The notes under the pieces are model-generated. The model had not been told where the DNA came from and ran no database searches. It worked only from the letters and a program-made list of their open reading frames with translations. 64,000 bases of DNA from Candidatus Zixiibacteriota bacterium (GTDB taxonomy: Bacteria; Zixibacteria; MSB-5A5; UBA10806; 4484-95), in NCBI GenBank assembly GCA_021159005.1, contig JAGGSN010000195.1, forward strand, positions 1-64,000, given 5' to 3'. Made by a program: the position numbers and the translations under genes. Below, piece after piece: positions 1-64,000 of this stretch (the first letter of the stretch is position 1; every line of letters begins with the position of its first letter).

Positions 1-40
1 TGGGAATGACGCGGGCAGTGTGGGAATGACGCGGGCAGTG
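1..40. repeat. Two tandem copies of a 20-bp unit
   Basis: The unit TGGGAATGACGCGGGCAGTG occurs twice head to tail, and a third partial copy (TTGGGAATGACA) leads into the palindromic repeat at 42-84. The same GGGAATGACA word recurs at 37072-37081. The array touches the window edge, so its full length is unknown. Confidence 0.85.
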
Positions 41-41
41 T

Positions 42-84
42 TGGGAATGACATCATTATAGCATTCGCCTAAGGCGGACAAAAG
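42..84. repeat. Dispersed palindromic repeat, CCGCCTAAGGCGG family, copy A
   Basis: The stretch GGAATGACATCA - TATAGCATTCGCC - TAAGGCGGACAAAA is nearly identical to the copy at 1206-1247. The core is a short GC-rich inverted repeat in AT-rich intergenic DNA. Related cores occur near 25482, 31977, 39229, 40518 and 53436. Confidence 0.75.
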
Positions 85-225
85 GCCGAACAGTAGTGAT
101 TTCATAATAAGATGAATTAATCTAATACAATATATTTAAATGACGACTTAATTAATAGAAGTTTATTGCAAGTAATTGTTTTTTGGCAGGGAACCGCTAA
201 TATCATAACACAAGGAAGTATGATA

Positions 226-1047
226 ATGGCAATTGCTTTAAGTCCATTTCAAAAGCAAGCGGTAGTTAGCGATAATAAAATTAATCTCGCTTTAAAAGAA
301 GCGTTAAAAAATCCATTAAAAAATGCCGATATTATTGCCGATTTAACCCAATTTAGATATGATTGCGATATACTAATCAAGGTATCAGAAAATGACAGCA
401 TAACAGCTGTTTGCTATTATAAGGATTTGCCATATAACAATATCAATATTCTTCCCGGAAACATCGATGATATTAAATTATTAGTTGCTCAATTAACTCA
501 AAAATATCCAAATTTACTAAACCAGCCGGTTTTCGGTTTATATGACAGCGCTGTTGCCGGGATTATCGAAAACTTTTATCAAATTACCCAAAAAACACCT
601 GAGATTAAAATGACACTTTCAAATACTGATATTCCGGAGATGCTTTTTGATGCCTCCAAATACAAACTTGAACAACTCACCACTCAGGACGTTGTGCAAA
701 TTTCATATCTTTTCAGTTTAATTCCCTCTATGGCATGGACTCCAAAAGCCTTGAGTTTTGGACCTTATTACGGCGCCTTTTATAATAACAATTTAGTATG
801 TATTGCCGGTGTTCATTTCGCTGTAAATGGAGTTACGGAAGTTGGAAATATAGTTACGCATTTCAAACATCGACGTCAGAACCTTGCTTACTGTTGTACA
901 AAAGCCGTAATCGAAAAAGTGAAAGAGACATGCAGCAATATTTTTCTTTGTGTATTTGCCAGCGAAACCTCTGCCATTAGACTATATGAGAAAATGGGGT
1001 TTGAAAAAATCGAGGATTTAATCCTGGTTCAATATTATTTGAAATGA
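226..1047 (+). CDS. GNAT-family N-acetyltransferase
   Basis: A 273-residue protein with a GCN5-related acetyltransferase domain in its C-terminal third. Around residues 190-260 it has the typical order: a strand with EVGNIVTH, the HRRQNLA stretch that matches the acetyl-CoA pyrophosphate-binding loop, a helix, then SETSAIRLYEKMGF, which is the classic end of the GNAT fold. The N-terminal half is not recognisable by eye. I chose ATG 226 because AAGGAAG at 212-218 sits seven bases ahead; ATG 220 is too close and a TTG at 166 has no ribosome-binding site. The gene stands alone after a repeat cluster. Its substrate cannot be told from sequence. Confidence 0.8.
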   Translation: MAIALSPFQKQAVVSDNKINLALKEALKNPLKNADIIADLTQFRYDCDILIKVSENDSITAVCYYKDLPYNNINILPGNIDDIKLLVAQLTQKYPNLLNQPVFGLYDSAVAGIIENFYQITQKTPEIKMTLSNTDIPEMLFDASKYKLEQLTTQDVVQISYLFSLIPSMAWTPKALSFGPYYGAFYNNNLVCIAGVHFAVNGVTEVGNIVTHFKHRRQNLAYCCTKAVIEKVKETCSNIFLCVFASETSAIRLYEKMGFEKIEDLILVQYYLK

Positions 1048-1205
1048 TTATTAGCTTCCTTATCTTGAATTACTACTATTCAACCTTTTGTAATATATAA
1101 AAACCGATGTTGCTTCCTCGCCACGGCATGGGAAATATAATGCAGGAAAAATCACAAGATTTGTCTTAAGGGCAAGTTGTATCTAAAATCCAAATCTATT
1201 TTCTT

Positions 1206-1247
1206 AGGAATGACATCAGGTATAGCATCCGCCTAAGGCGGACAAAA
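1206..1247. repeat. Dispersed palindromic repeat, CCGCCTAAGGCGG family, copy B
   Basis: Nearly identical to 42-84 (GGAATGACATCA, then ATAGCATCCGCC, then TAAGGCGGACAAAA). It forms the exact 3' edge of the broken cusA remnant: the minus-strand reading frame runs into this repeat and stops inside it. Confidence 0.75.
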
Positions 1248-1868
1248 AGTGATCGCGATTAGAACAACGGCGGTCAGAAGAACCGGCAATCTGTGTTTTA
1301 AAACGAAAGCGATAATAGGACGATACAAGGCGATTGTAACTCTTGAAATCGGATTGACTGATTCGGAGATTGCCTTCCCCTTGATTAATATAACCGTTAA
1401 AGCAGGGATAACCGTAATCGAAATAAACGCCGAAGCTGCCATGGCAAATGTTTTGGTAAATGCCAATGGTTTAAATAACCTGCCCGATTGTCCCTGCAGC
1501 ACTAAAACCGGAAGAAACGAGATAGTGATAATTAAAAGCGAGAAAAACAAAGCCGGACCAACCTCTTTGGCTGAATCAATAATTATCTGTATTCTATCTT
1601 TTTTCCCGCCATCACGTTCCGAGATGCTTGTGAGCGTTTTCTATCATTACCACCAAGGCGACGACCATTACCCCGATAGCGATAGCGATACCGCCTAACG
1701 ACATAATGTTGGCGTTGATGCCAAGTAAATGCATTAGCAGGACTGATATCAGAACACCAGCGGGAAGAGTGAACACCGCAATCAGGGTCGAACGTACGTA
1801 AATCAAGAAAAGCAAGGTAATAATCATGACCGCCAGAATTTCCTTAAGTAAAGTAAATTTAAGTTGGT
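1248..1868 (-). pseudogene. CusA-like heavy-metal RND pump, broken remnant
   Basis: Two minus-strand pieces match consecutive parts of the CusA/CzcA inner-membrane metal/proton antiporter. The first (about 1868-1612) holds GINANIMSLGGIAIAIG and VVMIENAHKHL. The second (1617-1248) resumes as ERDGGKKDR, then FFSLLIITISFLPVL and GRLFKPLAFTKTFAMA. A one-base G insertion near 1617 puts the two pieces in different frames. The Asp normally found in the MVDAAVVMIEN helix is Val here. Roughly the first 300 residues and everything after the second piece are missing; the 3' side ends at the palindromic repeat 1206-1247. This is a dead gene. Confidence 0.85.
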
Positions 1869-2543
1869 GAGATGCATCCCGCATTTCGGACAATTGCCGG
1901 GTTCATTTGAAACTACCTGGCTTTCGGTCATGGGACAATGATAAACTTCGCTGTTATCAGTTTTTTCCACCGGCACCAAGTCCATGCCGCATTCGACGCA
2001 TTTGCCTTCCCCATATTGAAGGACATGAAAATGCTCAGGCATGGGACAGGTATATATCCCCGATGATTCAAGTGTTTTGTGTTCTTCGATAGTATCTATC
2101 TGGTGATCATTATCAGTGATTTCGGCCTGTTTATTATGAGTATCTTTATCCTGGCTATGCTGATGAGTAAACGCCAATGATTTATTTAAACGGCTTTCGG
2201 AGTCAAGCAGGAATTGACCGGAAGCTGCCACTTCTTCACTTTCGAATAACCCCGAGATGATTTCTATATAATCATCACTTCCAACCGCTCCGGTTTTTAC
2301 GAGTCGAGGTTCATAAGAACCATCGGAGTTGGTGATATATACGATTTTCTTTTTGCCGGAATTGATTACAGCTTTTGATGGCAAGGTTATTTGATTACGC
2401 GGCAGCTGCGATTCAAATGATATTTCGGCATACATTTCCGGTTTAAGTTGGAAATCGGGATTGTCAATATCCGGGCGAACCTCTACTTGGCGATTTCTAT
2501 CAAGATAGGGAGAAATATAGGATACATTAGCTTCGAAAACAGC
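1869..2543 (-). pseudogene. CusB-like efflux adaptor with two heavy-metal-binding domains, N-terminally truncated
   Basis: The fragment encodes the C-terminal half of an RND periplasmic adaptor: a VFEANVSYISPYLD strand pair, the LPSKAVI beta segment and the GLFESEEVAASGQFLLDSE membrane-proximal domain. A His-rich linker and two copies of the short CPM-x(n)-C-x2-CGM heavy-metal-binding module follow (CPMPEHFH..CVECGMDL and CPMTESQ..CPKCGMHL). The hairpin and lipoyl regions and the signal peptide are absent. Upstream the frame fuses directly to a multiheme cytochrome remnant, and downstream it runs into cusA DNA in another frame. It is unlikely to make a working protein. Confidence 0.8.
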
Positions 2544-2847
2544 GCCCGGTAAATAAAAATCGGTTAGACCAGCCAGACGACTGCCGCTTCTTACATGACA
2601 ATCAGCACATTTCAGGCTTTTCTCTTTCGGACTAACCATTGAGAGGATTAATCGCTGCCGGAAAAGAGTCAACAGTATCACCCAATATATAATGATCTGC
2701 CGTTCCATTAAACCAGATATAATCAGGGACCACATTCTTCTCCCATGCGAGCTTCACTTTAATGGATAAGTACGTATGTTCCCCATCCTCGTTTTCCTGA
2801 GTACTTACTTCAGTGAGCACAAAAAATAGGTACAAATCAATCTCCAT
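2544..2847 (-). pseudogene. Multiheme (octaheme tetrathionate-reductase-like) cytochrome c, internal-deletion remnant
   Basis: Two pieces of the same cytochrome family lie in different frames. The first (2847-2632) has NVVPDYIWFNGTADHYILGD and ends INPLNG. The second begins MVSPKEKSLKCADCHVRSG, with one intact CxxCH heme site, and ends LAGLTDFYLPG. In intact octaheme cytochromes of the tetrathionate-reductase type these motifs are separated by a longer segment, so a deletion has joined them. The DNA passes straight into cusB sequence at the PG junction. Family assignment is from memory of these motifs; the remnant status is visible directly. Confidence 0.65.
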
Positions 2848-2905
2848 CCGAAAAATCCAGGCTAATACAATATATTGACAAAAGGTTCAATTATGTCGTT
2901 TATAT

Positions 2906-3589
2906 ATGTGTATGGAAGCCTTGAAATATATTAAGGAAAATTCATTATTCGCTGGTCTTAACGGCAACGAATTACAATCGCTATCAGACACCATTACCAT
3001 AAAAAGACTAAAGAAAGGTGAAATACTGTTCTTTGATGGCGATGCGGCTTCAGGTTTTTATACAGTGCTTGAGGGCAAGATTAGAGTATTCAAGTCTAAT
3101 CCGGATGGCAAGGAATATACTATTCATGTGATTACTTCGGGGCAAATTTTCGGGGAAGTGGCCATTTTTGAGGGTAAACATTTTCCTGCCAGCAGTATCG
3201 CTATCGAAAATTCAGTAGTTGGCTTTTTCCCTAAGGATCGTTTCCTCGCTTTGATTAAAGAATATCCCAATATCTCGCTTAAAATAATCGGCTCGCTTGC
3301 CAGGTTTCTGCGCGAGTATAATGAAATGGTTGAAGATTTAGCTCTCAAAGAAGTGTCTGCTCGAATCGCCAGATATTTATTAACCAAAGCCGGGGAAACT
3401 AATAAAAAAGTGATAGATTTAGATATAAAGAAGACAGAGTTGGCTTTGAAACTTGGCACAATTGGCGAGACCTTATCCAGAAATTTGAGGAAGATGAAGG
3501 ATAATGAAATCATACGGGTTGATAACCAACAAATAACTATTCTTGATTTTGACCGTTTAAACTCCATCGCCGATGGTGAAAAACTTTGA
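2906..3589 (+). CDS. Crp/Fnr-family transcriptional regulator (HcpR/DNR-like by context)
   Basis: A 227-residue regulator with an N-terminal cyclic-nucleotide-binding-like beta-roll (about residues 12-120; GQIFGEVAIFEG), a dimerisation helix, and a C-terminal winged helix (about 160-215). The recognition helix reads GETLSRNLRKM, keeping the E-x-x-S-R pattern that in FNR/DNR proteins contacts TTGAT/TTGAC-type half sites. The N-terminal Cys cluster of true FNR is absent, so oxygen sensing through a 4Fe-4S cluster is not expected; a heme/NO-sensing role like DNR or HcpR is inferred. It lies directly upstream of hcp, with a perfect TTGAC-N4-GTCAA palindrome between them. Start is ATG 2906 or 2912; neither has a clear ribosome-binding site. 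Confidence 0.85.
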   Translation: MCMEALKYIKENSLFAGLNGNELQSLSDTITIKRLKKGEILFFDGDAASGFYTVLEGKIRVFKSNPDGKEYTIHVITSGQIFGEVAIFEGKHFPASSIAIENSVVGFFPKDRFLALIKEYPNISLKIIGSLARFLREYNEMVEDLALKEVSARIARYLLTKAGETNKKVIDLDIKKTELALKLGTIGETLSRNLRKMKDNEIIRVDNQQITILDFDRLNSIADGEKL

Positions 3590-3593
3590 TTCC

Positions 3594-3607
3594 TTGACTT
3601 AAGTCAA
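3594..3607. promoter_or_regulatory. Candidate Crp/Fnr operator, perfect palindrome TTGACTTAAGTCAA
   Basis: A perfect 14-bp inverted repeat, TTGAC-TTAA-GTCAA, in the 127-bp gap between the regulator gene and hcp, 110 bp ahead of the hcp start. The geometry (5-4-5) equals that of FNR-type boxes, and the neighbouring regulator has an E-x-x-S-R recognition helix. Confidence 0.6.
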
Positions 3608-3683
3608 AGATTAATTTAGTCCATATTGCGATATATATTTAATGAAAACTAAAGATTAGCTAATTGACTAAGTAATTGGCTTA

Positions 3684-3698
3684 TGTGATAACATCACA
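3684..3698. promoter_or_regulatory. Candidate second operator, TGTGAT-N3-ATCACA
   Basis: A 6-3-6 inverted repeat, TGTGATAACATCACA, 18 bp ahead of the hcp start codon. It resembles Crp/HcpR-type TGTGA-TCACA half sites with a short spacer. Its position close to the ribosome-binding site (AAGAGGAA) would suit repression. The protein that binds it is not established. Confidence 0.45.
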
Positions 3699-3716
3699 AA
3701 GAAAAAGAGGAATAAC

Positions 3717-5381
3717 ATGTATTGTTTTCAATGTCAGGAAACGGCCAAGAACACAGGCTGCACCGTCAAGGGCATATGCGGCAAACCAGAGCAAACCGCC
3801 AACCTTCAAGACTTATTAATTTTCGTTTTGAAAGGCATTTCGGTTTACGGTGAAAAGATTAAAGAACTGGGCTCTGCTGACCGCAGCAACGATGAGTTTA
3901 TCATCCAGAGCCTGTTTGCCACTATTACCAATGCAAACTGGGATGACGCTCGCTTTACGGCAATGATTCGGGATGGTCTTCAGCGGCGCGACCAGAGCAA
4001 GTCCAAGTTCTTAGCTGCCTATAAAGCGAAAAACGGCCGTGATTTCGACGGATCGCTACCGGATGCTGCTGTCTGGACTACTGACGATTCAGCTGATTTT
4101 GCCGAAAAGGCTAAGACTGTGGGAGTGTTGGCCACCGAAAACGAGGATTTGCGTTCTCTGCGAGAGCTTTTGATTATCGGTCTGAAAGGAATCGCTGCCT
4201 ATGCCGACCACGCCGCTATTCTCGAATTCCGAAAAGAGGAGATAAACGATTTCATGATGGAAGCTCTGGCTTCCACAACCAAAACTTTGCCAGAGAACGA
4301 GATGGTGGCTTTAGTGATGAAAGCTGGTGAAATAGCGGTATCCACTATGGCATTATTAGACAAAGCCAACACCACTACCTACGGAAACCCGGAAATCACA
4401 GAAGTGAATATTGGTGTTGGCGCTAATCCGGGAATTCTAATTTCCGGTCATGATCTGAAAGATATGGAAGAACTGCTTAAACAGACCGAGGGAACGGGGA
4501 TCGATGTTTACACTCACGGTGAGATGCTGCCAGCCAATTCCTATCCGGCTTTCAAGAAGCATAGTCATTTTGTGGGCAACTACGGCGGAGCATGGTGGGA
4601 GCAGAATAAGGAATTCGAGTCTTTCAATGGCCCGATTCTACTAACTACCAATTGCCTGGTTCCTCTGAGAAAGCATAATACTTACTTGGAACGTCTTTTT
4701 ACTACCGGTGTTGTTGGCTATGAAGGCGCTGTGCATATTGCCGATCGCCCTACAGGCGGTATGAAAGATTTTTCTACCCTCATCGAAAAAGCAAAGACCT
4801 GTCCACCGCCAACCGAAATCGAGACTGGTACTATTGTAGGTGGGTTTGCTCACAACCAGGTGCTGGCCTTGGCCGACAAGGTAGTGGGCGCTGTGAAATC
4901 CGGAGCTATCAAGCGTTTCGTAGTTATGGCTGGCTGCGATGGACGTCAGAAAAAACGCAGCTACTATTCTGAAGTGGCGAAAAACCTGCCCAACGACACA
5001 GTTATCCTTACAGCCGGGTGTGCTAAATATCGATTCAATAAAATGAACCTGGGCGACATCGGCGGCATTCCCCGTGTGCTGGATGCTGGCCAGTGCAACG
5101 ACTCCTATTCCCTTGTTGTGATTGCTTTGAAACTGAAAGAAGTATTCGGTCTGGAAGATATCAACGACCTGCCCGTTTCCTATGACATCGCCTGGTACGA
5201 GCAAAAGGCGGTGGCAGTCCTTCTGGCGCTTCTGTTCCTTGGTGTTAAAGGCATTCGGTTAGGTCCCACACTACCGGCGTTTTTGTCCCCGAATGTAGCT
5301 AAAGTGCTAGTGGATAAATTCGATATTAAACCTATTGGTTCTGTTGAGGAAGATATCGCTAATATAATGGACGGAAAATAA
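3717..5381 (+). CDS. hcp: Hybrid cluster protein (hydroxylamine reductase / NO reductase)
   Basis: A 554-residue cytoplasmic iron-sulfur protein. Hcp detoxifies nitric oxide and reduces hydroxylamine. The N-terminal cluster motif is C3-x2-C6-x8-C15-x5-C21 ([15 protein letters not shown]..), the compact spacing of the class from strict anaerobes that holds a 4Fe-4S cluster. Ligands of the hybrid Fe-S-O cluster are visible further on: HGEMLPA, the TTNCLVP loop, [23 protein letters not shown] and the final SVEEDI. Length is typical. The start has a good ribosome-binding site (AAGAGGAA). It heads a probable operon with the ferredoxin, porin and two cytochrome genes downstream, preceded by two palindromes and a Crp/Fnr regulator. 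Confidence 0.95.
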
Positions 5382-5414
5382 AAATATTTTACGGTGAAGA
5401 TTAAGATTGGGTAG

Positions 5415-5441
5415 CGCTCCCGATTGAGAATTTCGGGAGCG
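5415..5441. other. Intergenic hairpin after hcp
   Basis: CGCTCCCGA and TCGGGAGCG form a perfect 9-bp stem around a 9-base loop, 33 bp after the hcp stop. No strong T-run follows, so it may be an mRNA-stabilising or attenuating hairpin between hcp and the ferredoxin gene and not a full terminator. Confidence 0.55.
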
Positions 5442-5494
5442 TTATGGTTAAGAAGGATGAGTTATAATAGAGCACATAATTAAAGGGTAAATAA

Positions 5495-6298
5495 ATGGCA
5501 AAAGTCAAAAGGCAGATGATTATTATCGATGAGGATAAATGCAATGGGTGCGGTTTGTGTATCCCTGCCTGTCCCGAGGGAGCTTTGCAGATAATCAACG
5601 AAAAAGCTGTGCTTGTAAAAGAAAGCTATTGCGATGGTCTGGGAGCATGTCTGGGCGATTGCCCCGAAGATGCTTTAAGTGTCGAGGAAATACTTGTTGA
5701 TGAATATGATGAGCAAAAGGTAATAGAAACTCTCAAGGAAAAGTCACCCGAACTTGTTGACAAGCATTTCGAGCATATGAGAACACATAAAATGAAGACA
5801 ATGTCTCCCCTAAGTTGTCCTTCGGCTCAAATGATGGCTTGGGATAATACAAGACAGCCGCAAGAATCGACGGCGCATTATCAATCGCAGCTGCGTCAAT
5901 GGCCGGTGCAATTGCATCTTGTGCCGCCATCAGCGCCGTATTTCAAAGATGCCGATATAGCTGTTATAGCCACCTGCGTTCCGTTTAGCTATGCGAATCT
6001 TCATCAGGATTACATAAAAGGCAAAGCCATTGCGATTGCCTGTCCCAAGTTAGACAACATCGAACCTTATCTTGACAAACTCACTCAAATCATAAATACG
6101 GCTAAACCAAGGAGCATAGAAGTTATATATATGGAAGTTCCCTGCTGTACGGGTTTGATGTATCTGGTTATGCAAGCTATTAAGGACTCGGGCTGGGATG
6201 TGTCTTTTATGGCAACTAAGATAGGTATTAAAGGCGATTTGTTAGACAAACAAGACATTGATATAAAAGCCATTCAAGAGAATATAAAAGATGTTTGA
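5495..6298 (+). CDS. Hcp-associated 4Fe-4S dicluster ferredoxin-like protein
   Basis: A 267-residue protein. Residues 9-65 form a dicluster ferredoxin domain: CNGCGLCIPACPEGAL, then a second set CDGLGACLGDCPEDAL with unusual C-x5-C-x3-C spacing. The C-terminal 160 residues hold several Cys (ATCVPFSY, IACPKLD, EVPCCTG). Proteins of this build are often found beside hcp and are thought to pass electrons to it. The gene follows hcp by 113 bp on the same strand and is followed by the porin gene after 52 bp. The start is ATG 5495, with a weak AAGGG upstream. The redox partner is inferred from context. Confidence 0.8.
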   Translation: MAKVKRQMIIIDEDKCNGCGLCIPACPEGALQIINEKAVLVKESYCDGLGACLGDCPEDALSVEEILVDEYDEQKVIETLKEKSPELVDKHFEHMRTHKMKTMSPLSCPSAQMMAWDNTRQPQESTAHYQSQLRQWPVQLHLVPPSAPYFKDADIAVIATCVPFSYANLHQDYIKGKAIAIACPKLDNIEPYLDKLTQIINTAKPRSIEVIYMEVPCCTGLMYLVMQAIKDSGWDVSFMATKIGIKGDLLDKQDIDIKAIQENIKDV

Positions 6299-6350
6299 CA
6301 TTATGGTGGTTTTATTATATAAAATTCAGCAGATATTTAAAGGAGATATT

Positions 6351-7670
6351 ATGAGATTGTCAATCTTAAATCAATTCGTGAAATCATCATTTGCAATTAT
6401 TCTATTATTAATTGTTTTCTCATCTCAACTGATAATTGCCGGAGAAAACAACCTGACCGATGAAGTAATGCTTGATGGGACAGTTCGCTGGCGGGCTGAG
6501 TTTGACGGCAAAGACTTTTCCAATAGCACTGCCTTAAATGAGAAGAGTTATTTGCGAACTCGTCTCGGACTCAAATTCACTTCAATTGAAAATGCGATTG
6601 TTTACATTCAGTTTCAGGATTCCCGCAATCTTGGCGTGAACTCAAGCGGGTTGACAAATGATGCCAACCTGGGTCTTCACCAAGGTTATATCAAGCTGTC
6701 AGGTTTTCCCATAAAAAATATTTCTATGCAGGCCGGCAGGTTCGAAGCGTTTTACGGACGTCATAGGCTAATAGGTACTGTAGGTTGGCATAATGTCGGA
6801 CGTTCATTTGATGGTGTCCGATTTTCTCATGAAAAGGATGCTTGTAAAGTTGACTTATTCTGTCTTAAAATCGATGAACGCTCATTTGATAATCCGCCCG
6901 ACCATAAGGATTGGAAATTGTTTGGGATGCATGGTTCTTTTCTTAAGAAACAGTTGAATCTTTTCGCTTTTTATGATTGGGATATGGCGAAAGTTGGTGA
7001 TGAAAATGCCTTGAAAAGATATACCGCCGGAACTTATTTAAATCATTCTTTGGAATCAGGGATTAAGTTTGAACTTGATGCTGCTTTCCAGGGCGGTAAA
7101 CAATCAACTATATATTCACATGCATATACAGATACAACCGCAGACCCGGATACAACAGCATATATGAATATGATTGCGAACCAAGATATATCCGCTTTTA
7201 TGGCTGCCGGTGAGATTTCATATAAGCTTGACTCATTTATCGACAAAGTAGGCTTGGGATTTGATATAACTTCAGGTGATGATGATGTTGCTGCCGCTGC
7301 AGGTAATGATATAAAATCATTTAATAATCTTTACTACACCGGCCATAAATTCAGAGGCTTTATGGATCAGTTTCTGGGAACATCATCACAAGGTCTGATG
7401 GATGTCATTCTGAGAGGATCGCTGAAGCCCTCGCCCAAAAGCGCAATTTTGATTGATATACATCATTTTCAAACGATGAAAGATTATCAAACATCCAGCG
7501 GCGGCAAATCCAAAGCTATCGGTCAGGAAATCGATATCACCGGAAAATACAGTTGGCAAAAGGGACTTGGTCTTCAGGGTGGAGCATCAGTCTTTATCGC
7601 ATCGGATGACTGGAGAGCCGATGCCGACCCGGCGTTGTGGTTATATGCTATGATAACCGCAGGTTTTTAG
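6351..7670 (+). CDS. Outer-membrane porin, alginate-export-like beta barrel
   Basis: A 439-residue exported protein. The start is ATG 6351 with AAGGAGAT ahead; a longer frame from 6291 overlaps the upstream gene and would bury the signal peptide. Residues 1-33 are a signal peptide with a hydrophobic core and an A-G-E cleavage region. The rest alternates like a beta barrel and has the motif set of the alginate-export porin family: YLRTRLGLKF, QDSRNLG, the GRFEAFYGRHRLIGTVGWHNVGRSFDGVR block (split here over two strands), and a C-terminal strand ending in Phe. Its place between the ferredoxin and the octaheme cytochrome suggests it admits a small substrate such as nitrite, nitrate or hydroxylamine; that is inference. 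Confidence 0.75.
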   Translation: MRLSILNQFVKSSFAIILLLIVFSSQLIIAGENNLTDEVMLDGTVRWRAEFDGKDFSNSTALNEKSYLRTRLGLKFTSIENAIVYIQFQDSRNLGVNSSGLTNDANLGLHQGYIKLSGFPIKNISMQAGRFEAFYGRHRLIGTVGWHNVGRSFDGVRFSHEKDACKVDLFCLKIDERSFDNPPDHKDWKLFGMHGSFLKKQLNLFAFYDWDMAKVGDENALKRYTAGTYLNHSLESGIKFELDAAFQGGKQSTIYSHAYTDTTADPDTTAYMNMIANQDISAFMAAGEISYKLDSFIDKVGLGFDITSGDDDVAAAAGNDIKSFNNLYYTGHKFRGFMDQFLGTSSQGLMDVILRGSLKPSPKSAILIDIHHFQTMKDYQTSSGGKSKAIGQEIDITGKYSWQKGLGLQGGASVFIASDDWRADADPALWLYAMITAGF

Positions 7671-7737
7671 CTGTTAGCTTATTAGAAAGATGAATAGATG
7701 AAAATATTAGAGAGTTGATGTTTTAAGGAGAGATGTT

Positions 7738-9072
7738 ATGAAAGTAAAAACTTTTTGTATGGCTATTTTATTGGTTATCGCCAGTGCATCGCTGGCTTTT
7801 GCTGTTGATTATAACCCAAAGATAGCCGGCAAGTGCATGACCTGCCATAAGGAAAAATCGCCGGGGTTGTACAATCAGTGGTATATGTCTGCACATGCCG
7901 ATCATAATGTAACCTGTTTGAACTGCCATGGCGCTGATAAGAAAGATAAAGACGCTTTCGAACATGAGGGAGCATTGATTGCCGCTTTGGTAACTCCCAA
8001 AGACTGCGGTCAATGCCACGAAAGAGAGTTTAACGAAGCGGCAAATTCCTATCATGCCACAGCCGGTCATATATTAGAATCGAATGATGCCTATTTAGCG
8101 CATGTTGCCGGCGGCGAACCGGCAGCGATAACCGGTTGTGAAAACTGTCATGGGACTAAAGTTGAAATAGACTCAAAATCGCCTAATAAGCTTTCTCGTA
8201 AAAGCTGGCCAAATTCAGGAATAGGTCGCATTAATCCGGATGGTTCTCTTGGCTCCTGCAATGCCTGTCATGCCCGTCATTCTTTCAGAGCTGCTCAAGC
8301 GCGCCAACCTGAAGCCTGCTCGAAATGCCATCTCGGCCCGGACCATCCGCAGAAAGAAATATACGAGGAATCTAAACACGGCAACAGCTACTATACTAAT
8401 CTGGCTAAAATGAATATAGATTCTGACCGCTGGATAGTAGGCCAGGACTATTACGAAGCGCCTACCTGCGCTACTTGCCACATGTCGGAGGCGCCGACTC
8501 AAAAAGTAACGCATGATGTTGGCCAGCGGATTAGCTGGACACTCAGGCCAATTGTTTCCAAACATAAAGATGATTGGCATAAAAAACGCGCCAGCATGAA
8601 ACAGGTTTGCGTGAACTGTCATGGTGAGACTTTTGTTGATGGTCATTACTATCAATTTGACGCTCTGGTAAATCTCTACAATGAAAAATTTGCCAAACCT
8701 GCATTAGATATAATGAACATCGTTAAAAAGAATAAACTGATGGAAAACCCAGCTGGTTTCAGCAACGATATCGAGTGGTCGTTCTGGGAACTCTGGCATC
8801 ATGAAGGACGGCGCGCTCGTCATGGCGCCGCAATGATGGGACCGGATTATACCTGGTGGCATGGTATTTATGATGTTGCTCATAATTTCTATTTCGAATT
8901 CCTGCCCCAGGCGCGTGCATATAATAACGCCGAGGTGAATGCTTATATCGATAAGATAATTAAAGACGACCCGATGCATCAATGGCTTTCGCAAGACAGT
9001 AAAACTCTAAAGGAAAGTATCAAAAAAGGCAAAATGCAGAAAATCTATAAGAATCTTTTCGAGTCGAACTAA
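7738..9072 (+). CDS. Octaheme c-type cytochrome, hydroxylamine oxidoreductase (HAO) family
   Basis: A 444-residue periplasmic cytochrome with a signal peptide (residues 1-22, ending ALAFA-like) and exactly eight CxxCH sites: CMTCH (33-37), CLNCH (60-64), CGQCH (90-94), CENCH, CNACH, CSKCH, CATCH and CVNCH. The C-terminal helical region (WELWHHEGRRARHGAAMMGPDYTWWHG) is typical of HAO-like octaheme proteins. In organisms that lack ammonia oxidation, HAO-type proteins encoded next to a NapC/NirT-type quinol dehydrogenase are thought to work reductively, turning nitrite, NO or hydroxylamine into more reduced products. That arrangement is seen here: the next gene starts 9 bp downstream. The start has AAGGAGAG. 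The direction of catalysis is inferred from context. Confidence 0.9.
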   Translation: MKVKTFCMAILLVIASASLAFAVDYNPKIAGKCMTCHKEKSPGLYNQWYMSAHADHNVTCLNCHGADKKDKDAFEHEGALIAALVTPKDCGQCHEREFNEAANSYHATAGHILESNDAYLAHVAGGEPAAITGCENCHGTKVEIDSKSPNKLSRKSWPNSGIGRINPDGSLGSCNACHARHSFRAAQARQPEACSKCHLGPDHPQKEIYEESKHGNSYYTNLAKMNIDSDRWIVGQDYYEAPTCATCHMSEAPTQKVTHDVGQRISWTLRPIVSKHKDDWHKKRASMKQVCVNCHGETFVDGHYYQFDALVNLYNEKFAKPALDIMNIVKKNKLMENPAGFSNDIEWSFWELWHHEGRRARHGAAMMGPDYTWWHGIYDVAHNFYFEFLPQARAYNNAEVNAYIDKIIKDDPMHQWLSQDSKTLKESIKKGKMQKIYKNLFESN

Positions 9073-9081
9073 GGTAGCGCT

Positions 9082-10575
9082 ATGCTTATGAAGTTTAAAA
9101 ACTTTATATATGGTATTTCGGTAAACCGGCTCAGCAGGCTCGGCATTGCGCTGACTACATCATCATTTATCATATTCATTGTCTTTCAACTGGCAATGCT
9201 GATGGGGATTCTTGATAATGCTTATGTTGGATTGGTTGCTTATCTTTTATTTCCCTCACTTGTTGTTGTAGGATTGTTGTTAGTATTAATTGGTTGGTAT
9301 ATATACGTAAAGGCTGCAGGCAAAACCATCAGGACGCTTTTAAGTGAACGATTCAATTCGGTTGACATTGAATCAGGGGTTTCGTGTTCGAGATTATTCC
9401 GAACAATCCTTATCTTAACGGTTGTCAATATTCTCTTCCTTGGCGCTGCCAGTATCAGGATGCTTCATTTTATGGATGAGCCGAATTTTTGCGGCACCGC
9501 CTGTCATAGCGTAATGAATCCCGAATGGGTAACTTACCAAGCATCGCCGCATGCCCGGGTCAAGTGCGTGGAATGTCATGTCGGCGAGGGCGCCGGCGCT
9601 CTTATCGACTCTAAGATCAACGGCACCTGGCAAATGATTTCGGTTACTTTCGACCTGTTAGAACGGCCGATACCGACGCCGGTTCATCAACTGCGGCCAG
9701 CCAGGGAAACCTGCGAAAAATGCCACTGGCCTGATAAATTTTACGGCAACCGTCTGAAAACAATAGTCAATTATAAAAGAGATTCGCTATCGACTCCGAT
9801 ATATACTACTTTGGGTTTGAAAATAGATGCCGGTAAAAGAGCTGAGCGCGGCGGTATCCACTGGCATGTGGCTAAGGATAACGAAATTCGCTATGCCTCA
9901 GCTTATGATGAACGGGAGAAAATGTTATGGGTAGAGGTCTATCAACCCGGCGGCGGATTCAAACGCTATACAAATAAGGAATATCAGCAGCAATCAGATG
10001 AAAATAAAAACGTTCGGAGCTTCGATTGTGTCGACTGCCATAATCGCGCCACCCATATATATGAAGACCCGCAGAAAGCGATTAATGAGCGCATAAGTTT
10101 CGGATTGTTAAAACGCTCTCTGCCATATCTAAACAGGGAAGCTCTTCATGCCATAATCAAAAACTACCCCGATAGATACGCCGCTATGGATGGTATAGCT
10201 AATCATTTAAGAGGTTTCTATAAGAGAAATTATCCGGAGATGGCAGTTGAAAACATCACTCTAATTGATTCCTGCGTTAATGCGCTTCAGGATATTTACA
10301 ACAGGAATATTCACCCCGAGATGAATATATCATGGGGCAGTTACCCAAGCCACATCGGCCATAAAGGAGAAAGCGGCTGTTTCCGGTGCCATAACCCGAA
10401 ATTGGTGGATGAGGATAACAATAGCATACCCTATGATTGCGTGCTTTGCCATTCCATTCCAGCTTATGAAAGTTCAGAACCATTTAAGTTTTTATTGGCG
10501 GCAGATACCATAGATAAAAATTACATGATGCATAGATACTTGCAGCAAGAATTTTTAAATTCTTGCTCTGAATAA
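9082..10575 (+). CDS. NapC/NirT-type membrane multiheme cytochrome, quinol dehydrogenase
   Basis: A 497-residue protein with three hydrophobic segments (about residues 20-42, 49-75 and 108-130) followed by a periplasmic multiheme domain. Heme sites seen: one CGTACH with three residues between the cysteines, then CVECH, CEKCH, CVDCH, CFRCH and CVLCH, giving six. The opening CGTACHSVMNPEW, then SPHARVKCVECHVG, is the NapC/NrfH-type quinol-oxidising head in its expanded form. It presumably takes electrons from menaquinol and hands them to the octaheme cytochrome encoded 9 bp upstream. The start is ATG 9082 after AAGG; ATG 9088 is an alternative. It is much longer than classical NapC (about 200 residues) because of the extra C-terminal hemes. 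Confidence 0.85.
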   Translation: MLMKFKNFIYGISVNRLSRLGIALTTSSFIIFIVFQLAMLMGILDNAYVGLVAYLLFPSLVVVGLLLVLIGWYIYVKAAGKTIRTLLSERFNSVDIESGVSCSRLFRTILILTVVNILFLGAASIRMLHFMDEPNFCGTACHSVMNPEWVTYQASPHARVKCVECHVGEGAGALIDSKINGTWQMISVTFDLLERPIPTPVHQLRPARETCEKCHWPDKFYGNRLKTIVNYKRDSLSTPIYTTLGLKIDAGKRAERGGIHWHVAKDNEIRYASAYDEREKMLWVEVYQPGGGFKRYTNKEYQQQSDENKNVRSFDCVDCHNRATHIYEDPQKAINERISFGLLKRSLPYLNREALHAIIKNYPDRYAAMDGIANHLRGFYKRNYPEMAVENITLIDSCVNALQDIYNRNIHPEMNISWGSYPSHIGHKGESGCFRCHNPKLVDEDNNSIPYDCVLCHSIPAYESSEPFKFLLAADTIDKNYMMHRYLQQEFLNSCSE

Positions 10576-10655
10576 ACAGCATTTAAGTCTATGTATATCA
10601 ATACACTGCAATCCTTGGCTCATTTACTTTTAAAAACGGGAACTATTCCATTTTG

Positions 10656-10671
10656 TTATTAGTAATAATAA
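10656..10671. promoter_or_regulatory. Candidate PerR/Fur operator, TTATTA-N4-TAATAA
   Basis: An AT-rich 6-4-6 inverted repeat, TTATTAGTAATAATAA, lies 25 bp ahead of the Fur-family gene start. PerR/Fur boxes are AT-rich inverted repeats built from TTAT/ATAA words, so autoregulation is a reasonable guess. AT-rich DNA gives such patterns by chance, hence modest confidence. Confidence 0.4.
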
Positions 10672-10696
10672 GCGTTATGAATAAGGAGATGGCCAA

Positions 10697-11122
10697 ATGA
10701 AGAAATCAATGCCCAAAAAAAGAATGACAATACAACGGCGGATTATTACCGAAGAACTGAAAAAACTAACCTCGCATCCAACCGCCGAACAGATTTATCA
10801 TATAGTTAGGGAACGTCTGCCGAAAATCAGCTTGGGCACGGTTTACAGAAATCTTGACTTTCTTTCTAAAAACAATATAATTCGTAAGCTTGATATCGAT
10901 AAAGACAAAGCTCGATATGATGCCGAGAAAAGGGAGCATTATCATGTGCGTTGTGTCAGATGCGGAAAGATTGGCGATATATTCAACATGCCAAAGACGA
11001 ATATTGAGAAAGAAGTGAGTAAGTTTACAGATTTTACAATTATTGATTATACGCCGGAGTTTAAAGGGATATGCCCGGAATGTTCTAAGAAAAAAAATCA
11101 CGACAAACAGGAGAAAAATTAA
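10697..11122 (+). CDS. Fur-family regulator, PerR-like
   Basis: A 141-residue protein with a winged helix in residues 10-80 (HPTAEQIYHIVRERLP, then SLGTVYRNLDFL, the Fur-family recognition helix) and a metal-binding dimerisation half. EHYHVRC holds the His ligands of the regulatory site; CVRCG and CPEC form the structural zinc site. It heads a long run of peroxide and oxygen defence genes, so a PerR (peroxide-sensing) role is more likely than iron-only Fur; this is inference. The start ATG 10697 follows AAGGAGATGG. Its stop overlaps the start of the next gene by one base (TAATG), so the two are translationally coupled. Confidence 0.88.
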   Translation: MKKSMPKKRMTIQRRIITEELKKLTSHPTAEQIYHIVRERLPKISLGTVYRNLDFLSKNNIIRKLDIDKDKARYDAEKREHYHVRCVRCGKIGDIFNMPKTNIEKEVSKFTDFTIIDYTPEFKGICPECSKKKNHDKQEKN

Positions 11123-11559
11123 TGTCAACTAAAGCGATTCAACAACAGATAGTTTCTAACATGAGACACTGGCAGAAAATCGAAAACGCTTCAGTAGCCT
11201 CGACAGGCAATGTTATCGAGCAAACTGAGAATCCGATTATTCGTCTTATCATGGAAATAATTCAGCGCGATTCGCAGATGCATTATCGTATCCAGGAGAT
11301 GATTGCCGACAGTTTGGAATCTAAGACTATAACGCTGACGCCGGATGAGCTTAGCGAAGTATGGGATTCGATAGAAAAGCATATCAAATTGGAGAAGAAA
11401 ACAGTTGAGTATGCAAATGAAGCTCTGGCGGCATTGAAAGGCAAGAAGATGGTAGTGCAGGAGTATCTGCTTGAGTACTTGCTTATCGATGAGAAGAAGC
11501 ATAATAAAGTACTTGAGTCGTTGGCTACAATTAAAAAAGGTATGTATCCTTATGGTTGA
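11122..11559 (+). CDS. Small helical protein, possibly ferritin-like
   Basis: A 145-residue, mostly helical protein with no signal peptide. Two helices carry acidic-x-x-x-His patterns (RDSQMHYR and LIDEKKHNKVL), which recall diiron or rubrerythrin-like four-helix bundles, but the classic E-x-x-H pairs are not clear. It is coupled to the perR-like gene by a TAATG overlap and followed 72 bp later by ahpC, which points to a role in the peroxide or iron response. I cannot name the family with confidence. Confidence 0.55.
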   Translation: MSTKAIQQQIVSNMRHWQKIENASVASTGNVIEQTENPIIRLIMEIIQRDSQMHYRIQEMIADSLESKTITLTPDELSEVWDSIEKHIKLEKKTVEYANEALAALKGKKMVVQEYLLEYLLIDEKKHNKVLESLATIKKGMYPYG

Positions 11560-11634
11560 GATATGGAATAGCCGCCATTTTTCACATTACTTTAAGGAAT
11601 TAGCTTTAAACACGCTTAATAATAGGAATTAATG

Positions 11635-12222
11635 ATGTCTAACTTGGTAACAAAAAAAGCTCCCGATTTCACCGCTCAGGCGGTTATGGACAATAATACG
11701 ATCGAGGAACTGAAGCTTTCATCGTATCGCGGCAAATATGTAATACTGTTTTTCTACCCGCTCGATTTTACCTTTGTCTGCCCCTCTGAGATTATCGCCT
11801 TCGATAAGGAGCTCGATAAATTCAAAGCAAAAAATGCTGAGATTATCGGTGTATCTGTAGATTCGCAGTATACTCATTTTGCCTGGAAAAATACCGAGCC
11901 GAAAAAGGGTGGTATCGGTCAGATAAAATATCCGTTGGTAGCCGACCTTAATAAAAATATCTCGCGTGATTACGACGTGCTGTCTGATGAGTCAGTCGCT
12001 TTGAGGGGACTGTTCCTTATAGATAAGGAAGGCATTGTCCGTCATGCGGTAATTAACGATTTGTCGCTTGGTAGAAATGTCGATGAGGTTTTGCGTATGC
12101 TTGACGCTTTACAGTTTTCCGAAAAGTATGGCGAGGTCTGCCCGGCTAATTGGCATGAGGGCGAAGATGGTATGAAACCGACCGCTGAGGGTGTTGCCGA
12201 ATATCTGGCTGAACACGCGTAG
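11635..12222 (+). CDS. ahpC: Peroxiredoxin, AhpC/Prx1 type (2-Cys)
   Basis: A 195-residue cytoplasmic peroxidase that reduces hydrogen peroxide and alkyl peroxides. The peroxidatic Cys is in [14 protein letters not shown] (about residue 51) and the resolving Cys in GEVCPANW (about 168), the typical 2-Cys pair. The thioredoxin-like fold and C-terminal arm are complete. No ahpF lies alongside, so the reductant is probably thioredoxin or a rubredoxin-type partner. Two ATGs abut at 11632 and 11635; AGGAA at 11624-11628 fits 11635 better. The 3' end overlaps an alternative GTG of the tpx frame. It belongs to the PerR-like island. Confidence 0.92.
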
Positions 12223-12284
12223 TGTTAACTGAAATGCCGATGGGAGTAGATTCCACCGGCAGTATGAATAGGGAGAATAGTACG

Positions 12285-12800
12285 ATGAATGAAAGAACTG
12301 GCATAATAGAGATGAAAGGCAAACCGCTGACTCTCATGGGCAATGAGATAAAAATCGGCGATTCTGCGCCTGATTTTGAAGCCTTAAACAGCGATATGGA
12401 ATCAGTAAAGCTGTCAGCATTTAAGGGGAAAGTAGTCGTGATTACCACTGTGCCTTCTCTGGATACGCAGGTTTGCGATTTGGAAACCAAACAGTTCAAC
12501 AAGGAAGCTAAAAAGTTGGGCGATGATGTTGTAATCTTGACAATCAGCATGGACTTGCCTTTCGCCCAGAAAAGATGGTGCGAAGAAGCCGGTGTAAAAA
12601 ATGTGCATCTATTGTCAGACCATCGTGATGGCAGTGTTGGCATAGCATATGGAGTGCTGATTAAAGAGCTGAGGCTATTGGCAAGAACTGTTTTTGTTAT
12701 CGATACTGATGGCAAGGTGCAATATATTCAATATGTTAAAGAAACCGCCTCGGAACCTGATTATGATGAAGTGTTAGAGGCAATCTCAAAATTGAAATAG
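12285..12800 (+). CDS. tpx: Thiol peroxidase, atypical 2-Cys peroxiredoxin
   Basis: A 171-residue peroxidase. The peroxidatic Cys lies in VPSLDTQVCDLET and the resolving Cys in QKRWCEEAGV, the conserved pair that forms an intramolecular disulfide in Tpx. The family signature near the N-terminus, KGKPLTLMGNEIKIGD, is present. I chose ATG 12285 with GGGAG nine bases ahead; the frame is open back to 12222 (GTG overlapping the ahpC stop) but those 21 extra residues do not look like Tpx. It sits directly after ahpC and before the superoxide reductase. Confidence 0.92.
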   Translation: MNERTGIIEMKGKPLTLMGNEIKIGDSAPDFEALNSDMESVKLSAFKGKVVVITTVPSLDTQVCDLETKQFNKEAKKLGDDVVILTISMDLPFAQKRWCEEAGVKNVHLLSDHRDGSVGIAYGVLIKELRLLARTVFVIDTDGKVQYIQYVKETASEPDYDEVLEAISKLK

Positions 12801-12813
12801 GTAAAGGGATTAT

Positions 12814-12825
12814 AATAATATTATT
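12814..12825. promoter_or_regulatory. AT-rich palindrome before the superoxide reductase gene
   Basis: AATAATATTATT is a perfect 12-bp palindrome inside TTATAATAATATTATTTA, 15 bp ahead of the dfx start. It resembles the AT-rich boxes bound by PerR/Fur proteins and could be another target of the 10697 regulator. Low information content keeps this tentative. Confidence 0.3.
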
Positions 12826-12839
12826 TAAGGAGAAATAAT

Positions 12840-13214
12840 ATGACAGAGAAATTACAGATCTACAAATGTCAGATTTGTGGGAATATTGTTGAGATGGTTC
12901 ATGATGGGGCTGGTAAGCTTGTCTGCTGCGGCAAGCCGATGACTCTGATGACCGAGAACTCAACCGATGCGGCTACCGAGAAACATGTTCCGATAATTGA
13001 GAAAACCGCTGATGGATTTAAAGTAACTGTCGGCAGTGTCGCCCATCCGATGGAAGATAAACATTATATCGAATGGATCGAGATTATTGCTGATGGCAAA
13101 GCATATCGGAAATTCTTAAATCCTGGCGATACTCCGGAGACGCTTTTTGAAATCAAAGCTGATAAAGTTACAGCTCGTGCTTACTGCAACCTTCATGGTT
13201 TGTGGAGAGGATAA
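12840..13214 (+). CDS. dfx: Desulfoferrodoxin / superoxide reductase
   Basis: A 124-residue cytoplasmic protein that reduces superoxide to hydrogen peroxide without making oxygen, the anaerobe's answer to superoxide. The N-terminal rubredoxin-like iron site has CQIC and CC (residues about 10-30). The catalytic non-heme iron site is complete: EKHVPII (Glu/His), [13 protein letters not shown] (two His) and CNLHGLW (Cys and His). So it is a two-iron desulfoferrodoxin and not a one-iron neelaredoxin. The start has AAGGAGAAATAAT. It is followed after 23 bp by a rubrerythrin-like gene. Confidence 0.95.
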
Positions 13215-13237
13215 TAATATTAAAGGAGAATGAAATT

Positions 13238-13690
13238 ATGAATTTAGAAACAGTTGATCAGATTCTTGATTTTGCTATTAAGAATGAAGAAGATGCGGCA
13301 GAATTTTATACTAACTTAGCCTCCAAAATGGATAAGCCTAGTATGAAAAAGGTGTTTGAGGAATTCGCTATAGAGGAAAAAGAACATAAAGCCAAACTAT
13401 TAGCGGTTAAAAAGGGCAAATTGATGGTAGGCTCTGAGAAAAAAGTGATGGATTTAAAGCTCAGCAATAATCTTGTAGAAATTAAGCTTGATGCCAACCT
13501 GAATTACCAGGATGCGTTAATTGTGGCTATGAAAGCCGAGAAAGCGGCTTATAAGCTCTATAATGATCTCGCTTCGGCAGCCGATGATGCCAACCTGAAA
13601 AGCACCTTGCTCAATCTTGCTCAAGAGGAGGCCAAGCATAAGCTGCGTTTTGAAATTGAATATGATGATTTTGTTCTAACGGAAAATTAA
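13238..13690 (+). CDS. Rubrerythrin-like diiron protein without rubredoxin domain
   Basis: A 150-residue four-helix protein with two E-x-x-H repeats: EEKEHKAKL near residue 45 and QEEAKHKLRF near 132, plus upstream Glu residues (NEEDAAEFY, KAEKAAYKLY) that complete the four-carboxylate diiron pattern. The C-terminal rubredoxin module of a true rubrerythrin is missing. Likely a peroxide-consuming or iron-handling diiron protein; the exact reaction is unknown. Start ATG 13238 follows AAAGGAGAATG; a longer frame opening at 13202 inside dfx is not credible. It is one of three rubrerythrin-type genes in this island. Confidence 0.8.
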   Translation: MNLETVDQILDFAIKNEEDAAEFYTNLASKMDKPSMKKVFEEFAIEEKEHKAKLLAVKKGKLMVGSEKKVMDLKLSNNLVEIKLDANLNYQDALIVAMKAEKAAYKLYNDLASAADDANLKSTLLNLAQEEAKHKLRFEIEYDDFVLTEN

Positions 13691-13717
13691 ACTGCATGAC
13701 TTTAATGGAGACAATAA

Positions 13718-14239
13718 ATGATTAGTAAAAAAATGGAAAACGCTTTAAACAATCAAATACGAGAGGAGTTCTTCTCGGCATATCTCTACCTGGCGATGTC
13801 TGCTTGGTTTGAGACAATAAACCTGAAAGGTTTCGCAAACTGGATGAGAATTCAGAATCAGGAAGAGCAAATGCATGCTATGAAGATATTCGATTACCTC
13901 AATGAACGCGGCGGTAAAGTGAAGCTTCAAAAAATCGACGAACCGCTATATGAATGGGAAACTCCTTTGGCTGCGTTTGAAGCCGCCTACAAGCATGAAC
14001 AGCATATAACTGGCTGTTTTAACGATTTGGTCGATCTGGCTATGGAGGAAAAAGACCGGGCTTCGCAAATATTCTTCGACTGGTTTGTAAACGAGCAGGT
14101 CGAGGAGGAAGCCACTGCCGATGGAATTGTTCAGCAGTTAAAACTGGTTGGCGATAAAGGTCAGGGTATTTTTATGATAGACCGAGAACTTGGAACACGG
14201 GTTTTCACGCTGCCTGCGCAATCGGAGTCTGGCGCTTAA
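13718..14239 (+). CDS. ftn: Bacterial non-heme ferritin
   Basis: A 173-residue ferritin that stores iron and removes Fe(II) that would drive Fenton chemistry. Ferroxidase residues appear in place: EEFFSAYLYLAMSAWFE (Glu in helix A), NQEEQMHAMKIFDYL (E-x-x-H in helix B), LAMEEKD (helix C) and WFVNEQVEEEA (helix D, Glu/Gln). Length and order match prokaryotic FtnA. It starts with ATG 13718 after TGGAG. It lies between the rubrerythrin-like gene and the selenocysteine peroxiredoxin. Confidence 0.93.
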   Translation: MISKKMENALNNQIREEFFSAYLYLAMSAWFETINLKGFANWMRIQNQEEQMHAMKIFDYLNERGGKVKLQKIDEPLYEWETPLAAFEAAYKHEQHITGCFNDLVDLAMEEKDRASQIFFDWFVNEQVEEEATADGIVQQLKLVGDKGQGIFMIDRELGTRVFTLPAQSESGA

Positions 14240-14371
14240 ATAAGGAGGGATGAAAATATGGAGAACGATAAAAAACAACCATGTGTTCAGCCAACAAAAG
14301 GTCCTGTTGGTGTGAATGGCATAGATGAATTCTCTCAAAATGAGGTGAAAAAGGAAGAGGAGGAAATCAAG

Positions 14372-14980
14372 ATGTTGGCTCGTGTTGGCAAACCTGCGCC
14401 TGATTTCGAAGCAAATGCTTTTATTGATGGCGCATTTAAAAATATCAAATTGTCAGATTATAAAGGCCAATGGGTAACGCTCTGCTTTTATCCGGGTGAT
14501 TTTACTTTTGTCTGACCGACAGAATTGACGGCAGTTGCCGTTAAGTATGATGAGCTTAAGGCTCTTGGTGTGCAGGTGCTTTCTATGAGTACTGACAGCC
14601 ATTTTACTCACAAAATCTGGCAGGAAGAAGAACTTTCCAAGATGGTAAAAGGCGGTGTGCCATTTCCTATGTTGTCTGACCAAGGCGGTCGGATTGGCAA
14701 AGTTTATGGTGTTTATGAAGAGGATGCTGGCATCGATATCAGGGGTCGTTTCCTGATTGATCCCGATGGCATCATTCAAGCGATGGAGGTTATGACCCCG
14801 CCTGTCGGGCGTAATGTTTCAGAGCTGATTCGTCAGGTTCAAGCATTCCAGCATGTCCGCGAAACGGGTGAAGCCACTCCATCCGGATGGAAACCGGGAA
14901 AACCAACTCTCAAACCCGGACCTGATTTAGTTGGTAAAGTCTGGAAAGTCTGGAAAACAGAAAATGCATTTGAAAAATAG
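14372..14980 (+). CDS. prxU: Selenocysteine-containing peroxiredoxin (in-frame UGA at the peroxidatic position)
   Basis: A 202-residue peroxiredoxin read through an in-frame TGA at 14513-14515. The peptide reads FYPGDFTFV-[TGA]-PTELTAV, so the stop codon replaces precisely the peroxidatic Cys of the Prx1/AhpC family (residue 48 from ATG 14372, the usual place). Downstream the family continues intact: [29 protein letters not shown] and PPVGRN. The usual resolving Cys is lost ([11 protein letters not shown] where relatives have E-V-C-P), leaving C-37 in TLCFYPG as the only other Cys. A SECIS-like hairpin follows the UGA, and selC is in the same island. Start ATG 14372 has GAGGAGG eight bases ahead; the frame is also open from ATG 14258, adding 38 charged residues. 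Without decoding, the gene would be a nonsense pseudogene. Confidence 0.88.
14525..14544 (+). promoter_or_regulatory. SECIS-like hairpin directing UGA recoding
   Basis: TTGACGGC (14525-14532) and GCCGTTAA (14537-14544) pair over eight bases, including one G-U, around the apical loop AGTT. The loop begins 17 bases after the UGA and has G in its second position. Bacterial SECIS elements lie just downstream of the UGA inside the coding region and carry a G at the start of a small apical loop, so spacing and loop agree. Confidence 0.7.
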
Positions 14981-14997
14981 AATTAAGGAGATTTTAA

Positions 14998-15573
14998 GTG
15001 CCTAATTTAAAAGAAACCAAAACAGAAGTGAATTTACTAACCGCTTTTGCTGGCGAGTCTCAAGCAAGGAATCGTTATACATATTTCGCCAGCCAAGCTA
15101 AGAAAGATGGTTTCATTCAGATATCCCACATCTTCGAGGAAACCGCTAATCAGGAAAAAGAGCATGCTAAAAGATTATTCAAATTCCTTGAAGGCGGAGA
15201 GGTCGAAATTCAGGCTGCTTTCCCAGCTGGTGTAATAGGCAGTACGGCTGAGAATCTCAAAGCCTCTGCTGGCGGCGAACATTACGAATGGGAGACTATG
15301 TATCCCGAATTCGCCAAGATTGCTCGTGAGGAAGGTTTCGATGCTATTGCCAAGGTATTTGAAGCTATCGCTATCGCTGAAAAACAGCATGAGAAACGCT
15401 ACCTCGACCTTCTGAAAAACGTAGAAGCCGGTTCGGTTTTCAAAAAGGAAAAGAAAGTTGTTTGGCGATGCCGTAATTGCGGCTACCTTCATGAGGGCGA
15501 TGAAGCTCTGGGTATTTGTCCGGCCTGCGCACATCCTCAAGCGCATTTCGAACTTCTATCGGAGAACTGGTAG
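14998..15573 (+). CDS. rbr: Rubrerythrin
   Basis: A 191-residue cytoplasmic peroxidase of anaerobes. The N-terminal diiron four-helix domain has AGESQARNRYTYFA, EETANQEKEHAKRLF and AIAIAEKQHEKRYL, supplying the Glu and His ligands. The C-terminal rubredoxin domain has CRNCGYLHEG and CPACAHPQAHFEL, the standard rubrerythrin arrangement. It starts with GTG 14998 after AAGGAG. A very strong hairpin terminator begins 11 bp after the stop, so this gene closes the transcription unit that starts at the PerR-like gene. Confidence 0.95.
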   Translation: MPNLKETKTEVNLLTAFAGESQARNRYTYFASQAKKDGFIQISHIFEETANQEKEHAKRLFKFLEGGEVEIQAAFPAGVIGSTAENLKASAGGEHYEWETMYPEFAKIAREEGFDAIAKVFEAIAIAEKQHEKRYLDLLKNVEAGSVFKKEKKVVWRCRNCGYLHEGDEALGICPACAHPQAHFELLSENW

Positions 15574-15583
15574 AATATTTGTA

Positions 15584-15612
15584 AAGGGATTTGTTTTTAA
15601 AACAAATCCCTT
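15584..15612. terminator. Strong terminator hairpin after rbr
   Basis: AAGGGATTTGTTTT and AAAACAAATCCCTT form a perfect 14-bp inverted repeat around a single base. Its T-rich and A-rich inner arms and position 11 bp after the rbr stop fit a terminator closing the peroxide-defence operon. Confidence 0.75.
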
Positions 15613-15694
15613 ATTCATTAATGATAATAACGGAAGCGTTGAATTATAATTATGAAGGCACCTTTTATTCATAAAACCAACTGGAGTAATTTGC

Positions 15695-16795
15695 GTGAAA
15701 GTGAATGATATTAGCTTATTAATTGGCGGATATGCCGGTCAGGGTGTTCAGACAATTGCCAACTCTTTTGCCCGGTTATGTACAAGAGCTGGCTTGTATG
15801 CATTCGTTAATTTCGAATATCCATCAAATATTAAGGGTGAACATAATTATGCTCAGATTATGGTTTCAGAAAAGAATATAGGCAGTTCAACTACTCAAGT
15901 TGATTTACTTGTGGCCCTTGATATAAAAACTGCAAATGAACATATAAGCAAAATTCGTCCGGGCGGCGCGCTTATTTATGATAATAAAAACCTGGAAGTA
16001 AGTCATATTGATACAGGGCTTAAGGTTAATTCAATTGAACGGGATGATATAATAGTTATTGATGTTCCCTTTTCTGATATTGTTATTGAAATGGACGGCT
16101 CAAAAAAAATGATCAATTCTATTGGATTAGGAGCTGTTATAGGATTGTTAAGATTAGATTTCGAGCTTCTTGACGGCATGCTTCATCAATCATTATCAAA
16201 GTTTGAAGATAAGATTATCAAGCAAAACCTTGAAGGGGCAAGATATGCTTATGATAAAATCAAGGATGAATACTCTGAACAATTTGGCGTGTCTTTGGAG
16301 CCGCTCGACGCACCGGATAGAATGTTTCTAACAGGCAAGCAAGGATTTATTTCAAGCAGCACACCCTCAGGTTCAATAGAAATGCCGTTCAGTCCTGCCG
16401 CATTGGCTATAGCTTCAGGAGCCGGATTTGTTGCTGCAGGCTATTCAGGCGACACGATGCAGTTGGACGATTTGATAGTTGAAAAAATTAAACATCGCTG
16501 TTTCTCCTTAATAAATATTATGCAAGTTTGTGTATCGTTTAATCCCGAGAAAAGTTACAAATGGTATAAAGAGCGGGTTTATAAACTTGAAAACGAAAAT
16601 TGTGAATCTACCGATCGCAACAAAGCCTTAAACTTAGCTCTCTCCATTGGTAATGACCGATTACCAACGGGCATATTATATCAGCATAAACAGGCAGCAT
16701 ATGAAGATTCATTGCCGCAGATAAAAAAATCCCCTTTAGTAAACCATGATATAGGTAATGTTAATATTAACAGTTTAATGGCGGATTTTGTGTAA
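15695..16795 (+). CDS. Unusual 2-oxoacid:acceptor oxidoreductase-like protein: gamma domain joined to C-terminal beta piece
   Basis: A 366-residue protein. Residues 1-195 match the gamma domain of 2-oxoacid:ferredoxin oxidoreductases (GGYAGQGVQTIANSFAR, PSNIKGEHNYAQI, NSIGLGAVIGLL). From about 215 it resembles the C-terminal part of the TPP-binding beta subunit: MFLTGKQGFISSSTPSG, FSPAALAIASGAGFVAAG, CFSLINIMQVCVSFN, WYKERVYKL and YEDSLP. The part of beta that holds the TPP motif (GDGD and following) is absent, as is the alpha subunit. It therefore cannot be a complete oxidoreductase alone. It starts at GTG 15695 with GGAG and sits just before the flavodiiron gene. Role unknown; it may be a regulatory or electron-transfer relic in oxygen reduction. 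Confidence 0.65.
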   Translation: MKVNDISLLIGGYAGQGVQTIANSFARLCTRAGLYAFVNFEYPSNIKGEHNYAQIMVSEKNIGSSTTQVDLLVALDIKTANEHISKIRPGGALIYDNKNLEVSHIDTGLKVNSIERDDIIVIDVPFSDIVIEMDGSKKMINSIGLGAVIGLLRLDFELLDGMLHQSLSKFEDKIIKQNLEGARYAYDKIKDEYSEQFGVSLEPLDAPDRMFLTGKQGFISSSTPSGSIEMPFSPAALAIASGAGFVAAGYSGDTMQLDDLIVEKIKHRCFSLINIMQVCVSFNPEKSYKWYKERVYKLENENCESTDRNKALNLALSIGNDRLPTGILYQHKQAAYEDSLPQIKKSPLVNHDIGNVNINSLMADFV

Positions 16796-16865
16796 ATTTT
16801 AATAATACTATTTTTATGGTATCGTTTATCAAACAGCTAAGAGAAAGATAATTGAAAGGATAATC

Positions 16866-18086
16866 ATGAATACAACATTGCAAAAAGGAATCGACTGGGT
16901 TGGATATGTTGATTGGAAAACTCGCGACTTCCACGGTTATAATACCCAACGCGGCGCTACTTATAATGCCTATCTTATACAAGATGATAATTCGGCGCTT
17001 ATAGACACGGTGAAAAAACCTTATGCAGTGGAACTGTTAAAAAATATATCCGCATTGTCAGAGTTGTCTAATATAAAATATATAGTGTGTAATCACGCCG
17101 AACCAGATCACTCCGGGGCACTGCCGATTGTAATGGAATCTATTCCAAACGCAACATTGGTTTGCAATAAAAAATGTCAGGCAACACTTTCGCAATATTA
17201 CGATACTTCAAAATGGAAATTCCACATAGTTGCTACAGGCGATACTATCTCTCTTGGTAAAAGAACTCTTCATTTCATTGAAACACCAATGCTACACTGG
17301 CCGGAGTCAATGTTTACATACATACCGGAGGATAAGCTGCTATTTTCGATGGATGCGTTTGGCCAGCATTACGCCACCTCACAGCGTTTTAATGATGAAG
17401 TTCCCCTGTGTACTGTTATGGAAGAGGCAAAAACATATTATGCCAACATAATCATGTCCTATGGCAAGCAGGTTGAGAAAACCCTCGACCGCTTAACCGG
17501 TATTGATGTTGAGATGATTGCGCCAAGTCACGGCGTGGTCTGGCGAAAAAATGTATCAGATATAATCAATATATATAAAAAATGGGCGACCAATAGCTTT
17601 AAACCTAAGGTCTTGGTTATCTACGATACGATGTGGGAAAGTACGGAACAGATGGCAATGGCGATTCATGAAGGAGCTTCTTTGCCCGGCATTGAATCCA
17701 ATCTCATTCATATTAGACACTCCGATTTAACTAAAATAGCAGCTGAAGTATTGGATGCATCTTCTGTAGCTTTTGGATCAGCTACACTTAACGGCGGTAT
17801 GATGCCAATGGCAGGAGCTGTTTTAACTTATTTGAAAGGATTAAGACCAGCAAAAAAAGCATGTTTTGCTTTTGGTTCGTATGGCTGGGGTAAGGGCGCT
17901 CCGGAGGCGATTGAAGAATACTTTAAAACAATGAAATGGGATATAATAAACGAGCCTATCAAATCGCGATACAAGCCAACATCAGAACTGTTGAATGAGT
18001 GTCGAGCGGCTGGTAGAACACTTGGCGAGAAAGCAAAAACAATTGCTCAAAATATTGCAGGTGAGAAAATTTGTATAAACCCATAA
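16866..18086 (+). CDS. Flavodiiron protein (rubredoxin:oxygen/NO oxidoreductase)
   Basis: A 406-residue cytoplasmic enzyme that reduces oxygen to water and/or NO to N2O. The N-terminal metallo-beta-lactamase-like domain carries the diiron ligands: NHAEPDHSG (H-x-E-x-D-H), the His in ETPMLHWPESM, the Asp in FSMDAFGQHYA, and the His in PSHGVVW. From about residue 255 a flavodoxin domain follows (VLVIYDTMWESTEQMA; GSATLNGGMMP; FGSYGWGKGAPE). No rubredoxin or NADH domain is fused; instead a separate rubredoxin gene lies 30 bp downstream, the expected electron donor. The start follows GAAAGGATAATC. Confidence 0.95.
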   Translation: MNTTLQKGIDWVGYVDWKTRDFHGYNTQRGATYNAYLIQDDNSALIDTVKKPYAVELLKNISALSELSNIKYIVCNHAEPDHSGALPIVMESIPNATLVCNKKCQATLSQYYDTSKWKFHIVATGDTISLGKRTLHFIETPMLHWPESMFTYIPEDKLLFSMDAFGQHYATSQRFNDEVPLCTVMEEAKTYYANIIMSYGKQVEKTLDRLTGIDVEMIAPSHGVVWRKNVSDIINIYKKWATNSFKPKVLVIYDTMWESTEQMAMAIHEGASLPGIESNLIHIRHSDLTKIAAEVLDASSVAFGSATLNGGMMPMAGAVLTYLKGLRPAKKACFAFGSYGWGKGAPEAIEEYFKTMKWDIINEPIKSRYKPTSELLNECRAAGRTLGEKAKTIAQNIAGEKICINP

Positions 18087-18116
18087 ATCAAATCATTAGT
18101 CAACAAAGGAGACGGG

Positions 18117-18278
18117 ATGACTAAATACGTTTGCGATGTTTGCGGTTGGATTTACGATCCGACAGAAGGGCTGATTAAAGAAGGCATTAAACTCGGTACG
18201 CTTTTTAAGGATTTGCCGGATGATTTCGTTTGCCCCGAGTGCGGTGCTGGTAAGGATGACTTTTCACCGGTGGAGTAA
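18117..18278 (+). CDS. rd: Rubredoxin
   Basis: A 53-residue one-iron electron carrier, easily missed because of its size. It reads [18 protein letters not shown] and continues to [19 protein letters not shown]: two C-x2-C pairs in CDVCG and CPECG with the standard spacing, and the aromatic residues of the rubredoxin core. AAAGGAGAC precedes ATG 18117. It follows the flavodiiron gene by 30 bp and most likely feeds it, and perhaps the rubrerythrins and desulfoferrodoxin, with electrons. Confidence 0.95.
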
Positions 18279-18508
18279 AATATTTGTAATGTTAAAACAT
18301 CTACTATTGTTATTCAATCAGAAAACTGGTTGTGAATTGATGTATTAAAAAATATTTACTCTTAATGCAATAGAAATATGTTTGCAAATATGCGTAAGGC
18401 AAAATCCAAGCATGGCATGTTGAATAACGCATAATAAGTAGTTTAATGAACGAGCTAAAATAAACTGAAAGTGATAGTACCAGCTCATTCTTATAGAAAG
18501 GAAATGAT

Positions 18509-18928
18509 ATAGACAAGACAAAATATGGCATAAGCACTGAACTCCAGCTTGATTTTAACGACGCGGTTACCTAAACCATTGCTTGCCTGAAAAACCAGGG
18601 CTTTGGGGTTCTGGCTGAGATTGACGTTAAAGAAACATTGAAGAGGAAGCTGGGTATCGATTTTGAAAGATATCGTATACTGGGTGCCTGTAATCCACAG
18701 TTGGCATACAAGGCATTATCTGAAGAGGAAGAAATCGGTTTGCTTTTGCCGTGCAATGTTATCATTTACGAAACTTCAGAAGGTAAAGCCAGAGTTGCAG
18801 CAGTTGACCCTGTAAAAGCAATGTCAATTGTAAGTAACGATGCGGTAAAACCGATTGCCGAGATGGTTCGCCAGAAACTCTTATCAGTAATCGCGGTTCT
18901 TGAGGAATCATCAGACAAGAAAGTGTAG
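18509..18928 (+). pseudogene. DUF302-family protein, broken by nonsense and start-codon changes
   Basis: The frame encodes a full DUF302 domain (KYGISTELQLDFNDAVT, QGFGVLAEIDVKETL, FERYRILGACNPQLA, LLLPCNVIIYE, then VDPVKAMSIV). It is interrupted by TAA at 18572-18574 inside the first helix, and no ATG, GTG or TTG opens the frame: the expected start position after AAAGGAAA reads ATA (18509-18511). Two independent lesions argue for a dead gene and against recoding. A shortened product from an internal ATG (18638) lacks the N-terminal strand. DUF302 proteins are often found near cytochrome and sulfur or oxygen defence genes, as here just before cydAB. Confidence 0.8.
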
Positions 18929-19005
18929 ATAAGCATGCTATTGCAGAGTGCTGTTGCCGCAGAATACTCAGGAAAAATATTTTCAGAGTATAAGGAGGAA
19001 TTAAT

Positions 19006-20349
19006 ATGGATTTTGATCCGGTATTATTGTCACGCATTCAGTTTGCGATGACAATTGGTTTCCACTTTATCTTTCCACCCATATCGATAGGGCTGGCCTG
19101 GCTGTTGGTCTTTATAGAGTGGCAGGGTTGGAGGAAAGATGATAGCACCTACAAAAGCATGGGTAAATTCTTCGGCAAACTTTTGGCCATTACATTTGCG
19201 GTTGGCGTTGCTACAGGTATTGTGATGGAATTCCAGTTTGGTACAAACTGGGCGGAATATTCAAAATTTGTTGGCGATATTTTTGGCGCGCCATTAGCGG
19301 CTGAGGGTATTTTCGCCTTTTTCCTTGAATCGGCATTCTTAGGACTTTATCTGTTCGGTAGGAATAAAGTGTCTAAGGGTGTTCACTGGTTCTCGATTTT
19401 TATGGTAGCTGTCGGTTCGACCTTATCCGCTTTCTGGATTCTCGTGGCAAACTCCTGGCAGCAAACACCGGCTGGTTTTATAATTCAGAATGGGCGGGCA
19501 GAATTGATAAATTTCTGGGAAGCGGTATTTAACCCCTCGATGATTATACGCTTTTTCCATACCGTTGATGCAACACTAATCGCTGGCGCATTTGTCATGG
19601 CTGGTATTTCAGCTTATTTATATCTAAACAACAAAGGTGTTGAAATTGCTAAGAAAGCTTTGAAACTATCGATTATCGTCGGTTTGGCAGCTTCATTGCT
19701 CGAACTGTATCCGCTTGGTCATGAACATACTGTTCAGGTAGGCAAAACCCAACCTGAGAAATTGGCGGCGATGGAGGGTTTAATCGATGGCCAGGAACGG
19801 GCGCCCTTGCTAATGTTTGGCGTCCCTCAACAATCACCTGAACCGGACTTGAAAGCCAAGATTGCTCTGCCCGGTCTCCTGAGTTTGGGAATACATGGCG
19901 ACATGAACGCTTACGTACCCGGACTCAATGATTTCCAACGGGATGAGATACCACCGTTTATTCTGACGTTTATTTCATTCCACACCATGGTGGGTTTGGG
20001 GATGTTTTTTATCGGGATTATGTTATTAGGCGCTTTTTTACTTTACCGAAAACAATTATGGGACCAAAGATGGTTCCTAAAAATACTTATGCTTTCAATA
20101 CCATTGCCTCTTATAGCCATACAACTTGGCTGGATATCTGCCGAGGTGGGACGTCAACCATGGGTAGTTTACAGAGTATTAAAAACCGCTGATGCTGTTT
20201 CATTGACTGTATCAGCAGGGGAGATTCTATTTTCAATAATTCTGTTCGGTATAATCTACATATTTATCGGCGCTCTGTATCTCTATATCATGGGCAGGGA
20301 AATTCAGCGGGGTCCGGAATTAACGAGTATTGCAGAGGTGAAATCATGA
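19006..20349 (+). CDS. cydA: Cytochrome bd quinol oxidase subunit I
   Basis: A 447-residue inner-membrane protein with about nine membrane helices. It holds the heme ligands and quinol site of a high-affinity oxygen reductase. Seen: FHFIFPPISIGLAW (His ligand of heme b595/d region), GVATGIVMEFQFGTNW, ESAFLGLYLFG (Glu and Phe of the proton path), and GWISAEVGRQPW, the highly conserved block after the Q-loop. The Q-loop between residues about 245 and 315 is short, so it belongs to the short-loop group. The start has AAGGAGGAATTAAT. Its last four bases overlap cydB (ATGA), so translation is coupled. Confidence 0.95.
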   Translation: MDFDPVLLSRIQFAMTIGFHFIFPPISIGLAWLLVFIEWQGWRKDDSTYKSMGKFFGKLLAITFAVGVATGIVMEFQFGTNWAEYSKFVGDIFGAPLAAEGIFAFFLESAFLGLYLFGRNKVSKGVHWFSIFMVAVGSTLSAFWILVANSWQQTPAGFIIQNGRAELINFWEAVFNPSMIIRFFHTVDATLIAGAFVMAGISAYLYLNNKGVEIAKKALKLSIIVGLAASLLELYPLGHEHTVQVGKTQPEKLAAMEGLIDGQERAPLLMFGVPQQSPEPDLKAKIALPGLLSLGIHGDMNAYVPGLNDFQRDEIPPFILTFISFHTMVGLGMFFIGIMLLGAFLLYRKQLWDQRWFLKILMLSIPLPLIAIQLGWISAEVGRQPWVVYRVLKTADAVSLTVSAGEILFSIILFGIIYIFIGALYLYIMGREIQRGPELTSIAEVKS

Positions 20350-21365
20350 TCGATTTAAATACAACTTGGTTTATTTTAATAGGCGTGCTGTTTACCGGGT
20401 ATGCAATATTAGATGGCTTTGATTTTGGTGTCGGTATACTACACTTGTTTGCCAAAAATAATAATGAACGTCGAATCAATATGAATGCTATCGGTCCTGT
20501 TTGGGATGCCAACGAAGTTTGGTTATTAACAGGCGGCGGCGCTTTATTTGCGGCATTCCCGATTGTCTATGCTACAGTATTCAGCGGATTTTACTTAGCC
20601 TTGATGCTTATCTTAGCCGCGCTTATTTTCCGAGCCGTATCACTTGAGTTCAGGAGCAAAATAGATTCTCCGGGCTGGCAGAGATTCTGGGATTGGTCGT
20701 TTGGTCTGGGAAGCTTATTGCCGGCGGTACTGTTTGGTGTTGCCGCGGGTAATATTCTAAGAGGTATTCCATTAGATGAAAACGGAGTATTTGTCGGATC
20801 CTTCTTGGGGTTATTAAATCCTTATTCAATCCTCATAGGCGTTCTAAGCTTAGTGATGTTTGCTCTTCACGGCGCCCTTTATATGACACTTAAAACCGAT
20901 GGAGAATTGAGAGACAAAATGACCAAATGGGCTTCCGGTTCATGGATCGGAATCATTATTGTTTATTTGTTGGCGACAATCTATACATTCTTCGAAGCGG
21001 GATTTCTTTTTGATGGCATATTAAGTGCGCCGTTGTTCTGGATTCTGTTTATACTCCTGCTGGCGGTAATCATTTTTATCCCGATAGGTTTGAAATCCGG
21101 CCGCTATTTCCGGTCATTTCTGGCATCATCGGTTACTATTATCTGTATGATAGGTTTAGCCGCAGTTAGTCTTTTCCCACGTTTAGTGCCATCCAATATC
21201 GATTTGAGATACAGTTTGAATATTTATAATGCCTCATCGACACCACGTACTCTAACAGTTATGCTTATTATGGCATTGATTGGGATGCCGATTGTAATAG
21301 GCTGCACTATCTATATCTATCGGGTTTTTAAAGGTAAAACCGTAATAACGGATGAGAGTTATTGA
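20346..21365 (+). CDS. cydB: Cytochrome bd quinol oxidase subunit II
   Basis: A 339-residue multi-pass membrane partner of CydA, with about eight to nine helices. Family marks: FILIGVLFTGYAILDGFDFGVG at the start (shown here only as a motif), then GPVWDANEVWLLTGGGALFAAFP, both classic for CydB. It overlaps the cydA stop by four bases. In a mostly anaerobic organism this enzyme scavenges oxygen and lets menaquinol be oxidised at low oxygen. It is followed after 24 bp by the exported methionine sulfoxide reductase, probably in one transcript. Confidence 0.95.
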   Translation: MIDLNTTWFILIGVLFTGYAILDGFDFGVGILHLFAKNNNERRINMNAIGPVWDANEVWLLTGGGALFAAFPIVYATVFSGFYLALMLILAALIFRAVSLEFRSKIDSPGWQRFWDWSFGLGSLLPAVLFGVAAGNILRGIPLDENGVFVGSFLGLLNPYSILIGVLSLVMFALHGALYMTLKTDGELRDKMTKWASGSWIGIIIVYLLATIYTFFEAGFLFDGILSAPLFWILFILLLAVIIFIPIGLKSGRYFRSFLASSVTIICMIGLAAVSLFPRLVPSNIDLRYSLNIYNASSTPRTLTVMLIMALIGMPIVIGCTIYIYRVFKGKTVITDESY

Positions 21366-21389
21366 TTAATAACAAAGAGGAGGTTCTAA

Positions 21390-22331
21390 TTGAATTATGT
21401 AATAATAATCCTGACCTCTTTACTTTGGAGTGTAACTTGTTCAGCTGTCCAAGCAAAGGAAAATAGTATTAAACACGACAAATTAACTTCCGAAGAAGAA
21501 CAAGTAATTATTCATAAAGGTACCGAAAGGCCTTTCTCCGGTAAATACTATGAACTCAGCGATAAGGGGATATATACCTGCAAAAGGTGCAATGCGCCGC
21601 TTTATAGTTCTGATGATAAATTCAACCCTCACTGCGGTTGGCCAAGTTTTGATGATGCAATACCGGGAGCGATAAAACAAATTCCTGATGCTGATGGTAT
21701 CCGTACAGAAATTATCTGCAATAATTGCGGTGGTCATCTGGGACATGTATTTTTAAATGAAGGTCTTACCGATAAAAATGTGCGTTATTGCGTAAATTCG
21801 ATTTCGCTGAACTTCACTCCCGCTGCTCAAGATTATTCAGCTCAAAAAGCGTATTTCGCCGCCGGCTGTTTCTGGGGAGTAGAATATTATTTTCAACAAG
21901 AAAGCGGTGTTATCTCTACGCTGGTCGGTTATATGGGCGGACAAACGAATAATCCAACATACGAAGAAGTTTGCGCCGGAAATTCCGGTCATGCTGAAGC
22001 TGTCGAAGTTGTCTATAATCCAGTTTTAACTAACTATGAAAAATTATCCCGGTTGTTTTTTGAAATCCATGATCCCACTCAGGTAAACCGGCAAGGACCG
22101 GATATCGGCGAACAATACAGATCGGTTATTTTTTATTCAAACGATGATGAAAAGAAAACAGCGGAAAAGCTAATAAATATCCTTACAGAAAGTGGTTATA
22201 AAATAGCTACTGAAGTTGTAAAAATCACAGAGTTTTGGGAAGCTGAAAAATATCACCAGAACTATTTTAATAATAATGGTAATGCATGTCATATTAGAAC
22301 TCATATTTGGAATAGAATCTTGAAAAAATAA
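21390..22331 (+). CDS. msrBA: Exported MsrB-MsrA fusion, methionine sulfoxide reductase
   Basis: A 313-residue bifunctional repair enzyme that reduces both stereoisomers of methionine sulfoxide. Residues 1-23 form a signal peptide, so it works in the periplasm. MsrB comes first (about 30-150): the zinc cysteines CKRC and CNNC, GHLGHVF, and the catalytic Cys in RYCVNS. MsrA follows (about 155-313) with the catalytic GCFWGVEYYFQ and the GHAEAV and DPTQVNRQG motifs. This B-then-A order is the reverse of PilB-type fusions. It starts at TTG 21390 with AGAGGAGG six bases ahead. It is encoded immediately after cydAB, fitting repair of oxidised envelope proteins. Confidence 0.93.
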   Translation: MNYVIIILTSLLWSVTCSAVQAKENSIKHDKLTSEEEQVIIHKGTERPFSGKYYELSDKGIYTCKRCNAPLYSSDDKFNPHCGWPSFDDAIPGAIKQIPDADGIRTEIICNNCGGHLGHVFLNEGLTDKNVRYCVNSISLNFTPAAQDYSAQKAYFAAGCFWGVEYYFQQESGVISTLVGYMGGQTNNPTYEEVCAGNSGHAEAVEVVYNPVLTNYEKLSRLFFEIHDPTQVNRQGPDIGEQYRSVIFYSNDDEKKTAEKLINILTESGYKIATEVVKITEFWEAEKYHQNYFNNNGNACHIRTHIWNRILKK

Positions 22332-22375
22332 ATAAGCAAACTAAGGACATCTCAAATATCTTGAAAGGATTATTT

Positions 22376-22888
22376 ATGGAAGTTGAAAAAGCCATTAAAA
22401 CCGCAATTGAATATGAAAATAAAGTAAAAGATATTTATGCTGAAGCGGCAAAAAATTCTCAGAATGAAATCGCCAGAAATGTTTTCCGAAAACTTGCCAG
22501 AGAGGAGCAAGAACATATCGATTATTTGGAAAGTCGTTTTATCGAATGGCAGAAAACGGGCAAGGTATCTCTGGAAAAGCTTAAGACTATTATTCCAAGT
22601 AAAAACGTTATCAATGAAGGCGTCAAAAAACTTAAAAACAACATGAAGAAATCTGATAAATATGGCGAAGTGCAGATGTTGGGCAAAGCTTTAAATGTTG
22701 AAATTGAAACTAGCAATTTCTACAAAGAGATGGTTGACCAGCTTGAGAATGAACCGCAGAAAATGTTCAAGCGTTTCCTCGAAATTGAGGAAGGACATCT
22801 GGCAATCGTTCAGGCTGAAATCGATTCAATTACAGGCGCCGGATTTTGGTTTGATTTCCAGGAATTCAACCTTGAAGCCGAAGGTTAA
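22376..22888 (+). CDS. Rubrerythrin-like diiron protein without rubredoxin domain (second copy)
   Basis: A 170-residue four-helix protein. Helix B has AREEQEHIDYLESRF and helix D has EIEEGHLAIVQAE, both E-x-x-H, with matching Glu residues in IEYENKVKDIY and NVEIETSNFY. No rubredoxin module is present. It is about as long as the protein at 13238-13690 but differs in sequence. Start ATG 22376 follows AAAGGAT; a TTG at 22361 in the same frame would overlap that site. It closes the oxygen-defence island, with selC lying next on the opposite strand. Confidence 0.8.
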   Translation: MEVEKAIKTAIEYENKVKDIYAEAAKNSQNEIARNVFRKLAREEQEHIDYLESRFIEWQKTGKVSLEKLKTIIPSKNVINEGVKKLKNNMKKSDKYGEVQMLGKALNVEIETSNFYKEMVDQLENEPQKMFKRFLEIEEGHLAIVQAEIDSITGAGFWFDFQEFNLEAEG

Positions 22889-23034
22889 TCAAAAGATACA
22901 TTTTGAGTACGATTTTAATTGAGAGACATTGATCCTTGGCCATTCTTATTTGATGTTATAGAATCACAGATCATTGGTATAGTGCGTACAAATAAAAAAT
23001 ATATGTATCTGTGCGGGCTGCAATAAAATACAAT

Positions 23035-23127
23035 CGGAAGGGACAGGAATCGAACCTGCCATGGCCGGGATCACCGGCCACCTACGGTTTTGAAGACCGC
23101 GAGAGCCACCAGACCCTATCCGCTTCC
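23035..23127 (-). tRNA. selC: tRNA-Sec (UCA anticodon), bulged acceptor branch
   Basis: A 93-base minus-strand tRNA with the features of selenocysteine tRNA. It has an anticodon loop CUUCAAA (anticodon UCA) on the stem GCGGU/ACCGU, a 6-bp D stem (AGGGUC/GGCUCU) with a 4-base loop UGGU, and a long variable arm (UGGCCGG/CCCGGCC-type, seven pairs). The T loop UUCGAUU sits on CAGG/CCUG, and the discriminator is G. The acceptor strand 5' GGAAG-C-GGA pairs with UCCCUUCC over eight bases only if the C at position 6 is bulged out, giving an 8/4 branch with one bulge instead of the usual 8/5. CCA is not encoded. Upstream on the minus strand are TTGACT and TATATT, with wide spacing. selA, selB and selD are not in the window. 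Confidence 0.95.
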
Positions 23128-23306
23128 ATTATCAATATAAACCAACCGATAATTTATTGCAAGTCAAATGAAAATATCCGGATAGTATTGAAGCGCATTC
23201 AGCTGTCTTTATATGGCTTCATTTCCTTTGGGTCAGCTTAAACCATTGCAGGCTATTCGTGTCTTAGTATTAGCAAGCCTTAAATAGTATTTGGAGGAAT
23301 CAATTA

Positions 23307-24125
23307 ATGAATACTTGCGGTAAACCATGGTTTAAGCTGATTTTTGCTATTTTGCCTTTAGTATATTTTATATCAAGCTGTAATGATATCAAGATGAACA
23401 GCCAATGGTGTAACCGTGAGATATTTATAGATGGCATGTCATTCGATTGGGAAAACATTTTGATGAATTTCGAATATAAGAAAATAAATTTGGGTATTCT
23501 CAATGATGATGCTTACCTATATATTTGTTTGGTGCCCTTAGATGAAGTTATAATACAACAAGTAATGATGATGGGATTTACAGTATGGTTAACAGCTGAA
23601 AGCGATAAAGATTTTAAGCTGGGCATTTGCTATCCTGTAGGAATTGGGAATAACAGAAGGCTCCTAAAAGATATTCCAATTGAACAGAATAGGGAAGAGC
23701 TTAAAAGAATATTCGAAGAGTCGCTAAATGAAATTATGATTATCAGCTCAAATAAAGGCGATACCATTACTATACCGGTTGAAAATATTTCCTCTGTTGA
23801 GGTCAGGGTCGGCACTAAAAACGAAAGAATGGTTTATGAATTAAAAATCCCCTTAATAAAATCATCCGATTACCCTTATGCTATCGGAGCCTTTGCAGGC
23901 CAGCAAATCGAAATAGAATTTTTAACAGGCGAATTAAAAAAACCGATGATGAATAAATCTTTGAGAAATGAAGTGTCGCGACCAGATAGAGATTCCGGCG
24001 GAAAAGGCATGCGTCCCGGAGGCGGTAGACGACAAGGTAATAACATGGAACATCATGATATGCAGCAGCCTTTAAAAATGAAAATAAAAGTGAAACTGGC
24101 AGATAAGATAAATGCAGATAATTAA
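23307..24125 (+). CDS. Predicted lipoprotein, uncharacterised
   Basis: A 272-residue exported protein with a lipoprotein signal peptide ending FISSC at Cys 25. The mature part starts with an IDGMSFDWENI...LGILNDDAYLYICL pattern that recalls the opening of carbohydrate-binding (CBM9-like/DOMON) beta sandwiches. The tail is unusual: Gly/Arg/Met/His-rich (GGKGMRPGGGRRQGNN, MEHHDMQQP). No enzyme motif is visible. GGAGG precedes ATG 23307. It lies after selC and before a hairpin repeat; its neighbour on the opposite strand is a secreted protein. Function unknown. Confidence 0.6.
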   Translation: MNTCGKPWFKLIFAILPLVYFISSCNDIKMNSQWCNREIFIDGMSFDWENILMNFEYKKINLGILNDDAYLYICLVPLDEVIIQQVMMMGFTVWLTAESDKDFKLGICYPVGIGNNRRLLKDIPIEQNREELKRIFEESLNEIMIISSNKGDTITIPVENISSVEVRVGTKNERMVYELKIPLIKSSDYPYAIGAFAGQQIEIEFLTGELKKPMMNKSLRNEVSRPDRDSGGKGMRPGGGRRQGNNMEHHDMQQPLKMKIKVKLADKINADN

Positions 24126-24140
24126 CTCTCGTTTCATGTG

Positions 24141-24166
24141 GTTGGCGGATGTCCTCATCTGCCAAC
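24141..24166. repeat. Hairpin repeat GTTGGCG..TCCT..GCCAAC, copy 1
   Basis: GTTGGCGGATG, loop TCCT, CATCTGCCAAC: an 11-bp stem with one G-T wobble, flanked by GTG and AACAAC. A second copy at 53488-53513 keeps the outer stem and loop but changes three inner positions on both arms. It starts 15 bp after the lipoprotein gene stop. Confidence 0.8.
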
Positions 24167-24245
24167 AACACTGGTACACATAGACTGTAAACATCGATTA
24201 TATTGTTTTATTAAAGGCTGGATATTAGTGATTTAGATTAGTAAA

Positions 24246-25319
24246 TCATTTTAACAGAGTCATTTTTTTGATATCAACAAGTTTTCCGACTTTAATCCTG
24301 TAAAAATATATGCCTGATGAGAAATTATCCGCTTGCCAGATTATTGAATACCTGCCTGCGGATTGCTCTTTATCAATAAGCGATGTTATTTTTTTCCCAA
24401 GCAGGTTAAAAATACCGATAGTTACATAAGAATCTACCGGCAAATTGTATTGGATAACAGTGGAACTATTAAAAGGATTGGGGTAATTTTGCTTATTACT
24501 ATATTCGTCGGGTATGGCATTATTATTATCAATTCGCTGTGATGAATTCCAGCCCTCAAGTCGAGCCATCATCCACCAGAATGCTTTCCCCTTAAGATAG
24601 CAATTGAAACAGTGCGAATGAGCGCACGAACAATCATTAGCGCAGTTGTTGTCGGGATTATCACACCAGGTAAAGCACCATGCGCAGCCATCGCTTTCAT
24701 TAGGATAATAATTGCCGTCAGGGTCATAGCTCTCAATATCGGCAAAATCAAAAAGTATTTTGTCGTTGGCCGTACAATACGCACGTATCTGATTATTGCG
24801 CTCATATAAGTTGCCATCAGGACCGCCGCCATCAAGATGGCCGGTCATATAGATAAACACAACCTCCGGATAATCCAACTCAAGCTGGTTCATAGCATCT
24901 AAATAAATATTAATACCCGCTTCGCTGTTATCGGAACATCCGCCGCACCATGACCACATAACCATATTGTAATCAGGATGGCTGTCAAGCCATGACTCAG
25001 TCGGCGAAACCCATGATACATCTCCATTATGTCCGAGGTCATCGCTTATCTCATGAAAAGTGGGCATATTATACAAAGAATTTTCGCCTTGCAGTTTATT
25101 AAGGCCGGTTATAATCTGGCTGCCATGCGATGTGTGGCCGTAAAATATTTTATAGTCCGCCCTTATCTGGTCGAAATATGATTCCGGTATTGAGTCAAAT
25201 TCAGAGATTACAGTGTGGTCAACCATGAGCGAGTCTGCCTGCGCTGATGAACAACAATATGGTAAACACATGCCAAACAAGATAATTGCGGCCGCTAAAA
25301 TGATTCTTTCATTTTTCAT
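24246..25319 (-). CDS. Secreted Cys-rich protein with type IX-style sorting tail
   Basis: A 357-residue exported protein with a signal peptide (about residues 1-28). The central domain (35-250) contains KIFYGHTSHGSQIITG, MVMWSWCGG, IYMTGHLDGGGPDG and ILFDFADIESYDPDG, in an order that suggests an SGNH-like hydrolase fold, although a clear catalytic Ser block is not proven. Within it is a Cys-dense stretch (CAWCFTWCDNPDNNC, CSCAHSHCFNC). The last 80 residues form a type A sorting/FlgD-like tail beginning YPNPFNSSTVIQYNLP and ending KKMTLLK. I chose ATG 25319 because AAAGGAG would touch ATG 25325. Probably exported across the outer membrane by the PorU/PorV system. Confidence 0.65.
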   Translation of the reverse strand: MKNERIILAAAIILFGMCLPYCCSSAQADSLMVDHTVISEFDSIPESYFDQIRADYKIFYGHTSHGSQIITGLNKLQGENSLYNMPTFHEISDDLGHNGDVSWVSPTESWLDSHPDYNMVMWSWCGGCSDNSEAGINIYLDAMNQLELDYPEVVFIYMTGHLDGGGPDGNLYERNNQIRAYCTANDKILFDFADIESYDPDGNYYPNESDGCAWCFTWCDNPDNNCANDCSCAHSHCFNCYLKGKAFWWMMARLEGWNSSQRIDNNNAIPDEYSNKQNYPNPFNSSTVIQYNLPVDSYVTIGIFNLLGKKITSLIDKEQSAGRYSIIWQADNFSSGIYFYRIKVGKLVDIKKMTLLK

Positions 25320-25476
25320 AAGCATCTCCTTTGTAATAATTGTATTCTTTATCGGATAATAATTATCAAAACGTTAAATATCTTTTATTAAGATATAATT
25401 ATCATTTATTATATAAGTTGTCAATGGGAAAAACAAACTTACGATATTTACGGAAACTGTCATTTTTATAGTAAGG

Positions 25477-25500
25477 CAGTTCGCCTTAGGCGGGCGACTT
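25477..25500. repeat. CCGCC-family palindrome, diverged copy
   Basis: CAGTTCGCCTTAGGCGGGCGACTT has the CGCCTTAGGCG core seen at 42-84, 1206-1247 and 53436-53448. It sits in the 293-bp gap between two secreted-protein genes, which otherwise holds only AT-rich DNA and a terminator. Confidence 0.55.
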
Positions 25501-25561
25501 TTGCAAATTTTATCTCTTAAAATGGACATTTTCCTTAAACGAATAACACTCCGAAAGATAG

Positions 25562-25600
25562 AAAAAGCCGCCAGGGGAAGGGGGGGAATCCTGGCGGCTT
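25562..25600 (-). terminator. Rho-independent terminator of the 25613-27715 gene
   Basis: On the minus strand AAGCCGCCAGG pairs with CCTGGCGGCTT around a C-rich loop, and TTTTTC follows. It begins 12 bp after the stop codon. Hairpin and T-run are both strong. Confidence 0.9.
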
Positions 25601-25612
25601 ATGAAAATGATG

Positions 25613-27715
25613 CTATTTAACCAGCATCATCTGTTTAGCTTCGGCGAAATCGCCTGTTTCTATGCGGTAAAAATAAACACCGCTGGTTACAGTATTGCCG
25701 CTGGCATCGGTGCTGTTCCAGATGACATTATGCATACCGGCGTTTTTGTACTCGTTGACTAACGTATTCACTAACTGACCGTTTATATTGTAAACAGCAA
25801 GGTTTACATTGCCCGCCTCAGGGAGCGTATAGCTGATAGTAGTAGTTGGATTAAACGGGTTGGGGTAGTTTGACAAAAGGGAATAAGTTTGCGGAAGGTT
25901 AGAGATTTCTTCGGTCTCGGGTGTGGCTTTGCCAGTCGTAGAATACCAAACACAGGTTTTGGCGGCATATTGATGATAGCCATATCCATAGATGAAATCA
26001 TCAACATATTTTAAAGTAAAATTACCGTATGATTCGCTCTCGCCTTTATACAAGAAAGCGTTATAATAGTTGCCCTGATATTGTGTTTTGTACCAAGCCA
26101 TTTTATTATAAGGATTCATATAGTACAATTTAAAACTGAAAGATTCGCCATCATGGGATACATTTATCCAATTCCAGCGGTTTCCTACGCATCCTAACCA
26201 ATTATAGTATAATGTATCCACGACTGGTGCAGGGGAGCCGACAGTAATATGAATCGAATCAGAGTTAGTATTACCATAAAAGTCTTTAGCAACAACTTTA
26301 ATCCCATATTCGCCATCTGAAGGAGGCGTGTAAAAATACTGATAATCGGAGTCACAATCCGAATCTGTATTCTTGAGTTGTCCGTTTACATATGTTTTCA
26401 CCTCAATAGAATTATGAGGCTGATTAGTGCCGGGTTCACCTCTACCCATGCCGCTGTAATCCGCTTCGATAGTTATTTCACTGCCGGGTGTAAATTGATT
26501 GCCATTAGTGGGGCTGGTAATCAGGATTGTAGGATCTTCTTCATAAGGCACAATCCACAACTTTACCTGGGTTTTACTAGTATTTACCATTTCGTAATAA
26601 ACCAGCCACTGTTCTCCATCTCTAGAGAATATCTCTTTATCACCAATTTCTAAACATTCACTATGATATGACGTACCACTACAGTTGCATAAAGTTACGA
26701 AAACATCCGGATTACTCACATATTGCTCGATATATGCCCTAAACCTCCAGCAATGACCATTTGCTCCAAGTACTTCAGCGCTGTTGTTATGATAAATCCA
26801 GCCGTAATAGGTCATATCCTCGAATAAACTTCCCCAAACAAGCGGCAGACAGGCGCCCTGCTCCTCTTCGTGGTTGTAAGTATCCATAATTATCGATGTG
26901 TACTGCATAACAGGCCCTAAAGCCTGAAACCGGGTGGCAATATTTCTCCAAAAATTAGCGCCCTTGAAATAAAAGGCTATATCATCTCCTTCTGTAGCGT
27001 AAGTACCGCATCTCTCGCAAACAGTGCCTATGAAGTTTATGGATTTAGCTCCTCCCCCATATATGAATTCCTGTGTGGCTTGGGCGATTCCGCTCGCCAT
27101 ACTCAATGGCCAACCCCTATCCTCTAAGTTGTCCTCGACCTCGTCATCTATTGAGTTCCAGGCGCTATGTATCCGACCAGAAAGTGTGGATGCCTTGTAT
27201 TCCTTTATTATCCCGTCAACGTAAATATTCTCATTAAGGTCGTATGACGCCGTATATATGGTGATATTTCTGTTGGGAGGATTACCAGAGTGATCTCCAT
27301 ATTTATATCTCACATCCCAGTTGGTCTTACTGCTATATTGTGTTGGAACTTCATAAATTATTCCAAAAAGATTTTTATTCCGATTGCCGCCCGAATCCAA
27401 TCGATAAGGCGTAGCAGTTGAATAATCAACTACCTGATTATCTACCAATAATTCGACTCTCTCGATAATCTCGGAAAAATACGAATGAGAGCCGCTTACG
27501 CCCTCCGAGGCAACCAATACTATAATATAGTCCGATGGTGTCTGGGTAATATCAACATTCCATGAATTGCCAGTGCTAACAGTACTGGTATTTTCCTCAC
27601 AGTTAAGATAATTGATAGCTTCATGCAGCTTATTACATGCCTTGGCGCTTTCGGGAATGCCCATAAGAGCAACAAAGGCAATCAATAGCCAAGCTGTTAT
27701 TTTTAAATATTTCAA
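25613..27715 (-). CDS. Large secreted protein with Ig-like domain and type IX-style sorting tail
   Basis: A 700-residue exported protein. Residues 1-27 are a signal peptide ending AKA. The N-terminal 350 residues are uncharacterised and hold paired Cys (CERCG, CNCSG). Around 395-495 an Ig-like module is seen (ILITSPTNGNQFTPGSEITI, then YGIKVVAKDFYGNTNSD). The C-terminal 80 residues form a sorting tail with NYPNPFNPTTTISYTLPE, VYNINGQLV and SGVYFYRIETGDF, ending MMLVK. This is the same tail class as the neighbour at 24246-25319. No catalytic motif is recognised; a surface adhesin or structural role is possible. It ends in a strong terminator, and its upstream region carries repeated motifs. 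Confidence 0.7.
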   Translation of the reverse strand: MKYLKITAWLLIAFVALMGIPESAKACNKLHEAINYLNCEENTSTVSTGNSWNVDITQTPSDYIIVLVASEGVSGSHSYFSEIIERVELLVDNQVVDYSTATPYRLDSGGNRNKNLFGIIYEVPTQYSSKTNWDVRYKYGDHSGNPPNRNITIYTASYDLNENIYVDGIIKEYKASTLSGRIHSAWNSIDDEVEDNLEDRGWPLSMASGIAQATQEFIYGGGAKSINFIGTVCERCGTYATEGDDIAFYFKGANFWRNIATRFQALGPVMQYTSIIMDTYNHEEEQGACLPLVWGSLFEDMTYYGWIYHNNSAEVLGANGHCWRFRAYIEQYVSNPDVFVTLCNCSGTSYHSECLEIGDKEIFSRDGEQWLVYYEMVNTSKTQVKLWIVPYEEDPTILITSPTNGNQFTPGSEITIEADYSGMGRGEPGTNQPHNSIEVKTYVNGQLKNTDSDCDSDYQYFYTPPSDGEYGIKVVAKDFYGNTNSDSIHITVGSPAPVVDTLYYNWLGCVGNRWNWINVSHDGESFSFKLYYMNPYNKMAWYKTQYQGNYYNAFLYKGESESYGNFTLKYVDDFIYGYGYHQYAAKTCVWYSTTGKATPETEEISNLPQTYSLLSNYPNPFNPTTTISYTLPEAGNVNLAVYNINGQLVNTLVNEYKNAGMHNVIWNSTDASGNTVTSGVYFYRIETGDFAEAKQMMLVK

Positions 27716-28081
27716 ATTTCCCTCCGTTTCATATTTAGTATTCAGCTTTTCTTGTCTTTAATCAAATTATTAATTATAAAACCAAAGTATTTTTTATCCT
27801 ATCCCCTCCCTTATAATATTCTCATCCTAAGAATATTGTAATTAATTAGATGTTAATTTTAAAATAATTGTTTTAAATGTTGCCTTAATAAAACCTCCTT
27901 CCCTTTTTTCTGTTAAATTGCCTAGGCTGATTTCCGACTAAATCGACTCGTCATGTAATAATTACTAAAAAAGCAAAAACTTAATCACATGCTGTTGTCA
28001 CTTATATAAAGCAACAAATATGCCAAAGCTCTATATGACCGTGTAATTATTTAACAGAATAATTAAGTACCGCTATATCAA

Positions 28082-28182
28082 TATATTGCAAACGCCTGAT
28101 AATGTATCAGTATATTGCATAAGCAAAGATATATTGCAATTGTTGACCTGAAATCTGGTCGTTGACCACAAAATATTTGGTC
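28082..28182. promoter_or_regulatory. Cluster of short direct repeats ahead of the secreted-protein gene
   Basis: The 515-bp gap 27716-28230 holds no gene. Within it TATATTGCA occurs at 28082, 28111 and 28130, and again at 28257 inside the end of the next gene. TTGACC-N7-TGGTC (28143-28160) is followed by TTGACC-N10-TGGTC (28162-28182). The rest is AT-rich and featureless, including a run of T and CCTCC words next to 27716 that contains the ribosome-binding site of the minus-strand gene. The repeats look like operator sites for an unknown regulator. Confidence 0.4.
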
Positions 28183-28230
28183 ATTAATAAGCTATTGTTT
28201 GAATAATTGATAGGATATGGTATTTTCGAG

Positions 28231-31152
28231 CTATGATATGTTGTATTTTTTTAATTTATATTGCAAACCGCTAAGTCTGAGTTTTAATCTTTTAGCTGTT
28301 TGGCGCTGGTTTTTGCTAGAGATGCTAAATGCCTCTTTAATAATATCTTTCTCGTATTTTTCAACAGTTTCTTTTAAATTAAATTCATTATTTTTCAGTA
28401 TTAGTGTCCTATATTCGACGATGTTATTATTGCCGCTAATATTTTCCAACTTGAGATCTTTAGCTGATATATATCCGGAATCATTTAAGATTACAGCTCT
28501 TTCTATTTTATGCTTAAGTTCTCGAACATTACCCTGCCATTGATAGCTATTAATAGCTTTTTGTGCATCATTGGTAAACCCTATTTTATTTCTTTTCCTG
28601 CCAAACTGACCGAGAAAATAGTGAGCCAACAGCATAATATCATCATCTCGCTCACGCAAAGGAGGAACCTCAATCGGCACGACACTAAGCCTATAATATA
28701 AATCCTCACGAAATTTGCCCGCCACTACCAACGGTTTCAGATGTTTATTGCTGGCGGCAATTACTCGAACATTCACATTCATCCTTTTAGTTTCTCCAAC
28801 TCTTCTTATATCTTTTTCCTGCAATACGCGAAGCAAATTTGACTGCAGATTAAATGGAATTTCGCTTATCTCATCCAAGAAGACCGTGCCGCCATCCGAT
28901 GTTTCGAAAAGCCCTTTTTTCATAGAATAAGCACCGGTGAAAGCGCCTTTCTCGTGCCCAAAGAGTTCACTTTCCAACAATCCGGCAGGTATCGAACCGC
29001 AATCTATTATTCCTAAAGGTTTATTCTTTCTAAAGCTGGCGCTGTGGATAGCATGAGCAACCGATTCCTTGCCGGTACCGGTTTCACCATAAATTAAAAC
29101 GGCGGCATCGGTTTCGGCTACTTTGTCTATCATGGTAAACATCTTCAGCATAGGTTCACTTTCACCAATTATTCTTCTTGTGCCAGTCTGCTTTTCATGC
29201 AGGTTAATAATCTCTGTTTCTAATAGGGTAGAACGCCGTTCGCTTTCTTTCAGTTTTCTTTCCGCCAACTTGCGCTCAGTGATATTGCGAACAATAGCCA
29301 ATACCATATTTTCCACATCGATTTTCATCCGGTTAAGACTTACCTCTGTCTCGAAAGTTGTGCCATCCGGACGGCAATAAACCCACTCAAAAAATTGATG
29401 TTCGCCTTTGAGAGCATTTTTGATTTTTTCCAGCGCTTTTTCTTTTGATTCCATACTATCCGGCTGCAGGTAAGGAGAAAATTCATAATAAGAGCGGTTA
29501 ATTATATCACTTCGGGAACAACCAAACATCGCTTCGGCTGCCGGATTGCAGTCTATAAAAACATCTTTTCTTATAATGAATATAGCATCCTCGGCGCTTT
29601 GATAAAGCGTTCGGTATTGCTTTTCGCTTTTCTTCAACTCTTTGGTTTTTTCCTCGATTATCTTATTGCTTTCCTGCAGTTTAGCTAATGTGGTAGACAG
29701 GTGATTTTTCTGCTCGGTAATCTGAATGTTTTTTTCATTAAGTATTTTATTGGCTTTTTGTTTGACTCTATAACGACTATAAATTATCAAAGCTAAAATC
29801 AATATTAATCCGGACATTACAATCAATGAATCGCGGACATACTCTTGACGAGCAATTTCTGACTTTTGAATTTCATTATCCCTGCGCAGCAGCTCGTTTT
29901 CTCTTTCTTTCTTTTCAGTTTCATATTTGGTCTGCATTTCAGCGATTTTCTCGCTGCTTTCTTTGGTGAAAATACTGTCTTTTATATCTGCATACATCTT
30001 GTAATATTCAAGCGATTTTTTATGATCACCTTTTACCGAATACAAATCCGATAAAAGCCTGTAACATTCTTGTAATAAGTATTTATCTTCAACTTCTTTA
30101 GCAAATTTCAAAACTTGTTCAATATATAGATATGCTTTATTATAATTTTTTAACTGTTTATAGATATTTCCAATATTATATTGAGAATTGGCAATGCCCA
30201 TTTTATCGCCAATTTCTTTTTTTATTTTCAACGACTTAAAATAGTATTCTAATGCCTCATTATAACTGCCTGTTTTTTCATAAACCGAACCAATATTATT
30301 AAATGTTTCACTAATGCCCCTTTTATCACCGGTTTCTTTTTCTATGTTCATGGAATTTGAATAGTATTCTAAAGCCTTACTATAATTCCCTAATTTTAAA
30401 TAAATAGATCCAACATTATTCAACGATGCGGCAACACTTAGTTTATCACCAATGCGTTCTGTTATTTTCAATGATTTCAGATAATATTCTAATGCTTTAC
30501 TATTATCGCATAATGCTAAATGAATATTTCCAATGTTATTTAAGGAACCGGCAATGTTTTTATCATCACCTATTTTTTCCATTACTTCCAACGATTTTAA
30601 ACAATATTCTAAAGCCTTGTCGTAATCATTTATTCTTAAATATATGCTTCCAAGGTTATTTAGGGGTTTAGAGATATTAACCGTATCACCAATATCCTCA
30701 TACATTTTATAGGATTTCAGATAATATTCTAATGCTTTATTGTAATCGCATAATACTAAATAGATAGTTCCAATGTTATTAAAAGAACCAGCAATATTTT
30801 CTTTATCGCTAAATTCTTGTTTTATTTCCAGAGATTGCAGAAAATATTCTAAAGATTTATCATAATTACCTAAAAAAAAGTTCCCTGCACCAATATTATT
30901 TAGAGAATTTGCTTCCCCATTTCTATCTTTTTCTTTTTGCGCTAAAGTTAATGCCTGTTTTCCATATTCAATTGTCTTATCGGGTGATACCCCGCGATAT
31001 TCTTTCGCGATTTCATTTAAAAGCTCGACTTTCTCTTTATCGGTTCCATCGAAATGCGATAAGACAACCTCCAAGCTGTCAATATTGGCCTGCGCAAATA
31101 AAGCAACGCTGTATACAAGAACAAAGAATAAATTAACTATATATATTTTCAT
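28231..31152 (-). CDS. Membrane TPR-PAS-sigma-54 activator with Fis-type HTH
   Basis: A 973-residue single-chain sensor and transcription activator. It has a signal/anchor (1-21) and eight to nine TPR repeats (about 45-380; recurring N-N-I-G-x-x-Y and A-L-E-Y-Y-x-K-S). One membrane helix follows (about 440-460, LIVMSGLILILALIIY), then a coiled coil and a PAS domain (about 510-625). The sigma-54 AAA+ domain (about 650-880) has Walker A GETGTGKE, the sigma-54 contact GAFTGA, and GGTVFLDEI; a C-terminal Fis-like HTH (NQRQTAKRLKLRLSGLQYKL) ends the chain. No histidine kinase or receiver domain is present, so a periplasmic or membrane signal would act directly on sigma-54 promoters. Targets are unknown; the adjacent secreted-protein gene is a candidate. 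Confidence 0.88.
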   Translation of the reverse strand: MKIYIVNLFFVLVYSVALFAQANIDSLEVVLSHFDGTDKEKVELLNEIAKEYRGVSPDKTIEYGKQALTLAQKEKDRNGEANSLNNIGAGNFFLGNYDKSLEYFLQSLEIKQEFSDKENIAGSFNNIGTIYLVLCDYNKALEYYLKSYKMYEDIGDTVNISKPLNNLGSIYLRINDYDKALEYCLKSLEVMEKIGDDKNIAGSLNNIGNIHLALCDNSKALEYYLKSLKITERIGDKLSVAASLNNVGSIYLKLGNYSKALEYYSNSMNIEKETGDKRGISETFNNIGSVYEKTGSYNEALEYYFKSLKIKKEIGDKMGIANSQYNIGNIYKQLKNYNKAYLYIEQVLKFAKEVEDKYLLQECYRLLSDLYSVKGDHKKSLEYYKMYADIKDSIFTKESSEKIAEMQTKYETEKKERENELLRRDNEIQKSEIARQEYVRDSLIVMSGLILILALIIYSRYRVKQKANKILNEKNIQITEQKNHLSTTLAKLQESNKIIEEKTKELKKSEKQYRTLYQSAEDAIFIIRKDVFIDCNPAAEAMFGCSRSDIINRSYYEFSPYLQPDSMESKEKALEKIKNALKGEHQFFEWVYCRPDGTTFETEVSLNRMKIDVENMVLAIVRNITERKLAERKLKESERRSTLLETEIINLHEKQTGTRRIIGESEPMLKMFTMIDKVAETDAAVLIYGETGTGKESVAHAIHSASFRKNKPLGIIDCGSIPAGLLESELFGHEKGAFTGAYSMKKGLFETSDGGTVFLDEISEIPFNLQSNLLRVLQEKDIRRVGETKRMNVNVRVIAASNKHLKPLVVAGKFREDLYYRLSVVPIEVPPLRERDDDIMLLAHYFLGQFGRKRNKIGFTNDAQKAINSYQWQGNVRELKHKIERAVILNDSGYISAKDLKLENISGNNNIVEYRTLILKNNEFNLKETVEKYEKDIIKEAFSISSKNQRQTAKRLKLRLSGLQYKLKKYNIS

Positions 31153-31449
31153 GAATTCTCCATTTTAAGCAACAATTCTACTTTCTTGTGAAACATACAA
31201 TACTCGAAGTCGTCAATTGCCATAATTCTATTTGTGTAACCTGTCGCACTGACTTATGTGCTGGTTGGATTAAATATACTACATAATTAATAAAAAGGCA
31301 AGACTCTGAAGCTATATTACGCAACCTAAATTCTTTTTCTGTCTTTCCGTTAAAAAAACATTGTTTTGTTCTGCCTCTGACGGAAATGGACTTTTCCTCG
31401 ATTTGAGTTAGTTGTATAATTAATTATCAAAAACACGGAGGAAAAGTTA

Positions 31450-31764
31450 ATGAACAAGCAACGAAAGCATTATTCGCCTGACCAAAAAGTAGCTATCATA
31501 AAGCAGTATTTATTAGAGAAAGTGCCTGTTTCTGATCTCTGCGATAAATATGATCTGCGGCCTGCTGTCCTCTATCGCTGGCAGAAACAATTCTTTGAAA
31601 ATAGTGCCTTAACTTTCCAGCGTCAAACCGGAGCTAAAACTACTGGTCTAGAGAAAAAAGTTGAAGCCTTAGAGTAGAAGTTAACCAATAAAAACGAGGT
31701 TTTATCTGAGCTAATGGAAGAACACGTAGCGTTAAAAAAAGTCTTGGGGAAATTTGAGAGCTAA
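31450..31764 (+). pseudogene. IS3-family transposase OrfA, amber-interrupted remnant
   Basis: The frame encodes a complete OrfA-like protein of about 104 residues with an N-terminal HTH (HYSPDQKVAIIKQYL, then SDLCDKYDLRPAVLYRWQ) and a C-terminal leucine zipper. An in-frame TAG at 31675-31677 splits it. No OrfB follows; instead repeats begin 10 bp after the stop. A separate OrfB tail lies at 36705-36869. AGGAAAAG precedes ATG 31450. The element is dead. The preceding 297 bp (31153-31449) hold no gene; no clear terminal inverted repeat was found. Confidence 0.8.
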
Positions 31765-31774
31765 TTGGACAGAA

Positions 31775-31947
31775 CCGGGTGCCCCACTCCCGCCCAAAGC
31801 GGGAGTGGGTTACCTCATGGTCAAGTTATAATTGGTATTGTGGAAAATGAGATGTCCCGATATCGATTTATAGTTATGAATTGTGAAGTTTGGTAGCTTT
31901 TTATAAAGGCATCCCACCCTCGCTTAAGGCGGGGGATGGGGCACCCG
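31775..31947. repeat. Pair of inverted GC-rich repeats
   Basis: CCGGGTGCCCCACTCCCGCC followed by CAAAGCGGGAGTGGG (31775-31809) reappears in inverted orientation at 31913-31947 with about 86 % identity by eye. Each copy is itself a hairpin (CCCACTCCCGC / GCGGGAGTGGG in the first). The 103 bp between them is AT-rich with no gene. It may be a small non-autonomous element or a REP-like doublet. Confidence 0.65.
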
Positions 31948-31969
31948 GCTAAGAGGGTCTTTCGTGCAT

Positions 31970-31999
31970 CGTCAGTCCGCCGCGGCGGATTTCCTGACG
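31970..31999. repeat. Nested palindrome with CCGCCGCGGCGG core
   Basis: CGTCAG, then the perfect core CCGCCGCGGCGG (31977-31988), then CTGACG: outer and inner arms both pair. The same core with other outer arms occurs at 40518-40529, and the variant CCGCCTTAGGCGG at 53436-53448. Confidence 0.75.
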
Positions 32000-32075
32000 A
32001 CATTGGCAGCCTCATAACAGAAAGCAGGAAGGGGTTTCTGCCTTCGCGAAGATATATTTTCTTGCCTTCGTGAAG

Positions 32076-32110
32076 AATAGTCAAGACCGCTAAGAGGGTC
32101 TTGGCCTATT
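32076..32110. repeat. Repeat AATAGTCAAGACC..GGTCTTGRCCTATT, copy 1
   Basis: Inverted repeat with a one-base bulge: AATAGTCAAGACC, GCTAAGAG, GGTCTTGGCCTATT. A near copy is at 39335-39378 and a diverged copy at 36468-36507. A preceding tandem pair, TGCCTTCGCGAAGA / TGCCTTCGTGAAGA, adds another small hairpin word at 32039-32075. Confidence 0.75.
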
Positions 32111-32148
32111 AACTGGTCTGCCAATGCTATTATAATTTCACCAATCAT

Positions 32149-35100
32149 CTACATACATGTTTCAAGGCTTTTCGCAGTAATTGAAATCACGCCCTGATGA
32201 TTTTCAACTATGCCGGTTGCCTCTATAAGCGGTTTTTTGAAAATCCGTTGTCCATATTTTTTGTAAATATCAGGGAAAAGCGTTACCTCGAAATAATCGA
32301 AAGCATCCTCCATTGTCAGGAAAACCATGAGTTTGCCATCGCCGGTTCTGATGCGTTTGCGGTCGATAACCTGCCCGATGATTTTAACCTGCTTGCCCCT
32401 TAGGTCAGGCAGTTCGCATGATTTCACATGCCCATTGCCGCCGGCAAAACGTTCTGTCGGATGACAGCTTACCGCCATATCGAGAATTTCCTGTTCGGCG
32501 GTTAATCTCTCATCGATACTGTAGTTACGCAGTTTCGGCGAAAAATCTACCTCGGACGGCAGAATACTGCCAAGCAAAGGCGTGTTCGGTTCGCTTTTTA
32601 AAATCTTTTTACCGTACAATTTCAGATACCATAATAATTGAGGGCGCGTTCGGCCGAGAAAATCCAAGGCTCCAACCCTGATAAGATTCTCCGCCTCTGT
32701 TATCGAGGGATGTACGCGCATTAAAAAATCCCCCAGCGATATAAATGGTTTCCGTTGCCTCTCATTTATGATGGTATTGATTGTGGCTTCGGAAATATTT
32801 TTTACAAAGGTTAAACCGATTCGTATAGTATCATTTTTTACGACACAAAGTTTATCCGGCCGGTCGATATCAGGCAGCGCAAGTTTAGCTCCGTAACGGC
32901 GAGCCTCATCGGCATACACAAAAGAGCGATAATAGCCACAGAAATTATTCAGCATAGCGGTCATATATTCAATCGGATAACGAGCCTTAAGATAACATCC
33001 GCGATAGCTTAAGACGGCATAAGTGGCCGCATGCGCCTTGCAAAATCCATAGCCGGCAAACTGGCTTAGAAGTTTGAACACCTGCCGGGCGTTTTCATTT
33101 TTTACACCTCTGGATTCCGCCTGCGTAACAAATTTCTCAGCATAAGATGCAAATTCATCTTTGCCCCTTCTCTTGGTGATAGCCCGTCTTAGAAGGTCTG
33201 CCTGAGCAGGCGTAAAACCCGCCAAAGCCTCAGCCGAACGAAGCACTTGCTCCTGGTAAACGACATTTCCCAGCGTTTCGGCAAGCGCGGACTTAAGCAG
33301 CGGATGCGGATACTCGACCGGCTTTTTCCCCGATAACCTCTCTAAGAAAAGCTTTTTCATTCCCGATTCGGAGGCGCCGGGACGAATAAGCGCTAAGGCA
33401 AGAGTAATATCATTGATATTTTTAGGCTTCATCTCAATCAGCAGCGCTCGCAAGCCGGGCGATTCAATTTGGAATACGCCGATTGTCCTGCCTGCTTGGA
33501 GAAGCTTGAAAGTATCCTTATCGTTATAATTATATTCGACCGGCCGGCCTGATTTTTTCATAGCAAAATTTTCCCCATCGACGATTGTTGATAAGCCGCG
33601 CTGTCCGAGAAGGTCGATTTTAACCAAGCCGAGTTTGGCTATCGAATGCATATCATACTGGGTTATGGCGATGCCTTTGGCCGACATCTGAAGCGGCGTT
33701 ATATCCAAAAGCTTTCCCGGGGCGATGACTATCCCGCCGCAGTGTATGGAAAGGTGACGCGGATAACCCTCGATTCGAGGAACTAATTCGATTATTGTTT
33801 TGTATGGTTCCGTATCTATGGGCAAGTTCTTACATTCGGGGTATCTACCGCGAGTCTTTTGTAAATTGCCAAGGCTGCCCCAAGGAAGTCTTTTGGTGAA
33901 ATCCGAAATCTCATCTTCCGAAAGGCCGAATGTTTTGGCAAGTTCGCGGAATGCTCCGCGCGCGGCGAATGTATTAAAAGTGCAAATCATAGCGACTCGT
34001 TTGCGCCCGTATTTCTCATAGACGAATTCCAATACTTCATCACGGCGGCGCCAGCATATATCAAGATCAATATCCGGCGGGTCGGTGCGCGCCTCATTGA
34101 GAAAACGAGCGAAATACAGGTTTTGCTCGATAGGATCAATCTCGGTAATCCCCAGAGTGTAGGAGATAATCGAAGAGGCGGCTGAACCCCGACCGATTAT
34201 CGGTATGCCGTTATGTTTGCAAAACTCAATTATCTCAGCAACTATCAGGAAATAATCAGTAAAACCGGTTTGCCTGATAATCGCTAATTCCGTTTCAAAC
34301 TGCGAGCGAACCTCTCCATTTATAGTGCTATAACGGTAATGCAAACCAGCCTCGGCTTTATGACGCAATAACTGATGATTCGATAACCGAGCATCGCTTT
34401 TATATTCAGGAAAGTTAAGCTTCCCTATAGGCAATTCCAAGCTGCATTTTTCGGCGGCTTCCAATGTCATGGTAAGGGCTTCGGGATATTCTTTGTATAA
34501 TCCTTTCATCGTTTTCGGAGCCTGAAGATATGATTTTGGACTAACCAGCATTGACCTGTCAAGCTCATCGATTGTAGTCAGGTTCTTGATAGCGGTTAGA
34601 GCACGATGAACAACAAAGTCGCTTTCCTGAATGAAATAAACCGGGTCAGCCGCTATAATATTTATATCATATTCACGCCCAAGTCTTGCCATCTCACGGG
34701 CGGTGAGCCGTATCATAAGGTCATCGAACGACTCCATCCCCAAATACAAGTCGCGATTAAAAATATCCTTAAGCTCGCGGATGTTTTTCTTATCCAAACA
34801 GATAAATATCAACCCTTCGGCATAAGCCGCAATGTCATCAAGCGAGGGTGGGTGTTCATCAAGCATCCTGATAGTCGATAACCGGCAGAGATTGCCGTAG
34901 CCGGTCATGTTTTTAGATAGATAGAAACCTCGACCGGCTTCCGTTTCAATCTCGCAACCGATAATCGGTTTTATGCCATACTCTATCGCTTTAGTGTAAA
35001 ACTCGACTGCGCCGTAGAGTCCATTTATATCAGCTAAGCCAATAGCCTTATATCCTATTCCCATTACTCCCTCAAGCAGACGGTCAAGACTAACCGGACC

Positions 35101-35154
35101 ATGCAAAAACGAGTAATTAGAGCGACAGCGAAGGGGTGCGTAATTCGTAACCAT
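32149..35154 (-). CDS. dnaE2: Error-prone DNA polymerase III alpha subunit (DnaE2/ImuC type)
   Basis: A 1001-residue C-family polymerase used in translesion synthesis. It has an N-terminal PHP domain (NYAPLRCRSNYSFLHG, LADINGLYGAVEFY), a palm domain with PDIDLDICWRRRDEVLEFV (catalytic Asp pair), then HCGGIVIAP, GLVKIDLLGQRGL, IGVFQIESPG, KAHAATYAVLSY, and a C-terminal OB fold. Length is that of DnaE2 and shorter than the replicative DnaE (about 1150). I chose ATG 35154: it matches the family N-terminus and overlaps the dinB gene by 38 bp; a longer frame to 35241 is non-family sequence. It pairs with a Y-family polymerase upstream as a mutagenesis cassette. Confidence 0.88.
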   Translation of the reverse strand: MVTNYAPLRCRSNYSFLHGPVSLDRLLEGVMGIGYKAIGLADINGLYGAVEFYTKAIEYGIKPIIGCEIETEAGRGFYLSKNMTGYGNLCRLSTIRMLDEHPPSLDDIAAYAEGLIFICLDKKNIRELKDIFNRDLYLGMESFDDLMIRLTAREMARLGREYDINIIAADPVYFIQESDFVVHRALTAIKNLTTIDELDRSMLVSPKSYLQAPKTMKGLYKEYPEALTMTLEAAEKCSLELPIGKLNFPEYKSDARLSNHQLLRHKAEAGLHYRYSTINGEVRSQFETELAIIRQTGFTDYFLIVAEIIEFCKHNGIPIIGRGSAASSIISYTLGITEIDPIEQNLYFARFLNEARTDPPDIDLDICWRRRDEVLEFVYEKYGRKRVAMICTFNTFAARGAFRELAKTFGLSEDEISDFTKRLPWGSLGNLQKTRGRYPECKNLPIDTEPYKTIIELVPRIEGYPRHLSIHCGGIVIAPGKLLDITPLQMSAKGIAITQYDMHSIAKLGLVKIDLLGQRGLSTIVDGENFAMKKSGRPVEYNYNDKDTFKLLQAGRTIGVFQIESPGLRALLIEMKPKNINDITLALALIRPGASESGMKKLFLERLSGKKPVEYPHPLLKSALAETLGNVVYQEQVLRSAEALAGFTPAQADLLRRAITKRRGKDEFASYAEKFVTQAESRGVKNENARQVFKLLSQFAGYGFCKAHAATYAVLSYRGCYLKARYPIEYMTAMLNNFCGYYRSFVYADEARRYGAKLALPDIDRPDKLCVVKNDTIRIGLTFVKNISEATINTIINERQRKPFISLGDFLMRVHPSITEAENLIRVGALDFLGRTRPQLLWYLKLYGKKILKSEPNTPLLGSILPSEVDFSPKLRNYSIDERLTAEQEILDMAVSCHPTERFAGGNGHVKSCELPDLRGKQVKIIGQVIDRKRIRTGDGKLMVFLTMEDAFDYFEVTLFPDIYKKYGQRIFKKPLIEATGIVENHQGVISITAKSLETCM

Positions 35155-36352
35155 CAACGACCTCACGAAATTTGCCGCTAAGCGGCATGGTTTTGCCATA
35201 GAAAATGGCATGATACCCAAAATGACGGCGTATCCTATCAAGCTCCCTGCTTAGATTGGAATATTTATTTTTTTCATGGTCAAAAAACCCGAACTGCTTC
35301 ATCGCTGGAATTAATCGTACGGCAGTTATCCCAAGATGACGGATGCCGACCTTGCGAGTGTATATCTCAGAGAACAGCTTCTCCACAGTAGGGAATATAT
35401 CCGGTTCGTTGTCGGAATAGCCTGATAGAGTTGCCGCGCAATCGGCAAATTTATAATCCACATAGCGGATTTTTACCGCTACCCGGCGGGTTTGTAATGA
35501 CAATCGCCTGAGTTCGAGGCAAACCCTTTCCAGAAGGTAATACAGCATGCCATTAAGAAATTTTTTATCGACCGAATCGGCATTGAAAGTGGTCTCGCGG
35601 GAAATAGATTTCGGCATAGCCTGAGTTTTCACCTTGCGTTTATCGATACCGCGAGCGTAGTCATACCACTCGATGCCGCGTTTGCCAAACAGCTCAATCA
35701 GGACAGGCTGCGGTACATCCCGCAACTGCCTGACAGTATATACGCCAAGCTCAGCCAGCAGGGCTTTGGTCTTCCAGCCTATATTCGGAAGCTTGTCAAC
35801 ATGAAGCTCGCCAAGCATATTCTGCTCAGCCTCCGGTTTCAACACAGCGACACCGTCTCGTTTCGATTTGGCCATCAAGCAGGCGATTTTAGCAAACATC
35901 TTGGAGGTGCCGATACCAACAGAACAGTTAATATTAAGTCGTTCTCTGATAGCATCTTTGACGGTATGAGACAGAATCTCAATCGATTCGAATAAGGACA
36001 GCGAACAGGTTAAATCGAGATATGCTTCATCCATCGAAACCGGCTCGACAAGCGGTGTAAAGCTATGGAAAATATCGCATATCTCCGCCCAGTAATCACG
36101 ATAGACCCTTATGTCGCCTTTCAGGAAAACAGCATTTGGCAGGCGGCGATGAGCCTCAGCCAGCGACAAACCGAATTTTATGCCAAGCCGACGAGCCTCA
36201 TACGAGGCGCAAATTACCACTCCGCGCGTACCGGGGAGTCCGCCGACTATAACCGGCTTGCCAATCAGGTCGGGATTTAGCGCCTGCTCCACCGAGGCTA
36301 AGAAGGCGTCCATATCTACCAAGGCGATTGTTTTTTGCGTATTTCTCAACAT
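35117..36352 (-). CDS. dinB: Y-family DNA polymerase (DinB/Pol IV-like)
   Basis: A 411-residue translesion polymerase. Catalytic residues are kept: IALVDMDAFLASVEQ and EPVSMDEAYLDL, supplying the metal-binding Asp and Asp-Glu; CASYEARRLGIKFG and NCSVGIGTSKMFAKIA are family blocks. Unlike ImuB of classic imuABC cassettes the active site is therefore intact. The stop overlaps the dnaE2 start, so both are made together. Start: ATG 36352 or GTG 36358; no ribosome-binding site is visible for either. An inverted repeat resembling a LexA box lies just upstream, suggesting SOS control. Confidence 0.88.
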   Translation of the reverse strand: MLRNTQKTIALVDMDAFLASVEQALNPDLIGKPVIVGGLPGTRGVVICASYEARRLGIKFGLSLAEAHRRLPNAVFLKGDIRVYRDYWAEICDIFHSFTPLVEPVSMDEAYLDLTCSLSLFESIEILSHTVKDAIRERLNINCSVGIGTSKMFAKIACLMAKSKRDGVAVLKPEAEQNMLGELHVDKLPNIGWKTKALLAELGVYTVRQLRDVPQPVLIELFGKRGIEWYDYARGIDKRKVKTQAMPKSISRETTFNADSVDKKFLNGMLYYLLERVCLELRRLSLQTRRVAVKIRYVDYKFADCAATLSGYSDNEPDIFPTVEKLFSEIYTRKVGIRHLGITAVRLIPAMKQFGFFDHEKNKYSNLSRELDRIRRHFGYHAIFYGKTMPLSGKFREVVDGYELRTPSLSL

Positions 36353-36369
36353 CTGCACATTAATATAGT

Positions 36370-36381
36370 GAACATATGTGC
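36370..36381. promoter_or_regulatory. Candidate LexA-like box before dinB-dnaE2
   Basis: GAAC-ATAT-GTGC is one base away from the GAAC-N4-GTTC pattern used by many LexA proteins. It lies 18 bp upstream of ATG 36352, close to a TATATT word. The LexA of this lineage is not known, so this is tentative. Confidence 0.35.
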
Positions 36382-36467
36382 TCCTGTCAAGATATTTTTT
36401 CAGTAGGATGTGAGATTTTTTAGGGATGATGAATGTTGTTATTTTTGATAGTATATATTAGCAAGCA

Positions 36468-36507
36468 GGTCAATTTGCCTGAGACGGATTGACCTATTGG
36501 ACTATAA
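36468..36507. repeat. Repeat TTGACCTATTGKACTATAA, diverged copy
   Basis: GGTCAATTTGCC, TGAGACGG, ATTGACC then TATTGGACTATAA. It shares TTGACCTATTG-x-ACTATAA with 39357-39377 but has different inner arms. Its last bases include the stop codon of the small minus-strand gene 36502-36666. Confidence 0.6.
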
Positions 36508-36666
36508 TTGTTTTTTGAGTTTTTCGGCGCCAAATTTTTGGATATCTAAGCCGATGATCACCATCAAAATTGCAATTGATGAATCGCGGCCTAACTGATA
36601 ATACATCCATACGGCGCCAACAGCGAAAATTATTCCGCCTATAACTCTTATGACTATTTTCTTCAA
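36502..36666 (-). CDS. Small membrane protein, uncharacterised
   Basis: A 54-residue protein with two hydrophobic stretches: residues 4-23 (IVIRVIGGIIFAVGAVWMYY) and 31-42 (IAILMVIIGLDI), ending in a Lys-rich tail (EKLKKQL). It starts at TTG 36666 with GGGAG seven bases ahead. The frame shows no stops and has the usual A/T third-base preference. Its stop codon lies within the repeat at 36468-36507. Not a family I recognise. It is isolated between dinB and an IS3 fragment, so it could be real or fortuitous. Confidence 0.5.
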   Translation of the reverse strand: MKKIVIRVIGGIIFAVGAVWMYYQLGRDSSIAILMVIIGLDIQKFGAEKLKKQL

Positions 36667-36704
36667 ATCATTCTCCCGTATTACTTACGATTACTTATAT
36701 GATC

Positions 36705-36869
36705 TTACCCCGTTTTAACAAACACCTTATTAATGTAATTAAATTGTATTTCAAAGTCAACGGGCGATTTATAATCTAAAGCTGAATGTCTTCTCTGACG
36801 GTTGTAAAACACCTCGATGTACTCAAAGACGCTTGACTTAGCCTCCTCTCTGGTTTGATAATTTTCATA
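36705..36869 (-). pseudogene. IS3-family transposase OrfB, C-terminal fragment
   Basis: About 54 codons match the end of the IS3 integrase: YQTREEAKSSVFEYIEVFYN, then RQRRHSALDYKSPVDFE. The catalytic DDE core is gone. Upstream in the frame is unrelated sequence. Together with the OrfA piece at 31450-31764 it shows past IS3 activity around the mutagenesis cassette. Confidence 0.85.
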
Positions 36870-37022
36870 CATCGGTGGAAAGAGTAAGTTTGCCGGTATT
36901 ACCGGTAATGGTAGCTTTAGCGGCAAATTTACTTCAAAGACCGAATATACAACGGAGTGGCAAGGCGAATACTCACTTAAAAAATAAAAACGAATAATGC
37001 AAAGCACGAAGTGGTTACGTAG

Positions 37023-37155
37023 GGCAGGTCTTTCCAAGACCTGCCTCTTCGCTCTGGATTCCCAATCAAGTTGGGAATGACAATAATAGTAAAGCGTGAT
37101 AGGATATAGTAACGCCGGTCAATCAATCAATGACCACTTTGTTGACGTCAACAAA
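37023..37155. repeat. Cluster of three palindromes in a 650-bp gene-free stretch
   Basis: The stretch 36870-37519 has no gene. It holds GGCAGGTCTT-TCC-AAGACCTGCC (37023-37045) and ATTCCCAA-TCAAG-TTGGGAAT (37058-37078, sharing GGGAATGACA with the repeats at position 1-50). A perfect 18-bp palindrome TTTGTTGACGTCAACAAA (37138-37155) is extended by ACCA/TGGT after one mismatch. A further CCGGCAGCTGCCGG palindrome lies at 37171-37195. Confidence 0.7.
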
Positions 37156-37462
37156 ATGGTTCAATTAGTTCGTAGGGCAATCCGGCAGCTGCCGGACTTG
37201 TGATCTTGACTATTTCGGCTTCTCTCTATTGTTTATCATTCGTCAGTTACGCCGGGCATCCGTTGCAGCTATCGGGAAAACACAGGTACCCCTCCTTTCC
37301 ATATTCCTAAAACAATCAAATATTTTGTCTTTACTAAATGCGGCTATATGGTGTATTCTTTAATTGTAATGATGTAAAAAATTTGGCGGTCTGACAGCAG
37401 GCATATCATCATAAAAACAATGATGCAAAAATCTGAAAACAGTCTTGATGCTGATATTGTAT

Positions 37463-37495
37463 GCGTCAAGATGGAAGCTTGCAACATCCTGACGC
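37463..37495 (+). promoter_or_regulatory. Hairpin in the leader of the Kef-type antiporter
   Basis: GCGTCAAGATG and CATCCTGACGC pair over 11 positions with one mismatch around an 11-base loop, 25 bp ahead of the start codon. Either a leader structure or the terminator of an unseen short RNA; no known riboswitch was recognised. Confidence 0.4.
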
Positions 37496-37519
37496 CGGAA
37501 CCCGGGATGATTACGTACT

Positions 37520-39211
37520 ATGGATAATTTGGCTTACTTGCGCGATATAGTTGTAATTCTTGGCTTTGCCATAGTTATCGTAACAGTATTTCATAGATTC
37601 AAACTACCGTCCATCGCAGGCTTTATACTGGCTGGCATATTAGTTGGTCCCCAAGGTCTTGGCTTAGTCAACGATGTTCATCAGGTTGAGATTTTAGCCG
37701 AGGTTGGCGTTGCCCTTTTATTATTCGGTATCGGCTTAGAGCTTTCGCTTGAGAAACTTCGACGCCTTTGGAAGCTGATTCTAACGGGAGGTTTTCTTCA
37801 AGTCGGCCTGAGTATTTCTGTTGTTTTCATTATTTCAAAATTTTTTGGGCTGGCAGACAACACCGCTTTATTTATAGGTTTTCTAATTGCTTTATCAAGT
37901 ACTGCCATAGTCCTCAGAGAATTACAGCAGCGGGGTGATGTGGATGCTCCTCACGGACGCCTTACTCTTGGCATACTTGTTTTTCAGGATTTCAGCGTGA
38001 TACCGATGATTTTGGTTATCCCGCTCTTAAGCAGTTCGGAGTCATCCGCAAAGGATTTGCTCGGCGCCCTTATATGGGCTTGTATAATTATTGTCGGAGT
38101 ACTGTTTGGGGCGCGAATTATTATCCCGCGAATACTAAATGTTATTGCCAGAACACGTCAGCGGCACTTGTTTATTATGGCCGTTTTTACTATTTGCATC
38201 GGTACTGCCTGGCTTATCTCAAGCGCAGGCGTTTCGCTTGCTATCGGCGCTTTTCTGGCTGGATTGATTGTTGCCGAAAGTGAATATCGTCATCAAGCGC
38301 TGGCGGATCTTATTCCATTTCGGGAAGTGTTCGCCAGCCTGTTTTTTGTTTCAATAGGTATGCTGCTGATTCCAAGTATTATTATCGAGAATTATTTTCT
38401 GATACTTATGCTTCTAACGGCAATCATAGTCGGTAAATTTATAATAGTTTTTATCACTGCCGCAATAATACGTTTGCCGCTAAGGGTATGCCTGTTAGCT
38501 GCTGTGGCATTAACACAGGTTGGAGAATTCTCTCTTGTTCTATCGTATGCCGCCAAGGGTACCGGTTTATTGGATAAGTCTCTCGAAATTAATTTGATTT
38601 CGGCAGTTATTCTCTCGATGTTTATAACTCCTTTTGCTATCCCTTTTGGCCCGCGCCTTGCCGCCGTAGCGGGCAGACTGCGGATTTTTACTCGCTTGTT
38701 CAAGACTGCCATCGATGAGGGCGCTGTTGATAAAATCCAAACTATACATAGCCATATTATTGTAGGCGGATACGGTTTTGCCGGTCAGGAGCTTGCACAG
38801 ACTCTTGATGAATGTGATATCCCCTATGTAATCGTAGATCTTAATATTGATAATGTGCGAAAAGCCGGTCGTAAAGGCAGGCACGCATATTTCGGTGATG
38901 TTACCAACCATGAAGTACTCGAGCATTTGAGGGCGGGATATGCTAAAGAGTTAGTTCTACTGATTAACGACCCGGGAGCCGCAGAACGAGCTGTAAAGGT
39001 TGCTCGCAGTCTTGCCCCAAATTTGTATATCGTAGTAAGAACACAGTACATGCTTGACATCAAACCGCTCCTTGCGGCGGGCGCCAACGATGTAATATCC
39101 GCTGAACAGGAAGCTGCCGTTGAGGTCGCTTCTCGTCTGCTTAACAGACATCAGGTAGAATCCCCGCAGATTGCCAAGCGCTGTTCCCAAATTCGCAATC
39201 GACATAATTGA
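37520..39211 (+). CDS. Kef-type monovalent cation:proton antiporter (CPA2) with RCK domain
   Basis: A 563-residue inner-membrane protein. Residues 1-385 form about 12-13 membrane helices of the Na+/H+ exchanger (CPA2) fold: FKLPSIAGFILAGILVGPQGLG, LLFGIGLELSLEKL, ALSSTAIVLREL and QVGEFSLVLSYAAKG. From about 412 a TrkA-N/RCK nucleotide-binding domain follows (HIIVGGYGFAGQELAQTL, GDVTNHEVL), which in KefB/C senses NAD(H) or glutathione adducts; the RCK-C domain is missing. It is likely a K+ or Na+/H+ antiporter. The gene is monocistronic. A six-codon reading frame starting at ATG 37504 overlaps the start. Confidence 0.9.
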   Translation: MDNLAYLRDIVVILGFAIVIVTVFHRFKLPSIAGFILAGILVGPQGLGLVNDVHQVEILAEVGVALLLFGIGLELSLEKLRRLWKLILTGGFLQVGLSISVVFIISKFFGLADNTALFIGFLIALSSTAIVLRELQQRGDVDAPHGRLTLGILVFQDFSVIPMILVIPLLSSSESSAKDLLGALIWACIIIVGVLFGARIIIPRILNVIARTRQRHLFIMAVFTICIGTAWLISSAGVSLAIGAFLAGLIVAESEYRHQALADLIPFREVFASLFFVSIGMLLIPSIIIENYFLILMLLTAIIVGKFIIVFITAAIIRLPLRVCLLAAVALTQVGEFSLVLSYAAKGTGLLDKSLEINLISAVILSMFITPFAIPFGPRLAAVAGRLRIFTRLFKTAIDEGAVDKIQTIHSHIIVGGYGFAGQELAQTLDECDIPYVIVDLNIDNVRKAGRKGRHAYFGDVTNHEVLEHLRAGYAKELVLLINDPGAAERAVKVARSLAPNLYIVVRTQYMLDIKPLLAAGANDVISAEQEAAVEVASRLLNRHQVESPQIAKRCSQIRNRHN

Positions 39212-39221
39212 ATGGTCGCGT

Positions 39222-39250
39222 AGGGGCGTCCGCCTTGGGCGGATACGCTT
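39222..39250. repeat. CCGCC-family palindrome followed by T-run
   Basis: GGGCGTCCGCCTTGGGCGGATACGC, then eight T. The arms GCGTCCGCC / GGCGGATACGC pair. It stands 10 bp after the antiporter stop, so this copy may also act as its terminator. Confidence 0.6.
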
Positions 39251-39334
39251 TTTTTTTGCGTATAAATATTGCAGAGTAAAATGATAGGTACATCTATTCG
39301 GGGGGGGATATATGTCTCGAAATTTTGATGCATG

Positions 39335-39378
39335 AATAGTCAAGACCGCAAGGAGGGTCTTGACCTATTGTACTATAA
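39335..39378. repeat. Repeat AATAGTCAAGACC..GGTCTTGACCTATT, copy 2
   Basis: AATAGTCAAGACC, GCAAGGAG, GGTCTTGACCTATT, then GTACTATAA. It matches 32076-32110 almost base for base and shares its right flank with 36490-36507. Located 10 bp downstream of the small lipoprotein gene's stop (minus strand). Confidence 0.75.
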
Positions 39379-39388
39379 AAGCTAATAA

Positions 39389-39799
39389 TTAATAACAACC
39401 TACATTAACAACGATCCGAGTAATTTTTTCCCAATCAACACAAGCTATTTTTGCTATTCCGGTCTCACCCCTTTTTAAATCTGCACTTATACTAACTTTA
39501 TATTCATCTATCTTTATATCATTAACACCATAAGCTATATATGATATATTTCCAACGCGTCCACCATTATAGGTCATATTCGATTCCCATCCAGCAATAT
39601 CGTCATGTTTCCATTTTGAAAAGGTAACAGCCTCTACGCAATCACCTGTAATATGTACTTGAACCATTCTTGCGGACTTATGTGAATCAGTACCCTTGAA
39701 TTTATTGATAAGTTGATCACAGTTTAATAAGAAAGATAAACTAACGATTAGTATAACTCTAACAACTATTACGGTTGAATGTAGTTTAAATAATTTCAT
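39389..39799 (-). CDS. Small predicted lipoprotein, uncharacterised
   Basis: A 136-residue protein with a long signal peptide ending SFLLNC at about residue 27, a plausible lipobox. The mature region is predicted to be beta-rich, with three further Cys (GDCVEAV, IACVDW, VGCY). AAGGAGGATATC precedes ATG 39799, a strong start. No family recognised. It lies near another small gene of unknown function and a repeat at its 3' end. Confidence 0.6.
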   Translation of the reverse strand: MKLFKLHSTVIVVRVILIVSLSFLLNCDQLINKFKGTDSHKSARMVQVHITGDCVEAVTFSKWKHDDIAGWESNMTYNGGRVGNISYIAYGVNDIKIDEYKVSISADLKRGETGIAKIACVDWEKITRIVVNVGCY

Positions 39800-39942
39800 G
39801 ATATCCTCCTTATGATTATTTATCAGGAGACTTAGTAAGATAAATTAATATAAATATAGGACATAAACCCCCGACAAAAAAATGATGGGAAGGATATGTT
39901 TTCGGCGCTGGACTGAGATAATATTTTTTTCCCCGATTATAT

Positions 39943-40407
39943 TTACATATCTTTTGGCCAATTCAACATTCCCTTAGCTTTTAATGCAAACACAACATTC
40001 ATTGCACCTTGTTGTTTTATAGGTACTGTTTCGAATTGCTTTAATACGATTTCTCTTACTTTCTTCCATATTTCGTCATACTTGCAATCTGGTTGTGACC
40101 GGCTATTTAATAATATCTTTGCGGCCTCAATAGCATAAGCTTTATTCTTTACTGATGTTGTATAAGGAAAACCAATTGAAGGTTTTGGAATTCCATTAAC
40201 ATATCCTTCTTCACAAAGACCGAGAAAAGCACATTTTGGACAACCCTTATCTTGATTTGTTTTACTATCTGTACATTCTTTAATTGCTTTTTCCCAGGAA
40301 TCTAATAGAGCTTTCTTTGGAGTCATCTTTGAAATCCTTATTAATTCTTTATAATATTCCACAGCCTTAATAACTGCTTGACCGTACATTCCAAATTTAT
40401 AAGCCAT
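39943..40407 (-). CDS. Uncharacterised small cytoplasmic protein (DUF6979-like)
   Basis: A 154-residue soluble protein. It begins GMYGQAVIKAVEYYKE and has the block GCPKCAFLGLCEEGYVNGIP followed by NKAYAIEAAKILL, and ends with MNVVFALKAKGMLNWP. That order matches a small family of unknown function that I recall as DUF6979; the assignment is from memory. TAGGAGGGATA precedes ATG 40407. The block CPKC..LC could bind a metal. No operon partner. Confidence 0.6.
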   Translation of the reverse strand: MAYKFGMYGQAVIKAVEYYKELIRISKMTPKKALLDSWEKAIKECTDSKTNQDKGCPKCAFLGLCEEGYVNGIPKPSIGFPYTTSVKNKAYAIEAAKILLNSRSQPDCKYDEIWKKVREIVLKQFETVPIKQQGAMNVVFALKAKGMLNWPKDM

Positions 40408-40510
40408 TATCCCTCCTAATATGATATTTGTATTATCGGCAACCTTTAGAAAAGGATAAATTGTCTTATAGGGTAATTTATAACTATAACTATTTCTTAT
40501 TCAGTTAAAT

Positions 40511-40702
40511 AGGGCATCCGCCGCGGCGGACGAGCCCTGCCTCTTCAGCGCTTTCATTTACACAATTACTCTCGATATTCATCATCATTATTATCAATTA
40601 TAATAATATGTTTAATCCTCAATCCCTGTCAAGCCTCATATCCCGAATTATTTATAAAACCTATTTTATTATTAGCATAGCAGGGCATCCGCCGCGGTGG
40701 TC
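40511..40702. repeat. Two CCGCCGCGGYGG palindromes in a gene-free stretch
   Basis: AGGGCATCCGCCGCGGCGG then ACGAGCCCT (40511-40538) forms nested arms. A second copy, AGGGCATCCGCCGCGGTGGTC (40683-40702), shares the left half and then diverges. The gap 40408-40801 contains nothing else but AT-rich DNA and a likely promoter for the downstream gene. Confidence 0.7.
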
Positions 40703-40801
40703 TACAAAACCCGACACCATTGCCCATTTCAAAAATTTAATGAGAAACCGAAAAATTCTACTTGTTAAAATAACTATAAATGTTGTATCTTATTAACAAT
40801 T

Positions 40802-41599
40802 ATGAAAAAATCAGATAAGCAAAAAATAAAAGAACTATTCTTCAAATTAAAAGATACATGCGATAGTTCGCCGCTGGTCAAAAAAGAAATAATCACCGCC
40901 TTGAGAATTCAAAATGTGTTAAGCTCAAATACGTTGGAAAATGATTTTATTGATTCGATTTTTCTTGATTCGGCTCTGTACCGAGGCAATATTAGAGTGA
41001 AAGAATTTTCTAATCCTGTTTATCGAAAGTGTTTCTTGGAGGTTAAAGACTGCGACCGCATGCTTCGCTATCTCGAAGTCAGAGCTTCTAAAAAAGCAGA
41101 ATTATCTGTTACATTGCTTCTGAAACTCCATCGAATAATATTCGAAAATAGCTGGCCTGATATTGCCGGTCAATTTCGCAATGTTGATGTCCGGATACGA
41201 GGAATAAAACAGCGGCTGCCGCATTACACGCAAATTAAGGAAATTATATACCAGCATGTAGGTTGGGTCGATGGAATTTTAAAACTGCTGGGACCGGTTA
41301 CGCCGAATAACTTTTATGAGATATTTCATATCGCCGCCGATCTTCAACGTCGGATTATCCATACCTACCCGTTTCAAGCCGGAAACTGGCGAATTGCAAG
41401 GGCAATGTCTGACTATATATTGCTTTACAGCGGAATGACCTATAATATAATCGGGGCAAGCGACTACGATAATTATATATCGACAATAGGCAATTCCAAA
41501 ATCACGGATTTTTCCGATTTTGAGGAATTTTTGCTTGGCTGTTATGGTGAAACATTGAATCGGGTTATCGGCTTCACCAAGCTAAAAAACAAATTCTGA
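40802..41599 (+). CDS. Fic-like protein with altered active site
   Basis: A 265-residue protein with the Fic fold. The LLLKLHRIIFENSWPDIAGQ block (residues 105-124) and RNVDVRIRG are typical. The active-site loop reads YPFQAGNWRIAR (189-200) where active Fic enzymes have H-P-F-x-x-G-N-G-R-x-x-R: the catalytic His is Tyr and the GNGR Gly is Trp, though a His stands two residues earlier. The N-terminal inhibitory motif S-x-x-x-E-N is kept (S42-E46-N47). So either an inactive or re-purposed Fic protein. No ribosome-binding site of note before ATG 40802. It precedes an ABC-F gene by 55 bp. Confidence 0.7.
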   Translation: MKKSDKQKIKELFFKLKDTCDSSPLVKKEIITALRIQNVLSSNTLENDFIDSIFLDSALYRGNIRVKEFSNPVYRKCFLEVKDCDRMLRYLEVRASKKAELSVTLLLKLHRIIFENSWPDIAGQFRNVDVRIRGIKQRLPHYTQIKEIIYQHVGWVDGILKLLGPVTPNNFYEIFHIAADLQRRIIHTYPFQAGNWRIARAMSDYILLYSGMTYNIIGASDYDNYISTIGNSKITDFSDFEEFLLGCYGETLNRVIGFTKLKNKF

Positions 41600-41654
41600 T
41601 AGATATTTTTCTAACCTAATTGCTTTATCATTCAATAATAATTACATTTCGCTT

Positions 41655-43541
41655 ATGATTATTGCTTCGATTTCAAACCTAACCAAATCTTACCCATCGA
41701 TAAGGGTTTTAGATGATATTTGCCTCGCTATTAAAAGCGGCGAAAAGATTGGTCTGGTTGGCGCTAATGGCACTGGAAAAACTACTTTGCTTGAGATTAT
41801 TTTCGGCTTAGTCGATATTGAATCGGGTTCTGTGGATATTATCAAGGGTACTAAAGTAGAATACCTGCCCCAATCGTTTGCCGATTCTATTGATAACAAG
41901 AACAAAATCGATGTAAGCTTATTCGATTTTGTCAGGTCTGGTTTCGGGGAATTGCTGACCTTAAAGGAAAAAATCGAAAGCCTCGAGAAAAAGATTTCAG
42001 CCGGTTTGGCAACCCGAAAGGAAAAAAACAGATACAGCGAGGCGCTTCATTCATTTGAATTTCACAATGGCTATGGCATTGAAGCTCGGGTTGAGAAAAT
42101 TATGGCCGGTTTGGGGTTTTCAAAGGATATGTTTGATGTAAGCTTAGGCATATTGTCGGGCGGTGAGAAGAATCGAGCACTGCTTGCCCGCCTTTTAGTG
42201 GTTAACCCCGATTTTATGCTTTTAGACGAGCCAACCAACCATTTGGATATTAATGGCATCGAGTTTTTGGAAAATTATCTGAAAACATCGCCGTCAGCAG
42301 CCCTTATAGTCTCGCACGATAGGCGGTTTTTAGACCGCACTGTCAACAAAATATGGGAAATTCATGCCGCCAGAATAAAGTCATATCAGGGAAACTACAG
42401 CGTATATTTGCAGGCCAAATCGAAACAGGAGGAATTAGAGCTTAAGGCATATAATCAACAGCGGGAGTTCATAAAAAAAACCAAAACATTTATTGCCAAA
42501 AATATAGCCGGACAAAAAACAAAACAAGCTCAATCGCGACGGAAAATGCTGGCCCGGCTTGAACGCCTTAACAAACCTGCCTCAGCAGAAAAAAGCATCG
42601 GAATCAGATTAGATGATATTGCCAGGTCTGACCGTATAATCTGCCGATTCGATGGCGTTAAATTCAGTTATGAAGAAAAGCCTATTTTGAAGAGTGCTGA
42701 ATTCACAATTGAAAGAGGCGAAAAAATCGGGCTTATTGGCAGCAACGGGTCGGGAAAGACAACTATTCTCGAACTGGCAGCTAACAGGATTAAACAAGAC
42801 AGCGGTGAAATAATTCGCGGGAAAAAGATAACTCCGGGCTATTTCCGTCAAATTCGGGATGAGTTTCGCCCCGCTGATAAAGTCATCGATATAATCGCCC
42901 GTGTTTTGCCTGATTATACCGAGGGCAAGCAGCGCGATTATTTAGCCTCATTTTTATTTGTGGGCGATGATGTTTTCAGGCAGATTGGGACATTCTCCGG
43001 AGGCCAGCAAAGCCGTCTTGCCTTAGCTATGCTTTTAGCAAAACAGCCGAATTTCTTAGCGCTTGATGAGCCGACCAATCACCTCGATATCCAATCACGC
43101 GAGGTCTTGGAGCAAGCTCTCGCCGAATACAACGGAACCTTGCTGGTAGTTTCGCATGACAGGTATTTCCTCGATAGTGTAGTAGATAAAATCTATAATC
43201 TACATGATGGTTATATTAAAACATATCTCGGTAATTATTCATATTTCGAATCTAAAAGGCTTGAAATAAAACAAGCGGCTGAAAAGATTATTAAAGCAAA
43301 AACCCCAAAAACCATAAAACAGAAAAACAAAAGGATTAATCCTCTCATAATTCAAAAAATCGAAAAAGAAATTGAATCGCTGGAACTGAAACTAACTGAT
43401 ATTGAAACTATGATTATTTCCAGAGAACACATTTCTGATTGGGCAAAACTTCAGTCTATGCAGGATGAGAAAAATGAACTGGAAAAAAAGATTCTTTTAA
43501 TGTATGAAAAGCTTGATGAACTTACATCGACTGAAAAATAA
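41655..43541 (+). CDS. ABC-F family ATPase (Uup/EttA-like ribosome-associated)
   Basis: A 628-residue cytoplasmic protein with two ABC cassettes and no membrane segment. Cassette 1 has Walker A GANGTGKT, LSGGEKNRALLARLL and FMLLDEPTNHLD. Cassette 2 has GSNGSGKT, FSGGQQSRLALAMLL and FLALDEPTNHLD. A charged linker (about 245-305) and a C-terminal coiled coil (about 540-628) match Uup-type proteins. ABC-F proteins act on the ribosome to relieve stalls or give antibiotic resistance. The 3' end overlaps the next gene by 38 bp. Confidence 0.93.
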   Translation: MIIASISNLTKSYPSIRVLDDICLAIKSGEKIGLVGANGTGKTTLLEIIFGLVDIESGSVDIIKGTKVEYLPQSFADSIDNKNKIDVSLFDFVRSGFGELLTLKEKIESLEKKISAGLATRKEKNRYSEALHSFEFHNGYGIEARVEKIMAGLGFSKDMFDVSLGILSGGEKNRALLARLLVVNPDFMLLDEPTNHLDINGIEFLENYLKTSPSAALIVSHDRRFLDRTVNKIWEIHAARIKSYQGNYSVYLQAKSKQEELELKAYNQQREFIKKTKTFIAKNIAGQKTKQAQSRRKMLARLERLNKPASAEKSIGIRLDDIARSDRIICRFDGVKFSYEEKPILKSAEFTIERGEKIGLIGSNGSGKTTILELAANRIKQDSGEIIRGKKITPGYFRQIRDEFRPADKVIDIIARVLPDYTEGKQRDYLASFLFVGDDVFRQIGTFSGGQQSRLALAMLLAKQPNFLALDEPTNHLDIQSREVLEQALAEYNGTLLVVSHDRYFLDSVVDKIYNLHDGYIKTYLGNYSYFESKRLEIKQAAEKIIKAKTPKTIKQKNKRINPLIIQKIEKEIESLELKLTDIETMIISREHISDWAKLQSMQDEKNELEKKILLMYEKLDELTSTEK

Positions 43542-45078
43542 TATCTACCGGAATAGCAAGCTGATTCTAATTCTGTTCGCATTTTTTATGCTGTTTTATA
43601 TTATGATGCCCAACAATAACCAGGGGTATGATTCATACAGCTACGCTCTTACGGTACGTGATGGCGGCGACCTTTTTCACCCTCATCACCTTTTATACGG
43701 TTTGTTCGGTTATTTGCTTTATCAACTATTCATGTTCATCGGCATTGATAGCTTAAAAATGCTTTCGCTTATAAACTCTATTGCCGGGTCAATCGCCCTT
43801 ACGGTTATTTTTGCAATCATCAGAAAAAGAAGCGGCGATTTTATAGCCATCATCGCCGCCGCTGCAGCGGGATTTCTATATTCTTTCTGGTATTATTCAA
43901 CCTCGGCGGAGGTAAACATGCCGGCTTTGATGTTTCTGCTTCTGGCGCTTCATTACCTGATAGATAAAAAAGCATCAATTGTAAATTCGGCTGCAGTATA
44001 TATGCTGCTTGCGGCGGGTATATTTTTTCATCAGATATTGATACTGGCTTTGCTGCCTATAATGATTTATGATTATCTGCAAAAGAAATTGCTGGCTGAT
44101 ACTATCAAATATGCCTTGCCTGGCATACTGTTTTGCGGTTTGATCTATTTGACAGTCGCTGTATTCGAGGCATCGGAAATAAGCATCAGCGGCATCTATG
44201 GCTGGCTGACATTCTACAGCCATCTAGGCGTCTGGGGCGGCTTTGGCAAATCAAATATCGTATCCGCTATTTGGGGGCTGGCTAAAACATTTTATGGCGG
44301 CGATATTATCCGTAATATTTTCTACAGCGGGCAATGGTCGTTCGGCGCAATTGCTTTTCTGGTTGCCGCTTTCTCAATAATGCTTGGCTTGATATATCTG
44401 CTATTAAATGCCTGTCTATATATGGCAAGGCAAAAATCCAAACGGCTGTGGCTAATACTTTCATTGATTGTAATATTCAAACTGTTTGCTTTATGGTGGG
44501 CGCCTGCCGATGATGGTTTCTGGCTGTATCCGGCTGTGTTGTTGATGGTATTCATTTTTAGCTGCGATGCTATTTTTGTCAACTGCAAGAGAGGGTTAAA
44601 AATTGCGGTGGTTGCCGGTGTTATTCTATTAGCGGTAATCAATATTTCGATGGAGTTTATCCCATCGACTGATAAGAAAAACTCGGTATTTTTACAGGGC
44701 GCTGATTCTTTTAAGCGGCTCGGTTTGACATCCGATGACTTAGTGATAACAAGCTATTCTCAGATGCGTCTGGCTTATGAGTATCATTATAATGTTTATG
44801 TGCCTACTGCCTGCCTGATGTTTTTAGAGCCGGGCGACAATGATAAAACCATCGCCGATTATTACAATTGGATTGACAGCGCACTTAAAAAAGGCAGAGT
44901 GATAATATTCGAGAACGAGATTTACCCGGAGCGTTCGAGGCATTATCTGTTCGAGCGTTTCAGCCCGGATGATTATGTTCGGATTTATGGCAGATATTTA
45001 GACCGTCTAACGGCAGTTGATTCGGTTATGGTTTACGGCAATTGGGTGCGGTTGTTTGAGATTTTGCCAGGGGAATAG
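43504..45078 (+). CDS. Multi-pass membrane protein, GT-C-type glycosyltransferase-like
   Basis: A 524-residue protein with about ten to twelve membrane helices. The first extracytoplasmic loop carries GYDSYSYALTVRDGGDLFHPHH, which resembles the acidic catalytic loop of GT-C glycosyltransferases and DUF2723-like proteins (acidic residues, then H-P-H-H). The C-terminal 120 residues are soluble and extracytoplasmic. Likely a polyprenyl-phosphate-sugar dependent transferase for cell-surface glycans, but no close family is certain. The gene overlaps the ABC-F gene by 38 bp; ATG 43504 or 43516 may be the start. Confidence 0.6.
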   Translation: MKSLMNLHRLKNNIYRNSKLILILFAFFMLFYIMMPNNNQGYDSYSYALTVRDGGDLFHPHHLLYGLFGYLLYQLFMFIGIDSLKMLSLINSIAGSIALTVIFAIIRKRSGDFIAIIAAAAAGFLYSFWYYSTSAEVNMPALMFLLLALHYLIDKKASIVNSAAVYMLLAAGIFFHQILILALLPIMIYDYLQKKLLADTIKYALPGILFCGLIYLTVAVFEASEISISGIYGWLTFYSHLGVWGGFGKSNIVSAIWGLAKTFYGGDIIRNIFYSGQWSFGAIAFLVAAFSIMLGLIYLLLNACLYMARQKSKRLWLILSLIVIFKLFALWWAPADDGFWLYPAVLLMVFIFSCDAIFVNCKRGLKIAVVAGVILLAVINISMEFIPSTDKKNSVFLQGADSFKRLGLTSDDLVITSYSQMRLAYEYHYNVYVPTACLMFLEPGDNDKTIADYYNWIDSALKKGRVIIFENEIYPERSRHYLFERFSPDDYVRIYGRYLDRLTAVDSVMVYGNWVRLFEILPGE

Positions 45079-45084
45079 TGAAAA

Positions 45085-45735
45085 TCAGGATTGCATTTTA
45101 AAGAGATGCTCTACTAATTTATAAACATGCGTTGACGGATTACACTTTCTTAAATCATTACCCCATTGCTTTTCATTTATTACTTCTATAGAATTTTGTA
45201 TAGCGGTATCTTTTCGCTCAAGAACTTTTTCAATTATACTAAGATCGCTTTCATAGTAAGAACTATGATAGTTTTTAAGCAGTCTAATGGTCTCATCACA
45301 ACTTTGCATTAACCTACTTGTTTTTTCAAAATGTAATAGATACCAGTATTCAAAACAGGGATTGCTTAGAATAATTTTGATTTTGTGTTTTTGAGCTTTA
45401 TTATATGCTTGATCAAGAGTTTCTTGAGGATGTGGAGCCTCAACATCAATTACACACCATATTGAATCATAAGGATCTTTAATTCTGTTTTTTTCAACAT
45501 TTTCTTGCTCCTTAATCGCATTATCGACAACTTGTATAGCTGCTGCTTTATTCCTTTTGCTAACAACTTTAATTATCAAAGAAGAATTTCTGAATTGTTG
45601 TTTAATTATCTTAAAGTATTGATGTTCAGTCTTATATCCTTCACATGCAATTAAAATTCTTTCTCTTACATGCTTTTTGGGCTTGCGTCGCTTTATTTCG
45701 GCATCTTTGAGAAACTTACGTCCTTTACTAACCAT
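45085..45735 (-). CDS. rloB: RloB-like TOPRIM-type protein, partner of the upstream ATPase
   Basis: A 216-residue protein. The N-terminus is highly basic (KRRKPKKHVRERILIACEGYKTEHQYF): the ERILIACEG-x-x-T-E strand is the TOPRIM-like opening of the RloB family. DPYDSIWCVIDVEAPH supplies the acidic D-x-D-type metal site, and SNPCFEYWYLLHFE is the third typical RloB block. The start overlaps the ATPase gene stop by eight bases, so the two are coupled. AAA-ATPase plus TOPRIM/RloB pairs are seen in restriction-modification islands and resemble PARIS and OLD-type phage defence; a nuclease effector is expected. No restriction genes are nearby. Confidence 0.8.
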   Translation of the reverse strand: MVSKGRKFLKDAEIKRRKPKKHVRERILIACEGYKTEHQYFKIIKQQFRNSSLIIKVVSKRNKAAAIQVVDNAIKEQENVEKNRIKDPYDSIWCVIDVEAPHPQETLDQAYNKAQKHKIKIILSNPCFEYWYLLHFEKTSRLMQSCDETIRLLKNYHSSYYESDLSIIEKVLERKDTAIQNSIEVINEKQWGNDLRKCNPSTHVYKLVEHLFKMQS

Positions 45736-47011
45736 CTAAACCAAATTCCTCAAGTATCGGAATAGCGCCATATCTTCCCGATAGATAGCCTCTCTGCAAC
45801 GCTTCGTTTTTACGAGGTTTATAATCTGATAGCGGATATAATTGTGTAGCGCCGTATTTATCTTTTTCTGTAAACCATATTTGATCTCTTCTAAGCAATT
45901 CTGAATTCATAAGAGTCGTATCATGAGTAGCGAAGATTAGCTGAGAGCCTTTTTGATTAACATCTGAATTTTGAAAATACTTAATTAATTCATGAGCTAA
46001 TAAAGGATGTAAACTTTCTTCTAGCTCATCAATTATTAAGGTATCCCTGGAAGCTATTGAATCTAAAATTGGTCCTATTAGATGGAAAAATCTCTGTGTC
46101 CCATCAGATTCATTCAACAATGGAAACTCAATATTTTTATTATTGATTATATTCTGATGCGTGAACTTAACATCATATGAAGATTTTTCCATTTCAAATA
46201 GGATATCTTTTTGAATTATGTTAGGCATTTTATCGGGAAAATCAGGTTTTTCAAATTGCTTTTTTGTAACATTAATATTGGATATCCCAAAATCAGCTTT
46301 CCTAAGCAAATCTATAATATGATTCGTAAGTTTATTTTTTAATCTCTCGTCATTACTTGAAAAATAACATAACATAGCAGTAAATAGTTCGATACTACTA
46401 TTTTTTGCTATAAATGCAAGATGTTTATTAAACCACTTATATATTTGGGTTAGTTGCTCATTATTCCATTGTGCACCAACAGATGTAAACAAAGAGTTAT
46501 TGCGGGTTTTGTCTGCTATTTTTTGTTTATCACCTTTAAGAAAAGACCCAAATTTCCATTCAGTTTCATCTTTTTTCTCATCATATATCCGTTGAAACCA
46601 TAATTGAGATCTACCTTCAGGAGATGCAAACAACCATTCATCATGAATTCTTTCTCTTGTTGTTGTAAAACCATATTGATATCGCACATCATTATAATAA
46701 AATATTACTTCAAAAGAACTTGGCTCTTTGCTTAAATTGTCATCAAGAAAAAATGGCTCTATCGGTAATTCAGATTCAGGTTTTTGGTTTGCTGAATTAC
46801 TGACAATTATTTTCATTGTAGATAGCGCTTTAATAAGATTACTTTTTCCTGATGCATTAGGTCCATATATTCCAGCTGATTTAAGCAATCGCAGTTTACC
46901 TGCAGGCATACAATTATCAGGCAATGTTTTTTTATCATTACTCGCCACCATACTAAGCGTCTGCTCATCACGAAAAGACCGATAATTCTTTACTCTAAAT
47001 TCTACTAACAT
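45728..47011 (-). CDS. rloA: AAA/ABC-type ATPase of a RloA-like presumed defence pair
   Basis: A 427-residue ATPase of the SMC/OLD-like group. It begins MLVEFRVKNYRSFRDEQTLS, then Walker A GIYGPNASGKSN; the Walker B region reads TLIIDELEESLHPLLA and the H-loop FATHDTTLM. A single hydrophobicity-neutral middle section corresponds to the dimerisation insert. It is encoded directly ahead of the RloB-like gene with an 8-bp overlap. The pair is predicted to sense phage or DNA damage through the ATPase and to act through the TOPRIM partner. This is inference from gene architecture. Confidence 0.83.
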   Translation of the reverse strand: MLVEFRVKNYRSFRDEQTLSMVASNDKKTLPDNCMPAGKLRLLKSAGIYGPNASGKSNLIKALSTMKIIVSNSANQKPESELPIEPFFLDDNLSKEPSSFEVIFYYNDVRYQYGFTTTRERIHDEWLFASPEGRSQLWFQRIYDEKKDETEWKFGSFLKGDKQKIADKTRNNSLFTSVGAQWNNEQLTQIYKWFNKHLAFIAKNSSIELFTAMLCYFSSNDERLKNKLTNHIIDLLRKADFGISNINVTKKQFEKPDFPDKMPNIIQKDILFEMEKSSYDVKFTHQNIINNKNIEFPLLNESDGTQRFFHLIGPILDSIASRDTLIIDELEESLHPLLAHELIKYFQNSDVNQKGSQLIFATHDTTLMNSELLRRDQIWFTEKDKYGATQLYPLSDYKPRKNEALQRGYLSGRYGAIPILEEFGLDG

Positions 47012-47186
47012 TTGACTCTCCGGCTAATTTAACACCGTATTTCGCACATTATCTGCATAAACTAACCTTATATTCGGTTTGTTCCCCATTTAATTTAATA
47101 ATTAATTATTATTATGCAACAAAAATCTTAATAAAATCGCCTAATAAATACATAACTATCTATATTTACTTACTGCTTTATTTATC

Positions 47187-48755
47187 TCACTCCCACTCAA
47201 TAGTAGCCGGCGGCTTGCTCGATATGTCATACACAACCCGATTAATCCCCTTCACCTCGTTTATAATCCGGTTGGAAACATTCGCCAAAAAATCATCCGG
47301 TAAACGCGCCCAATCCGCTGTCATGGCATCGGTGGAGGTAACAGCTCGCAAAGCAACCACATTCTCATAAGTGCGCTCATCGCCCATCACGCCAACACTC
47401 TTAACCGGCAACAACACACAAAACGCCTGCCAGGTTTTATCATACAGCTTGTTTTTATGAAGCTCCTTTATGAAAATATCATCAGCTTTGCGCAATAATT
47501 CCAGCCTATCCCAGGTAATTGAGCCGATAATGCGTACCGCCAAACCCGGACCCGGGAACGGATGACGCCAGATAAGATGTTTCGGCAGGTTAAGTTTGAT
47601 GCCAACCGCTCGCACCTCATCCTTGAAAAGCTCTTTAAGCGGTTCGATAAGCTTTAAGCCCATCCGCTTGGGCAAACCGCCGACATTATGATGTGATTTA
47701 ATTGTAGCCGATGGCCCCTTAAACGAAATCGATTCGATTAAATCGGGATAAAGCGTCCCCTGAGCAAGATATTTTATCTTTTTAGTGTTTAATGTTTTTT
47801 GGAGTTTCTTGGCTTCCTGAGAGAAAACCTCTATAAATGTCCGCCCAATAATCTTTCTCTTTCGTTCGGGATTAGCAATTCCGGTAAGGCGCTTCAAAAA
47901 CAATGCGGATGAATCGACTAACCTAAGATTTAATTTGAATTTCTTAAAAGAGTTAATTACCTCCTGCGCTTCATTGAGACGCAGCAGACCGTTATTAATA
48001 AAGACACAATTAAGATTTTCGCCTATGGCTCTATTAAGAAGCATCGCCGTTACGGTTGAATCAACGCCGCCGGAAAGCGCGCATATAACTTTCTGACCGC
48101 TAAGCTGTTCTTTTAATGATTTCACCTGAGATTTTATAAACGAAGCAGGCGTCCAGTTAGCTTTGGCGCCGCAAATATCAAATATGAAATTAGCGAGGAT
48201 AGTATTGCCGTATTCGGTATGAGCAACCTCCGGATGAAACTGAAGAGCATAGATATTTTTCGCCTTATTTTCGATAACAGCATGAGGCAGAGTTTCCGTA
48301 AAGGCTGTCGTGCTAAATCCATCAGCCAGCTTAACAACCGAATCGCCATGGCTCATCCAGACTTTCGATGATTTAGGCACGTTCTTAAGCAGTTTCGAGC
48401 GCGTACCGGATAAATTCTGCGATTTGCGGCTAAGTATCGAGGGACCATATTCGCGATTTTTAGCGCGCTTGACTTTCCCGCCAAACAGTTCGGTTATATG
48501 CTGAAGCCCATAACATATACCCAATACCGGCAAGCCAAGATTAAGCCAGCCCGGGTCTATACGGGGCGCATCTTTATCATGCACCGATGACGGTCCGCCG
48601 GAAAGGATAATGCCTTTCAGATTATTATCAGTCGCGGATGGCGGCACAGCATCATATTTAACCAACTCGGAATAAACGTTGTTTTCGCGTATTTTACGGG
48701 TTATAAGTTGAGAATATTGCGAGCCGAAATCTAATATCAGAATCTTATCAGTCAT
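47187..48755 (-). CDS. guaA: GMP synthase (glutamine-hydrolysing)
   Basis: A 522-residue enzyme that converts XMP to GMP. The N-terminal class I amidotransferase domain has the catalytic Cys in LGICYGLQ and His-Glu in QFHPEVAHTE. The ATP pyrophosphatase domain has ALSGGVDSTVTAMLL. The C-terminal dimerisation domain ends KPPATIEWE, the standard GuaA ending. Its start codon overlaps the nadB stop by one base (TAATG). It is the last gene of a minus-strand chain beginning with the acyltransferase at 53275. Confidence 0.97.
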   Translation of the reverse strand: MTDKILILDFGSQYSQLITRKIRENNVYSELVKYDAVPPSATDNNLKGIILSGGPSSVHDKDAPRIDPGWLNLGLPVLGICYGLQHITELFGGKVKRAKNREYGPSILSRKSQNLSGTRSKLLKNVPKSSKVWMSHGDSVVKLADGFSTTAFTETLPHAVIENKAKNIYALQFHPEVAHTEYGNTILANFIFDICGAKANWTPASFIKSQVKSLKEQLSGQKVICALSGGVDSTVTAMLLNRAIGENLNCVFINNGLLRLNEAQEVINSFKKFKLNLRLVDSSALFLKRLTGIANPERKRKIIGRTFIEVFSQEAKKLQKTLNTKKIKYLAQGTLYPDLIESISFKGPSATIKSHHNVGGLPKRMGLKLIEPLKELFKDEVRAVGIKLNLPKHLIWRHPFPGPGLAVRIIGSITWDRLELLRKADDIFIKELHKNKLYDKTWQAFCVLLPVKSVGVMGDERTYENVVALRAVTSTDAMTADWARLPDDFLANVSNRIINEVKGINRVVYDISSKPPATIEWE

Positions 48756-50368
48756 TATTTTTCCTTATTAAAATTCCTTTGGATGATAGTATTATGTTTG
48801 TAATTCTTATCATCCCTATCGGGATAATCGATATTATAATGCAAACCGCGCGATTCTTTCCGTTTGAGTGCGCACCTGATTAGCATTAAAGCAACATCTG
48901 CTATATTACGAAGCTGAAGCACCTCTGGGCGGATAGGATTTTTACGGTAGAACTGCTCGATATGTTTGCGCATAATAAGACAGCGGTCATAGGCTTTATT
49001 CAACCTGTTATTGGAACGGACAATGCCGACATAATCCCACATTAAATTGCGGATTGTCTGCTGGTCGTGAGAAACAACAACCCATTCCTTATGATCGAAC
49101 ACTTTAGATTCATCCCAATCAGGCAAATAATGTTTTCGCCTTTTTTTTATTTTCGCAAAGTTTTTTTTAGTCCATTCGGCTGCAAAATCGGCAAAAGCTA
49201 CTGCCTCCAAAAGCGAGTTTGAAGCTAAACGATTTGCGCCGTGCATACCAGTGCAGGCCACCTCGCCGGCGGCAAGGAGATATTTCATAGAGGTACAGCC
49301 GTTTAAATCTGTAAGCGCGCCGCCGCAAAAATAATGCGCCGCCGGAACTACCGGTATGGGTTCTTTAGCCGGGTCGATGCCAATACTTCGGCATTTCCCG
49401 ACAATTGTTGGAAAGCGCTCTTCAAGAAATGATTTGCTGCGGTTCGTAATATCAAGATAAACGCAATCATCGCCGGTTTGTTTCAAAACCATATCTATAG
49501 CGCGCGCAACAACATCACGGGGAGCCAGTTCCGCCATCTTATGCTGACCCTCCATAAACCGGCGGCCATCGGAGGATATAAGCAAACCGCCCTCGCCGCG
49601 AACAGCCTCAGTGATTAAAAATGGCTCTTCATTTACAGCATAAAGCCGAGTTGGATGAAACTGAACAAACTCAAGATTGGCTACTTTAACTCCCGCACGG
49701 TAAGCCATCGCAATTCCATCGCCGGTAGCAATGCCGGGGTTAGTCGTATGCTGATAAACATAGCCTGCGCCGCCAGTCGCCAGAAGCGTTAAGCGCGCGT
49801 GGAATGTTTCTACCTGCATCCGTTGATTGTCATACACATAAACGCCGTAACAGCTCGGGCCGCTTTTAGGCGTTTCCTTGCCCAGTTGATGCTGAGTGAT
49901 TATATCTATCGCTGAATTATTTTCATAAAGATCGATATTTTTATGTTTTGCCAATGATTCTAAAAGGGCATTTTCAATATTCCGGCCGGTATGGTCTGCC
50001 GAATGAACTACCCGTTTCTGAGAATGACCGCCCTCACGGCCAAGATCAAACTGCCCGCGTTTACGGGTAAATTTTACGCCTAATTCGGCCAACTCATTAA
50101 TATACCTTGGCCCTGATTTGATTACTTTTTCGACAACTGCGCTATCGCAAATGCCGCCGCCAGTTTTTATCGTATCATTAATGTGATTCTCGAAACTATC
50201 AGTCTTGCTAAAAACTGAGGCTATCCCGCCCTGGGCATAGTTTGTCGAGGTATCCATTCGATTTTTCTTAGTGATAATCGCCACCCTGCCAAGATGAGCC
50301 GTCTTTAAGGCATACATCAAACCGGCAATACCGGAACCGATTATCAAAATGTCATATTCTTTACTCAT
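48755..50368 (-). CDS. nadB: L-aspartate oxidase
   Basis: A 537-residue FAD enzyme that oxidises aspartate to iminoaspartate in NAD synthesis; in anaerobes fumarate can replace oxygen as the acceptor. FAD-binding IIGSGIAGLMYAL, the fumarate-reductase-like blocks TNYAQGGIASV, REGGHSQKRVVHSADHTGR, ATGGAGYVYQHTTNP, EFVQFHPTRLY and the end HGANRLASNSLLE are complete. The substrate-binding Arg and His positions look conserved. Its start overlaps the lpxK stop by four bases (ATGA). nadA and nadC are not in the window. Confidence 0.95.
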   Translation of the reverse strand: MSKEYDILIIGSGIAGLMYALKTAHLGRVAIITKKNRMDTSTNYAQGGIASVFSKTDSFENHINDTIKTGGGICDSAVVEKVIKSGPRYINELAELGVKFTRKRGQFDLGREGGHSQKRVVHSADHTGRNIENALLESLAKHKNIDLYENNSAIDIITQHQLGKETPKSGPSCYGVYVYDNQRMQVETFHARLTLLATGGAGYVYQHTTNPGIATGDGIAMAYRAGVKVANLEFVQFHPTRLYAVNEEPFLITEAVRGEGGLLISSDGRRFMEGQHKMAELAPRDVVARAIDMVLKQTGDDCVYLDITNRSKSFLEERFPTIVGKCRSIGIDPAKEPIPVVPAAHYFCGGALTDLNGCTSMKYLLAAGEVACTGMHGANRLASNSLLEAVAFADFAAEWTKKNFAKIKKRRKHYLPDWDESKVFDHKEWVVVSHDQQTIRNLMWDYVGIVRSNNRLNKAYDRCLIMRKHIEQFYRKNPIRPEVLQLRNIADVALMLIRCALKRKESRGLHYNIDYPDRDDKNYKHNTIIQRNFNKEK

Positions 50369-51384
50369 AATTTAAGCTTTTCTCTAAATTCATCAACTTG
50401 TCCATTGCCAGATTGATCAATAATATCTATCTCTAACTTAGCGAAATATACATCATAATCACCAAAATTTAAACCCTCAATTTTTACCGCATCCTTAAAA
50501 GTTACAACAAAAATCTCCGCTTTCTGTTTCCGGGCTGCCTGTATAAGGATGTCAATTTCCTCCTGCACATAGCAATGATGGTCTCTAAACCTGATGAAAT
50601 TTATTGGCTTCAAACCAATTCTATTCAGACTTTCACCAAATTTGGCAGGCGAACCAAGCCCGCAGAATGCGATTGCTCTTTTGGCCGCTATCTCATCAAT
50701 ACCTGCTTTTTTACCATCAGCGATGTTTTGAAAACCGGTTATTTTCGAGGCTGACCAGAATAGTTTTATCCCACCCTCATTGCTGATAGTTTGTTTCTCC
50801 ATAGACTGAATATCATTATAGGAAGTATAAATGATAATATCAGCCCGACGAAGAGCCTCCGGCGGCTCGCGAAGCAATCCGTAGGGAATATATCCGCCCG
50901 GTCCTAAAGGATTCGACCAATCGAGACAGACAATATCAATATCGCGATAAATCCTTCGATGCTGAAAGCCATCGTCAATAATAATTAGTTCAGCGCCATC
51001 AGAGGCGGCTTTAATGGCGGCTTCGGTTTTCGATTTGCAGACATATATCCGCACATTATCTGTCGAACGAATCATCTCTAACGGCTCATCGCCGGCATCG
51101 CTCCAATTAGAACTAGCGCTGATTTCAATCAGCCCTTTGGCTTTTCGTTTATATCCTCTGGCGACAATAGCTGTTTTATAGCCGGCTTTTACAGATAGAT
51201 TGGCAATCTTAATCGCCAGCGGAGTCTTGCCGGTTCCGCCGACTGTAATATTACCAACAGAGATTACTTTGCAGGGAAGTTTTACCTGCTTGGTATGGCT
51301 GTAATATAAATCCCAGAGGAATATAACCGCCCCGTAAATCAGCGAGAACGGCCATAGCATAGCTTTCGGTAAAGACGGCATCAT
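50365..51384 (-). CDS. lpxK: Tetraacyldisaccharide 4'-kinase
   Basis: A 339-residue membrane-associated kinase of lipid A synthesis. It has an N-terminal membrane anchor, Walker A-like SVGNITVGGTGKTPL, then GYKTAIVARGYKRK, SDAGDEPLE and LIIIDDGFQHRR, all classic LpxK motifs. Its ends overlap both neighbours by four bases (waaA upstream, nadB downstream), giving tight coupling. Shows that the organism makes a phosphorylated lipid A, so it has an LPS outer membrane. Confidence 0.95.
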   Translation of the reverse strand: MMPSLPKAMLWPFSLIYGAVIFLWDLYYSHTKQVKLPCKVISVGNITVGGTGKTPLAIKIANLSVKAGYKTAIVARGYKRKAKGLIEISASSNWSDAGDEPLEMIRSTDNVRIYVCKSKTEAAIKAASDGAELIIIDDGFQHRRIYRDIDIVCLDWSNPLGPGGYIPYGLLREPPEALRRADIIIYTSYNDIQSMEKQTISNEGGIKLFWSASKITGFQNIADGKKAGIDEIAAKRAIAFCGLGSPAKFGESLNRIGLKPINFIRFRDHHCYVQEEIDILIQAARKQKAEIFVVTFKDAVKIEGLNFGDYDVYFAKLEIDIIDQSGNGQVDEFREKLKL

Positions 51385-52637
51385 AATAAATCCGTTAGTT
51401 TATCGGCAATCTTTTTTGATACGCCGATATGCGATATAACTGCCTGCTTGGCTTTTTCGCCGGCTGCTTTTGTCAGTGTTTTATCAGCGGCAAATTTCAG
51501 GATTAACTTGGTTAATTCGGCGCTGTTTTTAACATATTCTGCTCCCCCGCTGTCAATTAGAATATCAGCGAAAAGGCGGCTGTTATCCATATAAGGTCCA
51601 AAACATACTGCGCAGCCCGATGAGGCTGGTTCAAGCGGGTCATGGCCGCCGATTTTAACCAGCGAGCCTCCTATAAATGCCAAATCCGTAAAACGATAAA
51701 GGCCGCCAAGCTCGCCCATTGTGTCAAGTATTAATATAGATTTGTCTTTAAATGATTGGCTGGTAAATTTGCTTCTCTTGATATATGAAAGGCTTGCCAT
51801 TTGCATAGCTGTTTCCAGATTGTTTAAATCTTTCATGTGGCGCGGGGCAATTACTATTCTATATTTAGCAATCTGGTTGGAAATATTGCCTGCCGTTTTG
51901 ACGATGATTTTAATTTCACCGGCTCTTACCGAACCTGCAATAAAAACAAAAGGTTTACCGATGGTCAGGAAGTCCGTTATTACTTTATCGGGAGGCTTGG
52001 GGTTTGTGAGTAATACCTGATCGAATTTGGCATTACCGTAAACCGCAACATTGGCAGGCGCCGCGCCAAGCTTTAGAAATCTTTCCGAGTCATTATCGGT
52101 TTGAGTTATAATATAATCAATATCCCTTAGCATATTGGATGACAGAGGAATCAAAAACTTGTAATACCTGAAAGATTTATTGGATATGCGGCCATTAACC
52201 AAGGCTATTTTCGCGCCTGATTTATGCATCTGTTTTATCAAAGCCGGCCATAATTCTGTTTCGACTAATATAAAAAGCGATGGTTTCATTTTTTTAATAA
52301 CCCTGTTAACAATAAAAACCAAATCAGCTGGAAGATAGAAGGCTTCAATATTAAACGGCATTTTTTCAGCTTTAGCTTTGCCTGTTTTGGTAATAGTTGT
52401 AATTATAATCCGCATATCCGGAGCCAGTTTTATTAACTCGGGCAATATCGTGGAAATAATTTTTTGTTCGCCCATTGAGGCGGCGTGAAACCAGACTGTT
52501 TTCCTGTTATCCGGAACGAAATTCCAAATACCCAGCCTTTCTTTTACTCCATGACCGCCAAAAATTGCTCTTAATAAAAGATACGGACAGGCTATTATAA
52601 TCCCTATTATGAGCAATATTTGATAAATTATAAACAA
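51381..52637 (-). CDS. waaA: 3-deoxy-D-manno-octulosonic acid (Kdo) transferase
   Basis: A 418-residue GT-B enzyme that adds Kdo to lipid A precursor. It has an N-terminal membrane anchor, the VWFHAASMGEQKI block with the catalytic Glu, the FILVETELWPALI motif, VNGRISNKSFRYY, FVFIAGSVRAGE and, near the end, FIGGSLVKIGGHDPLEPA, all hallmarks of WaaA/KdtA. It overlaps the LPLAT gene by 10 bp and lpxK by 4 bp. Confidence 0.95.
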   Translation of the reverse strand: MFIIYQILLIIGIIIACPYLLLRAIFGGHGVKERLGIWNFVPDNRKTVWFHAASMGEQKIISTILPELIKLAPDMRIIITTITKTGKAKAEKMPFNIEAFYLPADLVFIVNRVIKKMKPSLFILVETELWPALIKQMHKSGAKIALVNGRISNKSFRYYKFLIPLSSNMLRDIDYIITQTDNDSERFLKLGAAPANVAVYGNAKFDQVLLTNPKPPDKVITDFLTIGKPFVFIAGSVRAGEIKIIVKTAGNISNQIAKYRIVIAPRHMKDLNNLETAMQMASLSYIKRSKFTSQSFKDKSILILDTMGELGGLYRFTDLAFIGGSLVKIGGHDPLEPASSGCAVCFGPYMDNSRLFADILIDSGGAEYVKNSAELTKLILKFAADKTLTKAAGEKAKQAVISHIGVSKKIADKLTDLL

Positions 52638-53275
52638 TTTTCTATCTCGTTTAATGCCTTGGCTAATTGATTGGCTTGTTCTTTAATTTGTTTATGCCCG
52701 GAGATTTCCCCAATCTGGATTGGCGCGCCGAAACATACAACCACCTTGGCAAATGGTTTGGGAATCTCGAATTTATCCCATGATGACAATACCCATTTCT
52801 TAGAGCTATTGCAGGTGATTGGCACAATTGGCAGTCCTGTTTTTGACGCAAGGTATATCGAGCCCGGTTTAAAAATGCCTTTTGGGCCGCGAGGACCATC
52901 AGCGGTAAATGCCAGATACCGGACATCTTTGTTCTTCAACATCGATACTAAACCGGCGGCGCCGCCTTTTGTAGATGAGCCGCGTATCGGATGATAACCC
53001 ATGCAGGCGACAATACGGGCAATAATTTCCCCATCAAAATGGGATGATATTAATATCCCCACATTATTTTTCTGTTGAGTATAGGCTAAGCCCAGAATAT
53101 GGTTATGCCAGAAGCAGTAAATCCGCTTTTTATCAGTATTATTCTGCGGATTCATGTCAGTATAGCCAGCCAATTTGACTTTCCAGGTAAGGCCTAACAG
53201 GTTAATTAACAGATAACCCAGAAAACCGGCAAAAAAGAGCATGAGTTTCTGTTTTAATGTAAAAGTATTAGCCAT
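52628..53275 (-). CDS. Lysophospholipid acyltransferase-family protein (DUF374)
   Basis: A 215-residue membrane-anchored acyltransferase. Residues 8-30 are a membrane segment. IYCFWHNHILGLAY carries the H-x(n)-D-like catalytic His of the DUF374 branch of LPLAT enzymes, and GSSTKGGAAGL, FTADGPRGPKG and SKTGLPIVPI are family motifs. Position as first gene before waaA and lpxK suggests a late acylation step in lipid A, replacing LpxL/M; this is inferred. The start ATG 53275 lies next to a 302-bp region with two hairpin repeats and divergent transcription. Confidence 0.88.
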   Translation of the reverse strand: MANTFTLKQKLMLFFAGFLGYLLINLLGLTWKVKLAGYTDMNPQNNTDKKRIYCFWHNHILGLAYTQQKNNVGILISSHFDGEIIARIVACMGYHPIRGSSTKGGAAGLVSMLKNKDVRYLAFTADGPRGPKGIFKPGSIYLASKTGLPIVPITCNSSKKWVLSSWDKFEIPKPFAKVVVCFGAPIQIGEISGHKQIKEQANQLAKALNEIENCL

Positions 53276-53423
53276 AATATTATTGATATTAAATCAGCGG
53301 ATTCATAAAGTCAATTTATATATAGTATTCAAGCAAATGAATATGTATTTGTCGAGGGATATGAACTTTTAAAGCAGGTTGTTGTGAAGTAGGATAACCT
53401 GCCGATTTCCTGTCAAGCAAAAC

Positions 53424-53463
53424 GTGTCAGTTCATCCGCCTTAGGCGGACTGCGAACTGACAC
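53424..53463. repeat. Nested palindrome with CCGCCTTAGGCGG core
   Basis: GTGTCAGTTC (53424-53433), AT, perfect core CCGCCTTAGGCGG (53436-53448), ACTGC, GAACTGACAC (53454-53463). Outer arms pair perfectly over ten bases. It lies in the divergent gap 53276-53577. Confidence 0.85.
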
Positions 53464-53487
53464 AACATCAAATGGCATTATATAGTG

Positions 53488-53513
53488 GTTGGCGTACGTC
53501 CTCGTGCGCCAAC
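53488..53513. repeat. Hairpin repeat GTTGGCG..TCCT..GCCAAC, copy 2
   Basis: GTTGGCGTACG, loop TCCT, CGTGCGCCAAC. The outer stem, loop and flanks (GTG before, AACAA after) equal copy 1 at 24141-24166, while the inner stem changes on both arms so that pairing is kept. Confidence 0.8.
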
Positions 53514-53577
53514 AACAATAGGCAAATCATAAAAATACTTGCCATAATTATATCGAACTCTTATATCATTTCATATT

Positions 53578-54255
53578 ATGGTTGGATTTATTGTCAATAC
53601 AGGCGCCGTTCTTACCGGTTCTGCTTTAGGCCTTATTACCGGCGGAAAGCTTAAAGATAAATATAAGAGCATAATATTAACCTCTCTTGGGCTTGTAACT
53701 GTATTAATTGGCATAAAGATGGCTGTAAAAACCGAAAGTGTATTAATTGTAGTCGGCTCATTGGTTTTCGGCGGGCTTATCGGGCAATGGCTTCAAATTG
53801 AGGAAAAACTTGCTAAGCTTGGCGATTATTTAAAAAAGAGAACCGGTTCATCCAGCAGCGATTTCGTTTTGGGCTTTGTAACCGCCTCACTGCTTTTTTG
53901 CGTCGGGCCGATGACGATAGTCGGTTCATTTGAGGATGGCCTTTATAATAGTAGCGAACTTATTTTCATCAAGTCGCTTATGGATGGTTTTGCAGCGATG
54001 GCTCTATCGGCGGCACTGGGTGCCGGGGTGTTGTTTTCGGCAATAGTCGTGTTTGTTTATCAGGGTGCTTTAACTTTAACGGCCAGATATTTTCAAACTT
54101 TCTTGAGTGAAATGGTGATAAATGAGATGTCGGCAACCGGCGGAGTGATTATGCTTGGAATAGCCATAAACCTTCTCGGTTTAGCCAAGATTAAAGTTGG
54201 CAATCTTTTACCGGCATTAATATTGGCGGTATTAATAACATGGTTGATAAATTAG
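53578..54255 (+). CDS. DUF554-family membrane protein
   Basis: A 225-residue inner-membrane protein with about six or seven helices and very few charges. Family marks: IVNTGAVLTGSALGLITGGKL at the start, GGLIGQWLQIEEKLAKLGDYL, FVTASLLFCVGPMTIVGSFEDGL and MALSAALGAGVLFSA. DUF554 (YdfK/YqgA-like) proteins are proposed transporters of unknown substrate. No ribosome-binding site is visible at ATG 53578. It is followed after 43 bp by the aldolase gene. Confidence 0.9.
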   Translation: MVGFIVNTGAVLTGSALGLITGGKLKDKYKSIILTSLGLVTVLIGIKMAVKTESVLIVVGSLVFGGLIGQWLQIEEKLAKLGDYLKKRTGSSSSDFVLGFVTASLLFCVGPMTIVGSFEDGLYNSSELIFIKSLMDGFAAMALSAALGAGVLFSAIVVFVYQGALTLTARYFQTFLSEMVINEMSATGGVIMLGIAINLLGLAKIKVGNLLPALILAVLITWLIN

Positions 54256-54298
54256 ATTTGGAACATATGCTCGATAACAAAAGTTAGAAGGAGTTAAG

Positions 54299-55378
54299 AT
54301 GGCATATACAAAACTGTTAGAAAAAGTGCCGGATTCAATCAAGGCGAAACTTGGCTCAAAAAGCAAAGTATGTCTTCTCAACAGCAAGGATATTTTCGAG
54401 ACTATCCGCGATAAAAAAATAATCATGATGGCTTGCAATATCCGTATCAAACATGTGGTGCCGGGGATTATGAAAGCCGCTCAGGAACTGGATGCAATAG
54501 TCGGGTTTGAACTGGCTAAAAGCGAGGGACATATCGATGGCGGCTATACCGGTCAAACGCCCCGGATATTTTTCGAGATGCTGGTTGATTATGCCGAAAA
54601 AACAGGACTCGAAATGCCCTTTTTCATTCATGGCGATCATATTACCGTAAAAAATACCAGCGATAAGGAAGTCGAAGCGGCTAAGGCTTTAATCAGAGCC
54701 GAGTTGGATGCCGGATACACTTCCTATGCTATTGATGCATCATTTAATGAGCATGAAGACAATTTACGCATTACAACGATGTTAGCCCAGCCGATAATTG
54801 ATGCCGGATGGGGTCTTGAGGTTGAGGTTGGCGAGGTGAAATCTGCCGGCCAGAAGGGGGAAATTACTACTGTTGAGGAAGGTCAGTCTTTTATCGATGG
54901 TCTCTGGGAAAAGGGTGTTAAGCCGAATCTTTTAGCAATCAACAACGGTTCAAAACATGGCAATTATCTCGAAGGCGAAGAAGTTAGTATTGACCTAAAC
55001 CGAACCGGTGAAATTTATCAGGCAATCAAAGATAAGGGAGTCAGAATTGCTCAGCATGGAATAACAGGCACGCCGCTTCACTTAGTAGGTAAATTTGCCG
55101 ATTATGGTATACGTAAGGGAAATGTAGGCACTCAATGGCAGAATATTGCGCATGATAATTTACCGCCTGATTTAATGGCGCAGATGAAACAATGGGCAGA
55201 AAAGGAAAGTAAAAGTATTAAGATGGCGGCAAAACCGTTTAAAAAGGAAATTGACAGTATTCCGGACAAATATACCAAGGCCGCCGAAGACGATGCATAT
55301 AAAACGGCGTGTGATTTTATTAAGGGTTTTAGGGCTGAAGGCTCGGCATCATTTATAAATAAGGAGATTGCAGGCTAA
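54299..55378 (+). CDS. Class II fructose-bisphosphate aldolase family protein
   Basis: A 359-residue zinc-dependent aldolase-like enzyme. Zinc ligands and catalytic residues appear as PFFIHGDHITV (His and Asp-His), AIDASFNEHEDNLR, EVEVGEVKSAGQKGE (Glu), INNGSKHGNYL (His) and IAQHGITGTPLHLV (His, Gly-rich phosphate loop). The sequence differs from glycolytic FbaA, and the insertion pattern suggests a distinct subfamily, so the natural substrate may be FBP, sedoheptulose-1,7-bisphosphate or another sugar phosphate. The start has GAAGGAG. It stands alone before the secretion locus. Confidence 0.85.
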   Translation: MAYTKLLEKVPDSIKAKLGSKSKVCLLNSKDIFETIRDKKIIMMACNIRIKHVVPGIMKAAQELDAIVGFELAKSEGHIDGGYTGQTPRIFFEMLVDYAEKTGLEMPFFIHGDHITVKNTSDKEVEAAKALIRAELDAGYTSYAIDASFNEHEDNLRITTMLAQPIIDAGWGLEVEVGEVKSAGQKGEITTVEEGQSFIDGLWEKGVKPNLLAINNGSKHGNYLEGEEVSIDLNRTGEIYQAIKDKGVRIAQHGITGTPLHLVGKFADYGIRKGNVGTQWQNIAHDNLPPDLMAQMKQWAEKESKSIKMAAKPFKKEIDSIPDKYTKAAEDDAYKTACDFIKGFRAEGSASFINKEIAG

Positions 55379-55441
55379 AGTCGCTTGACAATAGTTTAAT
55401 TTTGTATATCTTTTGCCTAAGAGAAAGGAGTTTTTATCGTA

Positions 55442-55543
55442 TCTGGCTAAAGGAACGACGGTATTTGAGCCGAACTAAAACAGAAGAGTAAATCCTTGAA
55501 GCCAGAATAATAATCCGGTTATTATAATATTTTTTACCGGATT
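55442..55543 (+). promoter_or_regulatory. Structured leader ahead of the PorU-like gene
   Basis: TCTGGCT (55442-55448) pairs with AGCCAGA (55500-55506), closing a 51-base interior that holds a smaller CGG..CCG helix. AATCCGGT (55512-55519) pairs with ACCGGATT (55536-55543), ending four bases before the GGGAGGAG ribosome-binding site. A TTGACA word with TATCTT 16 bases on lies at 55385-55412, a plausible promoter. The second helix could mask or frame translation. No known riboswitch class was recognised. Confidence 0.4.
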
Positions 55544-55558
55544 TGCAGGGAGGAGTTG

Positions 55559-58500
55559 ATGAAACTCATCGGGGATGCGATAAAAACAATCATATTAATT
55601 TCTCTGCTTATTAGCCCCGCTATTGCAGACAATTATATATTCGATAACGATATACGGGTTGTTTCATCCGATGAATCAGGAATCACATTTACTTATAATG
55701 CGCCTGATATTGCGCTGGAGAGTGTTAACGGTTACCCGAAACAATATAAATTTCCATCTATGTCCCACACTATGCAAAGCTGCATTGCCGGCAAGCCCTT
55801 GCTTCCTGTTAAGGTAATTCCGGTTGGAATGCCGTTTTCGGCAAAGCCAACTATAACAATTATTAGCCAGAATTATACTCGAATCGGTGAAGTTGAAGTT
55901 CCGAATTATATTCAAGAATCATCGGAAAAGCAGTTTCAAGCCAAAGCATCCAAGCAAACGCTGTATAAAAATTGGCCGCCGCAAATCGCTTCATTGGGCA
56001 AACAGGAAATTATCAGGGGATTAAAGGTTATTAAAATCAATCTTACCGCCGCCAAAATAGAAAATGGAGCTTTATATAAAGCTCAGTCTATTACCGTAAG
56101 AGTTGATTATAATTATGATAATCAGTTAAAACGTCAGCAGCCCCGTCCTATAGGCAAAGTTTATGATAAAATTCTTAACAGTGTTGTCGCTAATTATGCT
56201 ATCGCTAAAAACTGGCGTGTTTACTGGCCGCCAATACCATTCAAATCCATGACGGCTCAGTCATCTTTTGATTCCTCTGAGGTTTGGCTAAAACTTGAAG
56301 CAACCAGCTCCGGAATCTATAAAATCTCAAGGTTTCAGTTGAGCGCCGCGGGCATAGATATAGATGAAGTTGATCCCCGCGAGCTTAGAATATTTTATGG
56401 CGGCGGATTGGAGCTTTCTACCGATAATGATGACCCTCGTCCCCAGTTTAGAGAGATACCGATTTATTTTTATGGTTCCGAGGATGGTATATTTAACGAT
56501 GGCGATTATTTGCTTTTTTACGCCGAATCTGTTGATCGTTACGAATATGATGATAATAGTCAAGAATTCGACTATATATTAAACCATTATACTTCAAAAA
56601 ATGTCTACTGGCTGACTTATGGCAGCAGTTTTGCAGGCTCGCCAAGAAGATGGAATAATATCGATAGTTCTCCGGATGGTTCGTACAGCTATGCTGTTGA
56701 CAAATATAATGAGTATGTTCATCAGGAAAAAGAAAACATAATGAAAATAATTTCGGATAATTATTTCGAATGCTACTGGGGTTTCAATAAGGAATTTTCT
56801 GCGAATGTCAGGCTCGCTAATGTCGTTGCCGGCAACAATGCTGTTATTAAATTAAGAACTGACTCCGGTTTTGATGAATTAACTGTCAATAATTCTCCGG
56901 CAACAAGAATTGACTATATGAATGGCTTTTCGACATATCACACCACAAATCTAAATAGCGGAACCAGTTTTAACGATATTTCATTAATCGATAATAGCGA
57001 GGCTTTTCATCTCGATTATATTGATATTATTTACAACCGCTGGTTGACAATAGATGATAATGAATTAAAATTTTACAGCCCCGACACCGCAGGCATAGTG
57101 GAATATCGCCTAACTAATGTTCCGTCTGACTATTTGCTTTTAGATATTACTTATCCTGACAGCGTTTCCAGATTAATAAACGCAGAATTAGTTGGAGACA
57201 GCCTGGAATTTCATAATGTTCGCGATGCTAAGCGTACATTTTATCTTGCCAGTCCAGCAGCTTATAAAAACTTATACAATATCTCACTATATGATCCTTT
57301 AGCCGACAATCTCCGTTCGACATCCAATAGCGCTGAATATATAATTATTACTCATGAAGAATTTTATGACCAGTCATTGGCATTAGCCGCCCATAGGGAG
57401 AACATATCGCCCGGCATGACTGCAAAAGTAGTAAAAATTGAGGATATTTATAATCAGTTTAGTTGGGGACTTTTCGACCCTCTGGCTATTAGAGATTTCT
57501 TGAAATATGCTTTCGAAAACTGGGCAGACCCTCAACCATCATATGTGGTTTTGGTTGGGGATGGTCATTACGATTATCGCAATAATATATATTCGGGCGG
57601 TTTAATGTTTATACCGCCGTACGAAGTTTCGCCCGGATTTGGTTCTGATGAAAACTATGTTTATTTCGGCACTTATGGCTACCTCGATTCCGACAGCGAT
57701 GATAGCCCCGATATGATTATTGGCAGATTGCCGGCTAATAATACCGATCAGATGGAAGTTATGCTGAATAAAATTATTAATTATGAGGCTAACCCAACGA
57801 TGGGAAGGTGGCGTAATAATATAATTATTGCTGCTGATGATAATTTAACCGCTGGCGATACCCATGAAACGTATCATACGACTCAGGCTGAAACCTTAGC
57901 TAATTTTCATGTGCCAGGCTCATTTGAAATACAAAAAATATACCTTATGGAATATCCGATTAGAGCCGGCAATGCTAAACCAGACGCTCGCAATGACCTA
58001 ATCAGCGCTTTTAATGATGGCGGTCTTATTGTCAATTGGATTGGCCATGGCCATAAAAGCTTATGGGCGCATGAATTTTTATTTAGACGCGTTGAGGATA
58101 TGCCCTATCTTAATAATCTCGATAAATTACCCCTAATAATATCAGCCTCGTGTTCAATCGGATTTTTCGATCACCCTATCGAACAGGGATTATCGGAAGA
58201 TTTTATCCGTCATCCTAATGGTGGAGGAATAGCCTCAATAGCCGCTACCAGATTGGTTGGCGGAGGGTCTAACAGCACCTTGAATAAGGAAATATTTGAT
58301 CAATTGCTGGTGAGTGAATTAAAATCGTTCGGCGAGGCTCTATATATCGCAAAATATTTGCGCCAAAGCAGTAATAGCAGGAAATTCATGTTGATGGGAG
58401 ACCCCGCCTTAATCGCAGGCAAACCCAATTTAGATATTACATTTAGCCATCAACCCGATTCATTAACAGGCTTAACGGTTGATTCGCTGGCTGGTTATGT

Positions 58501-59515
58501 TTGTGATGATAATGGTGATACTCTAACAGATTTTAACGGCACGGTTTGGGTTCTGGTTAAGGACGCATCGATTAACAGAAATAAAATTTTATTGAATTAT
58601 AACAATGTTCCTCTCGTTCCGGAATCAACCATTGAATATATTTTACCAGGACCAACAATATTTATTGGTCCTGCTGAAATTGTAAACGGCTATTTTTCAA
58701 CATCCTTTTTTATCCCCAAGGATGTAACCTATGGCGGAACAAGCGGCAAGATTTATGTTTATTTTGAAAATGGCGAGAACGATGGTTCGGGAGTTACAGA
58801 TACGCTTGCGATTACCGGAAACTTTTCGGCTGAGGAGGATTCAACCGGTCCTGCGATTGAAATTTTATATAAAGACCAAAGCTTGAGCAGCAGTATTGTC
58901 GCCGTATCGACAAAGCCTGAATTTGAAGTTAGATTATTTGATGAACACGGTATTAATATTACCGGCTCTATGGGACATGAAATTCGGATGAAAATTGATA
59001 ATGGCGATCTGTATTCGATGGATATAACCGATAATTTCGTATTTGATATGGGCGATTGGCAGCAAGGCGCCGCAATATTCGAAATTGAAAATTTACCGGT
59101 TGGCGAACATCAGATTTCCCTAAAAGCTTGGGACAACTATAACAACTCATCATTGCTTACTGCCTGCATTCAGGCGTACGAGAATGAACAATTTGCTATT
59201 AAGGAGGTTATGAACTATCCCAATCCTGTAAGGCATGCCGACTCGACATCATTTCAGTATATGCTTACCAATGATGCTGAAAAAGTATCGCTGAAAATAT
59301 TCACCTTAGCTGGCAGGAAAGTCAAAAGCTTCAATTTGTATGATCCCGAACATACATCCAGCGGCTACAGATACATAGCTTACAATCTTCGAGATGATGA
59401 CAACGATAAACTTGCTACGGGCGTATACATTTATAAAATTGAGGCGGTAGGAACGGGAATCGATAACATAGAGAGGAAGTCAAATTTTCAATCGAAATTG
59501 GTGATTTTCAGATGA
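55559..59515 (+). CDS. porU: PorU-like C25 (gingipain-family) sortase of the type IX system
   Basis: A 1318-residue exported protein with a signal peptide (about 1-24). The long N-terminal half is beta-rich. A C25 cysteine peptidase domain spans about 620-950: IIITHEEFYDQSLALA, VVLVGDGHYDYRN, IIGRLPANN, the catalytic His in NWIGHGHKSLW (H830) and the catalytic Cys in IISASCSIGFF (C865). The C-terminal 80 residues are a sorting-like tail (MNYPNPVRHADSTSFQYML ... SNFQSKLVIF). PorU cleaves the sorting tails of type IX cargo. It lies just before a PorV-like gene, as in Bacteroidetes. I chose ATG 55559, five bases after GGAGG; a TTG at 55556 is in the same frame. It is longer than typical PorU (about 1150). 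Confidence 0.85.
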   Translation: MKLIGDAIKTIILISLLISPAIADNYIFDNDIRVVSSDESGITFTYNAPDIALESVNGYPKQYKFPSMSHTMQSCIAGKPLLPVKVIPVGMPFSAKPTITIISQNYTRIGEVEVPNYIQESSEKQFQAKASKQTLYKNWPPQIASLGKQEIIRGLKVIKINLTAAKIENGALYKAQSITVRVDYNYDNQLKRQQPRPIGKVYDKILNSVVANYAIAKNWRVYWPPIPFKSMTAQSSFDSSEVWLKLEATSSGIYKISRFQLSAAGIDIDEVDPRELRIFYGGGLELSTDNDDPRPQFREIPIYFYGSEDGIFNDGDYLLFYAESVDRYEYDDNSQEFDYILNHYTSKNVYWLTYGSSFAGSPRRWNNIDSSPDGSYSYAVDKYNEYVHQEKENIMKIISDNYFECYWGFNKEFSANVRLANVVAGNNAVIKLRTDSGFDELTVNNSPATRIDYMNGFSTYHTTNLNSGTSFNDISLIDNSEAFHLDYIDIIYNRWLTIDDNELKFYSPDTAGIVEYRLTNVPSDYLLLDITYPDSVSRLINAELVGDSLEFHNVRDAKRTFYLASPAAYKNLYNISLYDPLADNLRSTSNSAEYIIITHEEFYDQSLALAAHRENISPGMTAKVVKIEDIYNQFSWGLFDPLAIRDFLKYAFENWADPQPSYVVLVGDGHYDYRNNIYSGGLMFIPPYEVSPGFGSDENYVYFGTYGYLDSDSDDSPDMIIGRLPANNTDQMEVMLNKIINYEANPTMGRWRNNIIIAADDNLTAGDTHETYHTTQAETLANFHVPGSFEIQKIYLMEYPIRAGNAKPDARNDLISAFNDGGLIVNWIGHGHKSLWAHEFLFRRVEDMPYLNNLDKLPLIISASCSIGFFDHPIEQGLSEDFIRHPNGGGIASIAATRLVGGGSNSTLNKEIFDQLLVSELKSFGEALYIAKYLRQSSNSRKFMLMGDPALIAGKPNLDITFSHQPDSLTGLTVDSLAGYVCDDNGDTLTDFNGTVWVLVKDASINRNKILLNYNNVPLVPESTIEYILPGPTIFIGPAEIVNGYFSTSFFIPKDVTYGGTSGKIYVYFENGENDGSGVTDTLAITGNFSAEEDSTGPAIEILYKDQSLSSSIVAVSTKPEFEVRLFDEHGINITGSMGHEIRMKIDNGDLYSMDITDNFVFDMGDWQQGAAIFEIENLPVGEHQISLKAWDNYNNSSLLTACIQAYENEQFAIKEVMNYPNPVRHADSTSFQYMLTNDAEKVSLKIFTLAGRKVKSFNLYDPEHTSSGYRYIAYNLRDDDNDKLATGVYIYKIEAVGTGIDNIERKSNFQSKLVIFR

Positions 59516-59657
59516 TTTCAAAGAAATGTTGATTTTGTTAATTTAATTTATAATATACTAAGTTTGCAATTTGAAAGCAATGAAAGAGGTAAGAACTGAA
59601 TAAGACTAATTACTTGACGATAACATATTCAATCGGATGATAATTATGGAGGAGAAA

Positions 59658-62234
59658 ATGAAAAAATCACTGGTTTGCTTGCCGGTTTTGATGATATTGC
59701 TAACTGCTAGTCTCTTTGGACAGGTTTCTCAGAACGCTGTGCCGTTTTTATTGATTGCTCCGGGAGCAAGGGCTGGCGGAATGGGAGAAACATTCGTGGC
59801 GATTGCCAATGATGCAACCGCTGTTCATTGGAATCCGGCAGGTTTGGGCAGATACCCATTATCACCAGATTGGATAGAGCATACAACCTCAGAAGGTCAG
59901 GAAATCACAAAAATCGCTCTGGTTAAAAACGATCTACCTGATATTAACTTCAAGCAGTATGATATTTGGGCAATTATCAATGGTCATCTGGCAAAGTATA
60001 AAGAGGGAGAATGGATAACTAAAATAGTTCAGCGCTTGGATAAGGGTAGGTCGATAAAAAGCATCATTCTTCGCTATACCGGTATGGATGAGGAACAAGT
60101 AAAACCCTATTACGATAAATTAGTCAGTCTCAATAGTGAATTTGCGCTGGAAAGAATCGACTCGCTTGAGTTGGCGTTATTGCCGTACATTCCGGATGAC
60201 TATCAATATATAGAAGAGATAACTAACGGATTCGAACGCCTCAAAACTGCCTGGGGCGATTTAAAAATTGCCCAAAATGATTTTACTGTATTTGAGGACA
60301 TGGTCAATAACAGCCTTTCGGATGACCAGATGTCAATCTCTGAACTTGATTCTATTGCTTTCGGGTTTGACCCGATAATTAAAAAAAGAGCGATTGAAAA
60401 AATCGAAATTCCTTTGGATATAGTCTTAAATTCACCTATTAATTGCCTTGAATCTCATGGAGGCATGCTGTATGTGGGCGCCGATGATGGTTTTTTCCGT
60501 TATGACCCAAAAAGAAGAAAATGGAAACGATACGGTCTTGACGACAACCTTCCCTCATTGAAAATAACCGCTTTGGCAAAATATCGCCGTAAAAGCATAG
60601 TTATTGGAACTGATAAGGGAATAGTATATTATGATGGAGCTAAGATTAAAAACTATGCTCCCGATACAAACGCGCCATCCGAACCTATCGCCTATATTTC
60701 CACCGCCGGCAATCGCAATGTATGGGCGGCAACTTCCAAAGATTTATATTATTTTAATAGTAAGGAATGGAAGAATTATCACACCCGCGAGGTTACAATT
60801 GGCGAGGATTTAGATAATATTATCGAATCGTTTTATAGGGCTATCGCCGTAATTGATAAAGAAAACTTAAAAAATAAAATTACAGACTTTAATGGTATCA
60901 AGGGCGATATAGCGGTTGGCCAGAAAATAAAACTTCCTTATAAGCCTGTTATCCGCGGTAGGGTTCTATCGATGTCGTCTAAGGATAAAATATTATGGAT
61001 AGGCACCAGCCGCGGTGTTGTTATGTTTAACGGCGAGTCTTTCTTCCATTTCGGGTATAGGCAATATACTGCTGAAAAAGAAACCTCGGTTGAAAATATT
61101 GCCAGGGAATTATTGCCCGATCCAACTCCCGAAAAAATCCAGCAGTTGGTTAAAATGATTAAGCAATACAACAGGCTGGATAGTGATACCGTAGCAGAGG
61201 GCAAGAGCGTGATGGTTTATGCCAACGCTTTAGGTTCTCCCATTCTCTCCATTGCGGTGCCATCATCAAAGAAAGCTTATATTGGCACATCGTTTGGGGT
61301 TGTTGAATTCAATGACGGGATATGGAGCAGATTTCCCAAATTGGAGTTAGCGAAAATACCTGCTCATACAATCAAAACAGAATCGGGTGAGATGTGGTTC
61401 GCGACTGCTAATAAAGTGTTTATTTTATCTAAGGCTCAAAAGCAAATTACCTTTATGCATTCTAATTATTTGGTTCAGCTTGCTGTTGATGATGATCTCT
61501 ATTTTGAATTCTTCTCGTTTGTTTATCCAACAAGCGAGTGGGGGACATTTGGTATTGGCGTAACATACTTATCGATGGGAGAGATGCTTCGAACGACCGA
61601 AACTGGCGAACCAGCGGGCAATTTTTATCCCTACGATATGGCTGTTACCGTGTCATACGGCACCAGATTGATGAAAAATCTGTCAGCCGGTTTGTCGGCC
61701 CGGTATATAAATTCCCACTTGTCGGATTTTGGCGCCGGCGCTGAAAGAGGTTCGGGCACTGGCTTTTCATTCGCAATGGATGGCGGTTTACTTTACGATA
61801 TATCCCCAAAAACAACTTTTGCAGCTACCGTAACCAATATCGGACCGGATATCTCCTATATCGATACCGACCAGGCTGATCCGCTCCCGCGCAAGCTGGC
61901 AGTGGCTATGGCTTATAAAGTGGTTGACTCGCCATATAATAAATTAACGGTTATTGGTGAAGCCGACAAACTGCTTTTAGATCTTAATGATGATATTAAG
62001 ACAGAAATCAAAGAAATCATTCCGCATATAGGAATGGAATATTGGTATTCCAATTATGTGTCGTTAAGAGCCGGCTATATTTATGATGAAATAGGCGTGC
62101 AGAGATATTTTACATTAGGCGCTTCGATGCAATGGACGAATTACCGATTTGATTTCTCTTATGTGCCGGAATCTGATGCAGATTATAATCGTATGGGAGA
62201 TACCATGCGCTTCTCTATGAATGTTTGTTTTTAA
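59658..62234 (+). CDS. porV: PorV-like outer-membrane barrel with inserted beta-propeller
   Basis: An 858-residue exported protein; ATG 59658 follows GGAGGAG and starts a clear signal peptide (to about residue 21). Residues 22-60 open as PorV: VPFLLIAPGARAGGMGE, IANDATAVHWNPAGLG. The barrel resumes near residue 600 (LYFEFFSFVYPTSEWGTFGIG, then LSMGEM) and ends with a strand closing in Phe. Between them about 540 residues are inserted: a helical stretch, then propeller blades with the recurring I-G-T-x-x-G-V-V motif (SIVIGTDKGIVYYDG, LWIGTSRGVVMFNG, AYIGTSFGVVEFND), and a LysM-like IAVGQKIKLPY. Ordinary PorV is about 390 residues. Adjacent to the PorU-like sortase, so a secretion role is likely. 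Confidence 0.8.
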   Translation: MKKSLVCLPVLMILLTASLFGQVSQNAVPFLLIAPGARAGGMGETFVAIANDATAVHWNPAGLGRYPLSPDWIEHTTSEGQEITKIALVKNDLPDINFKQYDIWAIINGHLAKYKEGEWITKIVQRLDKGRSIKSIILRYTGMDEEQVKPYYDKLVSLNSEFALERIDSLELALLPYIPDDYQYIEEITNGFERLKTAWGDLKIAQNDFTVFEDMVNNSLSDDQMSISELDSIAFGFDPIIKKRAIEKIEIPLDIVLNSPINCLESHGGMLYVGADDGFFRYDPKRRKWKRYGLDDNLPSLKITALAKYRRKSIVIGTDKGIVYYDGAKIKNYAPDTNAPSEPIAYISTAGNRNVWAATSKDLYYFNSKEWKNYHTREVTIGEDLDNIIESFYRAIAVIDKENLKNKITDFNGIKGDIAVGQKIKLPYKPVIRGRVLSMSSKDKILWIGTSRGVVMFNGESFFHFGYRQYTAEKETSVENIARELLPDPTPEKIQQLVKMIKQYNRLDSDTVAEGKSVMVYANALGSPILSIAVPSSKKAYIGTSFGVVEFNDGIWSRFPKLELAKIPAHTIKTESGEMWFATANKVFILSKAQKQITFMHSNYLVQLAVDDDLYFEFFSFVYPTSEWGTFGIGVTYLSMGEMLRTTETGEPAGNFYPYDMAVTVSYGTRLMKNLSAGLSARYINSHLSDFGAGAERGSGTGFSFAMDGGLLYDISPKTTFAATVTNIGPDISYIDTDQADPLPRKLAVAMAYKVVDSPYNKLTVIGEADKLLLDLNDDIKTEIKEIIPHIGMEYWYSNYVSLRAGYIYDEIGVQRYFTLGASMQWTNYRFDFSYVPESDADYNRMGDTMRFSMNVCF

Positions 62235-62245
62235 CGGATGTGTTG

Positions 62246-64000
62246 ATGTTAAAATATGTAGTTAGCATAGTGATTTTGTTTTCTATAGCCGCTTACGGAG
62301 ACGGTTCGACATTATATGTTCCCGATCAGGTTGACGGCAGGATAATAAATCAAAAAAGAGAAGTTCAGCAGAAACCGGAACAATTGCGGTCTATGGTTTC
62401 GCAGAAAAACCTTCTGGGAATCGATAGAGACAAGCCGTTCGGTCTGCCGAAAAAGACTGATGGCGTTCCGATGGCTTCAGCCTATGACCATGATACTTTA
62501 AACGTATTATGCCTTAAAGTGGAATTTAAAACCGATAGCGATCCGACAACAACTGGCAATGGCAATATTGACCTTCGCACACTCGATGAATTTTTCGAAG
62601 ATGAAGGACATAAATTCGATCCGGCGCCGCATAATTCTTCTTATTTTAATGCTCACATGACTGCCCTGAATCGATACTGGAAAAATGTTTCGGATGGCAA
62701 TGTCTTTTTAACCTGGGATATTTATCCGGAGGATGAAGCGGCAGCTTTCAGATTGCCGGATTCGATGGCATATTATAGCGGTAGCGGACCCTGGGCTGAC
62801 TCTTCAGTGGCTGAACAACTCGTTCATTTTGTTCATGATGCGCTCAAATTAGCTGACACAACTGCGCCGGAAATTGATTTTGCCCGGTATGACGCTTACT
62901 TAATTTTCCATGCTGGCGCCGACCAACAGAATAATTTATACTTTGTTGAGGATACCCCTAATGATCTCTGGACTGGCTTTTTGTGGACTACCGATACTAT
63001 CTGGGTTGATGATAGTACGCATGCTATTACTGAGGTTACCATGATGCCGGAAACAGCCTCGCAAGACAACCGGGTTACTGTAATAAATTCAGTTATGGCT
63101 CACGAGTTTGGCCATCAACTTGGCTTGGTGGATCTTTATAATACTTCCTGTTTCCTGACCACTATCGGTGATTTTTCCCTGATGGACAATAACGGTGCCT
63201 CGACTGTACTGGAACTGGGCGAAGCCGGTCAATATTCCGCTTTAGTTTCAGGCGTTATTCCGGTTTACCCGGAAGCCTGGTCGCGAGCTTATCTCGGCAT
63301 ATCAGGGGTTAGAGAAATAACCAATGACACTAATATCGTAATTAGCGCCGCCGAACAGCTTCATCATGATAATGAAATAGTAAAAGTTCCGATTTCGGAT
63401 ATGGAATATTTTCTAATTGAAAATCGCCAGACAAGAACGGATTATAGAAACTCCAATACTGATACGCTGTATATACGCGCCGATTCGACAACCGGCGTGA
63501 TATTGGGACCGGAATACGGTTATCGCTACGGGGGAGAGCTCATCACTTTCGATAGTTTCGAATATGATGTGCTTATTCCCGGTGATGGCATGCTTATCTG
63601 GCATGTTGATGAGGCTGTCGCTTATATGAATCACTCCGGCTACGGGCAAAACTTCCTGATGAATACCCTTCAATGGGACCCCAACCGCCGTTTTGTGTCG
63701 CTTGTCGAGGCTGACGGCATCATTGATTTCGGCGGCAATTATGTTTCGTGGGGCTATTACGGTTCGGATGCCGAGTTTTTCAAAGTTGGCAATAATACCG
63801 AACTGACGCCATCGACACAACCCAACAGCCGCTCGAATCTCGGCGCTAATACGCATATTTCCATTACTGATATATCTGCCTCGGATACAATCATGAATTG
63901 CAATATAAGTGTAGATTGGCATCTGCCTGGCTTTCCAATGATGTGCTTTCCTGATGTCGGTTTTGGCAATGGCGGTTTGATGGCTTTGGATATCGATGCG
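62246..64000 (+). CDS. M6-family secreted metalloprotease, truncated by window end
   Basis: The first 585 residues of a longer protein; the frame is open at the last base. Residues 1-19 form a signal peptide (LKYVVSIVILFSIAAYG). The zinc site is HEFGHQLGLVDLYN (H-E-x-x-H-x8-D), typical of M6 immune-inhibitor-A-like peptidases, and IPGDGMLIWHVDE plus MEYFLIENRQ are further M6 marks. It begins 11 bp after the PorV-like stop with a weak ribosome-binding site (GGATGTGTTG). It is probably a cargo of the type IX system; the tail needed to confirm this lies beyond the window. Confidence 0.88.
   Translation, partial: MLKYVVSIVILFSIAAYGDGSTLYVPDQVDGRIINQKREVQQKPEQLRSMVSQKNLLGIDRDKPFGLPKKTDGVPMASAYDHDTLNVLCLKVEFKTDSDPTTTGNGNIDLRTLDEFFEDEGHKFDPAPHNSSYFNAHMTALNRYWKNVSDGNVFLTWDIYPEDEAAAFRLPDSMAYYSGSGPWADSSVAEQLVHFVHDALKLADTTAPEIDFARYDAYLIFHAGADQQNNLYFVEDTPNDLWTGFLWTTDTIWVDDSTHAITEVTMMPETASQDNRVTVINSVMAHEFGHQLGLVDLYNTSCFLTTIGDFSLMDNNGASTVLELGEAGQYSALVSGVIPVYPEAWSRAYLGISGVREITNDTNIVISAAEQLHHDNEIVKVPISDMEYFLIENRQTRTDYRNSNTDTLYIRADSTTGVILGPEYGYRYGGELITFDSFEYDVLIPGDGMLIWHVDEAVAYMNHSGYGQNFLMNTLQWDPNRRFVSLVEADGIIDFGGNYVSWGYYGSDAEFFKVGNNTELTPSTQPNSRSNLGANTHISITDISASDTIMNCNISVDWHLPGFPMMCFPDVGFGNGGLMALDIDA

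Follow-up and report, generated by a model that had tools for sequence, protein, structure and literature searches.

The tRNA-Sec gene (selC) that we analysed in the window, by which we mean the whole 64,000-nucleotide stretch of Candidatus Zixiibacteriota DNA, very probably encodes the only tRNA-Sec of its organism, a molecule whose acceptor and T stems form a 12-pair 7/5 branch with a single bulged nucleotide in the 5' acceptor strand, just after pair 5-68, and which would follow the SerRS/SelA/SelB route with a spacer-like bulge. Both ARAGORN and Rfam place a tRNA-Sec gene with anticodon UCA on the minus strand at 23035-23127, as the preliminary description had proposed, and the covariance-model fold that it had called for bears this out: against RF01852 the gene scores 70 bits (gathering score 47; E = 3e-12). 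Read on the minus strand from 23127 down to 23035, where the last base is G73, its 93 nucleotides are GGAAGCGGAUAGGGUCUGGUGGCUCUCGCGGUCUUCAAAACCGUAGGUGGCCGGUGAUCCCGGCCAUGGCAGGUUCGAUUCCUGUCCCUUCCG. In addition to the score, UCA and G73, the gene has the 6-bp D stem with a 4-nt loop and the long variable arm of a bacterial tRNA-Sec. It is the sole RF01852 match above the cut-off in the whole genome; seven weaker matches below the cut-off, considered as candidates for a second tRNA-Sec, are Leu, Ser, Trp and Tyr tRNAs according to ARAGORN. The parts of the gene, all on the minus strand, are as follows.

23035 to 23127, minus strand: selC, tRNA-Sec(UCA), 93 nt including G73, CCA not encoded (next bases AUU); from ARAGORN and Rfam RF01852.
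23118 to 23127, minus strand: 5' acceptor strand GGAAG-C6-GG plus linker A9 U10; from the sequence; set against E. coli selC, its length is canonical.
23122, minus strand: bulged C6 (5a in 7/5 numbering); the 105 Zixibacteria have A, C or U here, G in none, and the base is nowhere able to pair with C67.
23036 to 23042, minus strand: 3' acceptor strand CCCUUCC, seven residues and not eight, from the sequence and 105 relatives; the E. coli eight are GAUCUUCC.
23043 to 23059, minus strand: T arm GCAGG-UUCGAUU-CCUGU, five pairs, the last being G49-U65 (23059 with 23043); 49:65 paired in 105/105, stem the same as in E. coli.
23102 to 23117, minus strand: D arm, 6-bp stem AGGGUC/GGCUCU with 4-nt loop UGGU; from the fold, 6/6 pairs in all 105 sequences.
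23084 to 23100, minus strand: anticodon arm GCGGU-CUUCAAA-ACCGU, anticodon UCA; from ARAGORN, Rfam and the fold.
23060 to 23083, minus strand: long variable arm, 8-bp hairpin; from the fold.

What sets this gene apart from E. coli selC is the length of one strand. From the end of the T loop to G73 there are 12 residues in the window selC and 13 in that of E. coli (five in the T stem plus eight in the acceptor stem), whereas the 5' strand has the same length in both, with eight acceptor residues and two linker residues before the 6-bp D stem, so that one 5' residue (C6, at 23122) is left without a partner. The branch thus has 12 pairs and lacks the 13-bp 8/5 form; since exceptions to 8/5 are known (PMC5330540), this excludes the 8/5 subtype and not tRNA-Sec as such. 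Four drawings are possible for the window sequence: 7/5 with C6 bulged, 8/4 with C6 bulged (A9-U65), and two forms with a C6/C67 mismatch. The preliminary description had recognized the 12-pair branch with a single bulged nucleotide at position 6, which the 12-nt 3' strand and the normal length of the 5' strand uphold, and it was also correct that GGAAG-C-GGA pairs with UCCCUUCC over eight bases if C6 is bulged, leaving a four-pair T stem (CAGG/CCUG). Seven residues nevertheless separate G73 from a T stem that can be drawn with five pairs, as in 7/5, and the window fold, the 105 Zixibacteria and a comparison of 36 branches (below) taken together place one bulged nucleotide in the acceptor stem at 5a.

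The short 3' strand recurs throughout the phylum. Among 133 genomes of Candidatus Zixiibacteriota, 106 contain an RF01852 match, and 105 of these 106 match a pattern that requires a 3' strand of exactly 12 nt. In the sole exception, G130, the 3' side likewise numbers 12 nt but the 5' end is degenerate, so the 12-nt strand is present in 106/106 genomes with a tRNA-Sec match. The G130 gene (G130:C8:27559-27650) has TGTAG in place of GGAAG at its 5' end (two mismatches) and an intact 3' side of 12 nt; either decay or an assembly error could account for the altered end. An ordinary 8/5 branch in relatives, one of two findings named beforehand as speaking against the bulge, was thus encountered in none of these genomes, and the conservation of the bulge, which the preliminary description had proposed to check, is matched by the short 3' strand in 105 further genomes of the phylum.

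We then read all 105 pattern-matching sequences and tabulated them by position. Positions 1-5, 7, 8 and 9 are constant, as is position 49, and position 6 is C in 50, A in 45, U in 10 and G in none. Position 6 has changed within at least five families (f3, f9, f16, f18 and f19), so its freedom does not trace to one single event. An error in sequencing or assembly, like a dead gene, has a negligible probability as the source of the bulge: the assembly is a draft of 241 contigs, but the same 12-nt strand in 105 other genomes refutes an error at 23122, the second of the findings named beforehand, and the recurrence and pattern of variation over 105 sequences rule out base-calling error. Against a dead gene, every helix is kept, and the genome has selA, selB and selD as well as two genes that contain UGA. 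Elsewhere in the molecule, a pair beyond a bulge at 43a in the anticodon stem is possible in 59-72 of the 105 sequences; bulged 43a is common in the 7/5 tRNASec set of PMC5330540. A promoter scan upstream of selC returned one weak -35/-10 match (9/12; 23162-23134, minus strand), which we do not count as evidence; comparable sites number 3 in the stretch versus 1.5 (sd 1.2) in shuffles.

Going by sequence comparison, the consensus architecture is 7/5 with the bulge at 5a. Across the 105 Zixibacteria, 7/5 with a bulge leaves 100% of cells paired, as against 91.9% for 8/4 with a bulge and 91.7% for the models without one. The 8/4 assignment of the preliminary description, in which A9 pairs with U65 as the eighth acceptor pair and G49 is left free beside a four-pair T stem, is improbable. 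It can be drawn for the window sequence and for its two family members with a match (G001 and G002), the only three of the 105 to have U65, and in the window tRNA it is 0.6 kcal/mol less stable than 7/5 with a bulge (-41.0 versus -41.6 kcal/mol). With the rest of the cloverleaf held fixed, the probability of 9:65 is 0.22, compared to 0.73 for 49:65. However, 9:65 pairs in only 3/105 Zixibacteria, because A9, constant while position 65 varies, faces C65 in the other 102; position 49, by contrast, is paired with 65 in 105/105. U65 permits A9-U65 but equally G49-U65, which yields GCAGG/CCUGU, the T stem of E. coli, so that 8/4 is only one of two near-equal uses of U65 in this one sequence. The inability of A9 to pair with 65 in 102/105, the pairing of G49 with 65 in all, and the covariation of that bond outside the phylum (C49-G65) are what decide for 7/5 over 8/4.

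There is also an adequate reason for U65 that does not involve 8/4: C7-G66, G49-U65 and C50-G64 are elements of SelB recognition and EF-Tu rejection in E. coli (PMC9976931), and the family of the window has two of these three, G49-U65 lying next to C50-G64.

A third arrangement, without any bulge, in which N6 is mismatched with C67 within a helix of 7/5 or 8/4 type, is very improbable. In Zixibacteria alone 11/12 pairs would still form and position 6 would simply lack a partner, but 6:67 stays unpaired under the unbulged models in every one of the 105 sequences, C67 never facing G6, and the two mismatch forms of the window tRNA (-37.0 and -38.3 kcal/mol) are less stable than 7/5 with a bulge, which has the lowest energy of the four cloverleaf forms. 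(The unconstrained minimum fold of the window tRNA, at -43.3 kcal/mol, is not a cloverleaf.) Because the flanking positions are invariant in Zixibacteria, the exact site of the bulge rests on Spirochaetes and a few Proteobacteria. In an alignment of 36 distinct acceptor/T branches, 7/5 with a bulge pairs 99.1% of cells, with two-sided changes at six pairs, compared to 91.0% and five, 89.1% and four, and 89.4% and four for the three rival pairings; four U7/U67 cells in this alignment are non-standard pairs. Among Spirochaetes and Gammaproteobacteria, compensatory (two-sided) changes are seen at 7:67, 8:66 and 49:65. In Spirochaetes the pairs are A7-U67 and G8-C66, and in two Gammaproteobacteria C8-G66 occurs alongside C49-G65; A8-U66 is found in an unclassified MAG (L176). 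The A7 that Spirochaetes combine with U67 and C66, and the C8-G66 of the two Gammaproteobacteria, are paired by the bulged register only. Pairing at 8:66 was the criterion by which seven of the 36 rows were chosen, which favours that pair; 49:65 and 7:67 were not selected for, yet the two-sided changes at 49:65 stem from two of those seven rows.

Similar genes are found in other lineages. When named genomes were scanned with a pattern for the 12-nt form, at least 118 loci matched, and the matches listed include Gamma-, Alpha- and Betaproteobacteria, Spirochaetes and Zixibacteria, so the preliminary description of the architecture as rare was too strong. Most of the Gamma- and Alphaproteobacterial loci listed (L060-L177) have seven continuous pairs, GGAAGAG/CUCUUCC (A6-U67, G7-C66), and place the extra residue in the linker, a known variant. 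A bulge in some genes and an extra linker residue in others make at least two ways to accommodate the short 3' strand. Two loci in records titled Klebsiella pneumoniae (L109) and Flavobacteriaceae TMED48 (L139) carry tRNA-Sec of the marine-gammaproteobacterial type, and these records are probably mis-named or mixed bins.

The closest known counterpart is the bacterial 7/5 tRNASec with a 12-bp AT stem, which Santesmasses 2017 (PMC5330540) presents in 47 top-scoring predictions, most of them bulged at 3a, 4a or 5a, from Gammaproteobacteria, Clostridiales, Spirochaetes and a few others (not all members), usually beside selA and selB and accompanied by selABC and selenoproteins. The window gene resembles type C of that source in the seven residues from the T stem to G73, the 12 pairs, the single 5' acceptor bulge (window position 6 being 5a) and the working Sec genes, and differs from the set described there in belonging to another phylum, in having the short strand in all 106 genomes with a match, and in the location of selC apart from selDAB. 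A 12-bp branch for which covariation favours 7/5 is shared with Epsilonproteobacteria (PMC4607533) and with the Cloacimonetes type, for which PMC5330540 reports the loss of one linker nucleotide instead of a bulge.

The preliminary description had likened the gene to the reported 8/4 Sec/Cys form. The minor 8/4 tRNASec and selC* tRNA-Cys (Mukai 2017, as presented in PMC7609411) do share the 12-pair branch, the single bulge and the tRNASec body; however, in that presentation selC* is bulged within the T stem (A51a), has U73 and frequently carries the anticodon GCA, whereas the window gene has an acceptor bulge, G73 and UCA, the type of Santesmasses 2017. One tRNASec-like gene that does resemble selC* tRNA-Cys (6-bp D stem, long variable arm, GCA, U73) is present in 1/133 Zixibacteria genomes (G013:C141:3355-3446, minus strand). 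Neither selB nor cysS lies beside it on its 4.5-kb contig, and contamination is a possible source; selC* tRNA-Cys is reported from Firmicutes, Thermodesulfobacteria, Nitrospirae and Proteobacteria (PMC7609411). With E. coli selC the window gene has in common the terminal GGAAG/CUUCC, the T stem GCAGG/CCUGU with G49-U65 and C50-G64, the 6-bp D stem, UCA and G73, but not the eight acceptor pairs without a bulge (8/5) or the C7-G66 of E. coli.

The genome encodes the partners that such a tRNA requires: contig C24 carries selD, selA and selB side by side, selC being on another contig. Close to the N-terminus of SelD itself (C24, 2476-3525) lies an in-frame UGA (AGUASK), at the known Sec/Cys site of this protein, and selenophosphate supply would hence depend on the selC tRNA. 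The UGA-containing peroxiredoxin named in the preliminary description as the partner of selC is indeed in the same window, and its UGA is followed closely by a SECIS-like hairpin.

14258 to 14980, plus strand: peroxiredoxin with UGA at 14513-14515, at the peroxidatic position (FTFV-U-PTE); from the translation and Pfam AhpC-TSA (E = 1.7e-38).
14525 to 14544, plus strand: SECIS-like hairpin, 8-bp stem, loop AGUU, beginning 9 nt after the UGA; from the fold.

The segment 14513-14560 folds at -12.2 kcal/mol (z = -2.88), and 0/200 shuffles are as stable. Both selC and this peroxiredoxin are found within a cluster of apparent oxidative-stress genes (13718-22888: ferritin-like protein, rubrerythrins, flavodiiron-like protein, cytochrome bd subunits and MsrAB), named mostly from reading the translations.

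Compared to an 8/5 tRNA, one 3' acceptor nucleotide is missing and the unmatched 5' nucleotide remains as a bulge. From the features of the gene we infer how the tRNA would be charged, what the bulge would do, and how SelB and EF-Tu would treat it. Charging by SerRS would proceed via G73 and the long variable arm and conversion by SelA via the 6-bp D stem, these being the features reported for the two enzymes (PMC7609411), and SelB would then deliver the tRNA to SECIS-marked UGA codons, including those of the peroxiredoxin and SelD. In E. coli, acceptance by SelB and rejection by EF-Tu depend mainly on the eight pairs of the acceptor stem (PMC7609411). The bulged nucleotide, probably stacked or partly intercalated, likely preserves a length of 13 residues (8 plus 5) in the 5' strand, such that the branch would be long to SelB and unfit for EF-Tu, and it may serve as a spacer in place of the 13th pair. 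The lack of G at position 6, where G would close the bulge, fits such a role. We propose only tentatively, and hold it to be somewhat doubtful, that the bulge is a selected, sequence-tolerant stand-in for the 13th pair that must stay unpaired, suits SelB and not EF-Tu, and is fixed phylum-wide. Alternatively, it may be a scar that is tolerated, SelB having adapted to it; the data are compatible with scar and spacer alike.

Our literature search found no paper linking Zixibacteria with a 7/5 tRNA with a bulge, and as far as that literature shows, the apparent phylum-wide fixation of the 12-nt form and the restriction of position 6 to A, C or U, never G, are new; the primary 8/4 paper lay outside the search, and we do not claim priority. 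The window gene is thus a known kind of tRNA-Sec in a phylum where the form appears fixed. In 12-nt genes, annotation tools built to expect 13 residues put G73 in the wrong place (PMC5330540). By the textbook rule, a 13-bp branch sets bacterial tRNASec apart, is needed by SelB and is rejected by EF-Tu; a phylum with 12 pairs and a bulge indicates that this rule is not strict, and the tRNA-Sec of Zixibacteria offers a natural test of whether these factors read helix length or local irregularity.
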